A stretch of 64,000 nt of DNA from Haematobacter genomosp. 1 (lineage in GTDB: Bacteria; Pseudomonadota; Alphaproteobacteria; Rhodobacterales; Rhodobacteraceae): NCBI RefSeq assembly GCF_002196855.1, contig NZ_NIPW01000006.1:124001-188000 (forward strand), given 5' to 3'. Shown one piece after another: positions 1 to 64,000 of this stretch. The position numbers were made by a program, and so were the translations under genes. Positions within the stretch are counted from its first letter, which is position 1, and the number at the start of each line of letters is the position of its first letter. The notes below the pieces were generated by a model. The model was not told the origin of the DNA, searched no databases, and worked only from the letters and a program-made list of their open reading frames with translations.

Positions 1-523
1 TCGCGTACCAGCCCCGCTTGCCGGGAGGCGCGTTCATGGCGAGCAGCGAGGACAGCCCGTCCCATGCCCCGCCGAGCGCGATCCCCTGCAGGAAGCGGAA
101 GGCGGCAAGGAACAGGATCGACCAGTAGCCGATGGTGGCATAGCCGGGAATCAGCGGGATGCAGACGGTCGCCGTTCCGAGCAGGAACAGGGCGAGCGTG
201 AGCTTTGCTCCCCGTCCCCAGGCGCGGTCAATCTGGATGAAGAGGATCGTGCCGATGGGACGCGCGACAAAGGCCAGCGCGAAGACCGCGAAGGACAGCA
301 GCGTGCCCGTCAGCGGATCGGCGAAGGAAAAGAACACCGCTGGAAAGACCAGAACGGAGGCGATGGAATAGACGAAGAAGTCGAAGAATTCCGACATCCG
401 GCCGATGATGACGCCGATGGCGATTTCGTTGGGCGAGACGTCATGACCGCCATCCTTGTGGATGGCGCGGGCGTCGCGTTCCGCCGTCGTCTCCGGCGTT
501 CCCGTGGCTGCGGTGCTGCTCAT
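1..523 (-). CDS. MFS transporter, metabolite:H+ symporter type (partial, N-terminal part)
   Basis: The frame starts at ATG 523 and runs off the left edge without a stop, so only about 174 N-terminal residues are visible. After a polar 30-residue N-terminus come four to five hydrophobic spans. Residues 41-53 (GRMSEFFDFFVYS) resemble the E-[WF]-[YF]-D-F-F signature near TM1 of the metabolite:H+ symporter branch of the MFS. ARPIG (87-91) and DRAWGR (99-104) form the loop 2-3 motif, and RFLQGIALGG (143-152) is the conserved TM4 region. The protein should be a proton-coupled importer of a small, probably organic-acid-like, solute in the inner membrane; the substrate cannot be told. It is divergent from cyoA, with a near-palindrome between them. 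Confidence 0.85.
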   Translation of the reverse strand, partial: MSSTAATGTPETTAERDARAIHKDGGHDVSPNEIAIGVIIGRMSEFFDFFVYSIASVLVFPAVFFSFADPLTGTLLSFAVFALAFVARPIGTILFIQIDRAWGRGAKLTLALFLLGTATVCIPLIPGYATIGYWSILFLAAFRFLQGIALGGAWDGLSSLLAMNAPPGKRGWYA

Positions 524-628
524 GCTGGACCTCGCCTCTTCCTGCATCTGATATAAGTTGTGCATGATAGCGCACTCCGCGCCACTGGCACGGGGCGGCG
601 TCTCTATAGAGCCGACGGCTGCACCTGC

Positions 629-653
629 GGCATTGGGCAAATTGTCCAATGTC
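629..653. promoter_or_regulatory. 25-bp near-palindrome between the MFS gene and cyoA (candidate operator)
   Basis: The left arm GGCATTGGGCAA (629-640), a central A (641) and the right arm TTGTCCAATGTC (642-653) form an inverted repeat with two transition mismatches, consensus GRCATTGGRCAA. The stretch 627-641 also matches the first 12 positions of the RegA/RegR box as I recall it (GNGRCRTTNNGNCGC), and a RegB/RegA-type pair lies downstream in the same cluster. An ACCTGCGG octamer flanks the site on both sides (623-630 and 656-663). The palindrome is seen directly; the regulator assignment is inference. Confidence 0.5.
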
Positions 654-728
654 GTACCTGCGGCAGAGCCTTTAATCCAACGCCCGATCTTCCGGCCCAG
701 CCGGATCGCCCCCTAGTTTCCTTGCCAG

Positions 729-1928
729 ATGATGGGAAAGCCCGTGAAACCAGCGCGCCTCGTCCCCCTTATCCTCGTTCCGCTCCTTCTCGCAGCGTGC
801 AAGCCGGTGGTCCTGTCACCGGCGGGCGATATTGCGATGCGGCAGCGGGACCTGCTTGTGATCTCCACGCTGCTCATGCTGCTCATCATCATTCCGGTGA
901 TGGCGCTGGTGATCTTCTTCGCGTGGAAGTACCGCGAATCTAACCGGAAAGCGGAATACAAGCCGGACTGGGATCACTCGACCCAGCTCGAACTCGTCAT
1001 CTGGGCGGCGCCGCTGCTCATCATCATCTGCCTCGGTGCGCTGACATGGGTCGGCACGCACCTGCTTGACCCCTACCGGCCGCTCGACCGGCTGGACAAG
1101 GACAGGCCGCTTGCCGCCGATCACCGGCCGCTGGAGGTGCAGGTCGTGGCGATGGACTGGAAATGGCTGTTCATCTACCCCGAAGAGGGGATCGCCACGG
1201 TGAACGAACTCGCCGCGCCGGTGGACCGGCCGATCCGGTTCAAGATCACCGCCACCTCCGTGATGAACGCCTTCTACATTCCGGCGCTGTCGGGCATGAT
1301 CTATGCGATGCCCGGGATGCAGACGCAGCTCAACGCCGTCATCAACCATGCAGGCGATTATGAGGGCTTCTCCGCCAACTACAGCGGCCACGGCTTCTCC
1401 CACATGCGATTCGCCTTCCACGGGCTTGACGACGCGGGTTACGACCAATGGGTTCAGCAGGTGCGCGAAAGCGGCCAGACGCTCGACCGCGCGACCTATC
1501 TCGACCTCGTCAAACCCAGCGAGAACAACCCCGCCACGCATTACCAGTCGGTCGATGCCGATCTCTATCGCCTGATTCTCAACATGTGCGTGGAGCCGGG
1601 GCGGATGTGCATGAATGAAATGGCCTCCATCGACGCACGGGGCGGGGCGGGTCTGGCCGGAACGCTGAACGTCCGTCCCTTCGATGCCGACGGACCGATG
1701 CGTCAGGCGACCGTCTTCGGCGGCCTGCCTTCGTTTGTGGAGACATTCTGCACCGTGGAAGACTCAAAGCTTGCCTTCGGCGGCCCGCTGGCTGCGGCCG
1801 AACTGCCCGAGCAGGTCCGCACCCGGACGCCGTTCCGCGGGCATGGCCTGACGCAGCCCTCGCTCCTGCCGTTCACGGCGCCCACTTCGCAAGCGGAGGC
1901 AGACGCCGCCCGCCCCTCCGCGCTCTGA
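729..1928 (+). CDS. cyoA: Cytochrome bo3 ubiquinol oxidase subunit II
   Basis: This is the membrane-anchored, periplasm-facing subunit of the quinol oxidase. The N-terminus is a lipoprotein signal with lipobox LLAAC, so Cys24 should be lipidated. A second hydrophobic span (about residues 42-67) precedes a cupredoxin-fold domain. As in other quinol oxidases, I see no intact CuA ligand cluster. The motif WKWLFIYPEEG is typical of CyoA, as are the FYIPALSGMIYAMPGMQ and YSGHGFSHM stretches. At 399 residues it is somewhat longer than E. coli CyoA through its C-terminal tail. It is first in cyoABCD, 14 bases before cyoB. A second in-frame ATG at 732 is an equally possible start. Confidence 0.96.
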   Translation: MMGKPVKPARLVPLILVPLLLAACKPVVLSPAGDIAMRQRDLLVISTLLMLLIIIPVMALVIFFAWKYRESNRKAEYKPDWDHSTQLELVIWAAPLLIIICLGALTWVGTHLLDPYRPLDRLDKDRPLAADHRPLEVQVVAMDWKWLFIYPEEGIATVNELAAPVDRPIRFKITATSVMNAFYIPALSGMIYAMPGMQTQLNAVINHAGDYEGFSANYSGHGFSHMRFAFHGLDDAGYDQWVQQVRESGQTLDRATYLDLVKPSENNPATHYQSVDADLYRLILNMCVEPGRMCMNEMASIDARGGAGLAGTLNVRPFDADGPMRQATVFGGLPSFVETFCTVEDSKLAFGGPLAAAELPEQVRTRTPFRGHGLTQPSLLPFTAPTSQAEADAARPSAL

Positions 1929-1942
1929 GACAGGACTGACCG

Positions 1943-3946
1943 ATGTTTGGTATGCCGCTCTCCGAATTCATCTTCGGCCGCCTCACCTGGGAGGCCCTGC
2001 CGCTGCACGAGCCAATCGTCGTCGCGACCTTTGTCGCGGTGGCGATAGGCGGGATCGCGCTTCTCGGCGCGCTCACCTATTTCAAGCTGTGGGGCTATCT
2101 CTGGAAGGAATGGTTCACCACGGTGGACCACAAGAAGATCGGGATCATGTACATGATCCTGGGCCTCATCATGTTCGTTCGCGGATTTGCCGATGCGGTG
2201 ATGATGCGGATCCAGCAGGCCATGGCCTTCGGCGGATCGGAGGGCTATCTGAACGCCCACCACTACGACCAGATCTTCACCGCGCACGGGGTCATCATGA
2301 TCTTCTTCGTGGCCATGCCGATGGTCACGGGGCTGATGAACTATGTCGTGCCGCTGCAGATCGGCGCGCGGGACGTGTCCTTCCCGTTCCTGAACAACTT
2401 CTCGTTCTGGATGACGGCGGGCGGGGCGATCATCACCATGGTGTCGCTGTTCGTGGGTGAATATGCCCAGACCGGCTGGCTGGCCTATCCCCCCTTGTCG
2501 GGGATCACCTACAGCCCATGGGTCGGGGTGGATTACTACATCTGGGGCCTTCAGGTCGCGGGTGTGGGGACCTTGCTTTCCGGCGTCAACCTGATCGCGA
2601 CCATCGTGAAGATGCGCGCGCCGGGTATGACGATGATGAAAATGCCGGTCTTCACCTGGACCTCGCTCTGCACCAACGTGCTGATCGTCGCGGCGTTTCC
2701 GGTGCTGACGGCAGTGCTGACGCTGCTGACCCTCGACCGTTACGTGGGGACGAACTTTTTCACCAACGATCTCGGCGGCAACGCCATGATGTATGTGAAC
2801 CTGATCTGGATCTGGGGCCACCCGGAGGTCTACATCCTGATCCTGCCGCTGTTCGGCGTGTTCTCCGAGGTGGTGTCCACCTTCTCCGGCAAGCGGCTCT
2901 TCGGCTATACGTCTATGGTCTATGCGACGGTGGTCATCACGATCCTGTCCTACCTCGTGTGGCTTCACCACTTCTTCACCATGGGGTCGGGCGCGTCGGT
3001 GAACTCCTTCTTCGGGATCACCACGATGATCATCTCCATCCCGACGGGCGCGAAGATCTTCAACTGGCTGTTCACCATGTACAAGGGGCGGATCCGGTTC
3101 GAACTGCCGATGATGTGGTCCATCGCCTTCATGCTGACCTTCGTGATCGGCGGGATGACGGGCGTGCTTCTGGCCGTGCCGCCGGCGGATTTCGTGCTGC
3201 ACAACTCGCTCTTCCTCGTCGCGCACTTCCACAACGTGATCATCGGCGGCGTGCTGTTCGGCCTGTTCGCGGCGATGAACTTCTGGTGGCCCAAGGCCTT
3301 CGGCTTCAAGCTCGACCCGTTCTGGGGCAAGGTATCCTTCTGGTGCTGGGTGCCGGGCTTCTGGATCGCCTTCACGCCGCTCTACATCCTCGGCCTCATG
3401 GGGGTGACACGGCGGATGCGGGTGTTCGATGACCCCTCGCTGCAGATCTGGTTCCAGATCGCGGCGGTCGGTGCGGCGCTCATCGCGCTCGGCATCCTGA
3501 CGATGTTCATCCAGTTCGGTGTTTCCATCCTGCGGCGCGATCAGCTTCGCGACGTGTCGGGTGATCCCTGGAACGGGCGCACGCTGGAATGGGCGACCTC
3601 GTCGCCGCCGCCGGAATACAACTTCGCCTTCCAGCCTGTCGTGCGCGATCTCGATGCGTGGTGGGACATGAAGGAGGCGGGCTACCGCCGCCCGGTCGAA
3701 GGGTTCCGCGATATCCTTATGCCGCGCAACACGGGGGCGGGCATCATCATCGCGGGGCTCAGCACCGTGCTCGGTCTGGCGATGATCTGGTATATCTGGT
3801 GGCTGGCCGCGCTCTGCCTCGTCGGCGTGTTCTGGGTCGCGATCGCCAACAGCTTCCGCTACGACCAGACCTTCACCATTCCCGCCGCGCACGTGAGCAC
3901 GACGGAAGCGGACCGGACGCGGCAGCTCGCCCGAGCCCGAGCCTGA
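1943..3946 (+). CDS. cyoB: Cytochrome bo3 ubiquinol oxidase subunit I
   Basis: Catalytic subunit of the proton-pumping quinol oxidase, carrying low-spin heme, high-spin heme and CuB. At 667 residues it has the family's usual length. Metal ligands are visible: FTAHGVIM (low-spin heme His), [10 protein letters not shown] (CuB His and the cross-linked Tyr), WLHHFFTMG (two CuB His) and LVAHFHNVI (the two heme His). The N-terminal segment before [11 protein letters not shown] and the long C-terminal part are as in CyoB rather than cytochrome c oxidase subunit I. It lies between cyoA and cyoC in one operon. No cyoE (heme O synthase) gene follows in this cluster, so heme O must be made from elsewhere in the genome. 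Confidence 0.97.
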
Positions 3947-3964
3947 GCCTGGAGAGACAGTTCC

Positions 3965-4594
3965 ATGACAACCATGACTGCAAAGACCGCGGGCGAGGCG
4001 CCGGAGTTCTTCGATCTCGACCCGCATGAGCATCCCGAAGGCGCGAGCACCATGCTCGGCTTCTGGATCTACCTGATGAGCGACTGCCTGATCTTCGCGG
4101 TGCTCTTTGCCTGCTTCGGCGTGCTCGGTGGCAACTTCGCCGGCGGGCCGGGTCCGCGCGACCTGTTCGACCTGCCGCTGGTGGCGCTGAACACCTCCAT
4201 GTTGCTGTTCTCCTCCATCACCTACGGCTTCGCGATGCTGGCGATGGTGAAGGGGCACAGCCGCCATGTCATCAACTGGCTGATCGTGACGGGGCTGTTC
4301 GGGCTGGCCTTCCTGTGCATCGAACTCTACGAGTTCCACCACATGATCCACCTGGGTGCGGGCCCGCAGCGGTCGGGCTTCCTGTCGGCCTTCTTCGCCC
4401 TGGTCGGCACGCACGGTCTTCACGTGTTCATCGGCCTGATCTGGCTGGTGGTGCTGGTCACGCAGGTGCGCCGGAAGGGGCTGATCGCCGCGAACCGTCG
4501 CAGGCTCACCTGCCTGTCGATGTTCTGGCACTTCCTCGACGTGATCTGGATCGGGGTCTTCACCTTCGTTTACCTTATGGGGATGTTGAGATGA
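3965..4594 (+). CDS. cyoC: Cytochrome bo3 ubiquinol oxidase subunit III
   Basis: A 209-residue integral membrane protein with five predicted spans, the CyoC form of heme-copper oxidase subunit III. Family stretches include [14 protein letters not shown] near the N-terminus, ELYEFHHMI in the middle and [13 protein letters not shown], which carries the conserved His-rich segment. It stabilises subunit I and is not itself catalytic. It starts 19 bases after cyoB, and its TGA overlaps the ATG of cyoD (ATGA), which implies translational coupling. Confidence 0.96.
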
Positions 4595-5004
4595 GCAAAG
4601 ACTACACGCCTCTCCATACCGCGCACGCGACGCAGGGGTCGCACCAGCAGCACCTCCACGATCACCCGGATGAGGAGGAGGATCACGGCTCGTTCGGATC
4701 CTACATGACCGGCTTCATCCTGTCGGTCATCCTGACGGCGATCCCGTTCTGGCTGGTGATGGGCGAGGTGATCCCCAACCCGCGGACGACTGGCATTGTC
4801 ATCATGGCCTTTGCCGTGGTGCAGATCGTGGTCCACATGATCTACTTCCTGCACATGAACACCCGGTCGCAGGGCGGCTGGACGATGCTGGCGCTGATTT
4901 TCACCCTTATTCTGGTGATCATCACGCTCTCCGGTTCGCTGTGGGTGATGTATCACCTGAACACGAACATGATGCCGGAGATGCACAACATGAGCACGAT
5001 GTGA
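4591..5004 (+). CDS. cyoD: Cytochrome bo3 ubiquinol oxidase subunit IV
   Basis: A 137-residue protein with three membrane spans, including [18 protein letters not shown], the conserved CyoD core. The start at 4591 overlaps the cyoC stop as ATGA. An upstream extension of the frame would run inside cyoC and is rejected. CyoD assists CuB loading and assembly in E. coli. The first 33 residues hold seven histidines within an acidic stretch, and the last dozen are Met/His-rich ([11 protein letters not shown]); both tails look able to bind metal. Its TGA overlaps the GTG start of the SURF1 gene. Confidence 0.95.
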
Positions 5005-5780
5005 CCGCCAAGGGTCATGACGTGGAACCGGGACGGGGCGATACCGAAAGGGCGCCCCGTTCGCCATTGCGGATGGGGGTGATCGCCGCCATCGGTCTCG
5101 TGCTGACAGTGTGCCTCCTCGCGCTCGGCTGGTGGCAGGTGGAGCGGCGGGCATGGAAGCATGGCCTTGTGGCGCGGGTGGATGCCCGCATCCATGCCGC
5201 TCCGGTCGCGGCACCCGGGCCGGAGGCCTGGCCCGTCGGCGCCGATACGGACGAATACCGCCGCGTGACAGTCACCGGCACCTTCGATCACAGCCGCGAG
5301 ACGCTGGTGCAGGCGCTGACCGCTCTGGGCGGAGGTTTCTGGGTGATGACCCCGCTTGCGACCGATCAGGGCTTTACGGTCGTGGTGAACCGGGGCTTCG
5401 TCCCCTCCGATCGGCGGGACGCGGCCAGCCGGGAGCAGGGAGAGATCGCGGGCCGCACCACGGTCACCGGGCTTTTGCGACTGACGGAACCGGGGGGCGG
5501 GTTCCTGCGGTCCAACGATCCGGCGGGCGACCGCTGGTATTCGCGCGACGTGTCGGCCATTGCGGCTGCCCGCAGCCTGAGCGGGACGGTTGCCCCCTAC
5601 TTCATCGACGCCGACGCCACGCCGAACCCCGGCGGCCTGCCGGTCGGCGGACTGACCGTCGTGCGCTTTCCCGACAACCACCTCAGCTATGCACTGACAT
5701 GGTTCGCGCTGGCGATCGGAATGGCGGGCTGCACGATCTTCGTCCTGCGGCATGAAGCCGGAAGGCGGAGGCGGGCGTGA
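5001..5780 (+). CDS. SURF1 family oxidase assembly protein
   Basis: SURF1 proteins help insert heme into subunit I of terminal oxidases; members next to cyo genes probably serve the quinol oxidase. The 259-residue protein has the expected two-span layout: an N-terminal span ending in LLALGWWQVERRAWK, a soluble middle with FWVMTPL and VVNRGFVPSDRR, and a C-terminal span after NHLSYALTWFALA, the family's hallmark end. I choose GTG 5001, which overlaps the cyoD stop (GTGA). An in-frame ATG at 4941 lies inside cyoD. The stop overlaps the start of the kinase gene. Confidence 0.92.
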   Translation: MTAKGHDVEPGRGDTERAPRSPLRMGVIAAIGLVLTVCLLALGWWQVERRAWKHGLVARVDARIHAAPVAAPGPEAWPVGADTDEYRRVTVTGTFDHSRETLVQALTALGGGFWVMTPLATDQGFTVVVNRGFVPSDRRDAASREQGEIAGRTTVTGLLRLTEPGGGFLRSNDPAGDRWYSRDVSAIAAARSLSGTVAPYFIDADATPNPGGLPVGGLTVVRFPDNHLSYALTWFALAIGMAGCTIFVLRHEAGRRRRA

Positions 5781-7120
5781 GGCCGCCCGCCGCCAGCCCG
5801 CCCACCGCGCGCAAGAACATGTGGCTGCTGATCCAGCTTCGCTGGATCGCCGTGGCTGGCCAGATCGTCGCCATCGCCTTTGCCGCGTGGTTCCTGCGGG
5901 TGCAACTGCCGCTCGTGCCGATGTCGGCGGTCGTGGCCTGCCTCGTCCTGCTGAACGCCGCGACCATCCTCTGGCTCCGCCGGGCGGAGCGTGTGCCGGG
6001 GCGCGTGGTGTTCATGGCGCTGACGCTCGACGTGCTGGCGCTGACGGCGCAGCTCGCGCTCAGCGGCGGGGCCAGCAATCCCTTCGTCACGCTTTACGTG
6101 GTGCAGGTGGCGTTGGGGGCGATGATGCTCCGGCCTCCGGCGGGGTGGTTTCTCGTCGCGCTGACGAGCTGCCTCTTTGCGCTGCTGATCGTGCTGCACC
6201 GGCCGCTGGGATTGCCCCCGGACGGACCGTCCTTCTTCAAGCTTTACGTCGCGGGCATGTTCGTCGGTCTTACGCTGGATGCGGTGCTTGTCGTCGCCTT
6301 CCTGACGCGGGTCGCCGCGAACCTGCGGCAGAGCGATGCCCGCGTGGCCCGCCTTCGCCAGCAGGCGGCGGAGGAGGACCACATCGTCCGCATGGGGCTT
6401 CTGGCCTCCGGTGCGGCGCATGAACTCTCTACGCCGCTTGCCTCCATCTCCGTCATTCTGGGGGACTGGCGGCGGATGCCAAAGCTCTCCGACGATCCCG
6501 AACTCCAGCAGGAGATCGAGACGATGCGCAGTTCGGTCGATCGCTGCAAGGCGATCATCACCGGCATCCTGATGACCTCCGGCGCCGCGCGGGGCGAGGG
6601 AACGGAACTGACCACCGTTCACAGCTTCGTTGCCCGCATCTCGCGCGACTGGCAATCCGCGCATCCCGGCGTCATGCTGGAGCGTCACAACGATTTCGGC
6701 GAAGATGTGGGCATCGTATCCGATGCGACGCTTCGGCAGATCGTGATGAACGTGCTCGACAATGCGGTGGAGGCCTCGCCCGACTGGGTCGGCCTCGACG
6801 TGCGGCGGGAGGGGGCGATGCTGCTGCTTCGTGTCACGGACCGCGGTCAGGGTTTTTCATCGCAGATGCTTGACGAATTCGGCCGGCCCTATCAAAGCAC
6901 CAAGGGACGGCAAGGGCGTGGCTTGGGGTTGTTCCTCGTGGTGAACGCCATACGCAAGCTCGGCGGATCGGTATCCGCCGGGAACCGGCCGGAGGGCGGG
7001 GCGGAAGTGACCTTGCGGTTGCCCCTGCATCTCCTCAGCGCCGAGGACGAGGATGACAATGACGGAGACTGGTCAGACGGGGAGTGGGACGGAGGAGACG
7101 ATCCTTCTGATCGAGGATGA
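5777..7120 (+). CDS. regB: RegB/PrrB/ActS-type redox-sensing histidine kinase
   Basis: A 447-residue sensor kinase with about six membrane spans (residues 17-180) and a cytoplasmic kinase core. GGASNPF at 97-103 fits the GGxxNPF quinone-binding heptapeptide known from RegB. The H-box is SGAAHELSTPL with His215 as phosphorylation site. Cys257, in SSVDRCKAI, sits where RegB has its redox-active cysteine. The N-box (NVLDNAVEAS) and G-boxes (DRGQGF, GRGLGLFL) follow, and the C-terminus is acidic. These kinases report aerobic/anaerobic state through the quinone pool, which fits the position right after a quinol oxidase operon. The start overlaps the SURF1 stop, and the 3' end overlaps the regulator gene by 68 bases. 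It could be a second copy beside the usual prr/reg locus. RoxS is an alternative name. Confidence 0.9.
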   Translation: MRPPAASPPTARKNMWLLIQLRWIAVAGQIVAIAFAAWFLRVQLPLVPMSAVVACLVLLNAATILWLRRAERVPGRVVFMALTLDVLALTAQLALSGGASNPFVTLYVVQVALGAMMLRPPAGWFLVALTSCLFALLIVLHRPLGLPPDGPSFFKLYVAGMFVGLTLDAVLVVAFLTRVAANLRQSDARVARLRQQAAEEDHIVRMGLLASGAAHELSTPLASISVILGDWRRMPKLSDDPELQQEIETMRSSVDRCKAIITGILMTSGAARGEGTELTTVHSFVARISRDWQSAHPGVMLERHNDFGEDVGIVSDATLRQIVMNVLDNAVEASPDWVGLDVRREGAMLLLRVTDRGQGFSSQMLDEFGRPYQSTKGRQGRGLGLFLVVNAIRKLGGSVSAGNRPEGGAEVTLRLPLHLLSAEDEDDNDGDWSDGEWDGGDDPSDRG

Positions 7121-7616
7121 CCCCGATTTTGCGGCGACCCTGAAGAAATCGCTGGAGCGGCGCGGCATGACCGTCTTCCACTCGCACGGGATGGAGGATC
7201 TGGAGCAGGTGCTCGCGGCGCATCGGCCGGCCCGCGCCGTGGTGGATCTCAAGCTTTCCGGCGGCTCGGGCCTTGTCTGTGTCGATCACCTTCATCGCCG
7301 TGACCCGGAGATGCAGATCGTCGTCCTCACCGGTTTCGCCAGCATCGCGACAGCGGTCGAAGCGATCAAGCTGGGCGCCTGCCACTACCTGACGAAGCCC
7401 GCGAATACCGATGAAATCCTCGATGCCTTCGTGCGCGGAACAGGGGATCCGGGGGTGGAGCTGTCCACCCAGCCCTCCTCCATCAAGACGCTGGAATGGG
7501 AACGCATCCACGAAACGCTGGTCGCGACGGGATTCAACATCTCGGAAACCGCGCGGCGGCTGGGGATGCATCGCCGGACGCTGGCGCGCAAGCTGGAGAA
7601 GCGTCAGGTTCGCTGA
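7053..7616 (+). CDS. regA: RegA/PrrA/ActR-type response regulator
   Basis: The partner of the preceding kinase, 187 residues. The receiver domain (about 16-130) has the acidic pocket EDD (21-23), phospho-acceptor Asp65 in VVDLKLSGG and Lys115 in YLTKPA. After a short linker comes a Fis-type helix-turn-helix (about 160-187), NISETARRLGMHRRTLARKL, nearly identical to the C-terminus of the RegA family. It should bind DNA and control respiratory and redox genes, possibly including the cyo operon itself. ATGs at 7053 and 7059 are both possible starts. No terminator is obvious directly after it. Confidence 0.93.
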   Translation: MTMTETGQTGSGTEETILLIEDDPDFAATLKKSLERRGMTVFHSHGMEDLEQVLAAHRPARAVVDLKLSGGSGLVCVDHLHRRDPEMQIVVLTGFASIATAVEAIKLGACHYLTKPANTDEILDAFVRGTGDPGVELSTQPSSIKTLEWERIHETLVATGFNISETARRLGMHRRTLARKLEKRQVR

Positions 7617-7733
7617 CCGGCTATTCTGCAACGGCGGCGTAATGGCCCGCGGCATCAGCCGTCTTGCCTGTTGGCATCGCGGGCCGGGCACGTCATTCTC
7701 CCCCGAAATCGAACGTCATGTGAACGGATTGCA

Positions 7734-8912
7734 ATGAACCGCCCGACCCGAGAGGTTGATACCGTTTTTTCCCAGCCGGTCCGGCAGGTTCTGTTCATGG
7801 TCATCGCGCTGCTGCTGGTCGCGGCGGGCGCGTGGATGATCCACCGGGAGGTGTCGGAGGTCTTCCGCGCGAACGTCTGGCTGAACGGCTCCATCCTGTT
7901 CGTGTTCGTCGTCGGGGTGGTGGCCTGCTTCTGGCAGGTGGGTCAGCTCATGGCGGCGGTGAACTGGATCGAGGGATTTGCGCACAACCGCCCGGGCTAC
8001 GTCGCCTCCCGCCCGCCGAAGCTGCTGGTGCCGCTTGCCACGCTTCTGGGGCAGCGCACGCCGGGAGCGGGGCGGCTTCAGCTCTCCTCAACCTCCGCGC
8101 GCTCCATTCTGGAATCGGTCGGCGCGCGGATGGAGGAGATGCGGGACATCACCCGCTATCTTGGCAACCTGCTGATCTTTCTGGGGTTGCTCGGCACCTT
8201 CTTCGGCCTCGCCACGACGGTTCCCGCGGTCGTGCGGACCATCGGCGCACTCAGCCCCCAGCCGGGGGAGGAGAGCCTCGCGGTGTTCGGCCGGCTCATG
8301 CAGGGGTTGAACTCGCAGCTTGGCGGGATGGGGACGGCGTTTGCATCCTCGCTGCTCGGCCTGTCGGGGTCGCTGGTCATCGGGCTTCTGGAGATCTTTG
8401 CCAGCCACGGGCAGAACCGCTTTTACAGCGAGCTTGAGGACTGGCTCTCCTCCATGACGCGCATCGGGATCGCCTCCGGCGACGACGGCTCCATCAGCCA
8501 GGAGGCCGTGGGGGGTCTGATCGACCACCTGTCGGACCAGATGGATGCACTGACCCAGCTTTACGCACAGGCGGAGCAGCGGCGGAGCCTGCTCGACCAG
8601 CGTATCGGGCTGCTGGCCGAATCCGTGGATCGCCTGACCCGCAAGCTGGAGGGGGAGGCGGGCACGATGGGCGCGCTCACCCGGTTGACGGAGGGGCAGG
8701 AGCGGCTGGTCGGCGCCCTTGCCCAGCGTGAGGAAACCGGCGCGCTGGATGCCGAAAGCCGTATGCGGCTGCGGTCCATGGACGTGCAGCTTCTGAAGAT
8801 TCTCGAAGAATTGTCCGCGGGGCGGCAGGAGACGCTCTATGATCTCCGCAGCGACCTTGCCGCACTCGCATCGGCGGTGCGGGGTCTAGGCTCCGACCAG
8901 CGGAGGGGGTGA
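7734..8912 (+). CDS. MotA/TolQ/ExbB-like proton-channel protein
   Basis: A 392-residue membrane protein I place in the MotA/TolQ/ExbB superfamily. Two N-terminal spans (about 17-65) are followed by a cytoplasmic stretch. Two further spans (NLLIFLGLLGTFFGLATT and a Gly-rich TAFASSLLGLSGSLVIG) carry the family pattern. The last 150 residues are soluble and predicted helical with repeated heptads. Such proteins form the stator of ion-driven machines with a MotB/ExbD-like partner, which is the next gene. The start at ATG 7734 leaves out an unlikely 21-residue extension. The stop overlaps the next start (TGATG). Its cellular role is not established; it is not TolQ, since no tolR, tolA or tolB follows. 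Confidence 0.8.
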   Translation: MNRPTREVDTVFSQPVRQVLFMVIALLLVAAGAWMIHREVSEVFRANVWLNGSILFVFVVGVVACFWQVGQLMAAVNWIEGFAHNRPGYVASRPPKLLVPLATLLGQRTPGAGRLQLSSTSARSILESVGARMEEMRDITRYLGNLLIFLGLLGTFFGLATTVPAVVRTIGALSPQPGEESLAVFGRLMQGLNSQLGGMGTAFASSLLGLSGSLVIGLLEIFASHGQNRFYSELEDWLSSMTRIGIASGDDGSISQEAVGGLIDHLSDQMDALTQLYAQAEQRRSLLDQRIGLLAESVDRLTRKLEGEAGTMGALTRLTEGQERLVGALAQREETGALDAESRMRLRSMDVQLLKILEELSAGRQETLYDLRSDLAALASAVRGLGSDQRRG

Positions 8913-10426
8913 TGGCGTTCTCGCGCGGGCGCACACGATTTGAAACCAACGTCTGGCCGGGTTTCGTGGACGCGATGACCTCGCTCCTCATGGTCATCAT
9001 GTTCGTGCTGTCGATCTTCATGATCGTGATGTTCGTGTTGCAGGATCGGGTGAGCAGCCAGGATTCCGAGCTGGAGGCGCTGACGGGCGAAGTGGCCCAA
9101 CTGTCGCGCGCACTCAACATTTCCGAACGCCGGGGGCAGGTGCTTGAAGGCACACTGGCGGAGCGGCAGGGGGCACTGGACGCTGCGACTGGCCGTATCA
9201 CCGATTTCGAGGCGCAGGTCGCCGCGCTGATCGCAGCGCGGGATCGGGCGCAGACCTCGCTCGCAACGGCGGAGGGCGAGAAGCGGGAGCTTCTGTCCGC
9301 GCAGGAGGCGCTGAATCTCGCGCTCGCACAGGCCCGGCAGGAGGTCGATGCGGGGCAGGAGGCCGCCCGGCTGGCGGCTGCCCGGCGGGAGGCGCTGGAG
9401 GCGCTTGTTGCCGATCTTCGGGCAAAGGGAGAGGCGGATGCGGCCCGCCTGTCGGAGGCGGAGGTCCAGCGCCTGACGGAGTCGGAGGCCGCCGCGGCGC
9501 TTCGTGAGCGGTTGAAGAATGCCGACGCGGAACTGACGGCCATGACCCTCGCCCTGGAGGAGCAGCGCAAACGGGCAGAGGAAACGCTGACCCTGCTCGC
9601 CGCCGCGGAAGCCGCGCGCGACACGGCGAAGGCGGATGCGACGCGGGAACTCACCGAAGCCGAGCGGCGCGCGGGTCTGCTTGCCGCCGCCAATTCCGCG
9701 CTGGCAGGCCAGCAGGCACGGGGAGCCGAGGATGCCCGCCGGCTTGCCGCCCTGAATGAACAGGTGGCGGCGTTGCGCGCACAACTCGGCTCCTTGCAGG
9801 CCGTGCTCGATGCCTCCGGCGAGAAGACGCGTGAGGCGGATGTGCGTATCGAAACGCTTGGGGGTCAGCTCAACGTCGCGCTGGCGCAGGTCGCTGAAGA
9901 ACAGCGGCGGCGGGCGGAACTCGAAGCGGCGGAGCGGGCCCGGCTTGCGGCGGAAGCCGAACGGCTGGAACGCTACAGCTCGGAGTTCTTTGGCAAGCTG
10001 CGCGATGTTCTGCAGGGAAGGGATGGCGTGCGGATCGTGGGGGATCGCTTCGTCTTTTCTTCCGAAGTGCTGTTCCAGCCGGGTTCGGATACCCTTGCGC
10101 CCGAAGGACGCTCGCAGATCGCCGGGGTCGCCTCGATTCTGAAGGATATCTCGAATGAAATTCCGCCGGGCATCGACTGGATCCTTCGGGTGGATGGCCA
10201 TACCGACGATACGCCCCTGTCGGGGACGGGACAGTTTCGCGACAACTGGGAGCTGAGTCAGGCCCGAGCCCTGTCTGTCGTGCGCTACATGGTCAACGAT
10301 CTGGGATTCCCACCCGAACGTCTGGCCGCGACGGGATTTGGTGAATTTCGCCCCGTCGCGAGCGGCAACTCACCCGAAGCGCGGGCGCAGAACCGCCGAA
10401 TCGAGTTGAAACTGACCGAGCGTTGA
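8912..10426 (+). CDS. MotB/OmpA-like peptidoglycan-binding stator partner with long coiled coil
   Basis: A 504-residue protein with three parts. One membrane span near the N-terminus includes FVDAMTSLLMVIMFVLS, where the Asp matches the proton-carrying Asp of MotB/ExbD. A very long Ala/Glu/Arg-rich coiled coil runs from about 45 to 355. The C-terminal OmpA/MotB peptidoglycan-binding domain contains ILRVDGHTDDTPL, WELSQARALSVV and ATGFGEFRP, ending in NRRIELKL. ATG 8912 has a GGAGG five bases upstream; GTG 8909 is an alternative. With the preceding gene it should form an ion-driven complex reaching from the inner membrane to the cell wall. What it moves is unknown. Only the A/B pair resembles ZorA/ZorB; no ZorC, ZorD or ZorE is nearby. 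Confidence 0.8.
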   Translation: MAFSRGRTRFETNVWPGFVDAMTSLLMVIMFVLSIFMIVMFVLQDRVSSQDSELEALTGEVAQLSRALNISERRGQVLEGTLAERQGALDAATGRITDFEAQVAALIAARDRAQTSLATAEGEKRELLSAQEALNLALAQARQEVDAGQEAARLAAARREALEALVADLRAKGEADAARLSEAEVQRLTESEAAAALRERLKNADAELTAMTLALEEQRKRAEETLTLLAAAEAARDTAKADATRELTEAERRAGLLAAANSALAGQQARGAEDARRLAALNEQVAALRAQLGSLQAVLDASGEKTREADVRIETLGGQLNVALAQVAEEQRRRAELEAAERARLAAEAERLERYSSEFFGKLRDVLQGRDGVRIVGDRFVFSSEVLFQPGSDTLAPEGRSQIAGVASILKDISNEIPPGIDWILRVDGHTDDTPLSGTGQFRDNWELSQARALSVVRYMVNDLGFPPERLAATGFGEFRPVASGNSPEARAQNRRIELKLTER

Positions 10427-10565
10427 ACCCGTGGGGGTGATTTCGGGTGGGCCTGACGTTTGGAGGCGCGCGCCAGCAACAAGATAGCGCTTCTTTCACG
10501 AAAGTGCCGGTCGTGTAGGGTGTTGCGCTGCGGATCCTCACCAAGGGAGATTTAGACATCTCCAC
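10427..10565. other. Intergenic, nothing recognised apart from the adjoining repeat
   Basis: First part of the 340-base gap between two converging genes. No coding potential or clear RNA structure was seen here; the repeat element and the terminator listed next fill the rest of the gap. Confidence 0.5.
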
Positions 10566-10707
10566 GGACTGCTGAAAAGGCGTTCAGGTCTGCGTTGAGG
10601 CGGTGATCGTTCGCAATCCAAAGAAGAATTCAAACGGTTCTGATCATCCAGGAGCCGATTTCCCGATTTGCGGAACAGGACATTTCAGGGCTTTTTCAGC
10701 AGCCTGC
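10566..10707 (-). repeat. Dispersed intergenic element, copy A
   Basis: About 142 bp bounded by imperfect inverted ends, ACTGCTGAAAAGGC at the left and CTTTTTCAGCAGCC at the right. The interior matches copies C (52686) and D (60894): AGGTCTGC followed by ATCGTTCGCAA is shared with C, and the reverse complement GAAATCGGC plus GGATGATC is shared with D. It has no coding capacity. It looks like a MITE-like or structured intergenic repeat and lies between convergent genes. Confidence 0.7.
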
Positions 10708-10722
10708 CAAGCGCAGCAAAGA

Positions 10723-10752
10723 AAAGGCCCCGCTGCGCACAGCGGGGCCTTT
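10723..10752. terminator. Bidirectional intrinsic terminator
   Basis: A 12-bp perfect stem (AAAGGCCCCGCT / AGCGGGGCCTTT) closes a six-base loop just after the clpA stop on the minus strand. A- and T-rich ends on both sides suit either direction. Confidence 0.8.
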
Positions 10753-10766
10753 CATGAAGATCCGGC

Positions 10767-13115
10767 TTACTCTGCCGTCAGAAGCGGCGGCTTGTTGCCC
10801 GTGAGCCGGGGGCGCGACGGCTCCTCGATCTCCAGGGCGATGGTGTCGTCCTTGACCGCGATCTTGACCACGCCGCCCTTGGCGAGCCGACCAAAGAGCA
10901 ACTCCTCCGCCAACGGCTTCTTGATGTGCTCCTGGATCACCCGACCCAGGGGACGCGCGCCCATCTTGTCGTCGTAACCCTTCTCGGCCAGCCAGTCAGC
11001 GGCGGCTGGTGTCAGTTCGATATGCACCCCACGGTCCATCAACTGGGCTTCGAGTTGCAGAACGAACTTTTCAACGACTTGCAGGATCACCTCACGCGGC
11101 AGCGGTGCGAAGGAGATCACCGCATCCAGACGGTTGCGGAATTCCGGCGTGAAGGTCCGCTCGATGGCTGCCGTATCCTCACCTTCGCGACGGTCACGGT
11201 TGAAACCGATGGCCGCCTTCGCCTGTTCGGAGGCCCCGGCATTCGAGGTCATGATCAGGATCACGTTGCGGAAGTCCACCTGCCGGCCATTGTGGTCGGT
11301 GAGTTTGCCGTGATCCATCACCTGCAACAGGATGTTGTAGACATCCGGGTGCGCCTTCTCCATCTCGTCCAGCAGCAGCACGCAATGCGGATGCTGGTCC
11401 ACGCCGTCGGTCAGCATGCCGCCCTGATCGAAGCCGACATAGCCCGGAGGCGCGCCGATCAGCCGGGAAACCGCATGTTTCTCCATGTATTCCGACATGT
11501 CGAAGCGCAGCAGTTCCACGCCAAGCGTATTGGCGAGCTGTTTGGCGACCTCCGTCTTGCCGACGCCGGTCGGACCCGCGAAGAGGTAGTTGCCGATGGG
11601 CTTCTCCGGCTCCCGCAGGCCCGCGCGGGCCAGCTTGATCGCGGAGGAGAGCGCCTCGATCGCCTTGTCCTGACCGAAGACCACGCGCTTGAGGGTCTTT
11701 TCCAGGTCGCGCAGCACCTCTGCATCGTCCTTGGAGACGCTTTTCGGGGGGATCCGGGCGATCTTGGCCACGACGGCCTCGATTTCCTTGGCGTTGATCG
11801 TCTTGCGGCGGCGTGACTCGGGCAGCAGGTGCTGAGCGGCACCTGCCTCGTCGATCACGTCGATCGCCTTGTCGGGCAGTTTCCGGTCATGGATGTAGCG
11901 CGCGGACAGCTCCACGGCCGTCTTGATGGCATCCGCGGTATAGCGGATGTCGTGATGCTCCTCGAAATAGGGTTTCAGGCCCATCAGGATCTTGATCGTG
12001 TCGGGCACCGACGGTTCGTTCACGTCGATCTTCTGGAAACGCCGCGACAGCGCCCGGTCCTTCTCGAAATGCTGGCGGAACTCCTTGTAGGTGGTGGAGC
12101 CCATGCAGCGCAGCCGCCCCCCCTGAAGCGCGGGCTTCAGCAGGTTGGAGGCATCCATCGCGCCGCCGGAGGTGGCGCCCGCGCCGATCACCGTATGGAT
12201 TTCGTCGATGAACAGGATCGCGTCGGGGTGATCCTCCATCTCCTTGACCACAGCTTTCAGGCGCTCTTCGAAATCCCCCCGGTAGCGGGTTCCGGCGAGC
12301 AACGCGCCCATGTCGAGCGAGAAGATCGTGGCGGAGGCCAGAATGTCCGGCGTCTCCCCTTCGACGATCTTCCAGGCGAGTCCTTCGGCGATGGCGGTCT
12401 TGCCGACTCCGGGATCCCCCACGAGAAGCGGGTTGTTCTTGCGGCGGCGGCAGAGCACTTGGATGCAGCGCTCCACCTCCCCCTCCCGGCCGATCAGCGG
12501 ATCGACATCGCCCTTCCGCGCCTTGGCGTTCAGGTCAACACAATATTTCGCAAGCGCGGATTCGCGCGACTCACCCCCGGAATTCCCCGAGGTGGAACCG
12601 GATTGGGACGACGTGTTCTGTTCCTCCTCATGATCGCTGGTTCCGGTGATCGGGCGCGTCTCGCCGAAGGAGGGATCCTTGGCCACGCCATGGGCGATGA
12701 AATTGACCGCGTCGTAACGGGTCATGTCCTGCTCCTGCAGGAAGAAGGCCGCGTTCGATTCGCGTTCGGCAAAGATCGCGACAAGGACATTCGCCCCCGT
12801 CACCTCTGTCCGGCCGGAGGACTGGACATGGATCGCCGCACGCTGGATCACGCGCTGGAAGGCCGCGGTCGGCACCGCCTCCGAGCCTTCGATATCGGTC
12901 ACGAGGGTCGAAAGATCATCGTCGATGAAGTCGGTGAGCGTCCGGCGGAGTTCCTCAAGATCGACACTGCAGGCCCTCATCACCCGGGAGGCGTCGGGTT
13001 CGTCGATCAACGCCAGCAACAGGTGCTCCAGCGTTGCGAGTTCGTGGCGCCGCGCGTTGGCCAGCGCCAGCGCAGCATGGATTGCTTGCTCGAGGGTGGT
13101 CGAAAAAGAAGGCAC
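10767..13115 (-). CDS. clpA: ATP-dependent Clp protease ATP-binding subunit ClpA
   Basis: A hexameric AAA+ unfoldase that feeds substrates to ClpP. The 782-residue product has the Clp N-terminal repeat domain (about 1-145), AAA-1 with Walker A GDPGVGKTAI, AAA-2 with GPTGVGKTEV, and Walker B sites (AILFIDEIHT, VLLLDEMEKA). The middle domain is short, as in ClpA and unlike ClpB. I choose GTG 13115 because it has a GGAG about eight bases upstream and gives the usual family length. In-frame codons further upstream would add an atypical, Arg-rich N-terminus. No clpS gene is next to it, although that pairing is common. A hairpin terminator follows. Confidence 0.95.
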   Translation of the reverse strand: MPSFSTTLEQAIHAALALANARRHELATLEHLLLALIDEPDASRVMRACSVDLEELRRTLTDFIDDDLSTLVTDIEGSEAVPTAAFQRVIQRAAIHVQSSGRTEVTGANVLVAIFAERESNAAFFLQEQDMTRYDAVNFIAHGVAKDPSFGETRPITGTSDHEEEQNTSSQSGSTSGNSGGESRESALAKYCVDLNAKARKGDVDPLIGREGEVERCIQVLCRRRKNNPLLVGDPGVGKTAIAEGLAWKIVEGETPDILASATIFSLDMGALLAGTRYRGDFEERLKAVVKEMEDHPDAILFIDEIHTVIGAGATSGGAMDASNLLKPALQGGRLRCMGSTTYKEFRQHFEKDRALSRRFQKIDVNEPSVPDTIKILMGLKPYFEEHHDIRYTADAIKTAVELSARYIHDRKLPDKAIDVIDEAGAAQHLLPESRRRKTINAKEIEAVVAKIARIPPKSVSKDDAEVLRDLEKTLKRVVFGQDKAIEALSSAIKLARAGLREPEKPIGNYLFAGPTGVGKTEVAKQLANTLGVELLRFDMSEYMEKHAVSRLIGAPPGYVGFDQGGMLTDGVDQHPHCVLLLDEMEKAHPDVYNILLQVMDHGKLTDHNGRQVDFRNVILIMTSNAGASEQAKAAIGFNRDRREGEDTAAIERTFTPEFRNRLDAVISFAPLPREVILQVVEKFVLQLEAQLMDRGVHIELTPAAADWLAEKGYDDKMGARPLGRVIQEHIKKPLAEELLFGRLAKGGVVKIAVKDDTIALEIEEPSRPRLTGNKPPLLTAE

Positions 13116-13317
13116 GGGCCGTGCTCCTGTCCTTGAGGGTCGGAGGTGGGGCGGACCCCGCTCCAACCGTGTCCCCATATCCTTAAAGTTCGGTGTTCGA
13201 GGCCGCGCTTCAAGTTTTTTCTGTGAGATTCCGCCCGATCCGCGCGCAGTTGCGACAAATGTGATCGGAAAGGCTCCTCCCATGTCCCGACCGGATGACC
13301 GGTCGTCCCGGAATCGC

Positions 13318-14088
13318 TCAGAATGCGTCCTTTCTGCGCCGGATTTCGGCAAAAACTTCCGCATCTTCTGCATCGCTCCCGAACCCGAGCTGGCGTCTGA
13401 TGCCGGCCTCGCCGGGCCGCAGGAAAGGATTGGTCGCGAGTTCTTCCGAGAGCGTCGAGGGTACGGTCGGTTGCATTCGCGCACGCAGAGCCGCCACCTC
13501 GGTCTGTCGCGATCTAAGCATTCCGTTCTCAGGTTCAATGGTTAGCGCAAACGCGATGTTGCCCGTCGTGTATTCGTGGCCGGAATAGACGCGCGTTTCG
13601 GGCGGCAATGAGATGAGCTTCGTCAGGCTTTCCCACATCATAGCAGGCGCTCCCTCGAAAAGCCGCCCGCAGCCGCAGGCCATGAGGCTGTCTGCGGAAA
13701 AGAGCGCCCCTGTCTGCGGGAAATGGAAGGCGACATGTCCCACGGTATGGCCGGAGACATCGATCACCCGGCCGTCCTCCCCGCCGACCCGGACCGTGTC
13801 GCCCTCCGTCACCGCAGTGTCGAGCGCGGGGAGCCGGTGTCGGTCGGCGGCGGCGCCAATCACGCGGGCCTTCGTGGCGGCCCGAAGCTCATCGACCCCC
13901 TGAACGTGATCGGGATGGTGGTGGGTGAGGAGGATCGTGCCCAGCCGCCAATCCCGCTCCTCAAGGGCGCGGAGAATCGGCGCGGCCTCCGGCACATCCA
14001 CCACGGCAGTGTCGCCGGTCGCGGTGTCGTGCAGCAGGTAGGCGTAATTGTCGCTCAGGCAGGGGATGGTGACGATGTCGAGGGTCAT
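13318..14088 (-). CDS. gloB: Hydroxyacylglutathione hydrolase (glyoxalase II)
   Basis: Hydrolyses S-lactoylglutathione to lactate and glutathione, the second step of methylglyoxal detoxification in the cytoplasm. The 256-residue protein is a metallo-beta-lactamase fold with the metal motif THHHPDH, then [17 protein letters not shown] and SGHEYTTGN, all glyoxalase II hallmarks. Its C-terminal helical domain ends in ...EIRRRKDAF. The start at 14088 has AAGGAAA upstream. It is divergent from the methyltransferase gene and points the same way as clpA, about 200 bases upstream of it. Confidence 0.95.
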
Positions 14089-14155
14089 GGTGTTTCCTTG
14101 CGGCTCGGCTATCTTGCGGGTCATGGCCAAGCTAATCGCTGATACCGCGGAGACA

Positions 14156-14914
14156 ATGCACCTGGACGCGCTGGAACTGCGTAATTTCTATTACCGCACC
14201 GGCCTCGGCCGGGTTGCGCAGCGGAGCCTGCGGCAGAGCTTCCTTGAGCTCTGGCCGGAGGCTCAGGGCCAGACGGTGGTGGGATTCGGCTTTCCCGCGC
14301 CGCTTCTGCGACCCTACATGGGCAAGGCGCGTCGGATTGTCGCACTGATGCCGGGTCAGCAGGGCGTGATGTCCTGGCCGCGGGGGGAGGCGAACGTCTC
14401 CGTGCTTTGCGAGGAGACGCAGTGGCCACTCCCCACCGGCATCGCGGACAAGCTCTTCCTGCTCCATGGGCTGGAGACGACGGACTACCCGTCCGAGCTT
14501 CTGGAGGAGTGCTGGCGGGTGCTGGGGGCGGGGGGGCGTGCGATCTTCGTCGTGCCCAACCGGTCCGGCATGTGGTCCCGGACGGATTCGACGCCCTTCG
14601 GTTTCGGCCGTCCCTATTCGCTCCGCCAGCTGGAGTCGCAGCTCAAGCGCCACGCTTTCACCCCCGAACGCTACGTCACCTCGCTTTACACCCCGCCATC
14701 TCCCCGGCGATTCTGGTTGCGCACCTCAGACTTCTGGGAGGGGACGGGGCGGCGGCTTTCGTCCGTCTTTTCGGGCGGCGTACATATCGTGGAGGCGTCG
14801 AAGCAGGTTTATGCCCCCACCCGTCCGGGCCTGAGGCAGATGGTCCGCCGGCCGCTCCGCGTGCTGGAGGGGGCAACCCAGCCCGGTCCCGTCGCAGGCG
14901 CGGAGCCCGCTTAA
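14156..14914 (+). CDS. Class I SAM-dependent methyltransferase
   Basis: A 252-residue protein of the SAM-dependent methyltransferase superfamily, substrate unknown. [11 protein letters not shown] stands where the glycine-rich motif I normally lies, in a shortened form. [21 protein letters not shown] matches the motif around strand 5 of Methyltransf_11-type enzymes. The last 40 residues are basic and poorly ordered. ATG 14156 has GGAG four bases upstream, and a start there gives the [14 protein letters not shown]-terminus; ATG 14123 is an alternative. It is conserved in position beside gloB in related bacteria as far as I recall. Confidence 0.8.
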
Positions 14915-14919
14915 GTCAC

Positions 14920-14944
14920 AGGTTGCACAGAGCTGTGGCAACCT
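14920..14944 (+). terminator. Hairpin after the methyltransferase gene
   Basis: AGGTTGCACAG pairs with CTGTGGCAACCT (one bulged G) across a two-base loop, six bases after the stop codon. There is no T-run, so termination strength is uncertain. Confidence 0.5.
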
Positions 14945-15145
14945 TGCCAGATGTTGGCGCTAAAGGCCCGAAATAAGCCTTTTGTGGGTGTCTCCTTCGG
15001 CCCAACACGGTTGCGAGCGCGGAAGGGGTCTGCTACACGCAACCCCGGATTTGGGCCGCGCCGTGCGTGCGCCTTGGACGGCCCCGGACCCGCGTGCTTT
15101 TCCCGCACTGCGCCGGTGAGGGGTCACAGCATCGGAAGGGTGGAC

Positions 15146-15708
15146 GTGGCCGAACCTGCTTCGATTTCATACGGTATCGCCGCGCGTTATGCGACGGCCG
15201 TCTTCGAACTGGCACAAGAGCAGAACGCGCTTGATGCGTTGGAGGCCGATATCGGCACTCTCGACGCGATTCTTAAGGAAAGCGCCGATTTCCGAACCAT
15301 GATTACCTCGCCCCTCTACTCGCGCGACGCGGAGAAGAATGCGGTGATGGCCGTCGCGGGCAAGGCCGGTCTCACGGATGTGATGTCGCGCACGTTGGGC
15401 CTCATGGCGGATCATCGGCGGCTGTTCACGCTCCCCCAGTTCGTGACCGAGCTTCGGGACATGATCAAGCGCGCCAAGAACGAGGTGACTGCTGAGGTGA
15501 TTTCCGCCCAGCCGCTCACCGAGGATCAGGTGCAACGTCTCGAAACCGTGCTCACCGCCAAGGCGGACGGGCGCAAGGTTCTGATCAATACGACCGTGGA
15601 TGACACGCTCATCGGTGGTCTTGTCGTCAAGCTGGGCTCGAAGATGATCGACACCTCGGTCCGCTCGAAGCTCTCGGCACTCCAGAATGCAATGAAAGAG
15701 GTCGGATA

Positions 15709-15709
<1 letters not shown>
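15146..15709 (+). CDS. atpH: F1Fo ATP synthase subunit delta
   Basis: Delta links the F1 head to the peripheral stalk. The 187-residue product shows the alpha-proteobacterial N-terminus [20 protein letters not shown] and the OSCP/delta C-terminal signature ([20 protein letters not shown]). I choose GTG 15146 because GGAAGGG lies five bases upstream; GTG 15140 is a close alternative. Upstream extension gives an unrelated Arg-rich sequence. The stop overlaps the atpA start (TAATG). This opens the F1 operon atpHAGDC; the Fo genes (atpB, E, F, I) are not in the window, the usual split arrangement in Alphaproteobacteria. Confidence 0.95.
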
Positions 15710-17247
<1,538 letters not shown>

Positions 17248-17271
17248 GGGCGGGGGAGCAGGGACGGATAG

Positions 17272-18147
17272 ATGCCGAGCCTAAAGGACCTCAAGAACCG
17301 GATCAGCAGCGTCAAGTCGACGCGCAAGATCACCAAGGCCATGCAGATGGTCGCGGCGGCGAAACTGCGCCGCGCCCAGGAAGCCGCCGAAGCCGCCCGC
17401 CCCTATGCGGAGCGGATGAACTCGGTCATCGCGGGCCTCGCCGGGTCGGTCGCGGGCTCGCCTGGCGCGCCGCGGCTGCTCGCCGGAACGGGGCAGGACA
17501 AGGTCCACCTCCTGGTCGTCATGACCTCGGAGCGTGGCCTTGCCGGTGCCTTCAACTCCTCCATCGTCCGGTTGGCGCGGCTCCGTGCCGACACGCTGAT
17601 CGGGCAGGGCAAGACAGTGAAGATCCTGACCGTGGGCAAGAAGGGGCGCGAACAGCTCCGCCGCGACTACGGGCAGTATCTCGTCGGGCATGTCGATATG
17701 TCGGAGGTGAAGAAACTCGGCTACGTCAACGCCCACGACATCGCGCGTCAGGTCATGACGCGGTTCCAGAACGGCGAATTCGACGTGGCGACGATCTTCT
17801 ACAACCGTTTCCAGTCGGTCATCAGCCAGGTGCCGACGGCGAAGCAGATCATCCCCGCCTCGTTCGAGGAAACGCCCGCCACATCCGCCTCGTCGCTCTA
17901 TGAGTATGAGCCGTCCGAGGAAGGTATCCTGACCGATCTGCTGCCGCGTTCCATCGCGACCCAGATCTTCACGGCGCTGCTTGAGAACGCAGCCTCGGAG
18001 CAGGGTGCGCGGATGAGCGCGATGGACAACGCGACCCGCAACGCGGGGGACATGATCAACAAGCTCACGATCCAGTACAACCGCTCCCGGCAGGCTGCGA
18101 TCACCAAAGAGCTTATCGAAATCATCTCGGGCGCCGAAGCGCTCTAA
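17272..18147 (+). CDS. atpG: F1Fo ATP synthase subunit gamma
   Basis: The central rotor shaft of F1. The 291-residue protein has long N- and C-terminal helices that form the coiled coil. The N-terminus [20 protein letters not shown] and the C-terminal signature [10 protein letters not shown]...[13 protein letters not shown] are diagnostic. It lies between atpA and atpD in the F1 operon. Confidence 0.98.
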
Positions 18148-18159
18148 CGACCGGAGTAA

Positions 18160-19581
<1,422 letters not shown>

Positions 19582-19591
19582 GGGAGCTGAC

Positions 19592-19990
19592 ATGGCCGAT
19601 ACGATGCAGTTCGACCTCGTGGCGCCGGAGCGGATGCTGACATCCGTTGCCGCCACGGCGGTCACCATCCCCGGATCGGAGGGAGAGCTTACGGCCATGC
19701 CGGGGCACGCCCCCCTGATCCTCACGCTTCGTCCCGGCATCGTCCGGGTCGAAGGTCCGAAAGGCGCGGCGAGTTTCGTCGTTACTGGGGGCTTTGCCGA
19801 GATCAACGCGGGCGCGGTTTCTGTGCTGGCGGAGAAGGCGATCCCGATTACGGAGGTGACCTCCAGCGTGATCGACCAACTGGTGCTCGAGGCTGAGAGC
19901 CTTGCCGACAGCGCGCCGCCCGAGGAAAAGGCGAATACGGAAAAGCTGGTCGCCGATACCAAGGCGCTGAAGGATCTGATCCGCCACTGA
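19592..19990 (+). CDS. atpC: F1Fo ATP synthase subunit epsilon
   Basis: Epsilon couples the rotor to the c-ring and damps ATP hydrolysis. The 132-residue product shows the N-terminal beta-sandwich (MQFDLVAPERMLTSVAA, MPGHAPLILTLRPG) and a short helical C-terminus. It ends the operon; an intrinsic terminator begins 24 bases after its stop. Confidence 0.96.
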   Translation: MADTMQFDLVAPERMLTSVAATAVTIPGSEGELTAMPGHAPLILTLRPGIVRVEGPKGAASFVVTGGFAEINAGAVSVLAEKAIPITEVTSSVIDQLVLEAESLADSAPPEEKANTEKLVADTKALKDLIRH

Positions 19991-20013
19991 GCGGCGGCTC
20001 CATGAGATGCGGG

Positions 20014-20040
20014 AAAGCCGGCAGCGATGCCGGCTTTTTT
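20014..20040 (+). terminator. Intrinsic terminator of the atp operon
   Basis: A nine-bp perfect stem AAAGCCGGC / GCCGGCTTT with a six-base loop is followed by further T residues. Confidence 0.85.
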
Positions 20041-20050
20041 CATGCGCCAG

Positions 20051-20106
20051 CCTTCGCCGGCATGAAAGCCCTTCGCCGGTATAAAAACCTTTCACCGGCA
20101 TGAAAA
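20051..20106. repeat. Three tandem degenerate 18-19 bp repeats
   Basis: CCTTCGCCGGCATGAAAG, CCTTCGCCGGTATAAAAA and CCTTTCACCGGCATGAAAAA follow each other directly in the gap between the atp terminator and the prs stop. They do not code. Confidence 0.7.
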
Positions 20107-20153
20107 AGACCGCGCCGAAGCGAGGTCCGATCCCTCTCCCGAAGGCCGCGCCG

Positions 20154-21170
20154 TCAGCGCGGATACATGCCCTCATAGATCGGCACCAGCGTATTGGTGT
20201 CGAACAGCGAGGACACCGATGTCCCGTTCCAGATGTTCAGGATCGCCTGCGCGAACATCGGCGCGGTGGGCACGATGCGGATATTATGCGCCGCTTTCAC
20301 CGCCGCCGTCGGCTCGATGGAATCGGTGATGACGAGGTTCTTCATGGCGGAATTGGTGATCCGTTCCACCGCGGGGCCGGACAGCACCCCGTGGCTGATA
20401 TAGGCGTGGACCTCCTTCGCGCCATTCTCCAGAAGCAGGTCAGCCGCCTTCACCAGCGTTCCGGCCGTGTCACAGATATCGTCGATGATAAGGCAGATCT
20501 GGTCCTCCACCTCACCGATGATGGTCATTTCGGCGACCTCACCCGGCTTGGTGCGCCGCTTGTCCACGATGGCGAGGTTGGCGCCGATCCGCTGGGCGAG
20601 CTCCCTCGCGCGGCCCACGCCGCCGACATCGGGCGAAACCACGGTGATCTCGTTCATCCGGCCGCGGAAATTGTGCTCCACATCCAGAGCAAACACCGGG
20701 GCGGCATAGAGGTTGTCCACCGGGATGTCGAAAAAGCCCTGAATTTGGGCCGCATGCAGGTCGAGCGTGAGGATGCGCTCGATCCCGGCCTCGGTCAGCA
20801 GGTTGGCGACCAGCTTCGCGGAAATCGGCGTGCGCGCCTTGGTGCGGCGATCCTGTCGGGCATAGCCGAAATAGGGGACCACGGCGGTGATCCGTCCGGC
20901 GGAGGAGCGGCGGAGCGCATCGGTGATGATGAGCAGCTCCATCAGGTTGTCGTTCGCCGGGTTGGAGGTCGGCTGGATGATGAACATGTCCTCGCCACGG
21001 ACGTTCTCATAGACTTCGACGAAGATTTCCTGATCGTTGAAGCGCTCCACCCGCGCATCGACGAGCCCGACGGTCATGCCGCGGTGCATCGACATGCGAC
21101 GTGCGATGGAGGAGGCGAGCGAGCGGTTGGCGTTGCCGGAGATCAGTTTCGGCTCATTCATGGCAGCCAT
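20154..21170 (-). CDS. prs: Ribose-phosphate pyrophosphokinase
   Basis: Makes PRPP from ribose 5-phosphate and ATP for purine, pyrimidine, His and Trp synthesis. The 338-residue product has [13 protein letters not shown], the [18 protein letters not shown] divalent-metal region, the flexible loop VDKRRTKPG and the PRPP-binding loop [13 protein letters not shown] choose ATG 21170, which has AAGGA eight bases upstream; ATG 21161 would drop three residues. It converges on atpC and is divergent from the isomerase gene. Confidence 0.97.
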
Positions 21171-21268
21171 GACGGGATCCTTGCTACAATCGGCGGGAGG
21201 CCGGATTCGCGATATTGACACCGCTTATCACCGGGCTACGCTCGCGCCAACACGCGGGGGGACGGTTC

Positions 21269-21865
21269 ATGACGCAGATCGACTACTTCTTTTCGACGGC
21301 CTCGCCCTATACCTACCTCGCGGGCCTGCGCCTGGAAGAGATCGCCGCCCGCCACGGCGCGACCATCGCCTATAAACCGGTCGATCTCGGCGGACTGTTC
21401 CCCCGCACGGGCGGGCTGGCGTTGCCGCAACGTCACCCGGCGCGGCAGGCCTACCGGTTGCAGGAATTGCGGCGGCAGGCGGCGAAGGCCGGGCTGCCGA
21501 TCCATCTCCAGCCGCGTTTCTGGCCCGTGAACGCCGCGCCTTCCGCCTATGCGATCATCGCGGCGCAATCTGCTGGCGGAGGCGATCTGGGAGGTCTCGT
21601 TCACGGGTTCTGCGCCGCCTGCTGGGCGGAGGAGCGGAACATCGCGGAGGATGACGTGATCCGCGACGAACTCTCCCGCCACGGCTTTGACGCCGCACTG
21701 GCCGACAAGGGCCTGCTGGTGGGAGCGGAAACCTATGCGAGAAATCTGGAGGAAGCCGTATCCCGGGGCGTCTTCGGCGCTCCTTTCTACATAGTCGGCG
21801 AGGAGATGTTCTGGGGGCAGGACCGGCTCTCCGACCTCGACGCGCATCTGTCGGGGCGGCTGTAG
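21269..21865 (+). CDS. 2-hydroxychromene-2-carboxylate isomerase family protein (DsbA fold)
   Basis: A 198-residue protein of the HCCA isomerase/GST-kappa family. It begins MTQIDYFFSTASPYTYLAGL, where Ser12 of the S-P-Y-x-Y motif is the glutathione-binding residue, and it ends with GVFGAPFYIVGEEMFWGQDRL, the family's cis-Pro loop and C-terminus. In naphthalene degraders the enzyme isomerises hydroxychromene carboxylate with glutathione. No aromatic-degradation genes are near, so the true substrate is open. The stop overlaps the GTG start of the hydrolase gene. Confidence 0.88.
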   Translation: MTQIDYFFSTASPYTYLAGLRLEEIAARHGATIAYKPVDLGGLFPRTGGLALPQRHPARQAYRLQELRRQAAKAGLPIHLQPRFWPVNAAPSAYAIIAAQSAGGGDLGGLVHGFCAACWAEERNIAEDDVIRDELSRHGFDAALADKGLLVGAETYARNLEEAVSRGVFGAPFYIVGEEMFWGQDRLSDLDAHLSGRL

Positions 21866-22671
21866 TGGCCGACATGGTGGACCGCGGAGCGCCGCTTGCC
21901 ACGCGAAGCTGGGGCAGCGGCCCGCGGGCAGTCGTTCTGGCGCATTGCTCGCTCGCCCATGGCGGAGCGTGGAGCGGTGTCGCTGCTGATCTGGATGACC
22001 TCTGCGCGATGACTGCCGTGGATTTGCCCTCGCACGGGCGAAGCTGGCGGTGGGCCCCCGGCCTTGGCGACTATCACGATGTCGCGACGCATGCGCTACG
22101 TCGTTCGGTGCTGACGGCGGGCAGGGGCGGGCCGGTCGATCTGGTCGGCCACTCGCTCGGCGGCACGCTTGTTCTTCGTCTGGCGCTGGAGACCCCTGAA
22201 CTCGTGCGGAGCCTCGCCCTGGTGGAGCCGGTGCTGTTCGCCGCGGTGACGGGTGGCGGACCCGTAGCTGACAACCGGGCCTTTGCAGAGGCCTGGGGGC
22301 GGGGCGACAGGGAAGAGGCCTCCCGCGCCTTCATGTCGCGCTGGGGTGCGGGCATGGCATGGGAGCGGTTGCCCGACCGAATGAAGCGCTACATCGTCGA
22401 TCGTATCGAGGTGATTCCCGCGACATCGGCGGCGCTGTCCGAGGATTCCGCAGGCCTGCTCCGACCGGGGCGGTTGGAGGGGCTGGCCCGGCCCGTAACG
22501 CTGATCCATGGGGCCGCATCCGCGCCCCTCGCGCCGGAGATCGTGCACCGGCTTGCGGCGCACCTTCCCGATGCGGAGGTCGTGGCGATTCCGGGCGCGG
22601 GCCATATGGCGCCCATCACGCATCCGGCGGCTGTGGCAGAGGCCTTGCGGCGTTTGCTCGCGCGGAGCTGA
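21865..22671 (+). CDS. Alpha/beta hydrolase
   Basis: A 268-residue alpha/beta-hydrolase-fold protein. The nucleophile elbow is GHSLGG (Ser about 92) and the oxyanion region AHCSLAHGGAW. The catalytic His lies in GAGHMAPITHP; the acid is less clear since GAASAPLAPE occupies its usual place. It starts with GTG on the last base of the preceding TAG and is probably co-transcribed with the isomerase gene. The substrate is unknown. Confidence 0.85.
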   Translation: MADMVDRGAPLATRSWGSGPRAVVLAHCSLAHGGAWSGVAADLDDLCAMTAVDLPSHGRSWRWAPGLGDYHDVATHALRRSVLTAGRGGPVDLVGHSLGGTLVLRLALETPELVRSLALVEPVLFAAVTGGGPVADNRAFAEAWGRGDREEASRAFMSRWGAGMAWERLPDRMKRYIVDRIEVIPATSAALSEDSAGLLRPGRLEGLARPVTLIHGAASAPLAPEIVHRLAAHLPDAEVVAIPGAGHMAPITHPAAVAEALRRLLARS

Positions 22672-24579
22672 TCAGGTCTTGGGCATGGCGAGCACGAAGC
22701 CACGCCCCGACTTCACGTAATGAAGCTCGCTTGCCCCGATGGCCACCACCTGACCCCCGTCGAACCGGTCTCCCACCTTCACCTGCTGCAACCGTCCGTT
22801 GGATAGCCGAACGAGGGCGCGGCGGTTCGACGATGTGCCGAACACGCCAAGCAGATTAACATCGCGCAGGTTCATCGCTTTGGTGATGGTGGCTTGCTTG
22901 GCAACGGAGGCTCGGGTGGGGATTCTGGGTGTCACGACCTGTGGTTCCGGTTCATCGTCAGATTCTGTGGCTGCGGCCAGAGGGCTTCTGGTCACGACCG
23001 GTTGGCGCGCCGCAGCAATGACCGGCGGCGTCATTTGCGGCTGAGGAGGGGCCGCGACGGCGGCGCGCGCCGGGGCGGCTGGTTCCGCCACGGCTGCGGC
23101 AAGGGCGACCGCGATGGCGGGTGCGAAATTCCTTGGTCTCGAACGGGGCCGATCGACGGCGAGCGCGACGGGGGGGTTCTCTGCCTCGGCTGCAGCCTGG
23201 CCACGCGCGGCAATGCCTGCGGGCTTCGGCATCGGACGATGCGAGGACAGTTTCGGGGCAGGATCGTTGCTGGCCATGTTCCGGGGTGCCGCCGGTGCGG
23301 CGGCTATCGGGCGGGAGCCGGGTCGCGCTTTCGGCCGGGTGGCGTCGATCTGCGCCCCCGTGCGGCGGCGCGGTGCTTCCGTCAGTGCGAGGCGCGGGCC
23401 GACCGGATAAGCCACTCCCAGCATGGCCGGACGGTGTCGTGCAAGCAGCCCACGAAGGGTCTCCGCCTCCGCCGCTTGCGCCGTCAGAGGGCGGGTCGGA
23501 GCGGCGAGGGTGCCGGCGTGCGCGGCACTGACAAGGCCGAACTGACCGGCGCGGCTCGTCCGCTGGTCACCCAGAAACAGGCCGGACCCGAGCAGGACAA
23601 GCAGGATAAGCACCAGAAGCCCAAGGGCGAGCATCAGTCCGCGCCGCATGCGTGTCCGCTCTCTGGCAGGCGCACGCAGGGTGTTCTTCGCATCCGTCGC
23701 AGGGGACGTGCTGGCGGCGCCCTGAAGCGGCGGGCTGACATGCCGGACGCTCTCCTGCGGGGGCAGATCGGGGCGCGGCGCGGTCGGCCGAACAGTGGCG
23801 GCTGGAGCGGCGAGGGCGGCCACATCCGCATCGAGCGGCGGTGGTTCGGCCGCCATGGGGGCAGGGGCGTGGGTTTCCCGTCCCTCCTCCACATGGTCGG
23901 ACAGAACCCCGACAGAGCCCGGCGCATCCACCGCCATCGCCTCGGAGCCCTGCACCGACCCCTTCGCCCCCCCGGGGGACGAAGCCGTCGGCGCGGCCTC
24001 GGCCGGCCGTTTCGGCTCCACCGGAACAGGACGCCGGTCGAGAAGGCGCATCGGTACGGTCTCACGCTCCACCCGCTCCTCCGGGCCGAGCAGCGCGGGG
24101 GCAAGATGGGTCTGGCCGAAGAACGGTTCGCCATTGAACTGGCCCTGCGGCGGTATCGCCACGAAGGCCACCGGCGCAAAGCGGCTATCGGCGGCGAAGG
24201 CCTCCGCCTCCTCCAGCGTCTCCCGCGCGACGATGGCGACCTGCACCTCCCGCCCGTCGCCGGTCCAGTCGAAAACCAGCTCCTCCGGCGCATAGGGGGT
24301 CATCCCCTCCAGCGCCGCGCGGATCTGGCGGCGGCGGGAGGCGGCATCCGGCCCGGGGGCCATGACGCGCGTATAGAGTATCTGGTCGTTCGGGATCGCA
24401 AGACGCGTCGTCAGCACGCCGGGCTCCATGCCAAGCGCGGTGCTGCGGAGCGCCGCGACCTTCTGGCCGAGGTCGGGATCGCCCAGACCGACGGCCCCGA
24501 CCGTTCGCCAGCCAAGCGGCGTGCGGTGGAAAAGACGGATGCCGTCGGCGGCAAGTTCGAGCGTGAAACTGGGCTTCAT
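22672..24579 (-). CDS. Membrane protein with GspL/PilM-like N-terminus and PilP/GspC-like C-terminus
   Basis: A 635-residue protein I cannot assign to a characterised family. Residues 1-160 resemble the actin-like fold of GspL/PilM (LELAADGIRLFHR, LTTRLAIPNDQILYTR). A Pro/Ala-rich linker (180-310) leads to one membrane span at about 314-336. A second low-complexity segment (340-560) follows. The last 75 residues (MNLRDVNLLGVFG, RRALVRLSNGRLQQVKVGD, ASELHYVKSGRGFVLAMP) look like the PilP/GspC homology-region domain. One cytoplasmic and one periplasmic secretion-type domain on the same chain would be unusual. No pilus or secretion genes are nearby. It meets the hydrolase gene tail to tail with no gap. 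Confidence 0.7.
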   Translation of the reverse strand: MKPSFTLELAADGIRLFHRTPLGWRTVGAVGLGDPDLGQKVAALRSTALGMEPGVLTTRLAIPNDQILYTRVMAPGPDAASRRRQIRAALEGMTPYAPEELVFDWTGDGREVQVAIVARETLEEAEAFAADSRFAPVAFVAIPPQGQFNGEPFFGQTHLAPALLGPEERVERETVPMRLLDRRPVPVEPKRPAEAAPTASSPGGAKGSVQGSEAMAVDAPGSVGVLSDHVEEGRETHAPAPMAAEPPPLDADVAALAAPAATVRPTAPRPDLPPQESVRHVSPPLQGAASTSPATDAKNTLRAPARERTRMRRGLMLALGLLVLILLVLLGSGLFLGDQRTSRAGQFGLVSAAHAGTLAAPTRPLTAQAAEAETLRGLLARHRPAMLGVAYPVGPRLALTEAPRRRTGAQIDATRPKARPGSRPIAAAPAAPRNMASNDPAPKLSSHRPMPKPAGIAARGQAAAEAENPPVALAVDRPRSRPRNFAPAIAVALAAAVAEPAAPARAAVAAPPQPQMTPPVIAAARQPVVTRSPLAAATESDDEPEPQVVTPRIPTRASVAKQATITKAMNLRDVNLLGVFGTSSNRRALVRLSNGRLQQVKVGDRFDGGQVVAIGASELHYVKSGRGFVLAMPKT

Positions 24580-24737
24580 CGGAACGCACCTACCACGAAA
24601 GACGGACCGCTGCGATTATGCAGTGGCATCAGCATGGGGTATAGCGGGAAATCGCGCACGCTAGGGGTAGGAACACGGAGAGTTCACTTGTCAGCGGTGC
24701 GGCGCCCCGCCACAGCAGAGGAAAAAGGAGGCATATC

Positions 24738-25430
24738 ATGCGGTTCACCACTCTCGCCATGCTCATGACGTTCGCGGCCACGCCGCTTGCCGCGCAGGAG
24801 GCACAGATGACCTATCCGACCATTACCGTGAACGGAGAGGGAGAGATCAGCGCACGCCCCGACATGGCCACCGTGACGCTGGGGGTCGAGACCCTGGGGG
24901 ATAGCGCGAATGCGGCGCTGGCCGAAAACACCGCCGCGACCGCCAAGATGCTTGAGACGCTGAAGGCGGCCGGAATTGCCGCCAAGGACTTGCAGACCTC
25001 CGACCTGACGCTCGGGCCCCGCTGGGAGCAGCCGCAGCAGGGCCAGCCGAAGGTCGTGGGGTTTGTCGCCGCCAACAACGTGAGCGTGACGGTGCGGGAT
25101 CTGAACAAGCTGGGCAGCGTGCTGGATACCGTCGTGAAGAACGGGGCGAACACGTTCCAGGGGCTGCGGTTCGGGCTGTCCGATCCCAAACCCAACGCGG
25201 ATGCCGCGCGCAAGGCCGCCGTCGCCGATGCCATCGCACGCGCGCATCTTTATGCGGAGGCGGCGGGCGTCGCGCTCGGCCCGGTTCAGTCGCTGACCGA
25301 AAGCTTCACCGGCCAGCAGCCGCGCCCGATGATGCGCATGAGCGCAGACAGCGGCGCGGGCGTCCCGCTGGCAGAGGGTGAGGTCAGCGTGAACGCGAAT
25401 GTGACGATGGTTTTCCGTCTGGGACAGTAG
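24738..25430 (+). CDS. SIMPL domain (DUF541/YggE-like) periplasmic protein
   Basis: A 230-residue secreted protein. The signal peptide covers residues 1-19 with cleavage after PLAA or LAAQ. The body is a SIMPL/DUF541 domain: ITVNGEGEISARPDMATVTLGVE opens it and GEVSVNANVTMVFRL closes it, as in E. coli YggE. YggE lowers oxidative damage in E. coli; the mechanism is unclear. It has AAAGGAGG upstream of ATG 24738, and a terminator follows. Confidence 0.9.
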   Translation: MRFTTLAMLMTFAATPLAAQEAQMTYPTITVNGEGEISARPDMATVTLGVETLGDSANAALAENTAATAKMLETLKAAGIAAKDLQTSDLTLGPRWEQPQQGQPKVVGFVAANNVSVTVRDLNKLGSVLDTVVKNGANTFQGLRFGLSDPKPNADAARKAAVADAIARAHLYAEAAGVALGPVQSLTESFTGQQPRPMMRMSADSGAGVPLAEGEVSVNANVTMVFRLGQ

Positions 25431-25462
25431 GCCCCGCGATACAAGGATGCGCGACACAGGGA

Positions 25463-25491
25463 AAAGGCCCGGACAACCTGTCCGGGCCTTT
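25463..25491. terminator. Bidirectional intrinsic terminator
   Basis: A 13-bp perfect stem (AAAGGCCCGGACA / TGTCCGGGCCTTT) with a three-base loop lies between the convergent SIMPL and metY genes. Confidence 0.88.
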
Positions 25492-25514
25492 CGTTTGCGC
25501 TGGCTGCCCGGGCG

Positions 25515-26801
25515 TTACCCCACCGCGGCGCTGAGGGCCTGATCCAGATCCGCGATCAGGTCGTCGGCATCCTCGATCCCGATGGACAGACGAACGACAT
25601 TCGGCCCGGCGCCTGCGGCTTCCCGTTGCGCATCGGTGAGCTGCCGGTGCGTGGTGGAGGCCGAATGGATGATGAGCGAACGCGTATCGCCAAGGTTCGC
25701 CACGTGGCTGAACAGCTTCACGCTGTCCACCAGCTTCACCCCGGCCTCGTAGCCACCCTTCACGCCAAAGGTGAACAGCGCGCCCGCGCCACGGGGCGTG
25801 ATCCGCTGCGCCCGCTCATACCAGGGGGAGGACGGCAGCCCCGCATAGGTCACGACCTCCACGCGGGGATCGGCCTCCAGCCAGGCGGCGACCTTCCGTG
25901 CGTTCTCCACGTGCCGGGCCATGCGCAGGCTCAACGTCTCGATCCCCATGAGCGTGTAATGTGCGCCCTGCGGGTTCATCGTCATGCCGAGATCACGCAG
26001 ACCGACGGCGATGCCGTGGAAAGTGAAGGCCATCGGCCCCAGCGCCTCGTGGAACTTCAGCCCGTGATATGCGGGTTCCGGCGTGGAGAGGGAGGGGAAC
26101 TTGTCCGACGCCGACCAGTCGAACTTGCCCGAATCGACCACGACCCCACCCGTGACCGTGCCGTTGCCGGTCATGTATTTCGTCAGCGAATGCACGACCA
26201 GCGTCGCGCCCATCTCTATGGGGCGGCAGAGCCAGGGCGTGGCGAGCGTGTTGTCCACGATGAGCGGCAGCCCGGCCTCATCCGCCAGCTTTGCCACTGC
26301 GGGAATATCGGTGACATAGCCGCCGGGATTGGAGATCGATTCGCAGAAGATCGCGCGGGTGTCCTCGTCGATCGCGGCCCGCAGCGCGTCCAGATCGTCG
26401 AAATCCACCAGCTTGGCGGACCATCCGAACCGCTTGATCGTCTGGGTAAGCTGCGTCACCGTTCCGCCGTAGAGCCGGGTGGAGGCGACAACGTTCCTGC
26501 CCGGCGCCATCAGCGGGAACAGCGCCATGATCTGCGCGCCATGGCCGGAGGAGCAGCAGACCGCGCCCGCACCGCCCTCAAGCGCCGCCACCCGATCCTG
26601 AAGCGCGCTGACCGTGGGGTTGGTCAGGCGGGAATAGATGTAGCCCACCTCCTGAAGGCCAAAGAGCGCCGCTGCGTGATCCGCATCGCGGAACACATAG
26701 GCGGTGGTCTGATAGACCGGCACCTGACGGGCACCGGTCGCGGGATCGGGGTTCGCGCCCGCATGGACTTGCAGCGTGTCGAAACCGGGGGTTCTGGTCA
26801 T
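25515..26801 (-). CDS. metY: O-acetylhomoserine sulfhydrylase/aminocarboxypropyltransferase
   Basis: A PLP enzyme of the Cys/Met metabolism family that makes homocysteine from O-acetylhomoserine and sulfide. The 428-residue length and N-terminus GFDTLQVHAGANPDPATGAR are typical of MetY. The PLP lysine lies in VVHSLTKYMTGNG and the YSRLTNPT loop is present. ATG 26801 has GAGGAGA upstream. Unlike metZ at 32801, its leader shows no SAM-II riboswitch. With metZ the window holds two alternative sulfhydrylases. Confidence 0.93.
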   Translation of the reverse strand: MTRTPGFDTLQVHAGANPDPATGARQVPVYQTTAYVFRDADHAAALFGLQEVGYIYSRLTNPTVSALQDRVAALEGGAGAVCCSSGHGAQIMALFPLMAPGRNVVASTRLYGGTVTQLTQTIKRFGWSAKLVDFDDLDALRAAIDEDTRAIFCESISNPGGYVTDIPAVAKLADEAGLPLIVDNTLATPWLCRPIEMGATLVVHSLTKYMTGNGTVTGGVVVDSGKFDWSASDKFPSLSTPEPAYHGLKFHEALGPMAFTFHGIAVGLRDLGMTMNPQGAHYTLMGIETLSLRMARHVENARKVAAWLEADPRVEVVTYAGLPSSPWYERAQRITPRGAGALFTFGVKGGYEAGVKLVDSVKLFSHVANLGDTRSLIIHSASTTHRQLTDAQREAAGAGPNVVRLSIGIEDADDLIADLDQALSAAVG

Positions 26802-26941
26802 GTCGTTCTCCTCTTCGCGCGGGAGGCTAGGGGAGGGCGCAGCCCGCCGCAAGCGGCGCGTGACCGACCGGTGACAGCGCAGTCATTCCAGGCGGGGAGT
26901 TCCGGCACCGGTCATCCGTCCGGCAGAGGATGAGACGGAAC

Positions 26942-26979
26942 CTCGCAGGGCCAGTGTCCGCTCGCAAGGCCAGTGTCCG
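26942..26979. repeat. Tandem 19-bp repeat, two units
   Basis: CTCGCAGGGCCAGTGTCCG is followed at once by CTCGCAAGGCCAGTGTCCG, differing by one base. It lies between metY and the small secreted protein gene. Confidence 0.8.
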
Positions 26980-26989
26980 GTGGCTGGAC

Positions 26990-27400
26990 TCAGGCTCCCA
27001 CCTTCGGCCCGGGGCAGGGCATGTTGTCGTTGCTCTGGTTCACTTCCACCAGATCCTCCCCGTTCGGATCCCCGCTGAAATGGGCGCGGAGGCCCCCCGG
27101 CGTCGCGTAGAAGACCCAGCATTGCGGAAGCGGATCGCTTTCATAGACGAAACAGATCTCGTCCCCGGCGGGATACCACTGGCCGTAGCGGCATTCCTGC
27201 CCGACAAACGCCCAGACGACCTGCCGCCCCGGCAGATAGCGCTCGATGCCATAGGGCGCGCCGTTCGCGCCATAGGTCAGTGTCTTGCCCGTCGAATACC
27301 GCTCGAACGCCTCTGCCGACATGGGCCGTTCGGCCGTCGTGGCCGAGAGCACGGGCAGGGCGGCAAGGCCAAGGGCGAGAGCGGAGAGCAGAAGGCGCAT
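26990..27400 (-). CDS. Small secreted protein of unknown function
   Basis: A 136-residue protein not assigned to a family. A clear signal peptide covers residues 1-20 (MRLLLSALALGLAALPVLSA). The mature part is rich in Tyr, Trp and Gly and has four Cys, in GQECRYGQWYP, EICFVY, PQCWVFY and MPCPG, which could form two disulfides in the periplasm. GKTLTYGANGAPYGIERYL suggests a small beta-rich domain. It lies 86 bases downstream of the kinase-like gene on the same strand. Confidence 0.7.
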   Translation of the reverse strand: MRLLLSALALGLAALPVLSATTAERPMSAEAFERYSTGKTLTYGANGAPYGIERYLPGRQVVWAFVGQECRYGQWYPAGDEICFVYESDPLPQCWVFYATPGGLRAHFSGDPNGEDLVEVNQSNDNMPCPGPKVGA

Positions 27401-27485
27401 CGGAACCTCGTCGGGGTCACCTCCGAAGTGGGGGGCACCTCCGAACGGTGACAGATCGACCGGCGTCTGGCCAGTCCCTGTTTCC

Positions 27486-28217
27486 TCACGTCTCCGCGCT
27501 GAAACGATGGAGCGTCAGCGGCAGGGCGGCAAGCTCGCGCGAGCGGGGTCTGCGCCTGCGGAGCGGCGCGGTCAGTGGCGTCAGAAAGCCCAGCATACGC
27601 GCGATACGCCCCGCCAGAGGCCACAGTCCGATGCTGTCCTCCTCCCGGTAGGCCGCGATGGCGGCGTCGATCTCCGGGCGCTCGCCCTCCGCCGCGACAT
27701 AGGCGGAAAAGACGAACATCAGCAGATCGAGCGCCATGTTGATCCGGCGGTTCCTGCGGGGGGCATAGCGCTCGAAGTCGATGAGCGTGATGCGCTTCCC
27801 GTCCCACAGCATGTCGCGCAGGTTCGGGCGTCCATGCGCGATTCCGGCTGCGTGGAAGGCATGGAGCGCGCGCGCCGCGGCCCGAAAGGCCGCCATCCGC
27901 TCCTCCTCCGCAAGAAGCCTGTCGCGAAGGATTTTCGCCAGCGGCACACCGCTGTCGGGGGTGACGAAATAATCCTCCGCTTCATCGACCACCGGCGGAA
28001 CCGGTAGCCCGAGCCGGCCCAGATCATGAAGCGCGCGGCGCTCCCGCTCGAAGGCGCGCGCGGCATCGCCTTTCTGCAGCCGGAGCTTCAGGCTGTCGTA
28101 ATGCTCCCGCCGCTTCACCCAGTAGCGCCTGCCATCCACCGCCACCGGCGCGACGCGCTGTGCGGGTGGCAGCGTGGCGATTGCGGCACGGAGCCGGGGG
28201 AGGAAAGCGTCGGTCAT
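27486..28217 (-). CDS. Kinase-fold protein with altered catalytic loop (BUD32/InaA-like)
   Basis: A 243-residue protein that resembles small bacterial protein- or LPS-kinase-fold proteins. YWVKRR gives a candidate ATP-binding lysine (Lys35), AFERERRAL a candidate Glu, and LIDFERY (Asp147) the DFG-like metal site. The catalytic loop reads HGRPNLRDML (128-137), with Arg130 where the canonical HxD Asp stands. The fold assignment rests on motif spacing. The protein may be inactive or use another base. No substrate can be inferred. Confidence 0.65.
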   Translation of the reverse strand: MTDAFLPRLRAAIATLPPAQRVAPVAVDGRRYWVKRREHYDSLKLRLQKGDAARAFERERRALHDLGRLGLPVPPVVDEAEDYFVTPDSGVPLAKILRDRLLAEEERMAAFRAAARALHAFHAAGIAHGRPNLRDMLWDGKRITLIDFERYAPRRNRRINMALDLLMFVFSAYVAAEGERPEIDAAIAAYREEDSIGLWPLAGRIARMLGFLTPLTAPLRRRRPRSRELAALPLTLHRFSAET

Positions 28218-28377
28218 AGCGGTTATCTAGCCGCTCACGCTCCGAAACGGGAGGGGAAAGAGCCTTCGGGCTGGTTTCGGGGGGTGCGGGTCTTTCAACT
28301 GACGCCCGTCTGCTTTAGCTGAGAGAAAAGCCGAAAGGCCCAGTGAAATCGCCGGTGCAATCGCGGGGAGAGTGCCC

Positions 28378-29484
28378 ATGTCCTTCTTCAGCAAGCTCAA
28401 GGAACGGCTCACGCGATCATCGAGCCGGATCGAGCAGGGGATCGATGCCCTCGTGGAAGAGGCTCCGGCCGCGGAGGCAGAAACCCAGCCTGCCGGGCAG
28501 ACATCCCCTTCCGCGCCGCCCGCCCTGCCGCTTGCCGCGACGCCGGTCCTGCCGGTCGATGTGGCGCCGGAGCCGCCCGCTTCCATTCCGCCGGAACGGC
28601 CCGGTCTGGTCGGCCGGCTGTTCAGCCGCGAAGCGCGGGTGGAGGAGCCGCGCCGCGTCGTGGATGACGCGATGCTGGAGAGCCTTGAGGAGCTGCTGAT
28701 CCAGGCTGACATGGGGGTTGAGACCGCGCTCCGCGTCACGGCCAATATCGCCGAAGGACGTATGGGCCGCCGCATGTCCGCCAGCGAGATCCGCACGGCG
28801 CTGGCCGATGAGATCGCCCGGATCATGGAGCCGGTGGCGCGGCCCCTGCCGCTCTATCCGAAGAAACCGCAGGTGGTGCTGATCGTCGGCGTGAACGGAT
28901 CCGGCAAGACCACCACCATCGGCAAACTCGCCTCGCAGTTCCGGGCAGCGGGCAAGAAGGTGGTCATTGCCGCAGGCGACACCTTCCGCGCAGCGGCGGT
29001 CGAGCAGTTGCAGGTCTGGGGGGAGCGTGCCGGTGTGCCGGTGCTGACGGCGCCCGAAGGATCGGACCCGGCGAGCCTCGCGTTTGACGCCATGACCAAG
29101 GCGGAGGCGGAAGGCGCGGACCTGCTGATGATCGACACCGCCGGACGGCTTCAGAACCGCGCCGACCTGATGGAGGAGCTGGCAAAGATCGTGCGGGTCA
29201 TCCGCAAGAAGGACCCCTCCGCGCCGCATAATACCGTTCTCGTTCTTGATGCGACGACCGGGCAGAACGCGCTGAATCAGGTGGAGACGTTCCGAAAGCT
29301 TGCCGATGTGTCCGGCCTCGTGATGACCAAACTTGACGGAACGGCGCGCGGGGGCGTGCTCGTGGCGCTGGCCGACAAGTTCGGCCTGCCGATCCATGCG
29401 ATCGGCGTGGGCGAGCAGATAGACGACCTCGCCCCGTTCGACCCGGAGGATTTCGCGCGCGCCCTGACCGGGGCGGAGGCGTGA
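28378..29484 (+). CDS. ftsY: Signal recognition particle receptor FtsY
   Basis: SRP receptor GTPase that brings translating ribosomes to the SecYEG translocon. It has 368 residues: an Ala/Pro-rich N-terminal A domain (to about 75), then the N domain and the G domain. G1 is GVNGSGKTTTIGKLA, the insertion box holds AAGDTFRAAAVEQL, G3 is DTAGRLQ and G4 is TKLDGTARGG. ATG 28378 has GGGGAG seven bases upstream. Its 3' end converges with the MgtC-like gene. Confidence 0.97.
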   Translation: MSFFSKLKERLTRSSSRIEQGIDALVEEAPAAEAETQPAGQTSPSAPPALPLAATPVLPVDVAPEPPASIPPERPGLVGRLFSREARVEEPRRVVDDAMLESLEELLIQADMGVETALRVTANIAEGRMGRRMSASEIRTALADEIARIMEPVARPLPLYPKKPQVVLIVGVNGSGKTTTIGKLASQFRAAGKKVVIAAGDTFRAAAVEQLQVWGERAGVPVLTAPEGSDPASLAFDAMTKAEAEGADLLMIDTAGRLQNRADLMEELAKIVRVIRKKDPSAPHNTVLVLDATTGQNALNQVETFRKLADVSGLVMTKLDGTARGGVLVALADKFGLPIHAIGVGEQIDDLAPFDPEDFARALTGAEA

Positions 29485-29604
29485 TCGCCCTCCCGCGCCA
29501 TCCGGGAGCCGCCGGGCCCGCTGGCCGGTGAGAGGCTGACCGGTGAAAGACGGCCAGCGTCCGATGCCGCGCCGATGCGCGCGACAGCGACGGTCGAAGG
29601 AAGA

Positions 29605-30108
29605 TCAGGCGCGGTCACCGCGTTCCACCGCCCCGATCCGGCGCGAAGCGAGATGGACGAGCCAAAGCACGATGAGCGTCACCAGCGTCGCGAGGGCGGC
29701 AAGCGGGATGCGCCCCGCCCCGCAGGCAAGGCCGACCGCCCCCGCGAGCCACATGCTCGCCCCCGTCGTCAGCCCGTTGACCCGCCCCCTCTGGCTGAAG
29801 ATCGTGCCCGCAGCAAGGAAGGCCACACCCGCCGTCACGGCCTCGATGGCGCGGATCGGGTCGGCCTGGATGGAGGCGCCGCTGCCTTTGGCCTCCACCT
29901 GCACCATCTCGAAGGCCATGAGGGTGAACAGACAGGCGGCCAGCGCGACCATCATATGCGTGCGGAGCCCGGCCGGTTTTTCCTTCATCTCCCGCTCGAA
30001 ACCGATGAGACCCCCCAAGGTCACGGCGGCCAGCAACCGCAGAACCGCCACCTCCATCGGAAATGCCTCGAATGGCGCGGACAGTTCTTCCTTCAGCACG
30101 GCCAGCAT
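29605..30108 (-). CDS. MgtC/SapB family membrane protein
   Basis: A 167-residue membrane protein with four to five spans. GGLIGFEREMKEKPAGLRTHMMVALAA-type sequence (split here at residues 27-53) and LAAGTIFSQRGRVNGLTTGASMW match the MgtC/SapB family. MgtC of Salmonella modulates the F-type ATPase and Mg2+ homeostasis; many homologues are uncharacterised. ATG 30108 has AAGGGGG upstream; longer versions of the frame lie opposite the EamA gene and are not credible. It sits between ftsY and the EamA gene on the opposite strand. Confidence 0.88.
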   Translation of the reverse strand: MLAVLKEELSAPFEAFPMEVAVLRLLAAVTLGGLIGFEREMKEKPAGLRTHMMVALAACLFTLMAFEMVQVEAKGSGASIQADPIRAIEAVTAGVAFLAAGTIFSQRGRVNGLTTGASMWLAGAVGLACGAGRIPLAALATLVTLIVLWLVHLASRRIGAVERGDRA

Positions 30109-30171
30109 GATCGCCCCCTTTTTTCCCTTTGCTACAAGCGGGGGGAGCCGGTTGCGGTTCCCGGCGTGGCG

Positions 30172-31080
30172 ATGAGCGAATGGCTCGTCAGCATCGCGGG
30201 AACGCCGCTCGGCCAGGAGATCTCCATGGGGCTCGCGCTTCTGGCCGCGCTCCTCCATGCGGTGTTCGGCGCGTTGCAGAAGGGGCAGCGGGCGGACCCG
30301 TGGAAATCGCGCGCGGTGATCGACCTGACGGCGGCGGCCATGGCCGCGCCCTTTGCGCTGTTCGTCGTGCCATGGCCTGAGCCGCACATGTGGCCGATCT
30401 TCGCGGGGGTGCTGGTCATTCACCTCGCCTACAAGTTCCTGCAGGCGGCGACCTATGCCCGCGGCGCCTATACGGTCGTCTATCCGGTGGTGCGGGGCGC
30501 AGCGCCGCTCTTTGCGGTGCTCGGGGCCTATCTGTTCTTCGGGGAGGTCTTCGCGCCCTTGCAGTTCGCAGGCGTTCTGGTGCTGGTGGGGGCGATCTTC
30601 GGGCTTGCCTTCTACAACCTGCGGACGATCGTCCTGAACCGCGAAACGCTGGTGTCCGCCCTGGGCTTTGCCGTGGCGACGGGCGGGTTCGTCGCGCTTT
30701 ACACCACCTATGACGCCTTCGGGATCCGCTCCACCGCCGATCCCTTCACCTTTCTGGCGTGGTTCTTTCTGATCGACGGGCTGAGCTTCCCGCTCGTCAT
30801 CCGGCGCAGGTGGTATCCCATCCGGCCCGGAGAGGCCCGCTCGCTCATCAGGCTCGGCCTGATCGGGGCGGTGACGGCGTTCTTCAGCTTTGGCGCCATC
30901 ATGATCGCCACGCGGATCGGCGATGTCGGGCAGGCGGCGGTGCTCCGGGAGACATCGACCGCCTTCGCCGCGCTGATCGGATGGCTGATGCTCGGCGAGA
31001 AGGTCGGGCCGGCGCGCACGGCGCTCATGCTGCTTATCGCCGCAGGTGCCGTGCTTGTGCAGGTGGGGGCGGTGCATTGA
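30172..31080 (+). CDS. DMT superfamily (EamA-type) transporter
   Basis: A 302-residue inner-membrane protein with about ten spans and two EamA repeats. The first repeat ends in YLFFGEVFAPLQFAGVLVLVG and the second in WLMLGEKVGPARTALMLLI, where the GE pair before the last helix is the EamA mark. It is likely a metabolite exporter of unknown substrate. ATG 30172 is the first start not lying over the MgtC gene. It precedes the YciB gene by 52 bases in a probable operon. Confidence 0.88.
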   Translation: MSEWLVSIAGTPLGQEISMGLALLAALLHAVFGALQKGQRADPWKSRAVIDLTAAAMAAPFALFVVPWPEPHMWPIFAGVLVIHLAYKFLQAATYARGAYTVVYPVVRGAAPLFAVLGAYLFFGEVFAPLQFAGVLVLVGAIFGLAFYNLRTIVLNRETLVSALGFAVATGGFVALYTTYDAFGIRSTADPFTFLAWFFLIDGLSFPLVIRRRWYPIRPGEARSLIRLGLIGAVTAFFSFGAIMIATRIGDVGQAAVLRETSTAFAALIGWLMLGEKVGPARTALMLLIAAGAVLVQVGAVH

Positions 31081-31132
31081 CGTTGCATTGCCCCGCCCGA
31101 ACGCGCAATTTGCCGCCCGAACGGAGGTGCCG

Positions 31133-31741
31133 ATGGCTGTGAGAAAGATCAACCCGTGGCTGAAGCTCGCGCTGGAGCTTGGGCCGGTGCTGCTGTTCTT
31201 CGTGGGCTACATGCGGATCAAGGACCAGAGTTTCGTCATCGGCGGCACGTCCTATGACGGCTTCATCCTGATGACGGCGGCCTTCATCCCGGTGATGATC
31301 GTCTGCACGGCGATCCTCTGGGCGCTGACGGGGCATCTGTCGCGGATGCAGGTGCTGACGCTGGTGCTGGTGACCGTGTTCGGCGGGCTGTCGGTCTGGC
31401 TGAACGACGAGCGGTTCTTCAAGATGAAGCTCACCATCATCTACCTGCTGTTCGCGGGTGTGCTGGGGGTGGGGCTGTTGCAGGGCAAATCCTACCTCCG
31501 CTTCCTGATGGATGAGGTGGTGCCGATGCGGGAGGAGGGTTGGATGATCCTCACCCGCCGCGTCTTCGTGTTCTTCCTGCTCATCGCGGTCGCGAACGAG
31601 GTGATCTGGCGGATGCTTTCCACCGAGGTCTGGGTGAACTTCAAGACCTTCGGCCTGACGCTCGCGGTCTTTGCCTTCTTCATCACGCAGGGCAAGCTGT
31701 TCGAGCGTTACGCGGTGCGGGAGGAAGAGCCGGGGGAGTGA
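31133..31741 (+). CDS. YciB/IspZ family inner-membrane protein
   Basis: A 202-residue protein with five or six spans. LALELGPVLLFFVGY, WLNDERFFKMKLTIIYLLFA and the W-x-x-FKTFG...FFITQG C-terminus identify the intracellular septation protein A/YciB family, implicated in envelope integrity and division in other bacteria. ATG 31133 has ACGGAGG seven bases upstream. The order ftsY, EamA transporter, yciB is familiar in Rhodobacterales. Confidence 0.93.
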   Translation: MAVRKINPWLKLALELGPVLLFFVGYMRIKDQSFVIGGTSYDGFILMTAAFIPVMIVCTAILWALTGHLSRMQVLTLVLVTVFGGLSVWLNDERFFKMKLTIIYLLFAGVLGVGLLQGKSYLRFLMDEVVPMREEGWMILTRRVFVFFLLIAVANEVIWRMLSTEVWVNFKTFGLTLAVFAFFITQGKLFERYAVREEEPGE

Positions 31742-31752
31742 TCCCGGCCCTC

Positions 31753-31856
31753 TGATCGCCGCTCAGTTCCCCGGCCCTCTCATACTCGGCCTTCAGATCC
31801 GCGGCCCGCTGATCGCCAGCGCTGTGATACTCGGCCCCCAGATCCCCGGCCGCGGA
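31753..31856. repeat. Imperfect tandem duplication of about 50 bp
   Basis: Two units share TGATCGCC, then ATACTCGGCC, CAGATCC and CGGCC in the same order (31753-31809 and 31810-31856). They fill the gap between yciB and the convergent transferase gene. Confidence 0.6.
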
Positions 31857-31860
31857 AGGG

Positions 31861-32568
31861 TCAGTCGCGCTTGCCGAACAGCACTTGTTGCGCCTTGCGG
31901 TCCTGCGCGATGTCGGTCTTCCGGTCGGCGGCGATGGCGCGGCCGGCCTTCACGGCGGGCCGCTTGCCCACGGTCTCCAGCCAGCGGGCGAGGTTCGGCT
32001 TGTCGTCCAGCGTCTGCTGCTGGCCTTCCCAGCCGATGGCCCAGGGCCAGATCGCCATGTCGGCGATGGAGAAGAAATCCCCCGCCACGAATTCCGCCTT
32101 GGCCAGTTGGCGGTCCAGCACGCCGTAAAGCCGCGCGACCTCCTTGCGATAGCGGTCCTTAGCATAGGGCAGGTCGTTCGGCGGATCCATGGAGGGGGCG
32201 TATTTCAGGAAGTGATGCGCCTGACCCGCCATCGGGCCGAGTCCTCCGACCTGCCAGAACAGCCATTCGTCAACGGTCAGCCTGTCCCGCTCCGTCGTGC
32301 CGTAGAACTTGCCGGTCTTGCGGGCGAGGTATTGCAGGATCGCACCGGATTCGAACACGGACACGGGTTTTCCGTCCGGCCCGTCCTCATCGATGATGGC
32401 GGGCATCTTGTTGTTGGGGGAGATCTCCAGGAACTCCGGCTTGAACTGGTCCCCTGCGCCGATGTTCACGGTCTTGACCACATAGGGCAGGTCCATCTCC
32501 TCCAGCGCGATGGAAATCTTCCAGCCGTTGGGGGTGGGCCAGTAGAAGAGTTGGATCGGTCCCGGCAT
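31861..32568 (-). CDS. Glutathione S-transferase, YghU/YfcG (disulfide oxidoreductase) type
   Basis: A 235-residue GST. The thioredoxin-like N-domain starts IQLFYWPTPNGWKISIALEE, where T-P-N-G-W-K is the signature of the Nu-class (YghU/YfcG) proteins that reduce disulfides with two glutathiones. ESGAILQYLA is the glutathione-binding SNAIL-type segment. The C-domain includes FFSIADMAIWPW. It should act in cytoplasmic thiol maintenance. It is divergent from metZ. Confidence 0.93.
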   Translation of the reverse strand: MPGPIQLFYWPTPNGWKISIALEEMDLPYVVKTVNIGAGDQFKPEFLEISPNNKMPAIIDEDGPDGKPVSVFESGAILQYLARKTGKFYGTTERDRLTVDEWLFWQVGGLGPMAGQAHHFLKYAPSMDPPNDLPYAKDRYRKEVARLYGVLDRQLAKAEFVAGDFFSIADMAIWPWAIGWEGQQQTLDDKPNLARWLETVGKRPAVKAGRAIAADRKTDIAQDRKAQQVLFGKRD

Positions 32569-32641
32569 GACTCACGCTCCTTTTTCGATTCGAGAATGTT
32601 TGCGCGCGCCGTCTATCCGATGCAAGCCCGCCCGGCAGGTG

Positions 32642-32670
32642 TTGACGTCGCAGCCGGGGAGGCTTATCCG
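32642..32670 (+). promoter_or_regulatory. Sigma-70-type promoter of metZ
   Basis: TTGACG (32642-32647), a 17-bp spacer and TATCCG (32665-32670). The expected transcription start, about 32677, falls where the riboswitch begins, which supports the call. Confidence 0.65.
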
Positions 32671-32672
32671 AA

Positions 32673-32729
32673 CGGGCGTGGCGATTTGTTACCGGATTGC
32701 GGGCCACGTTAAACAAGCCGCTAAAGAGG
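32673..32729 (+). promoter_or_regulatory. SAM-II riboswitch
   Basis: The conserved core is visible: CGTGGCGATTTG (32677-32688), CCGGATTGC, GCCACGTTAAACAA (32703-32716) and GCTAAAGAG. Helix P1 is CGTGGC (32677-32682) with GCCACG (32703-32708); the downstream GCTAAAGAG pairs back into the first loop as the H-type pseudoknot. SAM-II binds S-adenosylmethionine and typically lowers expression of the following methionine gene. It ends about 70 bases before the metZ start. Confidence 0.93.
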
Positions 32730-32800
32730 TGTAGGTCATCCGCGGATCCGCTCCCGGTCTCCGACACCCGTTCCGGGCGAGAGACGTGGAGACGTGAAGA

Positions 32801-33979
32801 ATGAACAACTGGAACAGCCGCACGAAACTGGTTCACGCGGGCACCCGGCGTAGCCAGTATGGCGAGGTCGCCGAGGCCATCTTCCTGACGCAGGGCTTCG
32901 TTTACGACAGTGCCGAACAGGCGGAAGCGCGGTTCATCGAAACCGGGCCGGACGAGTTCATCTATGCCCGCTATGGCAACCCGACCGTGCGGATGCTGGA
33001 GGAACGGATGGCCGCGACGGAGGGGACGGAGGACGCCTTCGCCACCGCTTCGGGGATGGCCGCGGTCAACGGCGCGCTGGTGTCGCTGCTCAAGGCGGGG
33101 GATCATGTCGTGGCGGCGCGGCAGCTTTTCGGCTCCTGCCTCTATATCCTCAACAACGTTCTCGGTCGTTACGGGGTGGAGGTCACCCTGGTCGATGGCA
33201 CGAACCTTGCGGAATGGGAGGCCGCAGTGCGTCCCGGAACGAAGGCCGTGTTCTTCGAATCCGTCTCCAACCCGACACTCGAGGTCATGGATATCGCCGG
33301 TATCGCCCGGATCGCGCATCGCGTGGGGGCGCTGGTCGTGGTGGACAACGTCTTTGCCACGCCGCTCGAGTCGCGGGCCGTGGCGCTCGGGGCGGATGCC
33401 GTCGTTTACTCCACCACCAAGCATGTGGACGGGCAGGGGCGCTGTCTGGGCGGCATGATCCTCGGTTCCAAGGAGTTCATCCGCAAGACGGTGGAGCCTT
33501 ACCTGAAGCATACGGGCGGCGCGATGAGCCCGTTCAACGCCTGGGTGATGCTCAAGGGGATCGAGACGCTGGACCTTCGTGTGCGCGCCGCCGCCGACTC
33601 CGCCAGGGCGATCGCCGAGGCGGTCCAGGGGCACGGCAAGCTGGCCCATGTGATCTACCCCGGCCTTGCCGATCATGCGCAACATGCGCTCGCCGCACGG
33701 CAGATGCCGAATGGCGGTACGCTCCTGGCGCTCGACCTGAAGGGCGGGAAGGAGGCGGCGTTCCGTTTCCTCAACGCGCTGAAGATCTTCACGATCACCA
33801 ACAATCTCGGTGATTCCAAGAGCCTTGTGACGCATCCGGCAACGACCACCCATTCCAGCCTGACCGATGAGGCGCGTGCTGTCGCGGGTATCGGGCCGGG
33901 GCTGGTGCGGGTGAGCATCGGGCTGGAGGATACGCAGGACCTGATCGAAGATGTCATGAAGGCACTGGAAGCGGCCTGA
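32801..33979 (+). CDS. metZ: O-succinylhomoserine sulfhydrylase
   Basis: A PLP enzyme that makes homocysteine directly from an O-acylhomoserine and sulfide. The 392 residues start with NNWNSRTKLVHAGTRRSQYG, the usual MetZ N-terminus. YARYGNPT holds the phosphate loop, VYSTTKHVDGQG the PLP lysine, and NLGDSKSLVTHPATTTH the C-domain. It is shorter than MetY at 25515, as expected. A promoter and SAM-II riboswitch stand upstream, so it should be repressed when SAM is plentiful. Confidence 0.95.
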   Translation: MNNWNSRTKLVHAGTRRSQYGEVAEAIFLTQGFVYDSAEQAEARFIETGPDEFIYARYGNPTVRMLEERMAATEGTEDAFATASGMAAVNGALVSLLKAGDHVVAARQLFGSCLYILNNVLGRYGVEVTLVDGTNLAEWEAAVRPGTKAVFFESVSNPTLEVMDIAGIARIAHRVGALVVVDNVFATPLESRAVALGADAVVYSTTKHVDGQGRCLGGMILGSKEFIRKTVEPYLKHTGGAMSPFNAWVMLKGIETLDLRVRAAADSARAIAEAVQGHGKLAHVIYPGLADHAQHALAARQMPNGGTLLALDLKGGKEAAFRFLNALKIFTITNNLGDSKSLVTHPATTTHSSLTDEARAVAGIGPGLVRVSIGLEDTQDLIEDVMKALEAA

Positions 33980-34038
33980 TACGACCTTGGTATGGGGGTG
34001 GGCCGGGCTGGAAATCGGCCTGCCCGCGCCCCATTTTG

Positions 34039-34079
34039 CTGACACGGGAAAGGCCCGCAGCCGATGCTGCGCGTGTCAG
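34039..34079 (+). other. Two-tier stem-loop between metZ and folE2
   Basis: Outer stem CTGACACG (34039-34046) / CGTGTCAG (34072-34079), inner stem GCAGC / GCTGC with loop CGAT, and an asymmetric internal loop GGAAAGGCCC. No T-run follows. It may be a metZ terminator-like hairpin or a leader element of folE2, whose start is 66 bases on. Confidence 0.5.
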
Positions 34080-34144
34080 ACCTTATGCCAGAACAGACGC
34101 CAGCGCGGGCCCCGCGCGCCGAGACAACGATCCGGAGCCACAGG

Positions 34145-35251
<1,107 letters not shown>

Positions 35252-35587
35252 GGCTTTCCTGCCGTCCTGCCCCCCCGCCGCGCATGGGCAAGCCGCTTCC
35301 CGAGGCGCTGCGATGGCCATCGGCCGATGCGAGCCCGCCTGTGCCAGCCCTGCTGCGTCCAAGGCACAGCCATCGGGCCGTTTTCCGGGTAGCGCCTTCC
35401 TCCACCGCGGCAGGTCGCCGGCTTCGGGCCGGCGTTTTCACCGCGTCGAAGTCACGGCTTCTTACAAAACCCGCCACGCCTCCGCTTCCCGGCCGGACAC
35501 CGGCCTCCGGCCATCACAGCCTGACCGCTGACCGCTGACCGCGACGACTGGTCTTGACAGCGGGCGCGCCTCCGGGAAGCTACGGCC
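35252..35587. other. 336-base gap after folE2
   Basis: No credible gene. It contains a GC-rich terminator-like hairpin at 35416-35438 and three head-to-tail TGACCGC heptamers at 35521-35541 just before trkH. A short RNA gene ending at the hairpin cannot be excluded, but nothing specific supports one. Confidence 0.5.
35416..35438 (+). terminator. Intrinsic terminator-like hairpin
   Basis: CGCCGGC / GCCGGCG with loop TTCGG is followed by TTTT. It lies 165 bases past the folE2 stop. Confidence 0.7.
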
Positions 35588-37036
35588 ATGCTGGACGTGC
35601 GACCTGTCGGATACATCATCGGTCTGCTGGTCGCCGTCATTGGACTGGCGATGCTTGCGCCGCTTGCGCTGGAGGTGGCGCTCCGCACGCCGCACTGGCG
35701 GCCGTTCGCGGAGGGCGCGATTGTCACCGTCCTCACCGGCGCTCTCGTGGCGCTTGCCTGCCGGGGAGAGAGCCGGCATGGCCTCACGATACGCCAGTCT
35801 TTTCTGCTCACTACGGGGACGTGGATCGTGCTGCCGTTCTTTGGTGCGCTGCCGCTGATGATCGGCGCACCCCATGCGAACCTGACGGATGCCTATTTCG
35901 AGGCGATGTCCGGCTTCACCACCACGGGCACCACGGTTTTCGTCGGGCTGGATGATCTGCCGCAGGGCACGAACCTGTGGCGGGCGATGATGAACGGCAT
36001 GGGCGGGCTCGGCATCGTCATCGTGGCGATGATCTTCCTGCCGGTGATGCGCGTGGGGGGCATGCAGTTCTTCCGCTCCGAAGGGTTCGACACGCTGGGC
36101 AAGGTCTTGCCGCGGGCCATCGACATCGCGGGCGCACTTCTGCGGCTTTACATCGTGCTGACGGTCACTTTCATCGTGATCTTCCGCATGCTAGGCCTTT
36201 CGGCCTATGATGCGACGGTGATGGCGCTGTCCTCCGTTTCCACAGGCGGATTTTCCAGCTACGACGACAGCTTCGCGCGCTTTGGCCCGGGGCCGCAATG
36301 GGCGGCGGTGGTGTTCATGATCATCGCCTCCACCCCGTTCATCCGCTACATCCAGCTCGTCCGGGGGGATCCGACGCCGCTCTGGCGGGACGTGCAGGTC
36401 CGGGCCTATCTCCGCTGGCTGTTCTACGCGGTGATGCTGGTCTTTCTGTATCGCACGCTGGTCTCCGGCGCGCCCGTTGTTCAGACGTTGCAGGAGAGTG
36501 CCTTCAACGTGGTGTCGCTGTTCTCCGGCACGGGTCTGACGACGGCGGATGCCTCCAGTTGGGGGCAGTTTCCGTTGACGGTGGTCATTCTGGCGGGGCT
36601 GGTCGGGGGGTGCACATCCTCCACCGGCTGTTCGATCAAGGTGTTCCGCTTCCTGATCCTCTTTCAGGCAATCCGCAGCCAGATCCTGCGGATCAACTCC
36701 CCCCATGCGATGCATCCCGTCCGGTTGGAGGGACGGGTGGTGGATTCGGATGTGCTGAATTCGGTGATCCTGTTCTTCACCATATTCATGCTGAGCCTCG
36801 GCGTGCTGACGCTTGGCCTGTCGGTCTGCGGGCTGCATTTCCGCACCGCCATGACGGCCGCCTGGACGGCAATCGCCAATGTCGGCACCGTCTATGGGCC
36901 GGAGGTGGAGGCCAGCGGGGCGGTGGCGGGTTTCCCGCGCACCGCGAAATGGCTGATGACCTTCGGAATGTTGCTCGGGCGGCTGGAGCTTATCGCGGTA
37001 TTCGTGCTGCTGATGCCCCGCTTCTGGCGCGGCTAG
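35588..37036 (+). CDS. trkH: TrkH family potassium uptake protein
   Basis: The membrane channel part of the Trk K+ uptake system. It has 482 residues and the fourfold M1-P-M2 layout. Selectivity-filter-like segments are SGFTTTGTTV, SSVSTGGFSS, FSGTGLTTADA and AIANVGTVYG. STGCSIKVFRFLILFQA includes the Lys-containing intramembrane loop. No trkA is adjacent, so the cytoplasmic regulator must be elsewhere. Its TAG stop lies in the CTAG that opens repeat copy B. Confidence 0.95.
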   Translation: MLDVRPVGYIIGLLVAVIGLAMLAPLALEVALRTPHWRPFAEGAIVTVLTGALVALACRGESRHGLTIRQSFLLTTGTWIVLPFFGALPLMIGAPHANLTDAYFEAMSGFTTTGTTVFVGLDDLPQGTNLWRAMMNGMGGLGIVIVAMIFLPVMRVGGMQFFRSEGFDTLGKVLPRAIDIAGALLRLYIVLTVTFIVIFRMLGLSAYDATVMALSSVSTGGFSSYDDSFARFGPGPQWAAVVFMIIASTPFIRYIQLVRGDPTPLWRDVQVRAYLRWLFYAVMLVFLYRTLVSGAPVVQTLQESAFNVVSLFSGTGLTTADASSWGQFPLTVVILAGLVGGCTSSTGCSIKVFRFLILFQAIRSQILRINSPHAMHPVRLEGRVVDSDVLNSVILFFTIFMLSLGVLTLGLSVCGLHFRTAMTAAWTAIANVGTVYGPEVEASGAVAGFPRTAKWLMTFGMLLGRLELIAVFVLLMPRFWRG

Positions 37037-37199
37037 CAGGGTGCTGAAAAGGGTTCCGAGTTTGCTCCTGGGCGGAGATCCTTCCTACATGGGTGAAGAT
37101 CTCCCCGGAAACCGCAGGTCTTGGCTCGTGCCCGGACCGATTTTCTGCTTCTCAGCGCAGGGCCGGGTGAACCCACGACTTTTTCCAGCAGCCTGCTAG
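37033..37199 (-). repeat. Dispersed intergenic element, copy B, bounded by CTAG
   Basis: A 167-bp element whose ends, CTAGCAGGGTGCTGAAAA at the left and the complement of CTAGCAGGCTGCTGGAAAA at the right, are inverted repeats beginning with CTAG. Its interior is mostly unlike copies A, C and D except for an AAAATCGG block on the minus strand. An internal hairpin GGAGATC / GATCTCC is present. The CTAG at each end carries the TAG stop codon of the gene entering from that side. Confidence 0.7.
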
Positions 37200-38854
37200 T
37201 TCCAGCAGGCGATGCGGAGCGTGATCGCGCGGGCCAGCGTGGCCAGCGCCTCCGGCTCCAGCGTAACCGGCGAGGCGGCGCCTTCCAGCGGCAGATCGCG
37301 GGCAGGGATGGCGCGTGCGACGGCCCCCGGCCCGCTCGCGGGCAGCAGCATTCCCAGGATGCCACCCGTCCGGTCGAGCACCGGCCCGCCCGCGTCCCCG
37401 GGCGTCGTGCGGAGGGCCAGCCGCGCCCGCCCATCCGTCTCGCCGTTGTAGCGCCCCTTGAGGATCGCAGCCCGCGCCCCGCCCGGCGTCGCCCCATAGC
37501 CCGCCGCGACGATCTCTCCGCTTCCCAGCGGCTTCAGCGGCGCGCCCGCAGGCGGGGCGACGGGGCCGGGTGCCATCTGGCCCTCCGGCCGCAGAATGGT
37601 GAGCTCGCCGCGCTGTTCCTCAACCACCATCGTAGCCGGGGCTAAGCCCTCCGCCGCCGCGGTGATCCGGGTGCAGCCGGCCACGGCCTCCGTGACGGTC
37701 GCCACACGCCCTGCCGCATCGAGCCGGAAGCCGGTGGCACGGCGCGTGGGCCTGCCGATGTCCACCCCGGCCAGCAGGGCCGCGCGATCCGCTTCGCCCA
37801 TCCTGCCCGCCGTGGGGTCCAATGCGCGGCCGGGCAGGGGGTGGAAGCTGCGCCGGATTTCCGCCACGACACGCTTCATTTCCGCCTCCCGGTCCAGCGG
37901 CCAGACCGCGATCCAGCCCTTGATGACATCGCCTTCGAGCCGGGCCTCTCCTTCCGCCGCGCGGCTGCCGTCTCTTGCGCTGAGGGTGAACCCCTCCGGT
38001 CCGAAGCTGTTCAGGCGCCCACCGGGAAGGGCGAGGGTCTCTGTCGCCTCGAAGGTGCGTGTCAGCGGGCCGTCCGGTGCGGAGATGAGCAGCACCTCCA
38101 CCCCGTCGTCGCCCGCATAGCGTACGAAGGGCGGCTCATAACCCCGGAACGCCAAAAGCCCGAGCGGCAGGGTAACGCGGATCCCGGAGGGGCCTTCGGT
38201 GACCTCCGTCATGCCGAGATGGGCCACCTGCGCGCGGTAGCGGGCCACAAGGGCCGCACGGCTTTCGGGGCCGGGCGAGCCTGTCTCCGGCTCTCCGTTC
38301 AGGCGCTGCCATGCGGAAAGGGCGGCCCGTGTGCCGGAACCGAAAGCCCCGTCGATCCTACCGTCATAAAGGCCGAGCCATGCCAGCGCCGTCTGCGTCT
38401 CCCTGCGTTCCTCCAGCGAAAGCTGGCTCTCCGCCCGCCGCGCGCTATCGGGGCCGGTCGGAGCGGTGGGCGCCGCCGGGCGGCGTGGCGGACTGGCGGC
38501 GAGCATTGCCTGCGCCTCGGCCCGTACGCCCTGCGGCCAGAAGCGCGCGCCATAGGCCGCACCGCGCATCAGGTAGCTGTCATGCGGAACCCGGCCTTCG
38601 CCCTGCAGCTCCGCCAGCCGCTTCTCCGCCTCCGCGCGGGAAAACGGTCCGATGGCAAGCGCGTGCCAGCCGGTGGGCAGCAGGAAGCCGGCCAGATCGG
38701 GAAACTCCCGCTGCCAAAGATGCGCCCGATCCAGTGCCTCCGCCTCGGCCGGGCGGGCCTCGATCTGGATCCATACCGCATCCTCGGCCCGGGCGGGTTG
38801 GCCCAGCACGAGAGCGAGAGCGATAACCCATGCCGCCACCACAAAAATCCGCAT
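37196..38854 (-). CDS. Secreted SPOR-like/peptidoglycan-binding protein with inactive trypsin-like domain
   Basis: A 552-residue exported protein. The signal peptide ends near ARA (residue 23). Residues 26-100 look SPOR-like, 150-185 form a PG_binding_1-type domain (WLGLYDGRIDGAFGSGTRAAL), and about 365-510 form a trypsin/DegP-like domain. All three catalytic positions appear changed: TVTEAV has Glu389 for His, RGELTIL has Glu417 for Asp, and PGDAGGPVLD has Ala488 for Ser. It is therefore probably a structural or ligand-binding protein at the cell wall. ATG 38854 begins the signal peptide; upstream frame is not credible. It is divergent from glyQ. Confidence 0.78.
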   Translation of the reverse strand: MRIFVVAAWVIALALVLGQPARAEDAVWIQIEARPAEAEALDRAHLWQREFPDLAGFLLPTGWHALAIGPFSRAEAEKRLAELQGEGRVPHDSYLMRGAAYGARFWPQGVRAEAQAMLAASPPRRPAAPTAPTGPDSARRAESQLSLEERRETQTALAWLGLYDGRIDGAFGSGTRAALSAWQRLNGEPETGSPGPESRAALVARYRAQVAHLGMTEVTEGPSGIRVTLPLGLLAFRGYEPPFVRYAGDDGVEVLLISAPDGPLTRTFEATETLALPGGRLNSFGPEGFTLSARDGSRAAEGEARLEGDVIKGWIAVWPLDREAEMKRVVAEIRRSFHPLPGRALDPTAGRMGEADRAALLAGVDIGRPTRRATGFRLDAAGRVATVTEAVAGCTRITAAAEGLAPATMVVEEQRGELTILRPEGQMAPGPVAPPAGAPLKPLGSGEIVAAGYGATPGGARAAILKGRYNGETDGRARLALRTTPGDAGGPVLDRTGGILGMLLPASGPGAVARAIPARDLPLEGAASPVTLEPEALATLARAITLRIACWN

Positions 38855-38997
38855 CTCTGCCCCTTCTTCTGCCGTGTTCCCGGCTTTGGAGGCGACATTA
38901 GCGCGCCCGCCGCCATTTCGCATCCGCGAAAACGGGGGCTGCCGTTGACCGCCCCGCGCCCCGCGCCTATGGAGATGACGACCTTTCAGGAGGCAGC

Positions 38998-39927
38998 ATG
39001 GCACCCGCAACCACCCCCCGGAGCTTTCAGGAGATCATCCTGCGGCTTCAATCCTATTGGGCCGCGAAAGGCTGCGCGGTGTTGCAGCCCTATGACATGG
39101 AGGTCGGCGCGGGCACGTTCCACCCGGCAACCACGCTCCGCGCGCTGGGAACGAAGCCCTGGGCCGCGGCCTATGTGCAGCCCTCCCGCCGCCCGACGGA
39201 CGGCCGCTATGGTGAGAATCCGAACCGGCTTCAGCACTACTACCAGTATCAGGTGCTGATCAAACCGTCGCCGCCCGATCTTCAGGCGCTATATCTGGGC
39301 TCGCTCGATGCCATCGGCATCGACACGGCGCTCCATGACATCCGCTTCGTGGAGGATGACTGGGAAAGCCCGACGCTGGGCGCTTGGGGGCTGGGCTGGG
39401 AGGTCTGGTGCGACGGGATGGAGGTGAGCCAGTTCACCTATTTCCAGCAGGTCGGCGGCCATGACTGCAAGCCCGTTTCGGGCGAGCTGACGTATGGGCT
39501 GGAACGGCTGGCCATGTATGTCCTGGGCATCGACCACGTGATGGACATGCCCTTCAACGACCCCGCCGCGCCCATTCCGCTCAGTTATGGCGACGTGTTC
39601 CGCCAGACGGAGCAGGAATACAGCCGCTGGAACTTCGATCAGGCCGATACGGCGATGCTGCTCCGGCATTTCGAGGACGCGGAGGCGGAGTGCGAACGCA
39701 TACTCTCCGCCCCGGAGGTGGACAAGGCAGGCCGTCGGATCGTCATGGCGCATCCGGCCTATGACCAGTGCATCAAGGCCAGCCACCTGTTCAACCTGCT
39801 GGACGCCCGCGGCGTGATCTCCGTGACGGAGCGGCAGGCCTATATCGGGCGGGTGCGCGCGCTGGCCAAGAAATGTGCCGATGCCTTCGTCACGACAGAG
39901 GCGGGCGGAGCAGGGGAAGCGGCGTGA
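38998..39927 (+). CDS. glyQ: Glycyl-tRNA synthetase alpha subunit
   Basis: Catalytic subunit of the bacterial alpha2-beta2 glycyl-tRNA synthetase. It has 309 residues; the class II motifs are in [32 protein letters not shown] and the [20 protein letters not shown] stretch. [11 protein letters not shown] is motif 3-like. AGGAGG lies upstream of ATG 38998. The stop overlaps the next gene's GTG (GTGA). glyS follows one gene later. Confidence 0.98.
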
Positions 39928-40409
39928 ATGGCAGGCTCGTCGGCGGGATACTGATCGGCGCGGCGCTCATCGCGGGCGCCGCAATCTACTGGTTGCAGGT
40001 CTATGCCTTCTATCGCGACGTGCCGGAGGCGGAAGCCGCGCTCACGCTGACCGACCGGAACGGGCAGGTGGAGCCGCTGGCGGTCAGTGACTTTCGCGCC
40101 ATCGATGCCTCCTCCTCCCCTATCCGGTTCCGCGCCTGTTTCCGCACCCGCCTGACGGCGCAGGAGGTGGAGCGCTTCGCCCCCTATCCCGGTGCGGAGC
40201 CGCTGATCGCGCCGCGCTGGTTCGATTGCTTCGACGCCCCCGCCATCGGCGCGGCGCTTGCCTCCGGCGCGGCGAAGGCTTTCCTTGGCGCGGCGCATTC
40301 CGAAGGGTATGACCGCGTCATTGCCCTCTATCCCGACGGCCGGGCCTATGCCTGGCAGCAAATCAACCCGACTTTCGCGCGAGAGACCGATGCCAGACCT
40401 GCTCCTTGA
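39924..40409 (+). CDS. Small membrane-anchored protein between glyQ and glyS (possibly DUF6446)
   Basis: A 161-residue protein with one N-terminal membrane span ([20 protein letters not shown]) and a soluble domain facing the periplasm. Conserved-looking parts are [25 protein letters not shown] and [17 protein letters not shown] associate it with the Rhodobacterales family DUF6446, with limited certainty; no function is known. GTG 39924 overlaps the glyQ stop and the 3' end overlaps glyS by 20 bases, so the three genes are translationally linked. Confidence 0.8.
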
Positions 40410-42534
40410 ACTCTTCTCCGAGGAAATCCCGGCGCGGATGCAGGCCAAGGCCCGCGACGATCTGAGGAAGCTCGTCACCGACGGGCTGGTGGAGGCTGGG
40501 CTGACCTATGCCGGGGCTGCGGCCTTTTCCACGCCGCGGCGGCTCACGCTGACGGTTCACGGCCTGACCGCCGAGAGCCGCGCCGTGCGGGAGGAGCGCA
40601 AGGGGCCGCGGGTCGATGCACCGGCGCAGGCCATCGAGGGCTTCCTGCGCGCTACGGGGCTGACGCAGGAGCAGCTTGAGATCCGCGCCGACAAGAAGGC
40701 GCAGGTCTATTTCGCCGTGGTCGAAAAGCCCGGGCGCCCCGCGCCGGAGATCGTGGCGGAGGTGGTGGAGCGCACGATCCGCACCTTCCCCTGGCCGAAA
40801 TCCATGCGCTGGGGCTCCGGGTCGCTCCGCTGGGTGCGTCCGCTGCATTCGATCCTATGTCTGCTCACCAGCGAGGCGGGAGCGGAGATCGTGCCCTTCG
40901 CGGTGGACGGGATCAAGGCGGGCGCCATCACCGAAGGCCACCGTTTCATGGCGCCGGGCCGCTTTGCCGTCACGGGGTTCGAGGACTACGCCGCCAAGCT
41001 GAAGGCCGCGAAGGTGATGCTCGACCCGGCCGAACGGGCCGATCACATCCGCAACGACGCCGCCCAGATGGCTTTTGCGCAGGGCTTGGAGATCGTGGAG
41101 GATGCGGGCCTTCTGGCGGAGGTCGCGGGGCTGGTCGAATGGCCGGTCGTGCTGATGGGCCCGATCGGAGAGGAGTTCCTGACCCTGCCGCCGGAGGTGC
41201 TGCAAACCTCCATGAAGGAGCATCAGAAGTTCTTCTCCGTCCGCGACAAGGCGGGCCGGATCGTGAAGTTCGTGACCGTCGCCAACCGGGAGACGGCGGA
41301 TGACGGCGCGACCATCCTTCAGGGCAATGGCAAGGTGCTGCGCGCCCGCCTGTCGGATGCGCGGTTCTTCTGGGAAAACGACCTGCGCACCGTGAAGGCG
41401 GAGGGGCTGGAGGGCATGGCCGCGGGGCTGGCCCATGTCACCTTCCACAACCGGCTGGGCTCGCAGGCCGACCGGATCGGCCGGATCGAGGCGCTGGCGC
41501 GGGAACTGGCCCCGGTGACGGGCGCCTCTCCCGATCTGGCGGCGGAGGCTGCACGGGTCGCGAAGGCGGATCTGCAATCGGCCATGGTCGGGGAGTTCCC
41601 GGAGCTTCAGGGGGTGATGGGCGGCTATTATGCCCGGGCTGCCGGCCTGCCCGATGCGGTGGCCGATGCCTGCAAAGCGCATTACTCGCCGCTCGGGCCC
41701 TCCGACGAGGTTCCGACGGAGCCGGTCTCCGTCACCGTGGCGCTGGCGGACAAGCTGGACACGCTCACCGGCTTCTGGGCGATCGACGAGAAACCCACGG
41801 GCTCGAAGGATCCCTTCGCGCTCCGCCGCGCCGCGCTGGGGGTGATCCGGCTCGTGCTGACGAACGGGCTGCGGCTGAACCTGCTCGAGTCGCTGCTGGC
41901 GCCGATCCGGCGGAGCCGCACCGCAATGGCGGCGACGATGCCGGAGGATGCGGGCGCACCCGATCTTTCGGATGAGCGGGTGGAGAAGGAATGCGCGCTG
42001 GTGCTGGCGGGCGATCTGCTCGCCTTCTTCCATGATCGGCTGAAGGTTTACCTGCGGGATCAGGGCATCCGCCATGACGTGATCGATGCTTGCCTCGCAA
42101 TGCCGGGCAACGATGATCTCACGCTGCTGGTGAAGCGGGCGGAGGCGGTCGCTGCCTTCCTGAAGTCGGAGGATGGCGAGAACCTGATCCAGGGGTTCAA
42201 GCGCGCCAACAACATCCTCACGGCGGAGGAAAAGAAGGACGGCGTTGAATATTCCTTCGGGCCGGACGTGAAATATGCCGAAGCGCCCGAGGAAAAGGCG
42301 CTCTTTGCCGCGCTGGACAGGGCGGAGGCGGAAATCACGCCGGCACTGGCGTCCGGGGATTTTGCCGCCGCGATGACGGCGACAGCCGCCCTCCGCCAGC
42401 CGATCGACGCGTTCTTCGAGGCGGTGCAGGTCAATACCGAGAATCAGGTGCTGCGGAGAAACCGGTTGAACCTGCTGAACCGGATCCGCACCATCTGCAC
42501 GCGGGTGGCCGACCTGCACCGCATCGAAGGCTGA
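40390..42534 (+). CDS. glyS: Glycyl-tRNA synthetase beta subunit
   Basis: The tRNA-binding subunit of the tetrameric enzyme, 714 residues, near the usual length. The N-terminus [17 protein letters not shown] and segments SMRWGSGSLRWVRPLHSI and HQKFFSVRDKAG are diagnostic. The C-terminal DALR anticodon-binding region includes LNLLNRIRTICTRVADL. ATG 40390 lies inside the end of the previous gene. Confidence 0.98.
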   Translation: MPDLLLELFSEEIPARMQAKARDDLRKLVTDGLVEAGLTYAGAAAFSTPRRLTLTVHGLTAESRAVREERKGPRVDAPAQAIEGFLRATGLTQEQLEIRADKKAQVYFAVVEKPGRPAPEIVAEVVERTIRTFPWPKSMRWGSGSLRWVRPLHSILCLLTSEAGAEIVPFAVDGIKAGAITEGHRFMAPGRFAVTGFEDYAAKLKAAKVMLDPAERADHIRNDAAQMAFAQGLEIVEDAGLLAEVAGLVEWPVVLMGPIGEEFLTLPPEVLQTSMKEHQKFFSVRDKAGRIVKFVTVANRETADDGATILQGNGKVLRARLSDARFFWENDLRTVKAEGLEGMAAGLAHVTFHNRLGSQADRIGRIEALARELAPVTGASPDLAAEAARVAKADLQSAMVGEFPELQGVMGGYYARAAGLPDAVADACKAHYSPLGPSDEVPTEPVSVTVALADKLDTLTGFWAIDEKPTGSKDPFALRRAALGVIRLVLTNGLRLNLLESLLAPIRRSRTAMAATMPEDAGAPDLSDERVEKECALVLAGDLLAFFHDRLKVYLRDQGIRHDVIDACLAMPGNDDLTLLVKRAEAVAAFLKSEDGENLIQGFKRANNILTAEEKKDGVEYSFGPDVKYAEAPEEKALFAALDRAEAEITPALASGDFAAAMTATAALRQPIDAFFEAVQVNTENQVLRRNRLNLLNRIRTICTRVADLHRIEG

Positions 42535-42613
42535 CGCTGCGTCGCGGCAATTTTCGGATGGCCGGACTTGTCGGATCGGCAAGCGCGGATATGTAAAAGG
42601 GGGGATTGCTGCG

Positions 42614-45151
42614 GTGCAGAAAGTGACGGATTTCGTCTCCATCACGCCGACGGCGACGATCGCCGTCCAGAGCCACGGCTGGCGGGCGAAATGCCTCCAG
42701 CGGCTTGTGCGTCTGCAGATGCCGGTTCCGCCGACGGTGGCGCTCTCCTTCGATGCGGTGCGGGCGCTGGCGGCTGGCTATCCGCTGGATGCTTCCGCGC
42801 TCACCGATCTGCTGGGTCCGGGGCAGCTTATCTGCGTCCGGCCCAGCCCAGAGAATACTGAATGGGGTGGGCCCTCCGCCGTTCTGAACATCGGCATGGG
42901 CGAGGAGTGCCACAACGCGCTGTCGGAAACCCATGGGCGGGAGGCGGCGGATGCGCTCTATCTCCGCTTCGTGCAGGCCTATGCCGTCAACGTTGCGCGC
43001 CTGGACCCCGACATGTTCGAGACCGACATGCCCACGGCGGAGGCGCTGCGCTTTGCGCTGCGCGCCTATGAGGACGAGACCGACGAACCCTTTCCGCAAG
43101 AGGCGGAACGGCAGCTCGCCGATGTGCTCCGCTCCATGTCGCGGGCGTGGGAGGGCACGTCGGCGCGGCTGCTGCGGCAGGCGAAAGGCGCGCCGGTGGA
43201 TGCGGGGCTTGGTCTTGTCGTGCAGGCCATGGCGCTGGGTCTGGGCCGGGCGGAATCCGGCTCCGGTGTCATGCAGTTCGTTGACAGCACCACGGGCAAG
43301 CCGCGGATCACCGGTCGCTACCTCAGTCAGAGTCAGGGGCGGGAGGCGCTGGCACGGCGCGAGGGCTCGCTCTACCTGACCCGCGATCCGCGCGGTCCTT
43401 CGCTTGAGGAGCTTTGCCCCGGCCCCTTCGACGAACTGATCCGGCTGGGCGCGGTGAGCCGTCAGGGTCTGCGTGAGGAAATGCAGATCGAGTTTACCAT
43501 TGAGAACGGCCATCTGCACGTTCTGGACGCGCTGAAGGTCGCGCGCACCTCGCGCGCGGCGGTTACCATCGCGGTGGCGCTGGCCGAGGACGGCGTCATC
43601 GAGCGGGAGGAGGCGCTTCTGCGCATCCAGCCCCGCGCGCTTTCCGAACTCCTGCACCCGCAGGTCGATCCCGCGGGCGAACGCGACGTGATCGTCAAGG
43701 GTATCGCCGCCAGCCCCGGTGCCGCACAGGGTCGTATCGTCTTCAGCGCGATGGCGGCGCAGGCCATGTCCGCGCGTGGGGAAGCCTGCATCCTCGTCCG
43801 CCGCGAAACGGCGCCGGAGGATGTCCGCGGCATGCATGCGGCGAAGGGCATCCTGACGGAGCGTGGCGGCATGACCAGCCACGCGGCGGTCATCGCACGG
43901 GGGCTTGGCCTTCCCTGTGTCGTCGGCGCCTCGTCTCTCCGGTTCAACCCGCGGGACAGGACCCTTACCGCGATGGACGGGCGCATCTTTCACGAAGGCG
44001 ATGTGATCACGATAGACGGTACGCGCGGTGAGGCGCTGGCCGGTGCGCCCGGATTGCTGGAGCCGGCATTGGACGACGCGTTCTACAGCCTGCTTCACTG
44101 GGCGGATGCGGTGCGCGATATCGGTGTCCGCGCCAATGCCGACACGCCCGACGACGCCCGCATGGCCCGTGTCTTCGAGGCGGAGGGCATCGGCCTGTGC
44201 CGCACCGAACACATGTTCTTCGAGGAAGGCCGTCTGACCGTGATGCGGGAGATGATCTTCGCCGATCGGTCCGAGGACCGCGCCGAGGCGCTAGACCGTC
44301 TGCTGCCCATGCAGCGCGATGATTTTGTCGAGCTGTTCGAGATCATGGACGGCCACCCCGTCTGCATCCGTCTGTTCGACCCGCCGTTGCATGAGTTCCT
44401 GCCCCAGACCCGTGACGGAATGCGCGAACTGGCCGAAGCGCTGGATCGCCCGCTGTCGGAAGTCACGCGGCGGGTGGAATCCATGACCGAATTCAATCCG
44501 ATGCTGGGTCTGCGGGGCGTGCGGCTGGGCATTGCGATGCCCGAGATCTACGACATGCAGGTCCGCGCGATCTTTGAGGCGACGCTGGAAATCGGCCGTC
44601 GCGGCAAGCGGGTCGTGCCCGAAATCATGATCCCGCTCGTCTCCGCTCAGCGAGAGGTGGAACTGGTGAAGGCCCGGATCGACGCCGTCGCCGCGCTGGT
44701 GCAAGCCCGCATGGGCGTGCCGCTGGATTTCCGGCTCGGGGTCATGGTGGAAACGCCGCGTGCCGCGCTCCGGTCGGGCGATCTTGCACAGCACAGCGCT
44801 TTCCTGAGCTTCGGCACCAACGACCTGACGCAGATGACCTATGGCCTGTCTCGAGACGACGCCGGACGGTTCATGAGCACTTACGTCCAGCAGGGCGTGT
44901 ATCCCGAAGACCCCTTCCATCGGCTCGACACCGAAGGCGTGGGGGAGCTTCTGCTGATCGGCGCGGAGCGGGGGAAGCGGGTGAATCCCGATCTCACCCT
45001 CTCCATCTGCGGGGAGCACGGAGGCAATCCCGAATCGATTTCCTTCTGTCGTGCGGCAGGATTCGATTATGTTTCCTGTTCGCCGTTTCGTGTTCCGGTT
45101 GCGAGACTGACGGCTGCTCATCTTGCGCTAGAGAAGTGGAAGCGCAGGTAA
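42614..45151 (+). CDS. Pyruvate phosphate dikinase-like PEP-utilising protein with degenerate ATP-binding domain
   Basis: An 845-residue relative of pyruvate phosphate dikinase. The swivelling domain is intact, with the phospho-His site LTERGGMTSHAAVIAR (His423). The C-terminal PEP/pyruvate barrel has GLCRTEHMF, EIMIPLVS, SFGTNDLTQMTYGLSRDD and CGEHGGNPES (catalytic Cys about 799). The N-terminal ATP-grasp part is shortened and altered. PPDK's VRSGA..SMPGMMDT reads VRPSPENTEWGGPS, FTRNP reads FVDST, and GEFL reads GRYL. ATP use is thus doubtful; the enzyme may act as a PEP-pyruvate phosphotransfer protein. It starts with GTG 42614, 79 bases after glyS. Confidence 0.8.
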   Translation: MQKVTDFVSITPTATIAVQSHGWRAKCLQRLVRLQMPVPPTVALSFDAVRALAAGYPLDASALTDLLGPGQLICVRPSPENTEWGGPSAVLNIGMGEECHNALSETHGREAADALYLRFVQAYAVNVARLDPDMFETDMPTAEALRFALRAYEDETDEPFPQEAERQLADVLRSMSRAWEGTSARLLRQAKGAPVDAGLGLVVQAMALGLGRAESGSGVMQFVDSTTGKPRITGRYLSQSQGREALARREGSLYLTRDPRGPSLEELCPGPFDELIRLGAVSRQGLREEMQIEFTIENGHLHVLDALKVARTSRAAVTIAVALAEDGVIEREEALLRIQPRALSELLHPQVDPAGERDVIVKGIAASPGAAQGRIVFSAMAAQAMSARGEACILVRRETAPEDVRGMHAAKGILTERGGMTSHAAVIARGLGLPCVVGASSLRFNPRDRTLTAMDGRIFHEGDVITIDGTRGEALAGAPGLLEPALDDAFYSLLHWADAVRDIGVRANADTPDDARMARVFEAEGIGLCRTEHMFFEEGRLTVMREMIFADRSEDRAEALDRLLPMQRDDFVELFEIMDGHPVCIRLFDPPLHEFLPQTRDGMRELAEALDRPLSEVTRRVESMTEFNPMLGLRGVRLGIAMPEIYDMQVRAIFEATLEIGRRGKRVVPEIMIPLVSAQREVELVKARIDAVAALVQARMGVPLDFRLGVMVETPRAALRSGDLAQHSAFLSFGTNDLTQMTYGLSRDDAGRFMSTYVQQGVYPEDPFHRLDTEGVGELLLIGAERGKRVNPDLTLSICGEHGGNPESISFCRAAGFDYVSCSPFRVPVARLTAAHLALEKWKRR

Positions 45152-45206
45152 TTATCTAGAAGTTTCCGCTTAGTATCGGAAATATCTCATATTATTTGCA
45201 GAAAAC

Positions 45207-45228
45207 TATCGGCGGGGTTCCGCCGATA
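45207..45228 (+). terminator. Hairpin after the PPDK-like gene
   Basis: Nine-bp stem TATCGGCGG / CCGCCGATA with a four-base loop in an AT-rich gap; a T-run (TTTTT) follows about ten bases later. Confidence 0.6.
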
Positions 45229-45332
45229 AGCGTTGCATTTTTGCCACGTGAGTGGACCGCCCCTGCGATTGCCGCCTAATTCCCCTCCTCATGCCCCCTC
45301 GGGGCGCGAATGAAAACCAGTCGGGGAATGGG

Positions 45333-45971
45333 ATGACCAGGACAGGACGGGGTATCGCGGTGGCTCTGGCTCTGGCCTTGGGATCACCGGCGACCGCCTT
45401 TACCGACGCGGCGACAACCGCGACGAGAGCGCAGGATGCGAACTATACAGCGGATGATGTGCGAAGGCCCGTCGATCCATGGCTTGTGAAAGCCGTCTCT
45501 GCCCCCGCGGCGGGAGAGATGCGTGTCCGCTACGATGCGAACTGGCTGGACGACCAGCCCAAGGCGAATGGCGATGCGAACTGGCGTTGTCTGGCCAAGG
45601 CCGTCTATTTCGAATCGCGCGGTGAGCCGTTGCAGGGACAGTTCGCCGTCGCGGAGGTGATCCTCAACCGCGTCGAAAACCGGCAATGGCCGAATTCCAT
45701 CTGTGGTGTGGTGAAGCAGGGCTGTCAGTTCTCCTTCATGTGCGACGGCACGCCCGACCATATTGCGGAACGGAAGGCGTATGAGCGCGCGGGCAAGATC
45801 GCGCGGCTGATGCTGGACGGTGCTCCGCGCCAGCTCACCTATGGCGCGACCTTCTTTCACACGGTCCATGTAAAGCCGGGCTGGTCGCGCAAGATGGCGC
45901 GGACCACCCTCATCGGCGACCATCTGTTCTACCGGCTGCCCGGCGCGACGCAACGCGTGGCAGTGGACTGA
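45333..45971 (+). CDS. Cell wall hydrolase SleB family protein
   Basis: A 212-residue exported protein. The signal peptide (TRTGRGIAVALALALGSPATAF) ends near residue 23. The Hydrolase_2/SleB domain spans about 85-205: CLAKAVYFESRGEPLQGQ holds the catalytic Glu, and VAEVILNRVENRQWPNSICGVV and CQFSFMCDG are family hallmarks. ATG 45333 has GGGGAATGGG upstream. In bacilli SleB degrades spore cortex; in Alphaproteobacteria such proteins are likely lytic wall hydrolases for growth or division. Confidence 0.9.
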   Translation: MTRTGRGIAVALALALGSPATAFTDAATTATRAQDANYTADDVRRPVDPWLVKAVSAPAAGEMRVRYDANWLDDQPKANGDANWRCLAKAVYFESRGEPLQGQFAVAEVILNRVENRQWPNSICGVVKQGCQFSFMCDGTPDHIAERKAYERAGKIARLMLDGAPRQLTYGATFFHTVHVKPGWSRKMARTTLIGDHLFYRLPGATQRVAVD

Positions 45972-46064
45972 GGGCGGGACTGAGGTCGCGAACGGCATTG
46001 CTGGCATCTTCGGCGGCATCGTCTTAGGATCGGTGCCTTGCAGATGCCGCGCGAGGAGCCTCCG

Positions 46065-46946
46065 ATGACCGACGAAACCCGCCTCGCCTTTGCTCACCCG
46101 GAGGCCCGCGCGGCGGCCACAGCGTCGGACCCGCCGCTCGACCGGATCAGTCTGCGCGATCATGTGGTGGAGGCCGATATCGGCGCCTTTGCGGAGGAGC
46201 GGGGCAGGCGGCAGCGACTGCGGTTCGACATCGTGGTGGAGGTCGCGGCCCGGCCGGAGGGCAGCGACGACGACGTGGATCACATCCTGTCCTACGACCG
46301 GCTGGCGGAGGCCGTGCGCGATGAACTGGCGGAGGGGCGGGTCAACCTGCTCGAGACGCTGGCAGAGGGCGTGGCGGACCGCATCCTGTCGCATCGCCTG
46401 GCGCGGCGCGCCTTCATCCGCATCCAGAAGCTCGACCGCGGGCCTGGCGCGCTTGGGGTGGAGATCATGCGGACGCCGGGGGAGGAAACCCGGACGGAGA
46501 GTGCGCTTCCCGCCTTTGCCCTGCTGCTGGTGACCGCCGGGGAAGCTGCGCGCACGCCGGAGCTGCTGGGCGGGGTCGGAGAGGCCGTGGTGATCTGTCC
46601 GGGCCTTCCGGGAGAACGCCCCGTTGCGGCCAGCCCGGCGGCGCAATGGCGGATTGACCTCCTCGCGCTCGATCAGGCGGCTTGGCTCATCGCCGCGGCG
46701 GATCCGCGGCTTTCCGTCGTGGCTTCCCGCACAGAGATGGACTGGTCGCTCCGTCAGGGGCGGCCCACGGTCTGGGCGCCTGCCAAGATGCTTCTGGATG
46801 CGAGTGGGGAGGGTCTCCCCGCGCCGGACGATCCCGGTGCGCTCGGCCTGTGGCTGGCGGTACGGCACGGGGCGGAGCGGATCATCGCCCCGGAGGGTCT
46901 TTCGGTGCCGTCGGGACCGGTCGCCGTTACGCGCCGACCGGCCTAG
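46065..46946 (+). CDS. folB: Dihydroneopterin aldolase with C-terminal extension
   Basis: Cleaves dihydroneopterin to hydroxymethyl-dihydropterin and glycolaldehyde in folate synthesis. The FolB domain (about 25-140) has DHVVEADIGAFAEERGRRQ with the substrate-binding Glu, SYDRLAEAV, NLLETLAEGVADRIL and the lysine of FIRIQKLDRG. A second part of about 145 residues (148-293) has no family I recognise; it includes ALLLVTAGEAARTPELL and MDWSLRQGRPTVWAP. ATG 46065 has GCGAGGAG upstream. folP and glmM follow in the same direction. Confidence 0.88.
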   Translation: MTDETRLAFAHPEARAAATASDPPLDRISLRDHVVEADIGAFAEERGRRQRLRFDIVVEVAARPEGSDDDVDHILSYDRLAEAVRDELAEGRVNLLETLAEGVADRILSHRLARRAFIRIQKLDRGPGALGVEIMRTPGEETRTESALPAFALLLVTAGEAARTPELLGGVGEAVVICPGLPGERPVAASPAAQWRIDLLALDQAAWLIAAADPRLSVVASRTEMDWSLRQGRPTVWAPAKMLLDASGEGLPAPDDPGALGLWLAVRHGAERIIAPEGLSVPSGPVAVTRRPA

Positions 46947-46984
46947 CTCTTGCCTCCAGAGCTGCTTTCCGCCACAGAAACCGC

Positions 46985-48004
46985 ATGACTTATTGGCGTC
47001 CTATTGTGATGAGCGACCCTGCCATGCCGGAGGCGGCGCTGCCGCTGGCGGGCGGCCCGCTCTGGTTCGACCGGGTGGAGATGTGGGAGCGGGGCGGGCC
47101 GAGGAGCCTGCTTCCCGCGCGTGATCTGCCGTCTGAGATGCGGGTACGGCTTACAGAACCGCGTGCGCCGGTGGGGGGGCTTCAGCTCGACCATCCGGTG
47201 GTGATGGGGATCCTGAACGTCACGCCCGACAGCTTCTCCGACGGCGGGCGCCACGATACCCCGGACGCCGCGCTGGGCCATGCCCGCAGCATGATCGCCG
47301 CCGGGGCGGAGATCCTCGACATCGGCGGAGAGTCGACCCGTCCGGGCGCCCCCGAAGTGCCTGTGCGGGAGGAGATCGCCCGGACCGAGCCGGTGATCGC
47401 CGCCCTGAACGCCGGGAGGGCGGTGCCGCTCTCCATCGATACGCGGAAGGCGGTCGTGGCGCGGGTCGCGGTCGCGGCGGGGGTGGCGCTGGTCAACGAC
47501 GTGACAGGTCTCGACTTCGACCCGGGCATGGCGGCTGCGGTGGCGGAGACGGGCGCGGCGCTCTGTATCATGCACTCGCGGGGCACGCCGGAGACGATGA
47601 ATGGCCTGACCGCCTATGACGATGTGCTTGCCGATGTCTATGACTGGCTGGAGGCCGCCGTCCTGCGGGCGGAGGCGGCGGGTATTCCGCGCAGCCGGAT
47701 CGTGGTGGACCCGGGTATCGGCTTTGCCAAGACGGCGGAGCAGAACGTCGCGCTGCTGCGGGGGCTGTCGCTGTTTCACGGGCTGGGCTGCGGGCTGCTG
47801 CTCGGCGTCTCGCGCAAGCGCTTCATCGGCACGATCGGCGGTGCGGCAGAGCCTCGCCAGCGCATGCCGGGATCGGTCGCCGTGGCTCTTGCCTGCGCCG
47901 GGCAGGGGGCGCAGATCCTGCGCGTGCATGATGTGGCCGAGACGGTTCAGGCGCTGCGGTTGTGGCGCGCCATGACGGGCAGAGGTTGGGAGACGGAAGA
48001 ATGA
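46985..48004 (+). CDS. folP: Dihydropteroate synthase
   Basis: Joins hydroxymethyl-dihydropterin pyrophosphate to p-aminobenzoate; the target of sulfonamides. The 339 residues include an N-terminal stretch of about 70 residues common in Rhodobacterales. The barrel then has [42 protein letters not shown] and [14 protein letters not shown] 46985 gives the typical MTYWRPI start. Its TGA overlaps the glmM ATG (ATGA). Confidence 0.96.
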
Positions 48005-49350
48005 CACGCAAGCTCTTCGGCACGGACGGAGTACGGGGGCAGGCCAACACCTACCCGATGACCGCCGAAATGGCCTTGCGTCTTGGCGCGGCGGCGGGGC
48101 GTTATTTCCGCCGCGACGGGCTGAACCGGCATCAGGTGGTGATCGGCAAGGACACGCGTCTGTCGGGCTACATGCTGGAAAACGCGCTGACGGCGGGGCT
48201 GACCTCCACCGGCATGAACGTGCTGCTGCTCGGGCCGGTGCCGACGCCTGCGGTGGGCTTCCTCACCCGCTCCATGCGGGCGGATGTCGGGATCATGATT
48301 TCCGCCAGCCACAACCCGCATCAGGACAACGGCATCAAGTTCTTCGGCCCTGACGGTTTCAAGCTGTCCGATGAGGCCGAGGCGGAGATCGAGGCGATGG
48401 TGGCGGGGGAAATCCTGCCGGCCAAACCGCAGAACATCGGGCGGGCCAAGCGGATCGACGACGGGCGTGGACGCTATGTGGAATATGCCAAGACGACCTT
48501 TCCCGGGCGGGGGCGGCTGAACGGGCTGAAGATCGTGGTGGACTGCGCTAATGGTGCGGCCTATCGCGCCGCGCCGGAGGTGCTCTGGGAGCTGGGGGCG
48601 GAGGTGATCGCCATCGGGGTGTCGCCCGACGGGTTCAACATCAACGCCAACTGCGGCTCCACCCACCCCGAAACCGCGGCGCGGCGCGTGCTGGCCGAGG
48701 GGGCTGACCTTGGCATTGCGCTTGACGGTGATGCCGACCGGGTGATCCTGATCGACGAACAGGGCGCGATTGCCGATGGCGACCAGATCATGGCGCTGCT
48801 GGCCCGGCGGATGCAGGAGCGCGGCACGCTCGCCCATGAGACGCTCGTGGCGACGGTCATGTCGAACCTCGGGCTGGAGCGCTACCTCGCGGACCGGAGC
48901 ATCGCGTTGAAGCGAACGCCGGTCGGTGACCGCTACGTGGTCGAGGCGATGCGGGAGGGCGGCTTCAACCTTGGCGGAGAGCAGTCGGGCCATATCGTGA
49001 TGACCGACTACACCACCACGGGGGACGGGCTGGTCGCGGCGCTGCAGTTTCTCGCCGCGATGGCGGATACGGGCGAGAAGGCGAGCGTGCTCGCCCGCCA
49101 GTTCACGCCCGTTCCCCAGTTGCTGCGGAACGTCCGCTACACGGCGGGGCAGGAGCCGCTTGCCCTCAAAAGCGTGCGGGATGCGATCGCGGAGGCGGAA
49201 CGCGCATTGAATGGCCGTGGTCGGCTGCTCATCCGCAAGTCCGGCACGGAGCCCCTGATCCGGGTGATGGCCGAGAGCGAGGATGATACGCTGACGGAGA
49301 CGGTCGTCTCGGGCGTCGTCGACGCGGTGGAAGCGGCCACGCGCGGCTGA
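48001..49350 (+). CDS. glmM: Phosphoglucosamine mutase
   Basis: Converts glucosamine 6-phosphate to glucosamine 1-phosphate for UDP-GlcNAc, peptidoglycan and LPS. It has 449 residues: [14 protein letters not shown] at the start, the phospho-Ser loop in [12 protein letters not shown], the metal loop DGDADR, the sugar loop GGEQSGHI and the phosphate loop [12 protein letters not shown]. The start overlaps the folP stop, which ties folate and amino-sugar synthesis in one operon, an order common in bacteria. Confidence 0.98.
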
Positions 49351-49353
49351 ACG

Positions 49354-49380
49354 GAAAAAGGCCGCCTTTACGGGCGGCCC
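49354..49380 (-). terminator. Intrinsic terminator between glmM and opgC
   Basis: Stem GGCCGCC / GGGCGGCC. Read on the minus strand it is followed by TTTTT, so it best serves opgC. Confidence 0.75.
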
Positions 49381-49423
49381 TGATCGCTTTGACTGCCGGG
49401 CCGCAAGGGCGGCCCATTCATTC

Positions 49424-50599
49424 TCACACCACGGCAGCCGCAGCGCGCTTGCGCTTGATCTCCTCATGCATCCACGCGGTGACGTAGAGGGGGAGGGGCG
49501 AGAGTAGCACGATGATGTTCGCCGTCATTGCGGAGACGTCCCGGCCCTCCGCCCAGATCTCGATCACATAGACGGCGAGGATGTGGATGGTGAACACCTG
49601 CAACGAGTGCCGCCCCAGCGTCGTCAGGAAGGGCCGGGTGAAGAACCAGTTGGCAAAGACCGAGGCCTTGTTGATCCACCGGAGGCTGCTGTCCTGCCCG
49701 GCCGAGATCAGCCAGACGATCAGGAACAGGTCGAGGAAGAACGCCACCACATAGATCGGCGCGAGCATCGCCCTGTCGGACGTCCAGTAGAGCGTGTTGC
49801 TGTAATCCGGCCCGAACCAGTGCTGGCGCACCGCGATGTCGAATACCGCCAGCGCGGTGAACCCGACCAGTCCGACGAAGAACACCTGCTCATAGGCGGG
49901 CTTCTTCAGGAACTCGAGCGACAGCGTCTTGTTCGCCATGAGATAGCCCGGATAAAGCCCCGCAAAGAACAGTACCTGCCAGCCGAGAACGTCGAAATAG
50001 ATGCCGATGTTGACCGGGTGGCCCATCTCGCGCAGCGCACCCTCTATCGGTGGCTGGAGGATGTCCGTCAGCCCGAGTTGCGCGCCCAGCCACAGCAGGA
50101 CGGATGTGATGAGCACCACCGGCCCACGCCCCGTCTTGAAGGCCCAGAGCACGAAAGGCGTGGCGATCATGAAGAACACATACATCGGCAGGATGCCCAT
50201 ATGCATCGAACCACCGACGAGCAGCAGCGAGACAAGCGTGAACAATACCGGCTCCCGCGCATAGGAGGACAGGATGGCCGGAACGTCGGCGAAGGCCGCA
50301 AACACCAGCGCCGCCACGAGAAACACACCGATCAGCGCGGCCTGATAAGCGTATATCTTGCGGACGCGGGACCAGATGCTGCTGGTCATCGTCTCATACC
50401 CGCGCTTGAGGAGGATCTTGCCATAGACAAGCCCCACCACCAGCCCGGAAACAAAGACAAAGCCCTGCGCGTCCTCCACCCAGCCGATGGAGTGGTGGGT
50501 CAGAACCCCGATGGGCGCGTTCACGATGGGCGCAACATGCGCGATCATCATGAACAGCAGGAAATACCCGCGAAATCCGTCAATTAGCGTGAGTCGCAT
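49424..50599 (-). CDS. opgC: OpgC family membrane protein
   Basis: A 391-residue protein with about ten membrane spans. It opens with TLIDGFRGYFLLFMMIAHV and ends in TLGRHSLQVFTIHILAVYV and WMHEEIKRKR, matching the OpgC_C/acyltransferase-like family. In Rhodobacter sphaeroides OpgC adds succinyl groups to osmoregulated periplasmic glucans. Whether this one does so is inferred from similarity; no opgG/opgH is nearby. A hairpin (50622-50643) stands just upstream in its leader. Confidence 0.87.
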   Translation of the reverse strand: MRLTLIDGFRGYFLLFMMIAHVAPIVNAPIGVLTHHSIGWVEDAQGFVFVSGLVVGLVYGKILLKRGYETMTSSIWSRVRKIYAYQAALIGVFLVAALVFAAFADVPAILSSYAREPVLFTLVSLLLVGGSMHMGILPMYVFFMIATPFVLWAFKTGRGPVVLITSVLLWLGAQLGLTDILQPPIEGALREMGHPVNIGIYFDVLGWQVLFFAGLYPGYLMANKTLSLEFLKKPAYEQVFFVGLVGFTALAVFDIAVRQHWFGPDYSNTLYWTSDRAMLAPIYVVAFFLDLFLIVWLISAGQDSSLRWINKASVFANWFFTRPFLTTLGRHSLQVFTIHILAVYVIEIWAEGRDVSAMTANIIVLLSPLPLYVTAWMHEEIKRKRAAAAVV

Positions 50600-50621
50600 G
50601 GGATCTCTCCGAATGAAAATC

Positions 50622-50643
50622 AGGGTTCGGAAAGCGGAACCCT
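50622..50643. other. Hairpin in the opgC upstream region
   Basis: AGGGTTC / GAACCCT with an eight-base loop, 23 bases upstream of the opgC start. Role unknown. Confidence 0.4.
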
Positions 50644-50816
50644 TTGGCGGCTAACGCTGTAGGCCGGGATTCGATCCGTGAAAAGGTCGCGACGGGCAAA
50701 ATCCCGCCATATCGCAGTGAGGCGGAGGAAAGATACCGCCGACGGCATGGAACTGCAAAAAAAGCGGCACCCGGGCTTGACGCGCCACCGGGGCTGGAAT
50801 ACCTACGCGCCACTTC

Positions 50817-50893
50817 GGCGGAGTAGCTCAGTTGGTTAGAGCAGAGGAATCATAATCCTTGTGTCGGGGGTTCAAATCCCTCCTCCGCTACCA
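50817..50893 (+). tRNA. tRNA-Met (anticodon CAT), elongator type
   Basis: A 77-base cloverleaf with CCA encoded. The acceptor arm is GGCGGAG / CTCCGCT (G:U at the first pair), the D arm AGCTCAGTTGGTTAGAGC, the anticodon stem GAGGA / TCCTT with CAT at 50851-50853, and the T loop TTCAAAT. The pairing at position 1 and the overall sequence fit elongator Met better than initiator or lysidine-modified Ile. Confidence 0.93.
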
Positions 50894-51197
50894 GAAGCCC
50901 CCCAACGGGGCTCCGGTGGTCGCCGATAGTCAGCACTTGATATCGATGGTCGCGGCTTAACCCTTCCATATCTCTGTGTTTCCGGACCTGCGGGTGATGG
51001 AAATCACCGGCAGAGATTGTGCCCGGGAGGTATCCTCGTCGTTGCGGCATTCGTCCGAACGTCGGTATCCCGGCAAAGGGACGAAACCCTGCCCGCCGCG
51101 ACAGCACATTGAGAACGCATGGCACCCATGCGTTTGCCTGGATTGCAAACAGCTCCGGTTCGGGCTGTGCTGCATCAGGTATTTTTCAGGTGCATTC
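50894..51197. other. 304-base gap after the tRNA
   Basis: No convincing gene, terminator or repeat seen. Base composition is lower in GC than the neighbouring core genes. Confidence 0.4.
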
Positions 51198-51425
51198 ATG
51201 GAATCCGACGCGGATTTGCAGCTCATTCTTCATGTGCGGAACATTAACGAGTTCCTGAAGGGCTTTCTCGAGGCGACGGTTGAGGGCCTCAGCCCGGACG
51301 CCAGAACTCATCTCGAGGCGCTGATCGACACGTCCAACGCGCTTCTCGTGGCGCTTGCGGCTCCGCCGGACGGGAGCCGGTCCTTAGCGCAATGTGAGTT
51401 GCCCAGCCCCTCCCGGCTCGGATGA
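51198..51425 (+). CDS. Small hypothetical protein (75 residues)
   Basis: Frame starting MESDADLQLILHVRNINEFL. It is acidic and predicted largely helical (EFLKGFLEATVEGLSPDARTHLEALID). CAGG lies about eight bases before the ATG. No family is recognised and the weak context leaves it uncertain. A longer start at 50976 gives a Cys/Arg-rich extension that looks non-coding. Confidence 0.4.
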   Translation: MESDADLQLILHVRNINEFLKGFLEATVEGLSPDARTHLEALIDTSNALLVALAAPPDGSRSLAQCELPSPSRLG

Positions 51426-51612
51426 CCCTATGGGCGGACGGGCGTTGTCTGAAGCCCGCCCGGACCCATCGACAGGAGTGCGTTGCAATTCGTCAGGGAG
51501 CGCTACCTGTAACCCTAATGTTCAAGCGTTACGCGAACTGCCGAAAGGGTAGCCGGTTTCCAGCCTTGTCCCCGGCCAGAGCAACGCCAACCAGCAAAAT
51601 CAGGAGTTTTTC

Positions 51613-51813
51613 ATGACCGCGAAGGCAGGGACCGCGAAGGCAGGTGCACGACACGTTGCCCGCAAGTCGATCTTCGATGATGTCTATGACGACGCACAGT
51701 GGGGAAAAGGCAGGAACTTCGCCCCGCGCCCGGCACCGAAAGCGGCCGAGGGAGACGAAGTCTGGCAACTGACCCTCGGCAAGGGGCGGGAGAAGCCCCG
51801 CAAGGTCAAGTAA
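51613..51813 (+). CDS. Small basic hypothetical protein (66 residues)
   Basis: A Lys/Arg/Ala-rich product (MTAKAGTAKAGARHVARKSIF, then DDVYDDAQWGKGRNF and a tail ending GKGREKPRKVK). An AGGAG lies seven bases before the ATG, which supports translation. The two basic ends flank an acidic patch. A DNA- or RNA-binding role is possible but unproven. It converges on the DUF982 gene. Confidence 0.5.
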   Translation: MTAKAGTAKAGARHVARKSIFDDVYDDAQWGKGRNFAPRPAPKAAEGDEVWQLTLGKGREKPRKVK

Positions 51814-51826
51814 GCCGGACGTTCAC

Positions 51827-52159
51827 TCAGGCGTTGTGCCGTCGCGCTCCGGCAACCAGGTTTTCCGATACGAAGCCAGCACTCCGTGCCGCCGCAATGA
51901 ACGCGCGACGCGCCGTGCCGACAGAGACCATGCAGTCCATTGCCGCATCAAGCTGATCGACAGCCTGCTGGCGCGCGTCGTCGGATATCGGCCACTTGCG
52001 GCGCAGCCAGTAACTTGCCTGTTCGATGGTGCTGAATTTCTGCACGTCGCCGTCGGGAGACGTGACAAAAGACAGGGGTTCACCCCAGTTAATTTCGATC
52101 AAAATATACTTCTTTCTGGAAGGTGGATCGCCCGCATCCTTGATGTCGAGGCAGTCCAT
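51827..52159 (-). CDS. DUF982 domain protein
   Basis: A 110-residue protein. WGEPLSFVTSPDGDVQKFST, ASYWLRRKWP and ARRAFIAAARSAGF match the DUF982 pattern (a short alpha/beta protein common in Rhizobiales and relatives, function unknown). It lies 57 bases downstream of the cold-shock gene on the same strand, so the two may share a transcript. The start at 52159 has no clear ribosome-binding site. Confidence 0.7.
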   Translation of the reverse strand: MDCLDIKDAGDPPSRKKYILIEINWGEPLSFVTSPDGDVQKFSTIEQASYWLRRKWPISDDARQQAVDQLDAAMDCMVSVGTARRAFIAAARSAGFVSENLVAGARRHNA

Positions 52160-52216
52160 GAAGGTGCGGGATCGGCATGTCGCCGGTCCCGCCTTGGTAT
52201 GGTAGAGACTGGACGC

Positions 52217-52423
52217 TTAGGCCAGCGAGAGGTTCGTCGCCGATTCGCGACCATTGCGGTCACGCTCGATATCGAACGTCACGGCTTGGCCGTCATTGAG
52301 ACCGCGGAGGCCCGCACGCTCAAGCGCGCTGATGTGGACGAACACGTCCTTGGAGCCGCCTTCGGGCTGAATGAAGCCGAAGCCTTTGGTGGAGTTGAAC
52401 CATTTTACGGTGCCATTGGCCAT
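52217..52423 (-). CDS. Cold-shock protein
   Basis: A 68-residue CSD protein: TVKWFNSTKGFGFIQPEGG holds RNP1 (KGFGFI), and DVFVHISAL is RNP2. It binds single-stranded nucleic acid as an RNA chaperone. AAGGAAG lies seven bases before ATG 52423. The gap upstream would allow a long 5' leader of the kind many cold-shock mRNAs carry. Confidence 0.95.
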   Translation of the reverse strand: MANGTVKWFNSTKGFGFIQPEGGSKDVFVHISALERAGLRGLNDGQAVTFDIERDRNGRESATNLSLA

Positions 52424-52934
52424 CGTAATACTTCCTTATCATAGATGTCGCCCGCAGGAGGCGGCGACCCGGCAAAGCTGAAAATCGAAAGCTGAGCCGA
52501 AAGGAACAGGTTCGAAAAGCATAGATGCCGGTCGTATATAAGTGTTGGGGAAATAATTGCGAGTGGGCAAGTTAAAATTTCTTGGTTTGATGCAAAGAAA
52601 GTTCTGGAAGCGGGGCAGGGGTGCTCCCGTTCTCACCAGATTGCTTCATCCCAAAGCCTTTTCTAGGTTCCGGCCCCTCCTGGTGGGCAGCTGAAAATGG
52701 CTTTCAGGTCTGCCTTGGAGCGGAAATCGTTCGCAACTTGGCACCGTCCGGTCGGAAGGCCGCACATTTCGCATTCATTCAGGAGCTGATTCTCCAATCT
52801 CCGGCGCACAGGCATGACACTTCGGCCCGCTGGAGGCCAATCGGGTGACTGTCGGGCGCGGGCTGGGATCGCCCGGGGATCAGCCGGAGCGGACGACTGT
52901 CGCCAAGATATTCCGGCGCTGCTAGCGTCGAAGG
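52424..52934. other. 511-base gap upstream of the cold-shock gene
   Basis: Holds the presumed cold-shock leader and promoter region (AT-richer, about 52430-52620), repeat copy C (52686-52838) and the short upstream region of the lipase-like gene. No gene is credible here. Confidence 0.5.
52686..52838 (-). repeat. Dispersed intergenic element, copy C (right end decayed)
   Basis: About 150 bp. The left end GGCAGCTGAAAATGGC matches the family end. The interior shares AGGTCTGC and ATCGTTCGCAA with copy A, and its complement shares GTCATGCC with D. The right end has lost its inverted repeat, so the copy looks old. Confidence 0.6.
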
Positions 52935-53711
52935 ATGCGATTCCCTCTCCTCCTCGTCTTCTGTCTGCTGCCCCCCGCCTGTGCCGGTGCGCAGGAGCCG
53001 GGGCGAGACCGTGACTGCGTGGTGCTGCTGCACGGGCTGGCGCGGACAGAGACGTCTTTTCTGTTGATGGAGGAGGCGCTGGAGCATCGCGGCTACCACG
53101 TCGTGAATTCCAGCTATCCTTCCACGGACGCGCCGGTGGAGGCCCTTCTGGGTGATGTCGATACCGCGGTTGCCGCCTGCGGCGGGGCGGAGGTGAGCTT
53201 TGTCACCCATTCCATGGGCGGTATCCTGCTTCGCGCATGGTTCGCGCAGTCCCGGCCCGAGCGGCTGGGGCGCGTCGTGATGCTGGCGCCTCCCAACGGC
53301 GGGTCGGAGATTGTGGACGAATTTGCGGGCCTCGAGCTGTTCCGCTATATCAACGGCCCCGCAGGCATGGAGCTCGGAACCGGCCCGGAGAGCCTGCCGA
53401 ACCGCTTGCCGCCGGTGGATTTTCCGCTTGGCATCATCGCGGGCAACCGGTCGCTGAATCCGATCTTCTCATCGCTGATAGAGGGGCCGGATGATGGAAA
53501 GGTTTCGGTTGAGAGCACAAAGGTGGCAGGTATGACCGATCATATCGTGCTGCACGTCACGCATACATTCATGATGAACAACCCGCTGGTGATCGCCGAG
53601 ACGATACGGTTCCTTGAAACCGGCGCCTTCGATCATGCAATGACCGGCAGCGCGGCGCTCCGCAGCCTCACCACCGGCCCGGGCGGGCTGTTCAGCGCCC
53701 CGCCGGAATGA
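52935..53711 (+). CDS. Secreted lipase/esterase-like alpha/beta hydrolase
   Basis: A 258-residue exported protein; the signal peptide ends around GAQ (residue 20). The oxyanion loop is [14 protein letters not shown], the nucleophile elbow THSMGG (Ser about 97), and [13 protein letters not shown] follows, as in PGAP1/lipase-class-2-like proteins. Asp in [13 protein letters not shown] and His in HVTHTFMM are likely triad members. It acts on an unknown ester in the periplasm or outside. Its 3' end overlaps purK by 20 bases, tail to tail. Confidence 0.85.
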
Positions 53712-54768
53712 TCCTGTTCACATGCCCCATCTTGCGACCCGGCCGCGCCTCGGACTTGCCGTAGAGATGCAGCGCGGTATTGGCCTGCCGGGAAAGGTCG
53801 GGGACGCGCAGCACATCGTCGCCGATCAGGTTCTCCATCTCCACATCCGCGATCCGGTGCCCATCGCCCAGCGGCCAGCCCGCGACGGCGCGGATGTGCT
53901 GCTCGAACTGATCGATGACGCAGCCGTTCTGCGTCCAGTGGCCGGAATTGTGGACGCGGGGGGCGATCTCGTTCACCAGCAGCCCGGCTTCGGTGACGAA
54001 CAGTTCCACGCCGATCACGCCCACGTAGTCGAGGGCATTCAGGATACGCGCCGCAACCAGAACGGCGTCGCTTCTCTGCGCCGGGCTGAGGGTGGCGGGG
54101 ACGCGGGTGGTGTGCAATATCCCGTCCCGGTGGACATTTTCCCCCGGATCGTAGGCGGCGACCGAACCGTCGAGCCCACGCGCGGCAATGACCGACACCT
54201 CCCGGCTGAAACTGACGAAACCTTCCAGCACGGCCTCCGCCCCTGCCATGGCGGTAAAGGCATGATCGGCCTCCTCCGGGTTGCGGATGCGGGCCTGCCC
54301 CTTGCCGTCATAGCCGAGGCGGGTTGTCTTCAGGATCGCAGGAGTGCCGATTTCCGCCAGCGCCTGCGTCAGATCGTCCCGCGTCGTGACACGACGGTAG
54401 GGCGCGGTGACGAGGCCCAGAGATGTCAGGAAGTCCTTTTCCGCGATGCGGTCCTGGCTGATGGCCAAGGCCCGGCGGCCGGGGCGGATCGGGCGGATAG
54501 CCTCGATTGTGTCGAGAGAGGCGGTCGGCACATTCTCGAACTCATAGGTCACCACATCGACGGAGCCGGCAAAGGCCACCAGCGCTTGCCGGTCTTCCCA
54601 GGCGGCGGTCGTCACGCGCTCGGCGACCTGACCGGCGGGCGGATTCGGCGCGGGGTCGTAGATATGGCATCGCAGCCCCAGCCGCGCGGCCGCGACGGAA
54701 AGCATGCGGCCAAGCTGACCGCCGCCAAGAATGCCGATCACGGCTCCGGGGGGAAGTGCGTCACTCAT
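53692..54768 (-). CDS. purK: 5-(carboxyamino)imidazole ribonucleotide synthase
   Basis: ATP-grasp enzyme that carboxylates AIR to N5-CAIR with bicarbonate in purine synthesis. It has 358 residues: [16 protein letters not shown] at the start, [24 protein letters not shown] and [14 protein letters not shown] in the active site. ATG 54768 overlaps the purE stop by eight bases, so purE-purK is one translationally coupled unit. Confidence 0.97.
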
Positions 54769-55246
54769 CAACCGGCTCCTCGGGAATGGAGGCGGAAAGT
54801 GCCTCTCGCCAGGCGTCCAGGCGGGCAGCAAGTGCTGCATCGCCGAGCGCCAGTATGCCTGCCGCCATAAGGCCGGCATTCGCCGCGCCTGCCGCTCCGA
54901 TCGCCATGGTCGCCACCGGATACCCTTTCGGCATCTGCACGATGGAATAGAGACTGTCCACGCCCGAGAGCGCCCGCGTCTGCACCGGCACGCCGATCAC
55001 CGGCACCCGCGTCTTGGACGCCATCATGCCTGGCAGATGCGCGGCGCCGCCTGCACCCGCGATGATGACCTTCAAGCCGCGCGAGGCGGCTGTGCGACCA
55101 TAGTCCCAGAGCCGGTCGGGCGTCCTGTGTGCCGAAACGATGCGCTTTTCGTAAGCCACGCCGAGCTCATCCAGCACCGCCGCCGCTTCGCGCATCGTCG
55201 GCCAGTCCGACTGGCTGCCCATGATGATGCCGACCTGAAAGTCCAT
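54761..55246 (-). CDS. purE: N5-carboxyaminoimidazole ribonucleotide mutase
   Basis: Converts N5-CAIR to CAIR, the step after PurK. The 161 residues contain [13 protein letters not shown] (phosphate loop and catalytic Asp), [10 protein letters not shown] (active-site His) and [14 protein letters not shown]. It lies upstream of purK in the same operon. Confidence 0.97.
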
Positions 55247-55315
55247 CCCGATCTCCCGTCTGATGGCGCGGGACTATAGCCATCACGTGGCGGCGGGCAA
55301 CCTCGCCCGGGGGCT

Positions 55316-55534
55316 TCAGGCGATGATGTCGGGGGTAAGCAGGTCTTCGTAGCGCTGAATGCGGTCCTTCAGCAGCAATTTCTGCTTTTTCAGGCGGCGA
55401 AGGGTAAGCTGATCGCTGCGGCCGGTCTCCTCCAGTGCGAGGATCGCCGCGTCCAGATCGCGGTGCTCGCGCTTCAGCAGCTCAAGCCTGATGCGCATGG
55501 CTTCTTCCGTCTCGAATTCCTGCGGAGCGTTCAT
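55316..55534 (-). CDS. YdcH family (DUF465) small protein
   Basis: A 72-residue helical protein. LKREHRDLDAAI and LRRLKKQKLLLKDRIQRYE fit the YdcH/DUF465 coiled-coil family, very common in Proteobacteria and without a firm function. The start at 55534 is MNAPQEFETEE. It lies 69 bases upstream of purE on the same strand. Confidence 0.8.
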   Translation of the reverse strand: MNAPQEFETEEAMRIRLELLKREHRDLDAAILALEETGRSDQLTLRRLKKQKLLLKDRIQRYEDLLTPDIIA

Positions 55535-55605
55535 CCTGACATCCGTGCGACTGGCCTGGGAGGCCGAATATAGCGGGGCGGAGCCATGAAGGCAAAGCCG
55601 CAGCA

Positions 55606-55634
55606 CTTGCGGGAGCGGAAAGTGCGCCCCATAT
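55606..55634 (+). promoter_or_regulatory. Heat-shock (sigma-32-type) promoter of the Hsp20 gene
   Basis: CTTGCGG (55606-55612), a 14-bp spacer and CCCCATAT (55627-55634) fit the RpoH consensus CTTGAAA-N11-15-CCCCATNT closely. The hsp20 start lies 65 bases downstream. Confidence 0.6.
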
Positions 55635-55698
55635 TCAAACCTGAGGGTCGCCGATCTCCGGGACTCCAAGCAACGTCGCTTTTCAAGGACTTGCCACG

Positions 55699-56112
55699 AT
55701 GACGAAACTGACTTTTGCCGCCCACCCCTATCTTCTGGGCTTCGATCAGCTTGAGCGGCTGGTGGAGCGGACGGCGAAAAACGGCAATGACGGCTATCCG
55801 CCGTACAACATCGAACAATCGGGTGAGAACGCCTACCGGATCACGCTCGCCGTTGCGGGCTTCCGGGATGAGGATCTGTCTATAACGCTGGAAGACCGCC
55901 AGCTCGTCATTCGGGGCCGTCAGGCCGATGAGCCGGCAGAACGCGTCTTCCTTCATCGTGGTATAGCCGCCCGACAGTTCCAGAGGAGTTTTGTCCTTGC
56001 CGAGGGCGTGGAGGTACGGGGCGCCAGCCTGGAGAACGGGCTGCTGCACCTTGACCTTGCGCGGAGCCGCCCGGAATCGGTTGTCCGGACCATCGAAATC
56101 AACAAGAGTTGA
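55699..56112 (+). CDS. Small heat-shock protein (Hsp20/alpha-crystallin, IbpA-like)
   Basis: A 137-residue ATP-independent chaperone that holds unfolding proteins. The alpha-crystallin domain has PPYNIEQSGENAYRITLAVAG in front, DLSITLEDRQLVIRGRQ, and the family motif VEVRGASLENGLLHLDL (A-x-x-x-n-G-v-L form). It follows a sigma-32-like promoter and stands 11 bases before the DUF1150 gene. Confidence 0.95.
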   Translation: MTKLTFAAHPYLLGFDQLERLVERTAKNGNDGYPPYNIEQSGENAYRITLAVAGFRDEDLSITLEDRQLVIRGRQADEPAERVFLHRGIAARQFQRSFVLAEGVEVRGASLENGLLHLDLARSRPESVVRTIEINKS

Positions 56113-56123
56113 AGGAGGACATC

Positions 56124-56351
56124 ATGGACGCGGAATTTGAACTTTCCCAAGCTGGCGCGGAACGCATCGTCTATGTCCGCCCCGTCGAAGTGTCCGAGCT
56201 GCCGGAAATCGTCCAGGAACAGGCGCTGGGCGCAAAACAGCTCTATGCGCTTTATGATGAGGACGGCGAGCGTCTCGCGCTCGTGCGGGATCGCCGCATC
56301 GCCTTTGCGCTGGCACGGGAGAATAACCTCGCCCCTGTGAGCGTTCACTGA
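56124..56351 (+). CDS. DUF1150 family protein
   Basis: A 75-residue protein: IVYVRPVEVSELPE, LYALYDEDGERLALVRDR and FALARENNLAPVSVH identify DUF1150, an alpha-proteobacterial family of unknown function that commonly follows small heat-shock genes. GAAGGAGG lies upstream of ATG 56124. A strong terminator follows. Its place suggests a role in the heat-shock response. Confidence 0.9.
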   Translation: MDAEFELSQAGAERIVYVRPVEVSELPEIVQEQALGAKQLYALYDEDGERLALVRDRRIAFALARENNLAPVSVH

Positions 56352-56373
56352 AATCGCACTGATCAACAATGAC

Positions 56374-56403
56374 AACGGCCCCCGCAAGCACCCGGGGGCC
56401 GTT
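56374..56403. terminator. Bidirectional intrinsic terminator
   Basis: An 11-bp perfect stem AACGGCCCCCG / CGGGGGCCGTT with an eight-base loop, between convergent genes. Confidence 0.85.
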
Positions 56404-56417
56404 TGTCTATTGGACCC

Positions 56418-56834
56418 TCAATGACCGGAGGAACCGGGAGCGATTTCCATGTCGTTCTCGATCAATGCGGCGAGGGTGAGGGCGACATTCTCGGGCTGCG
56501 TGGGCTTGGCACAGACCGCAGCACCCTTGTAGCGGCGTGTCAGCTCGCCGGAATTGTGCCGACCGGTGTGAAACACAATGGGAACGTGCCGCAGCACCAG
56601 ATCGTCGGCCAGCGGAAACACCGCTTCCCCTGCCAGATCGACATCCAGGATGGCGCCGTCGATCTGCCCCTGACCCAGCACTTCGAGCGCGCGTCTGAGG
56701 CGGTGACAGGGGCCGATCACGCTCGCCCCCATGTCTTCCATCACGAAAGTGAGGTCGAGCGCCAATATGGCTTCGTCCTCCACGATGAGAATATTCTTTC
56801 CACTCAACATTTTGCCACTAATCGCGCTGCTCAT
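56418..56834 (-). CDS. Single-domain response regulator
   Basis: A 138-residue stand-alone receiver. The acidic pair is VEDEAIL, the phospho-acceptor Asp lies in GAILDVDLAGE, and the conserved Lys in VCAKPTQPE; the Thr/Ser position reads FHTGR. No output domain follows. Such receivers act by phosphotransfer or protein binding. ATG 56834 has GGAAAGGA upstream; ATG 56810 is an alternative. No histidine kinase is adjacent. An EcfG-like promoter may drive it. Confidence 0.9.
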   Translation of the reverse strand: MSSAISGKMLSGKNILIVEDEAILALDLTFVMEDMGASVIGPCHRLRRALEVLGQGQIDGAILDVDLAGEAVFPLADDLVLRHVPIVFHTGRHNSGELTRRYKGAAVCAKPTQPENVALTLAALIENDMEIAPGSSGH

Positions 56835-57156
56835 CGCGATCCTTTCCGCTCGCCGTCCGTGCCTGCCGAAGGACGATCATGAAATTCTTCTGGCCGAATG
56901 CTTCCGAGGTTGTAGCTGGCACGATCCGACCTTTGTTCGTTGTACCACGGGTCAATGACGCCATTGGATTTCAGTTGGAACGCCAAGACAGGCAGGAGAG
57001 TTCCCGCGTTGGTTCCTAAAACCGACTGTCCGCGCAAGACATTGAGCAATTCATAAGAATGCGTCCGGCGTGCAACACCCGCCCGCCAAAAGGATACGGG
57101 CGGCGCTGGCAAGGCGCCGCCCGAAAATCGGGTCCACATCCCCCGATCGGGGCTGT
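56835..57156. other. 322-base gap upstream of the receiver gene
   Basis: Contains the candidate stress promoter at 56979-57004 and otherwise nothing recognised. A minus-strand open frame at 56831-57211 is not credible. Confidence 0.45.
56979..57004 (-). promoter_or_regulatory. EcfG-like general stress promoter
   Basis: On the minus strand GGAAC (57004-57000), 17 bases, then CGTT (56982-56979): the exact alpha-proteobacterial EcfG consensus GGAAC-N16/17-CGTT. It points at the receiver gene about 145 bases away. Many Rhodobacterales lack EcfG, so chance is possible. Confidence 0.4.
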
Positions 57157-58902
57157 TCAGTGCCGGATAAGACCCAGACCCGTCAGCTTTTCGAGAATCT
57201 GGGACGCACATTCGGCGACGTCCCGACCTTCGGTCTCGATCCGAAGGTCTGGCGAACCGGGTGTCTCATAAGGGTCGGAAATCCCGGTGAATTCTGCGAT
57301 CTTTCCGGCGCGGGCGAGTTGGTAGAGCCCTTTCCGATCGCGCCGTTCGCATTCCTCCAGGCTCGTCGCGACATGGACCTCAAGAAAAGTCCCGTGCGAT
57401 TCGACCATGTCCCGCACGGCCTGCCGCGTCGCGGCATAGGGCGCGATCGGGGCGCAGACGGCGATACCGCCGTTCTTGGCGATTTCCGAGGCCACAAACC
57501 CGATGCGGCGTATGTTGATGTCCCGATGCTCGCGCGAGAAGCCCAGTTCGGACGACAGGTGCTTGCGCACCAGATCGCCGTCCAGCAGGGTCACCTGCCG
57601 CCCGCCGATCTCCATCAGCTTGACGAGCAGCGCATTTGCGATGGTTGATTTGCCCGAGCCGGAAAGCCCGGTCATGAACACCACGAAGCCCTGCTTGGAC
57701 CGGGGCGGAGAGGTCCGGCGCAGTTCCGTCACGACGGAAGGGAAGGAGAACCAGTCCGGTATCTCCTGACCCTCGCGCAGACGACGGCGAAGTTCGGTGC
57801 CGGAAATGTTGAGGATGGTCGCGCCATCCTCCACCTCGTCACGAGGCTCGTACTGGCCGCGCTCCGCCACATAGACCATCTGGCGAAAATCGACGAGCGT
57901 CACGCCGATCTCATCCGCATGGGTGCGGAACAGATCCTGTGCGGCATAGGGATCGTAGAAATCCTCCCCCTTGCCGTTCTTGCCCGGACCTGCATGGTCG
58001 CGGCCGACGATGAAATGCGTGCAGCCATGATTGCGGCGGATCAGGCCGTGCCACACGGCCTCCCGCGGGCCACCCATTCGCATGGCAAGGTTCAGGAGGC
58101 TGAGCTCCGTGCTTTCCGTCGGATATTGGTCCAGCACCGCCTCGTAGCAGCGCACGCGCGTGAAATGGTCGATGTCGCCCGGTTTGGTCATGCCGACGAC
58201 GGGGTGGATCAGCAAGTTCGCCCCGGCTTCCCGCGCGGCGCGGAAGGTCAGTTCCTGGTGCGCGCGGTGCAGCGGGTTGCGCGTCTGGAAGGCCACGACG
58301 CGGTTCCAGCCGCGTTCCCGGAACAGGGCGCGGAGTTCGTTGGGCGACTTGCGGCGCGACTGGAAATCGTAATGCGCCGGGGCCTGAAGACCGGTGATCT
58401 GCCCGCCAAGATAGACCTCGCCCGCGATATCGTGGAGATAGGCGACAGCCGGGTGCGAGGGGTCGTTCGCGCCGAAGACATGCTCTGCCTCACGCACCTT
58501 GTCAGGCGACCATTTGTCGTTGACCCTGAGAATGGCGAGGATCACGCCCTCCGCATCGCGAAGCGCGATTTCCGTTCCCTGCGCGATATGCTCCGCAAAG
58601 GCCGGAGACACATCCAGCGTTACCGGCATCGGCCAGAGCTGGCCATCGGCCAGCCGCATCGTCTCCACCACGCTGTCGTAGTCGGCGCGGTCCAGAAAGC
58701 CCTCCAGCGGCGCGAAGCCGCCGTTCATCAGAAGCTCCAAATCGCAGAGCTGTCGCGGCGTCAGATCCCAGGACAGAAGGCCCGCAGCATGGGCTTTCAG
58801 CGCCGGGACATCCTCTGGAGCGGCATAAAGCTCCCGGATCGGCGAATGGTTGTCCTGATAGGCAATGCGCGCGACGGAGGCGTCTGCGACGAGATCTTTC
58901 AT
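57157..58902 (-). CDS. Bifunctional sulfate adenylyltransferase/adenylylsulfate kinase
   Basis: A 581-residue fusion that activates sulfate to APS and then PAPS. Residues 1-390 are ATP sulfurylase with FQTRNPLHRAHQELT (HxxH nucleotide motif) and IVGRDHAGPG. Residues about 395-581 are APS kinase with Walker A MTGLSGSGKSTIA and the lid LGFSREHRDINIRR. The single-chain Sat form differs from the CysDN heterodimer. ATG 58902 is chosen since upstream frame has no family similarity. It supplies sulfur for metY and metZ. Confidence 0.95.
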   Translation of the reverse strand: MKDLVADASVARIAYQDNHSPIRELYAAPEDVPALKAHAAGLLSWDLTPRQLCDLELLMNGGFAPLEGFLDRADYDSVVETMRLADGQLWPMPVTLDVSPAFAEHIAQGTEIALRDAEGVILAILRVNDKWSPDKVREAEHVFGANDPSHPAVAYLHDIAGEVYLGGQITGLQAPAHYDFQSRRKSPNELRALFRERGWNRVVAFQTRNPLHRAHQELTFRAAREAGANLLIHPVVGMTKPGDIDHFTRVRCYEAVLDQYPTESTELSLLNLAMRMGGPREAVWHGLIRRNHGCTHFIVGRDHAGPGKNGKGEDFYDPYAAQDLFRTHADEIGVTLVDFRQMVYVAERGQYEPRDEVEDGATILNISGTELRRRLREGQEIPDWFSFPSVVTELRRTSPPRSKQGFVVFMTGLSGSGKSTIANALLVKLMEIGGRQVTLLDGDLVRKHLSSELGFSREHRDINIRRIGFVASEIAKNGGIAVCAPIAPYAATRQAVRDMVESHGTFLEVHVATSLEECERRDRKGLYQLARAGKIAEFTGISDPYETPGSPDLRIETEGRDVAECASQILEKLTGLGLIRH

Positions 58903-59107
58903 GCTGTCCCTCGGCTTTCCCCGCCGCGGGGAAATCGCGGCGTGCCGGGGCTTTAGAGCCGTGCTGGCCTTCCGATCAAGCATGGACAGACGAGGGTGAT
59001 TGCGAAAAGGCGGATGATCCGCCTTTTCCATCCGGGTCGGGAGAAAAATTTTCTCAAAACCCGAAATGCGCAACGCTGTTTTTGGACTATTCGTCCTGCG
59101 CTGGCCC

Positions 59108-60151
59108 TCACTCCGCGGGGCGCGCGACTCTGCCCGTTGCTTGCGTCACATCGGCGGGCATGTCGTTGGAGATGGTTCCCAGCCCGAGGTCCGGGGTGAC
59201 CGGCTCCGCCTCGCCCTGCTGCGCGAGCCAGCGCTCCGCATCAAGCGCGGCCATGCAGCCCATGCCGGCCGAGGTCACCGCCTGCCGATAGGTGTGGTCC
59301 GTCAGGTCGCCCGCGGCGAAGACGCCGGGGATGGAGGTCTGCGTGCTGCCCGGTTCCACCCAGACGTAGCCGCCCGAATGCAGGCGGAGCTGGTCCTTCA
59401 CCAGTTCCGAGGCAGGGTGGTGGCCGATCGCCACGAAGAAGCCGTCGCAGGCCACTGTCTGCTCCTCCCCCGTCACCGCGTCGCGCAGCCGGACACCGGT
59501 CACGCCCAGGGGGTCCGTGGTGCCGAGGATCTCTTCCACCTCACGGTTCCAGAGCACCTCCACCTTCGGGTTGGCGAAAAGGCGGTTCTGCATGATCCGC
59601 TCTGCCCTGAGCGAATCGCGGCGATGGACGAGGGTGACCTTGCTGGCGAAGTTCGTCAGGAACAGCGCCTCCTCAACGGCGGTATTGCCGCCGCCGATCA
59701 CCACCACATGCTTGCCGCGGTAGAAGAAGCCGTCGCAGGTCGCGCAGGCGGAGACGCCGAAGCCCTTGAACGTCTCCTCCGACGGCAGGCCGAGCCATTT
59801 CGCCTGCGCCCCTGTGGCGAGGATCACCGAGTCTGCGGTGAAGGTCTGCCCGCTGTCGGTTTCCGCGCGGAACGGGCGGGAGCGGAGGTCGAGCTGCGAC
59901 ACCATGTCCGGGATCACTTCCGCGCCCATCTCGCGCGCGTGATCGCCCATACGGAGCATGAGGTCCGGCCCCATCACGGCGGTATCGCCGGGCCAGTTCT
60001 CCACATCCGTGGTGATGGTGAGCTGGCCGCCGGGTTGCAGCCCCTCGATCACCACGGGTTCCAGCATCGCCCGCGCGGCATAGATCGCGGCGGTATAGCC
60101 GGCCGGGCCGGAGCCGATGATCAGGACACGGGTATGACGGGTGTCGGCCAT
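59108..60151 (-). CDS. trxB: Thioredoxin-disulfide reductase
   Basis: FAD enzyme that reduces thioredoxin with NADPH. It has 347 residues: FAD motif [18 protein letters not shown], redox pair CATC in [19 protein letters not shown] motif [16 protein letters not shown] and C-terminal FAD segment [14 protein letters not shown]. The C-terminus is about 25 residues longer than in E. coli. ATG 60151 has GGAGATCCCC upstream. It is divergent from the Lrp regulator gene. Confidence 0.97.
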
Positions 60152-60355
60152 GGGGATCTCCATCTTTGTCGGATAGGGGATATAAGCGTTCCGGGCGCGC
60201 GACGGAAGCCGCCGTTCGGGCGGGAGAGTGACGCAGCGCGATCGCTGCCCGGAAGGCTTGCCCTGTCCGCCATAGGGGAATACATCCCCACCGGCGTCGG
60301 GCAACAATCTTGCCCCGGCCTCCCCTTTTACGCATCAGATGGAGCGGAGCCGCCA

Positions 60356-60856
60356 ATGGCAGGCGAGAAACTCGACCAGATTGACCGGATGATTCTCGCG
60401 GAGCTGCAGGCCGACGGGCGGATGACGAACGTGGAGCTTGCGCGCCGTGTCGGCATTTCCGCGCCGCCCTGCCTGCGCCGCGTGCGTTCGCTTGAGGAAC
60501 AGGGCTTTATCCGCGGCTACCATGCCGAGGTGGATGGCCAGATGCTGGGCTTCGAGGTGCAGGTCTTTGCCATGGTGCGCCTGACGAGCCAGGCGGAGAA
60601 GGACCTGCAGTCCTTCGAGCGTCAGTGTCAGGACTGGCCGCTGGTGCGCGAATGCCACATGCTGAACGGTGAGATCGACTTCATCCTGAAATGCGTGGCT
60701 CCCGATCTGACCAGCTTTCAGCGCTTCCTGACCGGTGATCTGACCGCCGCGCCGAACGTGGCCAGCGTCAAGACATCACTGGTCATCCGGGGTGCGAAGG
60801 ACGAACCGGGCGTGCCTTTCGAGGTACTGGAGGAGCGGCTGAAGCGGCTGGCCTGA
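60356..60856 (+). CDS. Lrp/AsnC family transcriptional regulator
   Basis: A 166-residue regulator. The winged helix covers 5-60 (LDQIDRMILAELQADGRMTN, VELARRVGISAPPCLRRVRSLE), and the RAM ligand/oligomer domain follows (VFAMVRLTSQ, ECHMLNGEIDFILKCV). Such proteins often sense an amino acid; the ligand and targets are unknown. It is divergent from trxB with about 200 bases between, so trxB is one candidate target. Confidence 0.93.
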   Translation: MAGEKLDQIDRMILAELQADGRMTNVELARRVGISAPPCLRRVRSLEEQGFIRGYHAEVDGQMLGFEVQVFAMVRLTSQAEKDLQSFERQCQDWPLVRECHMLNGEIDFILKCVAPDLTSFQRFLTGDLTAAPNVASVKTSLVIRGAKDEPGVPFEVLEERLKRLA

Positions 60857-60893
60857 ATTGCGCCGCCGCGGGCCGCGTGATCCGGCGGAGCGG

Positions 60894-61057
60894 CTAACAG
60901 GCTGCTGAAAAGCTCTGAAGCGTCATGCCCATGCTTCATGGAACAGGAAATCGGCCTCGGAATGATCCGACACATGTAGATTTCCGGCGGGATTCCGCCG
61001 GATTGTAAACGCTCTCCCTTTCAAAACGGACCCATAAGGCTTTTCAGCAGCCTGCTA
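60894..61057 (+). repeat. Dispersed intergenic element, copy D (best-preserved ends)
   Basis: A 164-bp element with near-perfect inverted ends: CAGGCTGCTGAAAAGC at the left and the complement of it at the right (61039-61055). Its interior matches copy A read on the other strand (GGAAATCGGC, ATGATC, GGATTG, AACG, CAA, GACC, then the right end) and copy C (GAAG, GTCATGCC, TGC). A hairpin CCGGCGG / CCGCCGG sits inside. The right end is extended by a duplicate CCTGCTACAG. Confidence 0.75.
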
Positions 61058-61064
61058 CAGCCTG

Positions 61065-61820
61065 CTACAGCCGGATGGCGGAGAGGAGGCGGCCGTAGTC
61101 TGCCTCCCCCGCATGGACGGTACGGCGGTAGGAGAAGAACCGTTCCGGGTCCGAATAGGTGCAATGCCCCGTCCATTCCGCCGCACCGATTCCCGCCTCG
61201 CGGAGCCGGTGGAGGCCGAAGCCCGGCAGGTCGAACATCATCCTGTCGCCCTTTCCCTGCGAGAAGAAGCGGGAATAGGCGCGGTCCTCATCGGTGAAGG
61301 TGTAGAAGAACTCCGGGCCGACCTCGTAGGCGCGCTGGCTGATCGTTGGGCCGATGACGGCGACCGTATCCTGCCGCCGGGCACCCAGCGTTTCCATCCG
61401 GTCGAGCACCGTTTCCAGCACGCCTTCCAGCGCCCCCCGCCAACCTGCATGGGCCGCGCCGATCACGCCCGCCTGCCGGTCCGCGAACAGCACCGGCTCA
61501 CAATCCGCGGTGAGGATGCCGAGAGCGAGGCCCGGCGTCCGGGTCACCATGCCATCGGCGCGGATCGGCGCCTCCGGCGGCGCGTCCAGCACGACCACAT
61601 CGGGAGAATGCACCTGCGCCAGCGTCACCAGCGATTGCGCCGGCAGCGCCAGCGCCTTGGCGGCGCGGGCCCTGTTGATCGCGACAACCTCCGCCAGATC
61701 GCTGGAGCCGGGACCGCAGTTCAGCCCGTGGAAGATGCCGGATGACGCGCCTCCCTTCCGGGTGAAGAAGCCGTGCCTGAGGGGGGCGAGGGCAGGAGAG
61801 GTGATCGGGTCGAGCGTCAT
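61065..61820 (-). CDS. pgeF: Peptidoglycan editing factor PgeF (YfiH, laccase domain)
   Basis: A 251-residue cytoplasmic protein of the YfiH family; PgeF keeps wrong amino acids out of peptidoglycan precursors in E. coli. RHGFFTRKGGASSGIFHGLN opens it, VHSPDV and LTADCEPVLF hold His and Cys metal or catalytic ligands, and AAHAGWRGAL the second His. Its ATG overlaps the methyltransferase stop (ATGA). Its TAG stop comes from the duplicated end of repeat copy D. Confidence 0.95.
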   Translation of the reverse strand: MTLDPITSPALAPLRHGFFTRKGGASSGIFHGLNCGPGSSDLAEVVAINRARAAKALALPAQSLVTLAQVHSPDVVVLDAPPEAPIRADGMVTRTPGLALGILTADCEPVLFADRQAGVIGAAHAGWRGALEGVLETVLDRMETLGARRQDTVAVIGPTISQRAYEVGPEFFYTFTDEDRAYSRFFSQGKGDRMMFDLPGFGLHRLREAGIGAAEWTGHCTYSDPERFFSYRRTVHAGEADYGRLLSAIRL

Positions 61821-62881
61821 GCGGCAAATCCGGGGGGTAGGGGGGCAGTCTGGGGATAGAGGGCGAGAGCTTTGAACACAGTTCCCATCGCATCGGCTGC
61901 GGTCAAGCGCTCCGTTGCCGCCCGGTGGATGAGGAGGGCATCTCCGCTCATCCCCTGCGCGAGTTGTCGGGCACGCGCATGAAGGCCGAGCCGTTCGAGA
62001 AACGCGCCTTGCTCAACCATTCCGGTCGCACGGGCGGGCGGCGCGGCGCGGGCCACGGCCTCAAAATCCACATGTGCCGTCAGGTCTGCCAGACCGGGTT
62101 CGGCGAGCGGGTCGGTGAAGCCGTGGTTCCGCACGGCCTGCAGCGTGTCCCCCCGCGAATGCCAGCCGCCGTAATCCACGAAAAGCGCTGCGCCGCCATG
62201 CCGGTACAGCCGTGCGCCCACCTCTCCCACAACAGTGCGGAGCGCCGGGCAGAGCTCGACGATATCGCCGGGCCGCGTATCCGCGATCCGGTCAGCCAGC
62301 AGAGAGACGTGGATGGGCGGGGAGAGGGCAAAGGCGAGGCGGCCGTCCTCCTCCGTCACCATCACCTCCTGCCAGCCTGCGGCGTGGCGGTGGAACTGAC
62401 GGATGGGGAGAGCATCCAGAAACTCGTTGGCCAGCAGGAAGAGCGGCAGTTCGGGAAGCGTCGCCACACTGTCGTGCCATTGGGGGTCGTAGCCGGCCAG
62501 CGCTGCCGCCTGGGCCGCGCGGAGTGTGGGGGATGCCTCCATCAGGCAGACACGCATCGCCTCGTGCAGGCCCGGCACGCCCCGCGTCGCGCGGAGGACA
62601 TCGGCCATCAGCGTGCCCCGCCCCGGCCCGAGCTCCGCCAATGCGAAGGGAGCGGGCGCGCCCTGATCCAGCCAGCACTGCGCCAGCCACAGGCCCAGCA
62701 GTTCTCCGAACATCTGGCTGATCTCCGGCGCGGTCACGAAGTCGCCGCCCCGGCCCAGCGGGTCGCGGGTGGTATAATAGCCGTATTGCGGGTCGAGCAG
62801 GCATTCGGCCATGTAATCGGCAAGTGTTATTGGCCCCGTCCGGGCGATCCTGAGCGCGATCCTCCGGCCGAGCGGCGTCAC
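61817..62881 (-). CDS. MidA/NDUFAF7-like SAM-dependent methyltransferase
   Basis: A 354-residue class I methyltransferase of the COG1565/DUF185 family. [21 protein letters not shown] is the family N-terminus and [16 protein letters not shown] the SAM-binding motif; [16 protein letters not shown] and FVDYGG follow. The human homologue methylates an Arg in complex I subunit NDUFS2; bacterial targets are less clear. GTG 62881 overlaps the lgt stop (GTGA). The order lgt, this gene, pgeF is widespread in Alphaproteobacteria. Confidence 0.93.
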
Positions 62882-63762
62882 CGCGCCCGTGCCCGGAGGA
62901 TGAGCAGCAGGCCGAGCGCGATCATCGGCAGCGACAGAAGCTGCCCCATGGAAAGTCCCCAGCCGCCGCCGAACTGAACCGCATGGCCCAGCGGGTTGCC
63001 CGGGCCGATGAACTGATGATCCGCCACACGGACGAATTCCACGATGAACCGCGCGATGCCGTAGCCCACCGCAAAGACGCCCATCAGCCGTCCCGGCGCC
63101 TTGAGCCAGCCCTTGCGCCAGGCAAGCCACAGCAGCAGCGCGCCAAGGATCGCGCCCTCCATCAGCGCCTCATAGAGCTGCGAGGGGTGGCGGGCACAGG
63201 GCAGGCTCCAGCCGGGACAGTCCTGCGCGGCGGCACCGGGAAAAATCACCGCCCACGGCAGGTCGGAGGGGCGACCCCAAAGCTCGGCATTGATGAAGTT
63301 GGCGATCCGCCCGAGCATCAGCCCGGGAGGCGTCGCAACGGCCAGCGCATCGCCGAGCGACAGCGGCGGCACCTTTTCCTTCAGCGCAAACAAGAGCGCA
63401 GCCAGCGTCACGCCGATCAGCCCGCCGTGGAAGGACATGCCCCCCTCCCACACGCGCAGGATCTCCGCCGGATGCGCCAGATAATAGCCCGGCTGGTAGA
63501 ACAGCACGAAGCCAAGCCGCCCGCCCAGCAGCACGCCGAAGATGATCCATGTGAGCAGCCGCTCCACCTGCTCCGCCGTCATCGGTGCGGTATCGTGTGG
63601 CCAGAGGCCGGGTCTGCGGACCAGCGCGACGATCATCCGCCATCCGATCAGGAGCCCTGCGATATAGGCAAGGGCGTACCAGCGGAGCGCGAAGCTGAAA
63701 CCGCCAATGGTAACGGAGAAGATCTCCGGTGAAATGTCGGGGAAGGGGAGCACGGCCTGCAT
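62878..63762 (-). CDS. lgt: Phosphatidylglycerol-prolipoprotein diacylglyceryl transferase
   Basis: First enzyme of lipoprotein maturation: it moves diacylglycerol to the lipobox Cys (for example that of CyoA). The 294 residues form about seven spans. [12 protein letters not shown] and [14 protein letters not shown] are the signature stretches with the essential His and Arg, and [13 protein letters not shown] follows. ATG 63762 has GGAAGGAAGG upstream. It starts the lgt, methyltransferase, pgeF operon. Confidence 0.97.
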
Positions 63763-63922
63763 GACGGCCTTCCTTCCCGCTTGTCCGCGGCAAGTCAAGG
63801 TGACGCGCGCGACATGCGTGGCTTCGCCGCCGGATCGGCGGGGTGGCGGGGCTATCGTCGGCGCATGGCTTGTGCATGGCGCGCGCGCGTCCATATAAGG
63901 GAAACCTGTCAAGGAGGCCCGG

Positions 63923-64000
63923 ATGCAGACCCGTAACCGCATTTTCGACGATCTGTCGCAGCTCATGACCAACGCCATGGGCGTGGCGCAGGGCGCGCGG
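63923..64000 (+). CDS. ubiK: Accessory factor UbiK family protein (partial, N-terminus)
   Basis: Only 26 residues lie in the window, starting [20 protein letters not shown], the usual UbiK/YqiC (BMFP) N-terminus. UbiK is a small trimeric coiled-coil protein that helps ubiquinone synthesis. AAGGAGG lies upstream of ATG 63923. It is divergent from lgt. Confidence 0.85.

Follow-up and report, generated by a model that had tools for sequence, protein, structure and literature searches.

The window, a 64,000-nucleotide stretch of the Haematobacter genome G000, holds four related elements in its gaps between genes. Copy A (10565–10706, minus strand) is an old, 142-bp copy of subfamily I; copy B (37037–37195, minus strand) is a 159-bp member of subfamily II; copy C (52685–52838, minus strand) is decayed and its limits are uncertain; and copy D (60898–61054, plus strand) is a 157-bp copy of subfamily I with both ends intact. 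A profile trained on 40 other copies from G000 (A, B and D excluded, C never included) matched D at 60895–61057 (plus, E = 2.2e-35), A at 10709–10565 (minus, E = 3.3e-26), C at 52824–52685 (minus, E = 3.7e-26, covering model positions 24–162 only) and B at 37198–37034 (minus, E = 7.9e-23), whereas the same profile gave a best E value of 0.39 among 50 dinucleotide-shuffled windows. All four are thus homologous and real, as the preliminary description had proposed, and their resemblance clearly exceeds that of shuffled controls. The inverted ends that had been ascribed to all four were recovered in three: at up to two mismatches, the window contains six occurrences of CAGGCTGCTGAAAA, where chance would give 0.29, with two each in A, B and D, and at this threshold neither end is recognisable in C. 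The longest stop-free stretch in A–D is 43–52 codons, in agreement with the earlier statement that no copy codes for protein.

CTAG directly adjoins B on both sides, and each of the two ends one open reading frame (ORF): the TAG of the left duplication (37033–37036) terminates the plus-strand ORF 35588–37036, and the CTA of the right one (37196–37199) is the stop (TAG) of the minus-strand ORF 37196–39010. D is preceded by CTAA (60894–60897), which conforms to the motif YTAR, and followed by a right flank (61055–61067) made of CTAC and then a partial repeat (CTACAGCCTG CTA), whose positions 61065–61067 are the stop codon of the minus-strand ORF 61065–61820. Convergent ORFs, called mechanically, flank A, B and also D (59066–60856, plus, and 61065–61820, minus); the preliminary description had reported this correctly for A and B and had left out D. 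An Rfam search of the window gave just two hits, one to a tRNA and one to a SAM_alpha riboswitch (RF00521, 60.9 bits, 32668–32745), the latter just upstream of the plus-strand ORF 32801–33979.

All four elements belong to a non-autonomous family of MITEs in the genus Haematobacter. Copy D as a BLAST query found 43 matches in G000 (4.2 Mb, 81 contigs), and an alignment of 43 copies gave a 159-bp consensus that starts with CAGG, ends with CCTG and has CAGGCTGCTGAAAAAG as its 16-bp inverted repeat. A sequence-only model yielded at least 151 matches in G000, at least 149 in G001 (H. missouriensis) and 21 in G002 (H. massiliensis-like), so that the lack of further copies, which would have spoken against such a family, is not what is seen; the first two figures are lower bounds because at most 150 candidates were scored per genome. 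With one mismatch allowed, an 18-base end pattern was present 129 times in G000, and its reversed control not once. The 88 profile matches at the examined G000 loci correspond to 87 copies, because C31:4164 and C31:4273 are two matches to one copy with an internal duplication; 71 copies are nearly full length. Among 61 genomes, a consensus-like copy matched three (G000, G001 and G002), all of one genus. The model likewise matched three of 394 genomes of the bacterial family, namely G000, G001 and, with one weak single copy, G186, in a search that scored seven candidates per genome under stricter filters and in a set that did not include G002. An exact 26-base core matched two contigs, both of H. 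missouriensis CCUG 52307, and the only plasmids matched by a Haematobacter copy were two from Haematobacter itself, pOT1-1 and pOT1-3 of H. massiliensis OT1. In the extent of the match and in identity to the query, the two best copies in G002 equal those on these plasmids, a resemblance of G002 to OT1.

Average linkage at 27% difference divided 74 elements (73 nearly full-length copies and C) into subfamily I, with 55 elements (mean identity 80.5%, closest pair 95.2%), subfamily II, with 17 (mean identity 76.1%), and two singletons, one of which is C. A and D, in subfamily I, are 80.1% and 79.7% identical to their nearest relatives, and B has sisters at 84–85% in subfamily II. B had been described by eye as sharing the ends and a single block only; this view had to be given up, and B looked different because it represents the second subfamily.

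We examined the flanks of 41 copies with both ends that had been found by BLAST, which avoids the bias of pattern-found copies, although the query began with CTAA and so introduced a small bias of its own. YTAR lay to the left of 24 copies, to the right of 28 and on both sides of 19, and an identical 4-mer was present on both sides in 16 of the 41, compared with a mean of 4.6 and a maximum of 12 in 2,000 shuffles. The target duplication of the MITE is a 4-bp YTAR. Empty sites, which the preliminary description had suggested seeking in close strains, were present in G002 at three positions. At the B site, G002 reads GCGCCTAGTTCCAGC with one CTAG, where G000 and G001 have CTAG-element-CTAG; at C36:24990, G002 has CTAA and G000 has TTAG on both sides of the element; and at C27:24068, G002 has TTAG, the element in G000 having a right end without CCTG. 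The survey examined a third of G002 and located both flanks for 29 of the 88 matches. Five of these had more than 100 bp between the flanks, five came within 2 bp of empty by script (three clean on alignment, two not) and 19 were ambiguous owing to intervening neighbouring copies or poor flanks.

Complete insertion sequences (ISs) carry the same ends and flanks. YTAR followed by the exact 16-base end was found in 9 of the 394 family genomes. In G372, a 1,364-bp IS has the exact 16-base CAGGCTGCTGAAAAAG at both ends, each behind TTAA; its 392-residue transposase, in which PF05598 and PF01609 were recognised, reaches 258.6 bits against NF033581 (IS5_4, cut-off 140) and 187.1 bits against NF033551 (IS1182), below the cut-off of 270. 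Close relatives of this protein were detected by tblastn on plasmids of Rhodobacterales and some Rhizobiales, including copies labelled ISRsp13 and ISRssp10. Within the genus itself, G002 carries a complete IS of 1,363 bp with TTAG on both sides, an open 391-codon frame and ends that match CAGGCTGCTGAAAAAG at 15 of 16 positions, with one mismatch per end. Six plasmid ISs are flanked by YTAR on either side, and apart from a few mismatches their ends follow CAGGCTGCTGAAAAAG or CAGGCCGCTGAAATAG; the left end of ISRssp10 matches CAGGCTGCTGAAAAAG at 16 of 16 positions. Among the eight ISs examined (those of G372 and G002 and the six plasmid copies, ISRssp10 and ISRsp13 included), all have YTAR at both ends and seven have the same 4 bp twice, the exception being ISRssp10, flanked by CTAA and TTAA. 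A full-length IS with the same ends, for which the preliminary description had proposed a search, thus exists in G002, in G372 and in six plasmid copies.

We consider it very probable that the MITE was moved by the transposase of an IS5/IS1182-type IS, that it inserted at YTAR with a 4-bp duplication and that its copies lie between genes by way of a stop-bearing target. The transposase of such an IS, whose own ends are CAGGCTGCTGAAAAAG, would act on the MITE ends, and copies would be inserted at YTAR with duplication of those 4 bp. An insertion in a stop codon would restore a stop on each side and leave the protein unchanged, as is the case at B and as may hold in general; the rarity of YTAR, together with the stop that it contains on either strand, would then place copies between genes. 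The IS5/IS1182-type family is the likely partner. The copy number, the inverted ends, the 4-bp YTAR duplication, the empty sites and the full-length ISs with the same ends and flanks support the earlier suggestion that the MITE was mobilised by a transposase from elsewhere.

The elements could also be MITEs of a different transposase that shares these ends and has escaped detection. Such a view draws on two observations. First, G000 yielded no complete IS of this kind, its sole transposase trace being one 84-residue match, a remnant; G001 contains IS pieces, of which three lie at contig ends or close to them. Second, the MITE interior has no convincing similarity to any of the eight ISs beyond the ~18–25 terminal bases, a single 39-base match to the end of the G002 IS being 77% identical (E = 0.011). 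However, all eight ISs have these or nearly these ends together with YTAR flanks, and one of them belongs to the same genus. In addition, a chimera in G001 (L115 1419–1780, contig C7), with a TIR at each outer end, joins an IS left end and ~54 transposase codons to MITE positions 25–166. The five loci in G000 that encode PF01609 transposases also lack a pair of facing ends, and the best partial end there is a one-sided CAGGCTGCTGACTC in loci L042 and L044, which overlap; these transposases were rejected as partners. A different transposase is therefore improbable, and we retain an IS5/IS1182-type IS as the probable source of mobility. The L115 chimera would result from a deletion that joined an IS to an adjacent MITE. 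An origin of the MITE itself by internal deletion of a known IS was not borne out, its interior resembling none of the eight convincingly.

Small elements with such ends were also seen elsewhere. G063, from a different genus of the same bacterial family, carries a ~310-bp element of the same end type with an interior unlike this MITE (L087 573–892, with CTAG on both sides; L080 from 1501; L075 1–274), apparently another MITE family that uses the same ends. IMG/VR contigs filed as viral contain ~150–165-bp elements with the same ends and YTAR flanks (L100 669–825; L102 3582–3749 and 10677–10844; L104 6526–6683); the two on L102 are similar copies in opposite orientation, weakly like the Haematobacter model (E = 2.5e-8).

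The history of the copies was followed across the three Haematobacter genomes. All four window sites, which form an unbiased sample of occupancy in G001, are occupied there, those of A, B and C by the same copy; seven further sites compared between G000 and G001 had been selected around copies in both genomes, and occupancy at these is uninformative. In a tree of 74 G000 and 33 G001 elements, which contains 11 position-matched pairs, five pairs are sisters (A, B, C, C36:24990 and C53:105028; support 0.75–1.0). The counterpart of A, at the same site, is 86.5% identical, and that of C 75–76%. The pair at C53:114482 falls in a clade of three, and at C20:29093, C2:49709 and C50:37061 the counterpart is no closer than other copies, a pattern expected from gene conversion or from a burst shortly before the two genomes split. 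At D and C42:128719, G000 and G001 have different copies that are ~70% alike; the G001 copy at the D site lies in the opposite orientation, and the two at C42:128719 come from different subfamilies. Inversion of D in place was rejected, because aligning the copies in inverted orientation (69.6%) brings no gain over the direct alignment (70.8%). We also dropped the view that nine of the 11 sites hold the same copy in both genomes, as the tree bears out five and two differ. In G002, the A site contains a decayed copy (E = 4e-10, profile search of 270 bases) and the C site is ~185 bp shorter between flank matches; the C and D sites gave no profile match there, but no clean junction either. At ~26867–26961 of the window, G001 carries ~1.3 kb more, including a MITE copy (C16:51601–51769) that is absent from the window.

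Copies of the family arose before G000 and G001 (H. missouriensis) split, A, B, C and others being common to both, and the expansion took place mostly after the split from G002. In G000, MITE activity appears to have ceased: with only a transposase remnant in this genome, its copies look like fossils, and a fossil family need not share its genome with a partner IS.

Placement of the copies was compared with the supply of targets. The window contains 52 YTARs, ninefold fewer than its mononucleotide shuffles (472), and in 1.2 Mb of G002 they number 0.61–1.03 per kb. The motif is its own reverse complement in form and holds TAA or TAG on both strands; the single CTAG at the B site in G002 ends convergent open frames of 492 and 612 codons. 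A target with a stop on both strands would account for the position of A, B and D between convergent ORFs. A preference for stops in either direction beyond the target motif itself was rejected, such stops accounting for 13 of 41 insertions and, across 1.2 Mb of G002, for 330 of its 948 YTAR sites (P = 0.74). Stops in both directions showed a borderline excess, at 5 of 41 insertions against 45 of 948 sites (one-sided P = 0.051), or 7 of 68 when pattern-found copies were added (P = 0.052). These frequencies indicate that target supply explains most of the placement. Copies have probably landed at times on the stop signals of genes without harm.

The location of A, B and D between convergent ORFs could instead reflect domestication, with the elements retained there for a function as terminators or as structured elements of another sort; a terminator-like structure was the second option of the preliminary description. 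Their single strand does fold far better than shuffled sequences, with z = −5.8 when the consensus is folded as DNA and −5.4 when D is folded as RNA. In the nine pairs of counterparts shared by G000 and G001, the elements are 75–89% identical and their 150-bp flanks 71–98%; the element is more conserved than a flank in 5 of 18 comparisons, as a kept function would have it, but less conserved in 13 of 18, which gives no sign of such a function, though the flanks partly code. The A–D regions contain zero terminator-like sites against 0.4–0.7 expected by chance, a weak result from a low-sensitivity scan, and RNAalifold on 43 copies returned five pairs, none with changes on both sides, which is equally weak since the stem of the TIRs was missed as well. 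Many of the sites are unoccupied in G002. With no conserved RNA structure in that analysis and with decayed shared copies, we regard retention as terminators as very unlikely.

Just outside A, at 10724–10752, lies a hairpin, AAAGGCCCCGCTG-CGCA-CAGCGGGGCCTTT, that is conserved in G002 and resembles a terminator acting in both directions on the convergent ORFs. Given its position, it would serve the neighbours of A without the element. The terminator scan passes over this hairpin, and for this reason its negative result is weak.

Copies also occur side by side. A script counted 14 neighbouring pairs at 10 bp or less among the 88 matches, of which 11 to 13 remain, as C31:4164/4273 is one copy and those on C24 may be tandem duplications; uniform placement of an assumed 250 copies would give ~0.05. 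In at least four pairs (C7:121625, C17:87035, C18:44782 and C32:57114), the facing ends are exactly one YTAR apart, the spacing that would follow from insertion of one copy into another's target duplication. By a rough estimate, 250 copies would hold about one eighth of all YTARs, which would bring the count of neighbours near that for random choice of YTAR, without special homing. Although the arrays, the high copy number and the intergenic position would also suit REP-like repeats, or spread by recombination without transposition, the 4-bp target duplications and empty sites point to insertion at a staggered cut, and the empty site refutes this account outright for B, so that we set it aside as next to impossible.

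We tentatively suggest, at somewhat less than even chances, that what lets the family persist at high copy number in so compact and TA-poor a genome is its target, a self-complementary stop. Where YTAR is the overlapping stop of convergent genes, each insertion would double it and leave either gene with a stop of its own. The doubled YTARs would serve later copies as landing pads, on which arrays build up and older copies at the same site are replaced (D, C42:128719). If so, target supply and selection would suffice to predict the MITE map of the genome.

A literature search outside ISfinder and most subscription journals found no published description of the Haematobacter MITE family; elements of its kind are known. 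Compared by description, the nearest published relative in length, end type, 4-bp repeats and proposed helper is MITEPye1 of Paracoccus yeei (PMC11578231). MITEPye1 is a 159-bp intergenic element with 18-bp TIRs like those of the IS1182-family ISPye18, 4-bp direct repeats and no ORF, present in 1–3 copies per chromosome at 96–100% identity (PMC11578231). Its length equals that of the Haematobacter consensus and its host belongs to the same bacterial family (NCBI taxonomy); on the copy numbers given there, it differs in having 1–3 near-identical copies, compared with at least 151 diverged matches in two subfamilies in G000. The same text reports one ISPye18 copy on P. yeei pYEE3 (PMC11578231), and on that report the IS on plasmid pYEE3 of P. 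yeei CCUG 32053 is probably ISPye18. The naming of these elements conflicts: NCBI labels the transposases of L185 (P. yeei pYEE3) and L073 as IS5 family, the Paracoccus paper calls what is probably the same element as L185 IS1182, and the G372 protein matches both models.

ISRssp10, ISRsp13 and the pYEE3 IS resemble the MITE in their ends, CAGGCTGCTGAAAAAG or CAGGCCGCTGAAAAAC / CAGGCCGCTGAAATAG, behind YTAR, and differ from it in being ~1.37 kb long, in having a transposase gene and in an interior of unconvincing similarity. The ends of IS5 and IS711 differ from those of the Haematobacter MITE. Both ISs are reported to have the target motif YTAR, as the MITE does, and IS711 entered one TTAA in both orientations (PMC10359306, PMC2266754); as given there, IS711 duplicates only TA (PMC2266754), compared with 4 bp for the Haematobacter MITE.

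Together, these observations provide a species-level history of a MITE family in one genus: one species has a complete IS and few copies, and two others have at least 149 matches each. As one of the two high-copy species has only a transposase remnant, the genus offers a usable case of MITEs that outlive their source. For annotation, more than 100 unlabelled intergenic repeats in Haematobacter genomes gain an identity. Finally, insertion in a stop shared by convergent genes provides a simple and testable reason why such insertions may be harmless.
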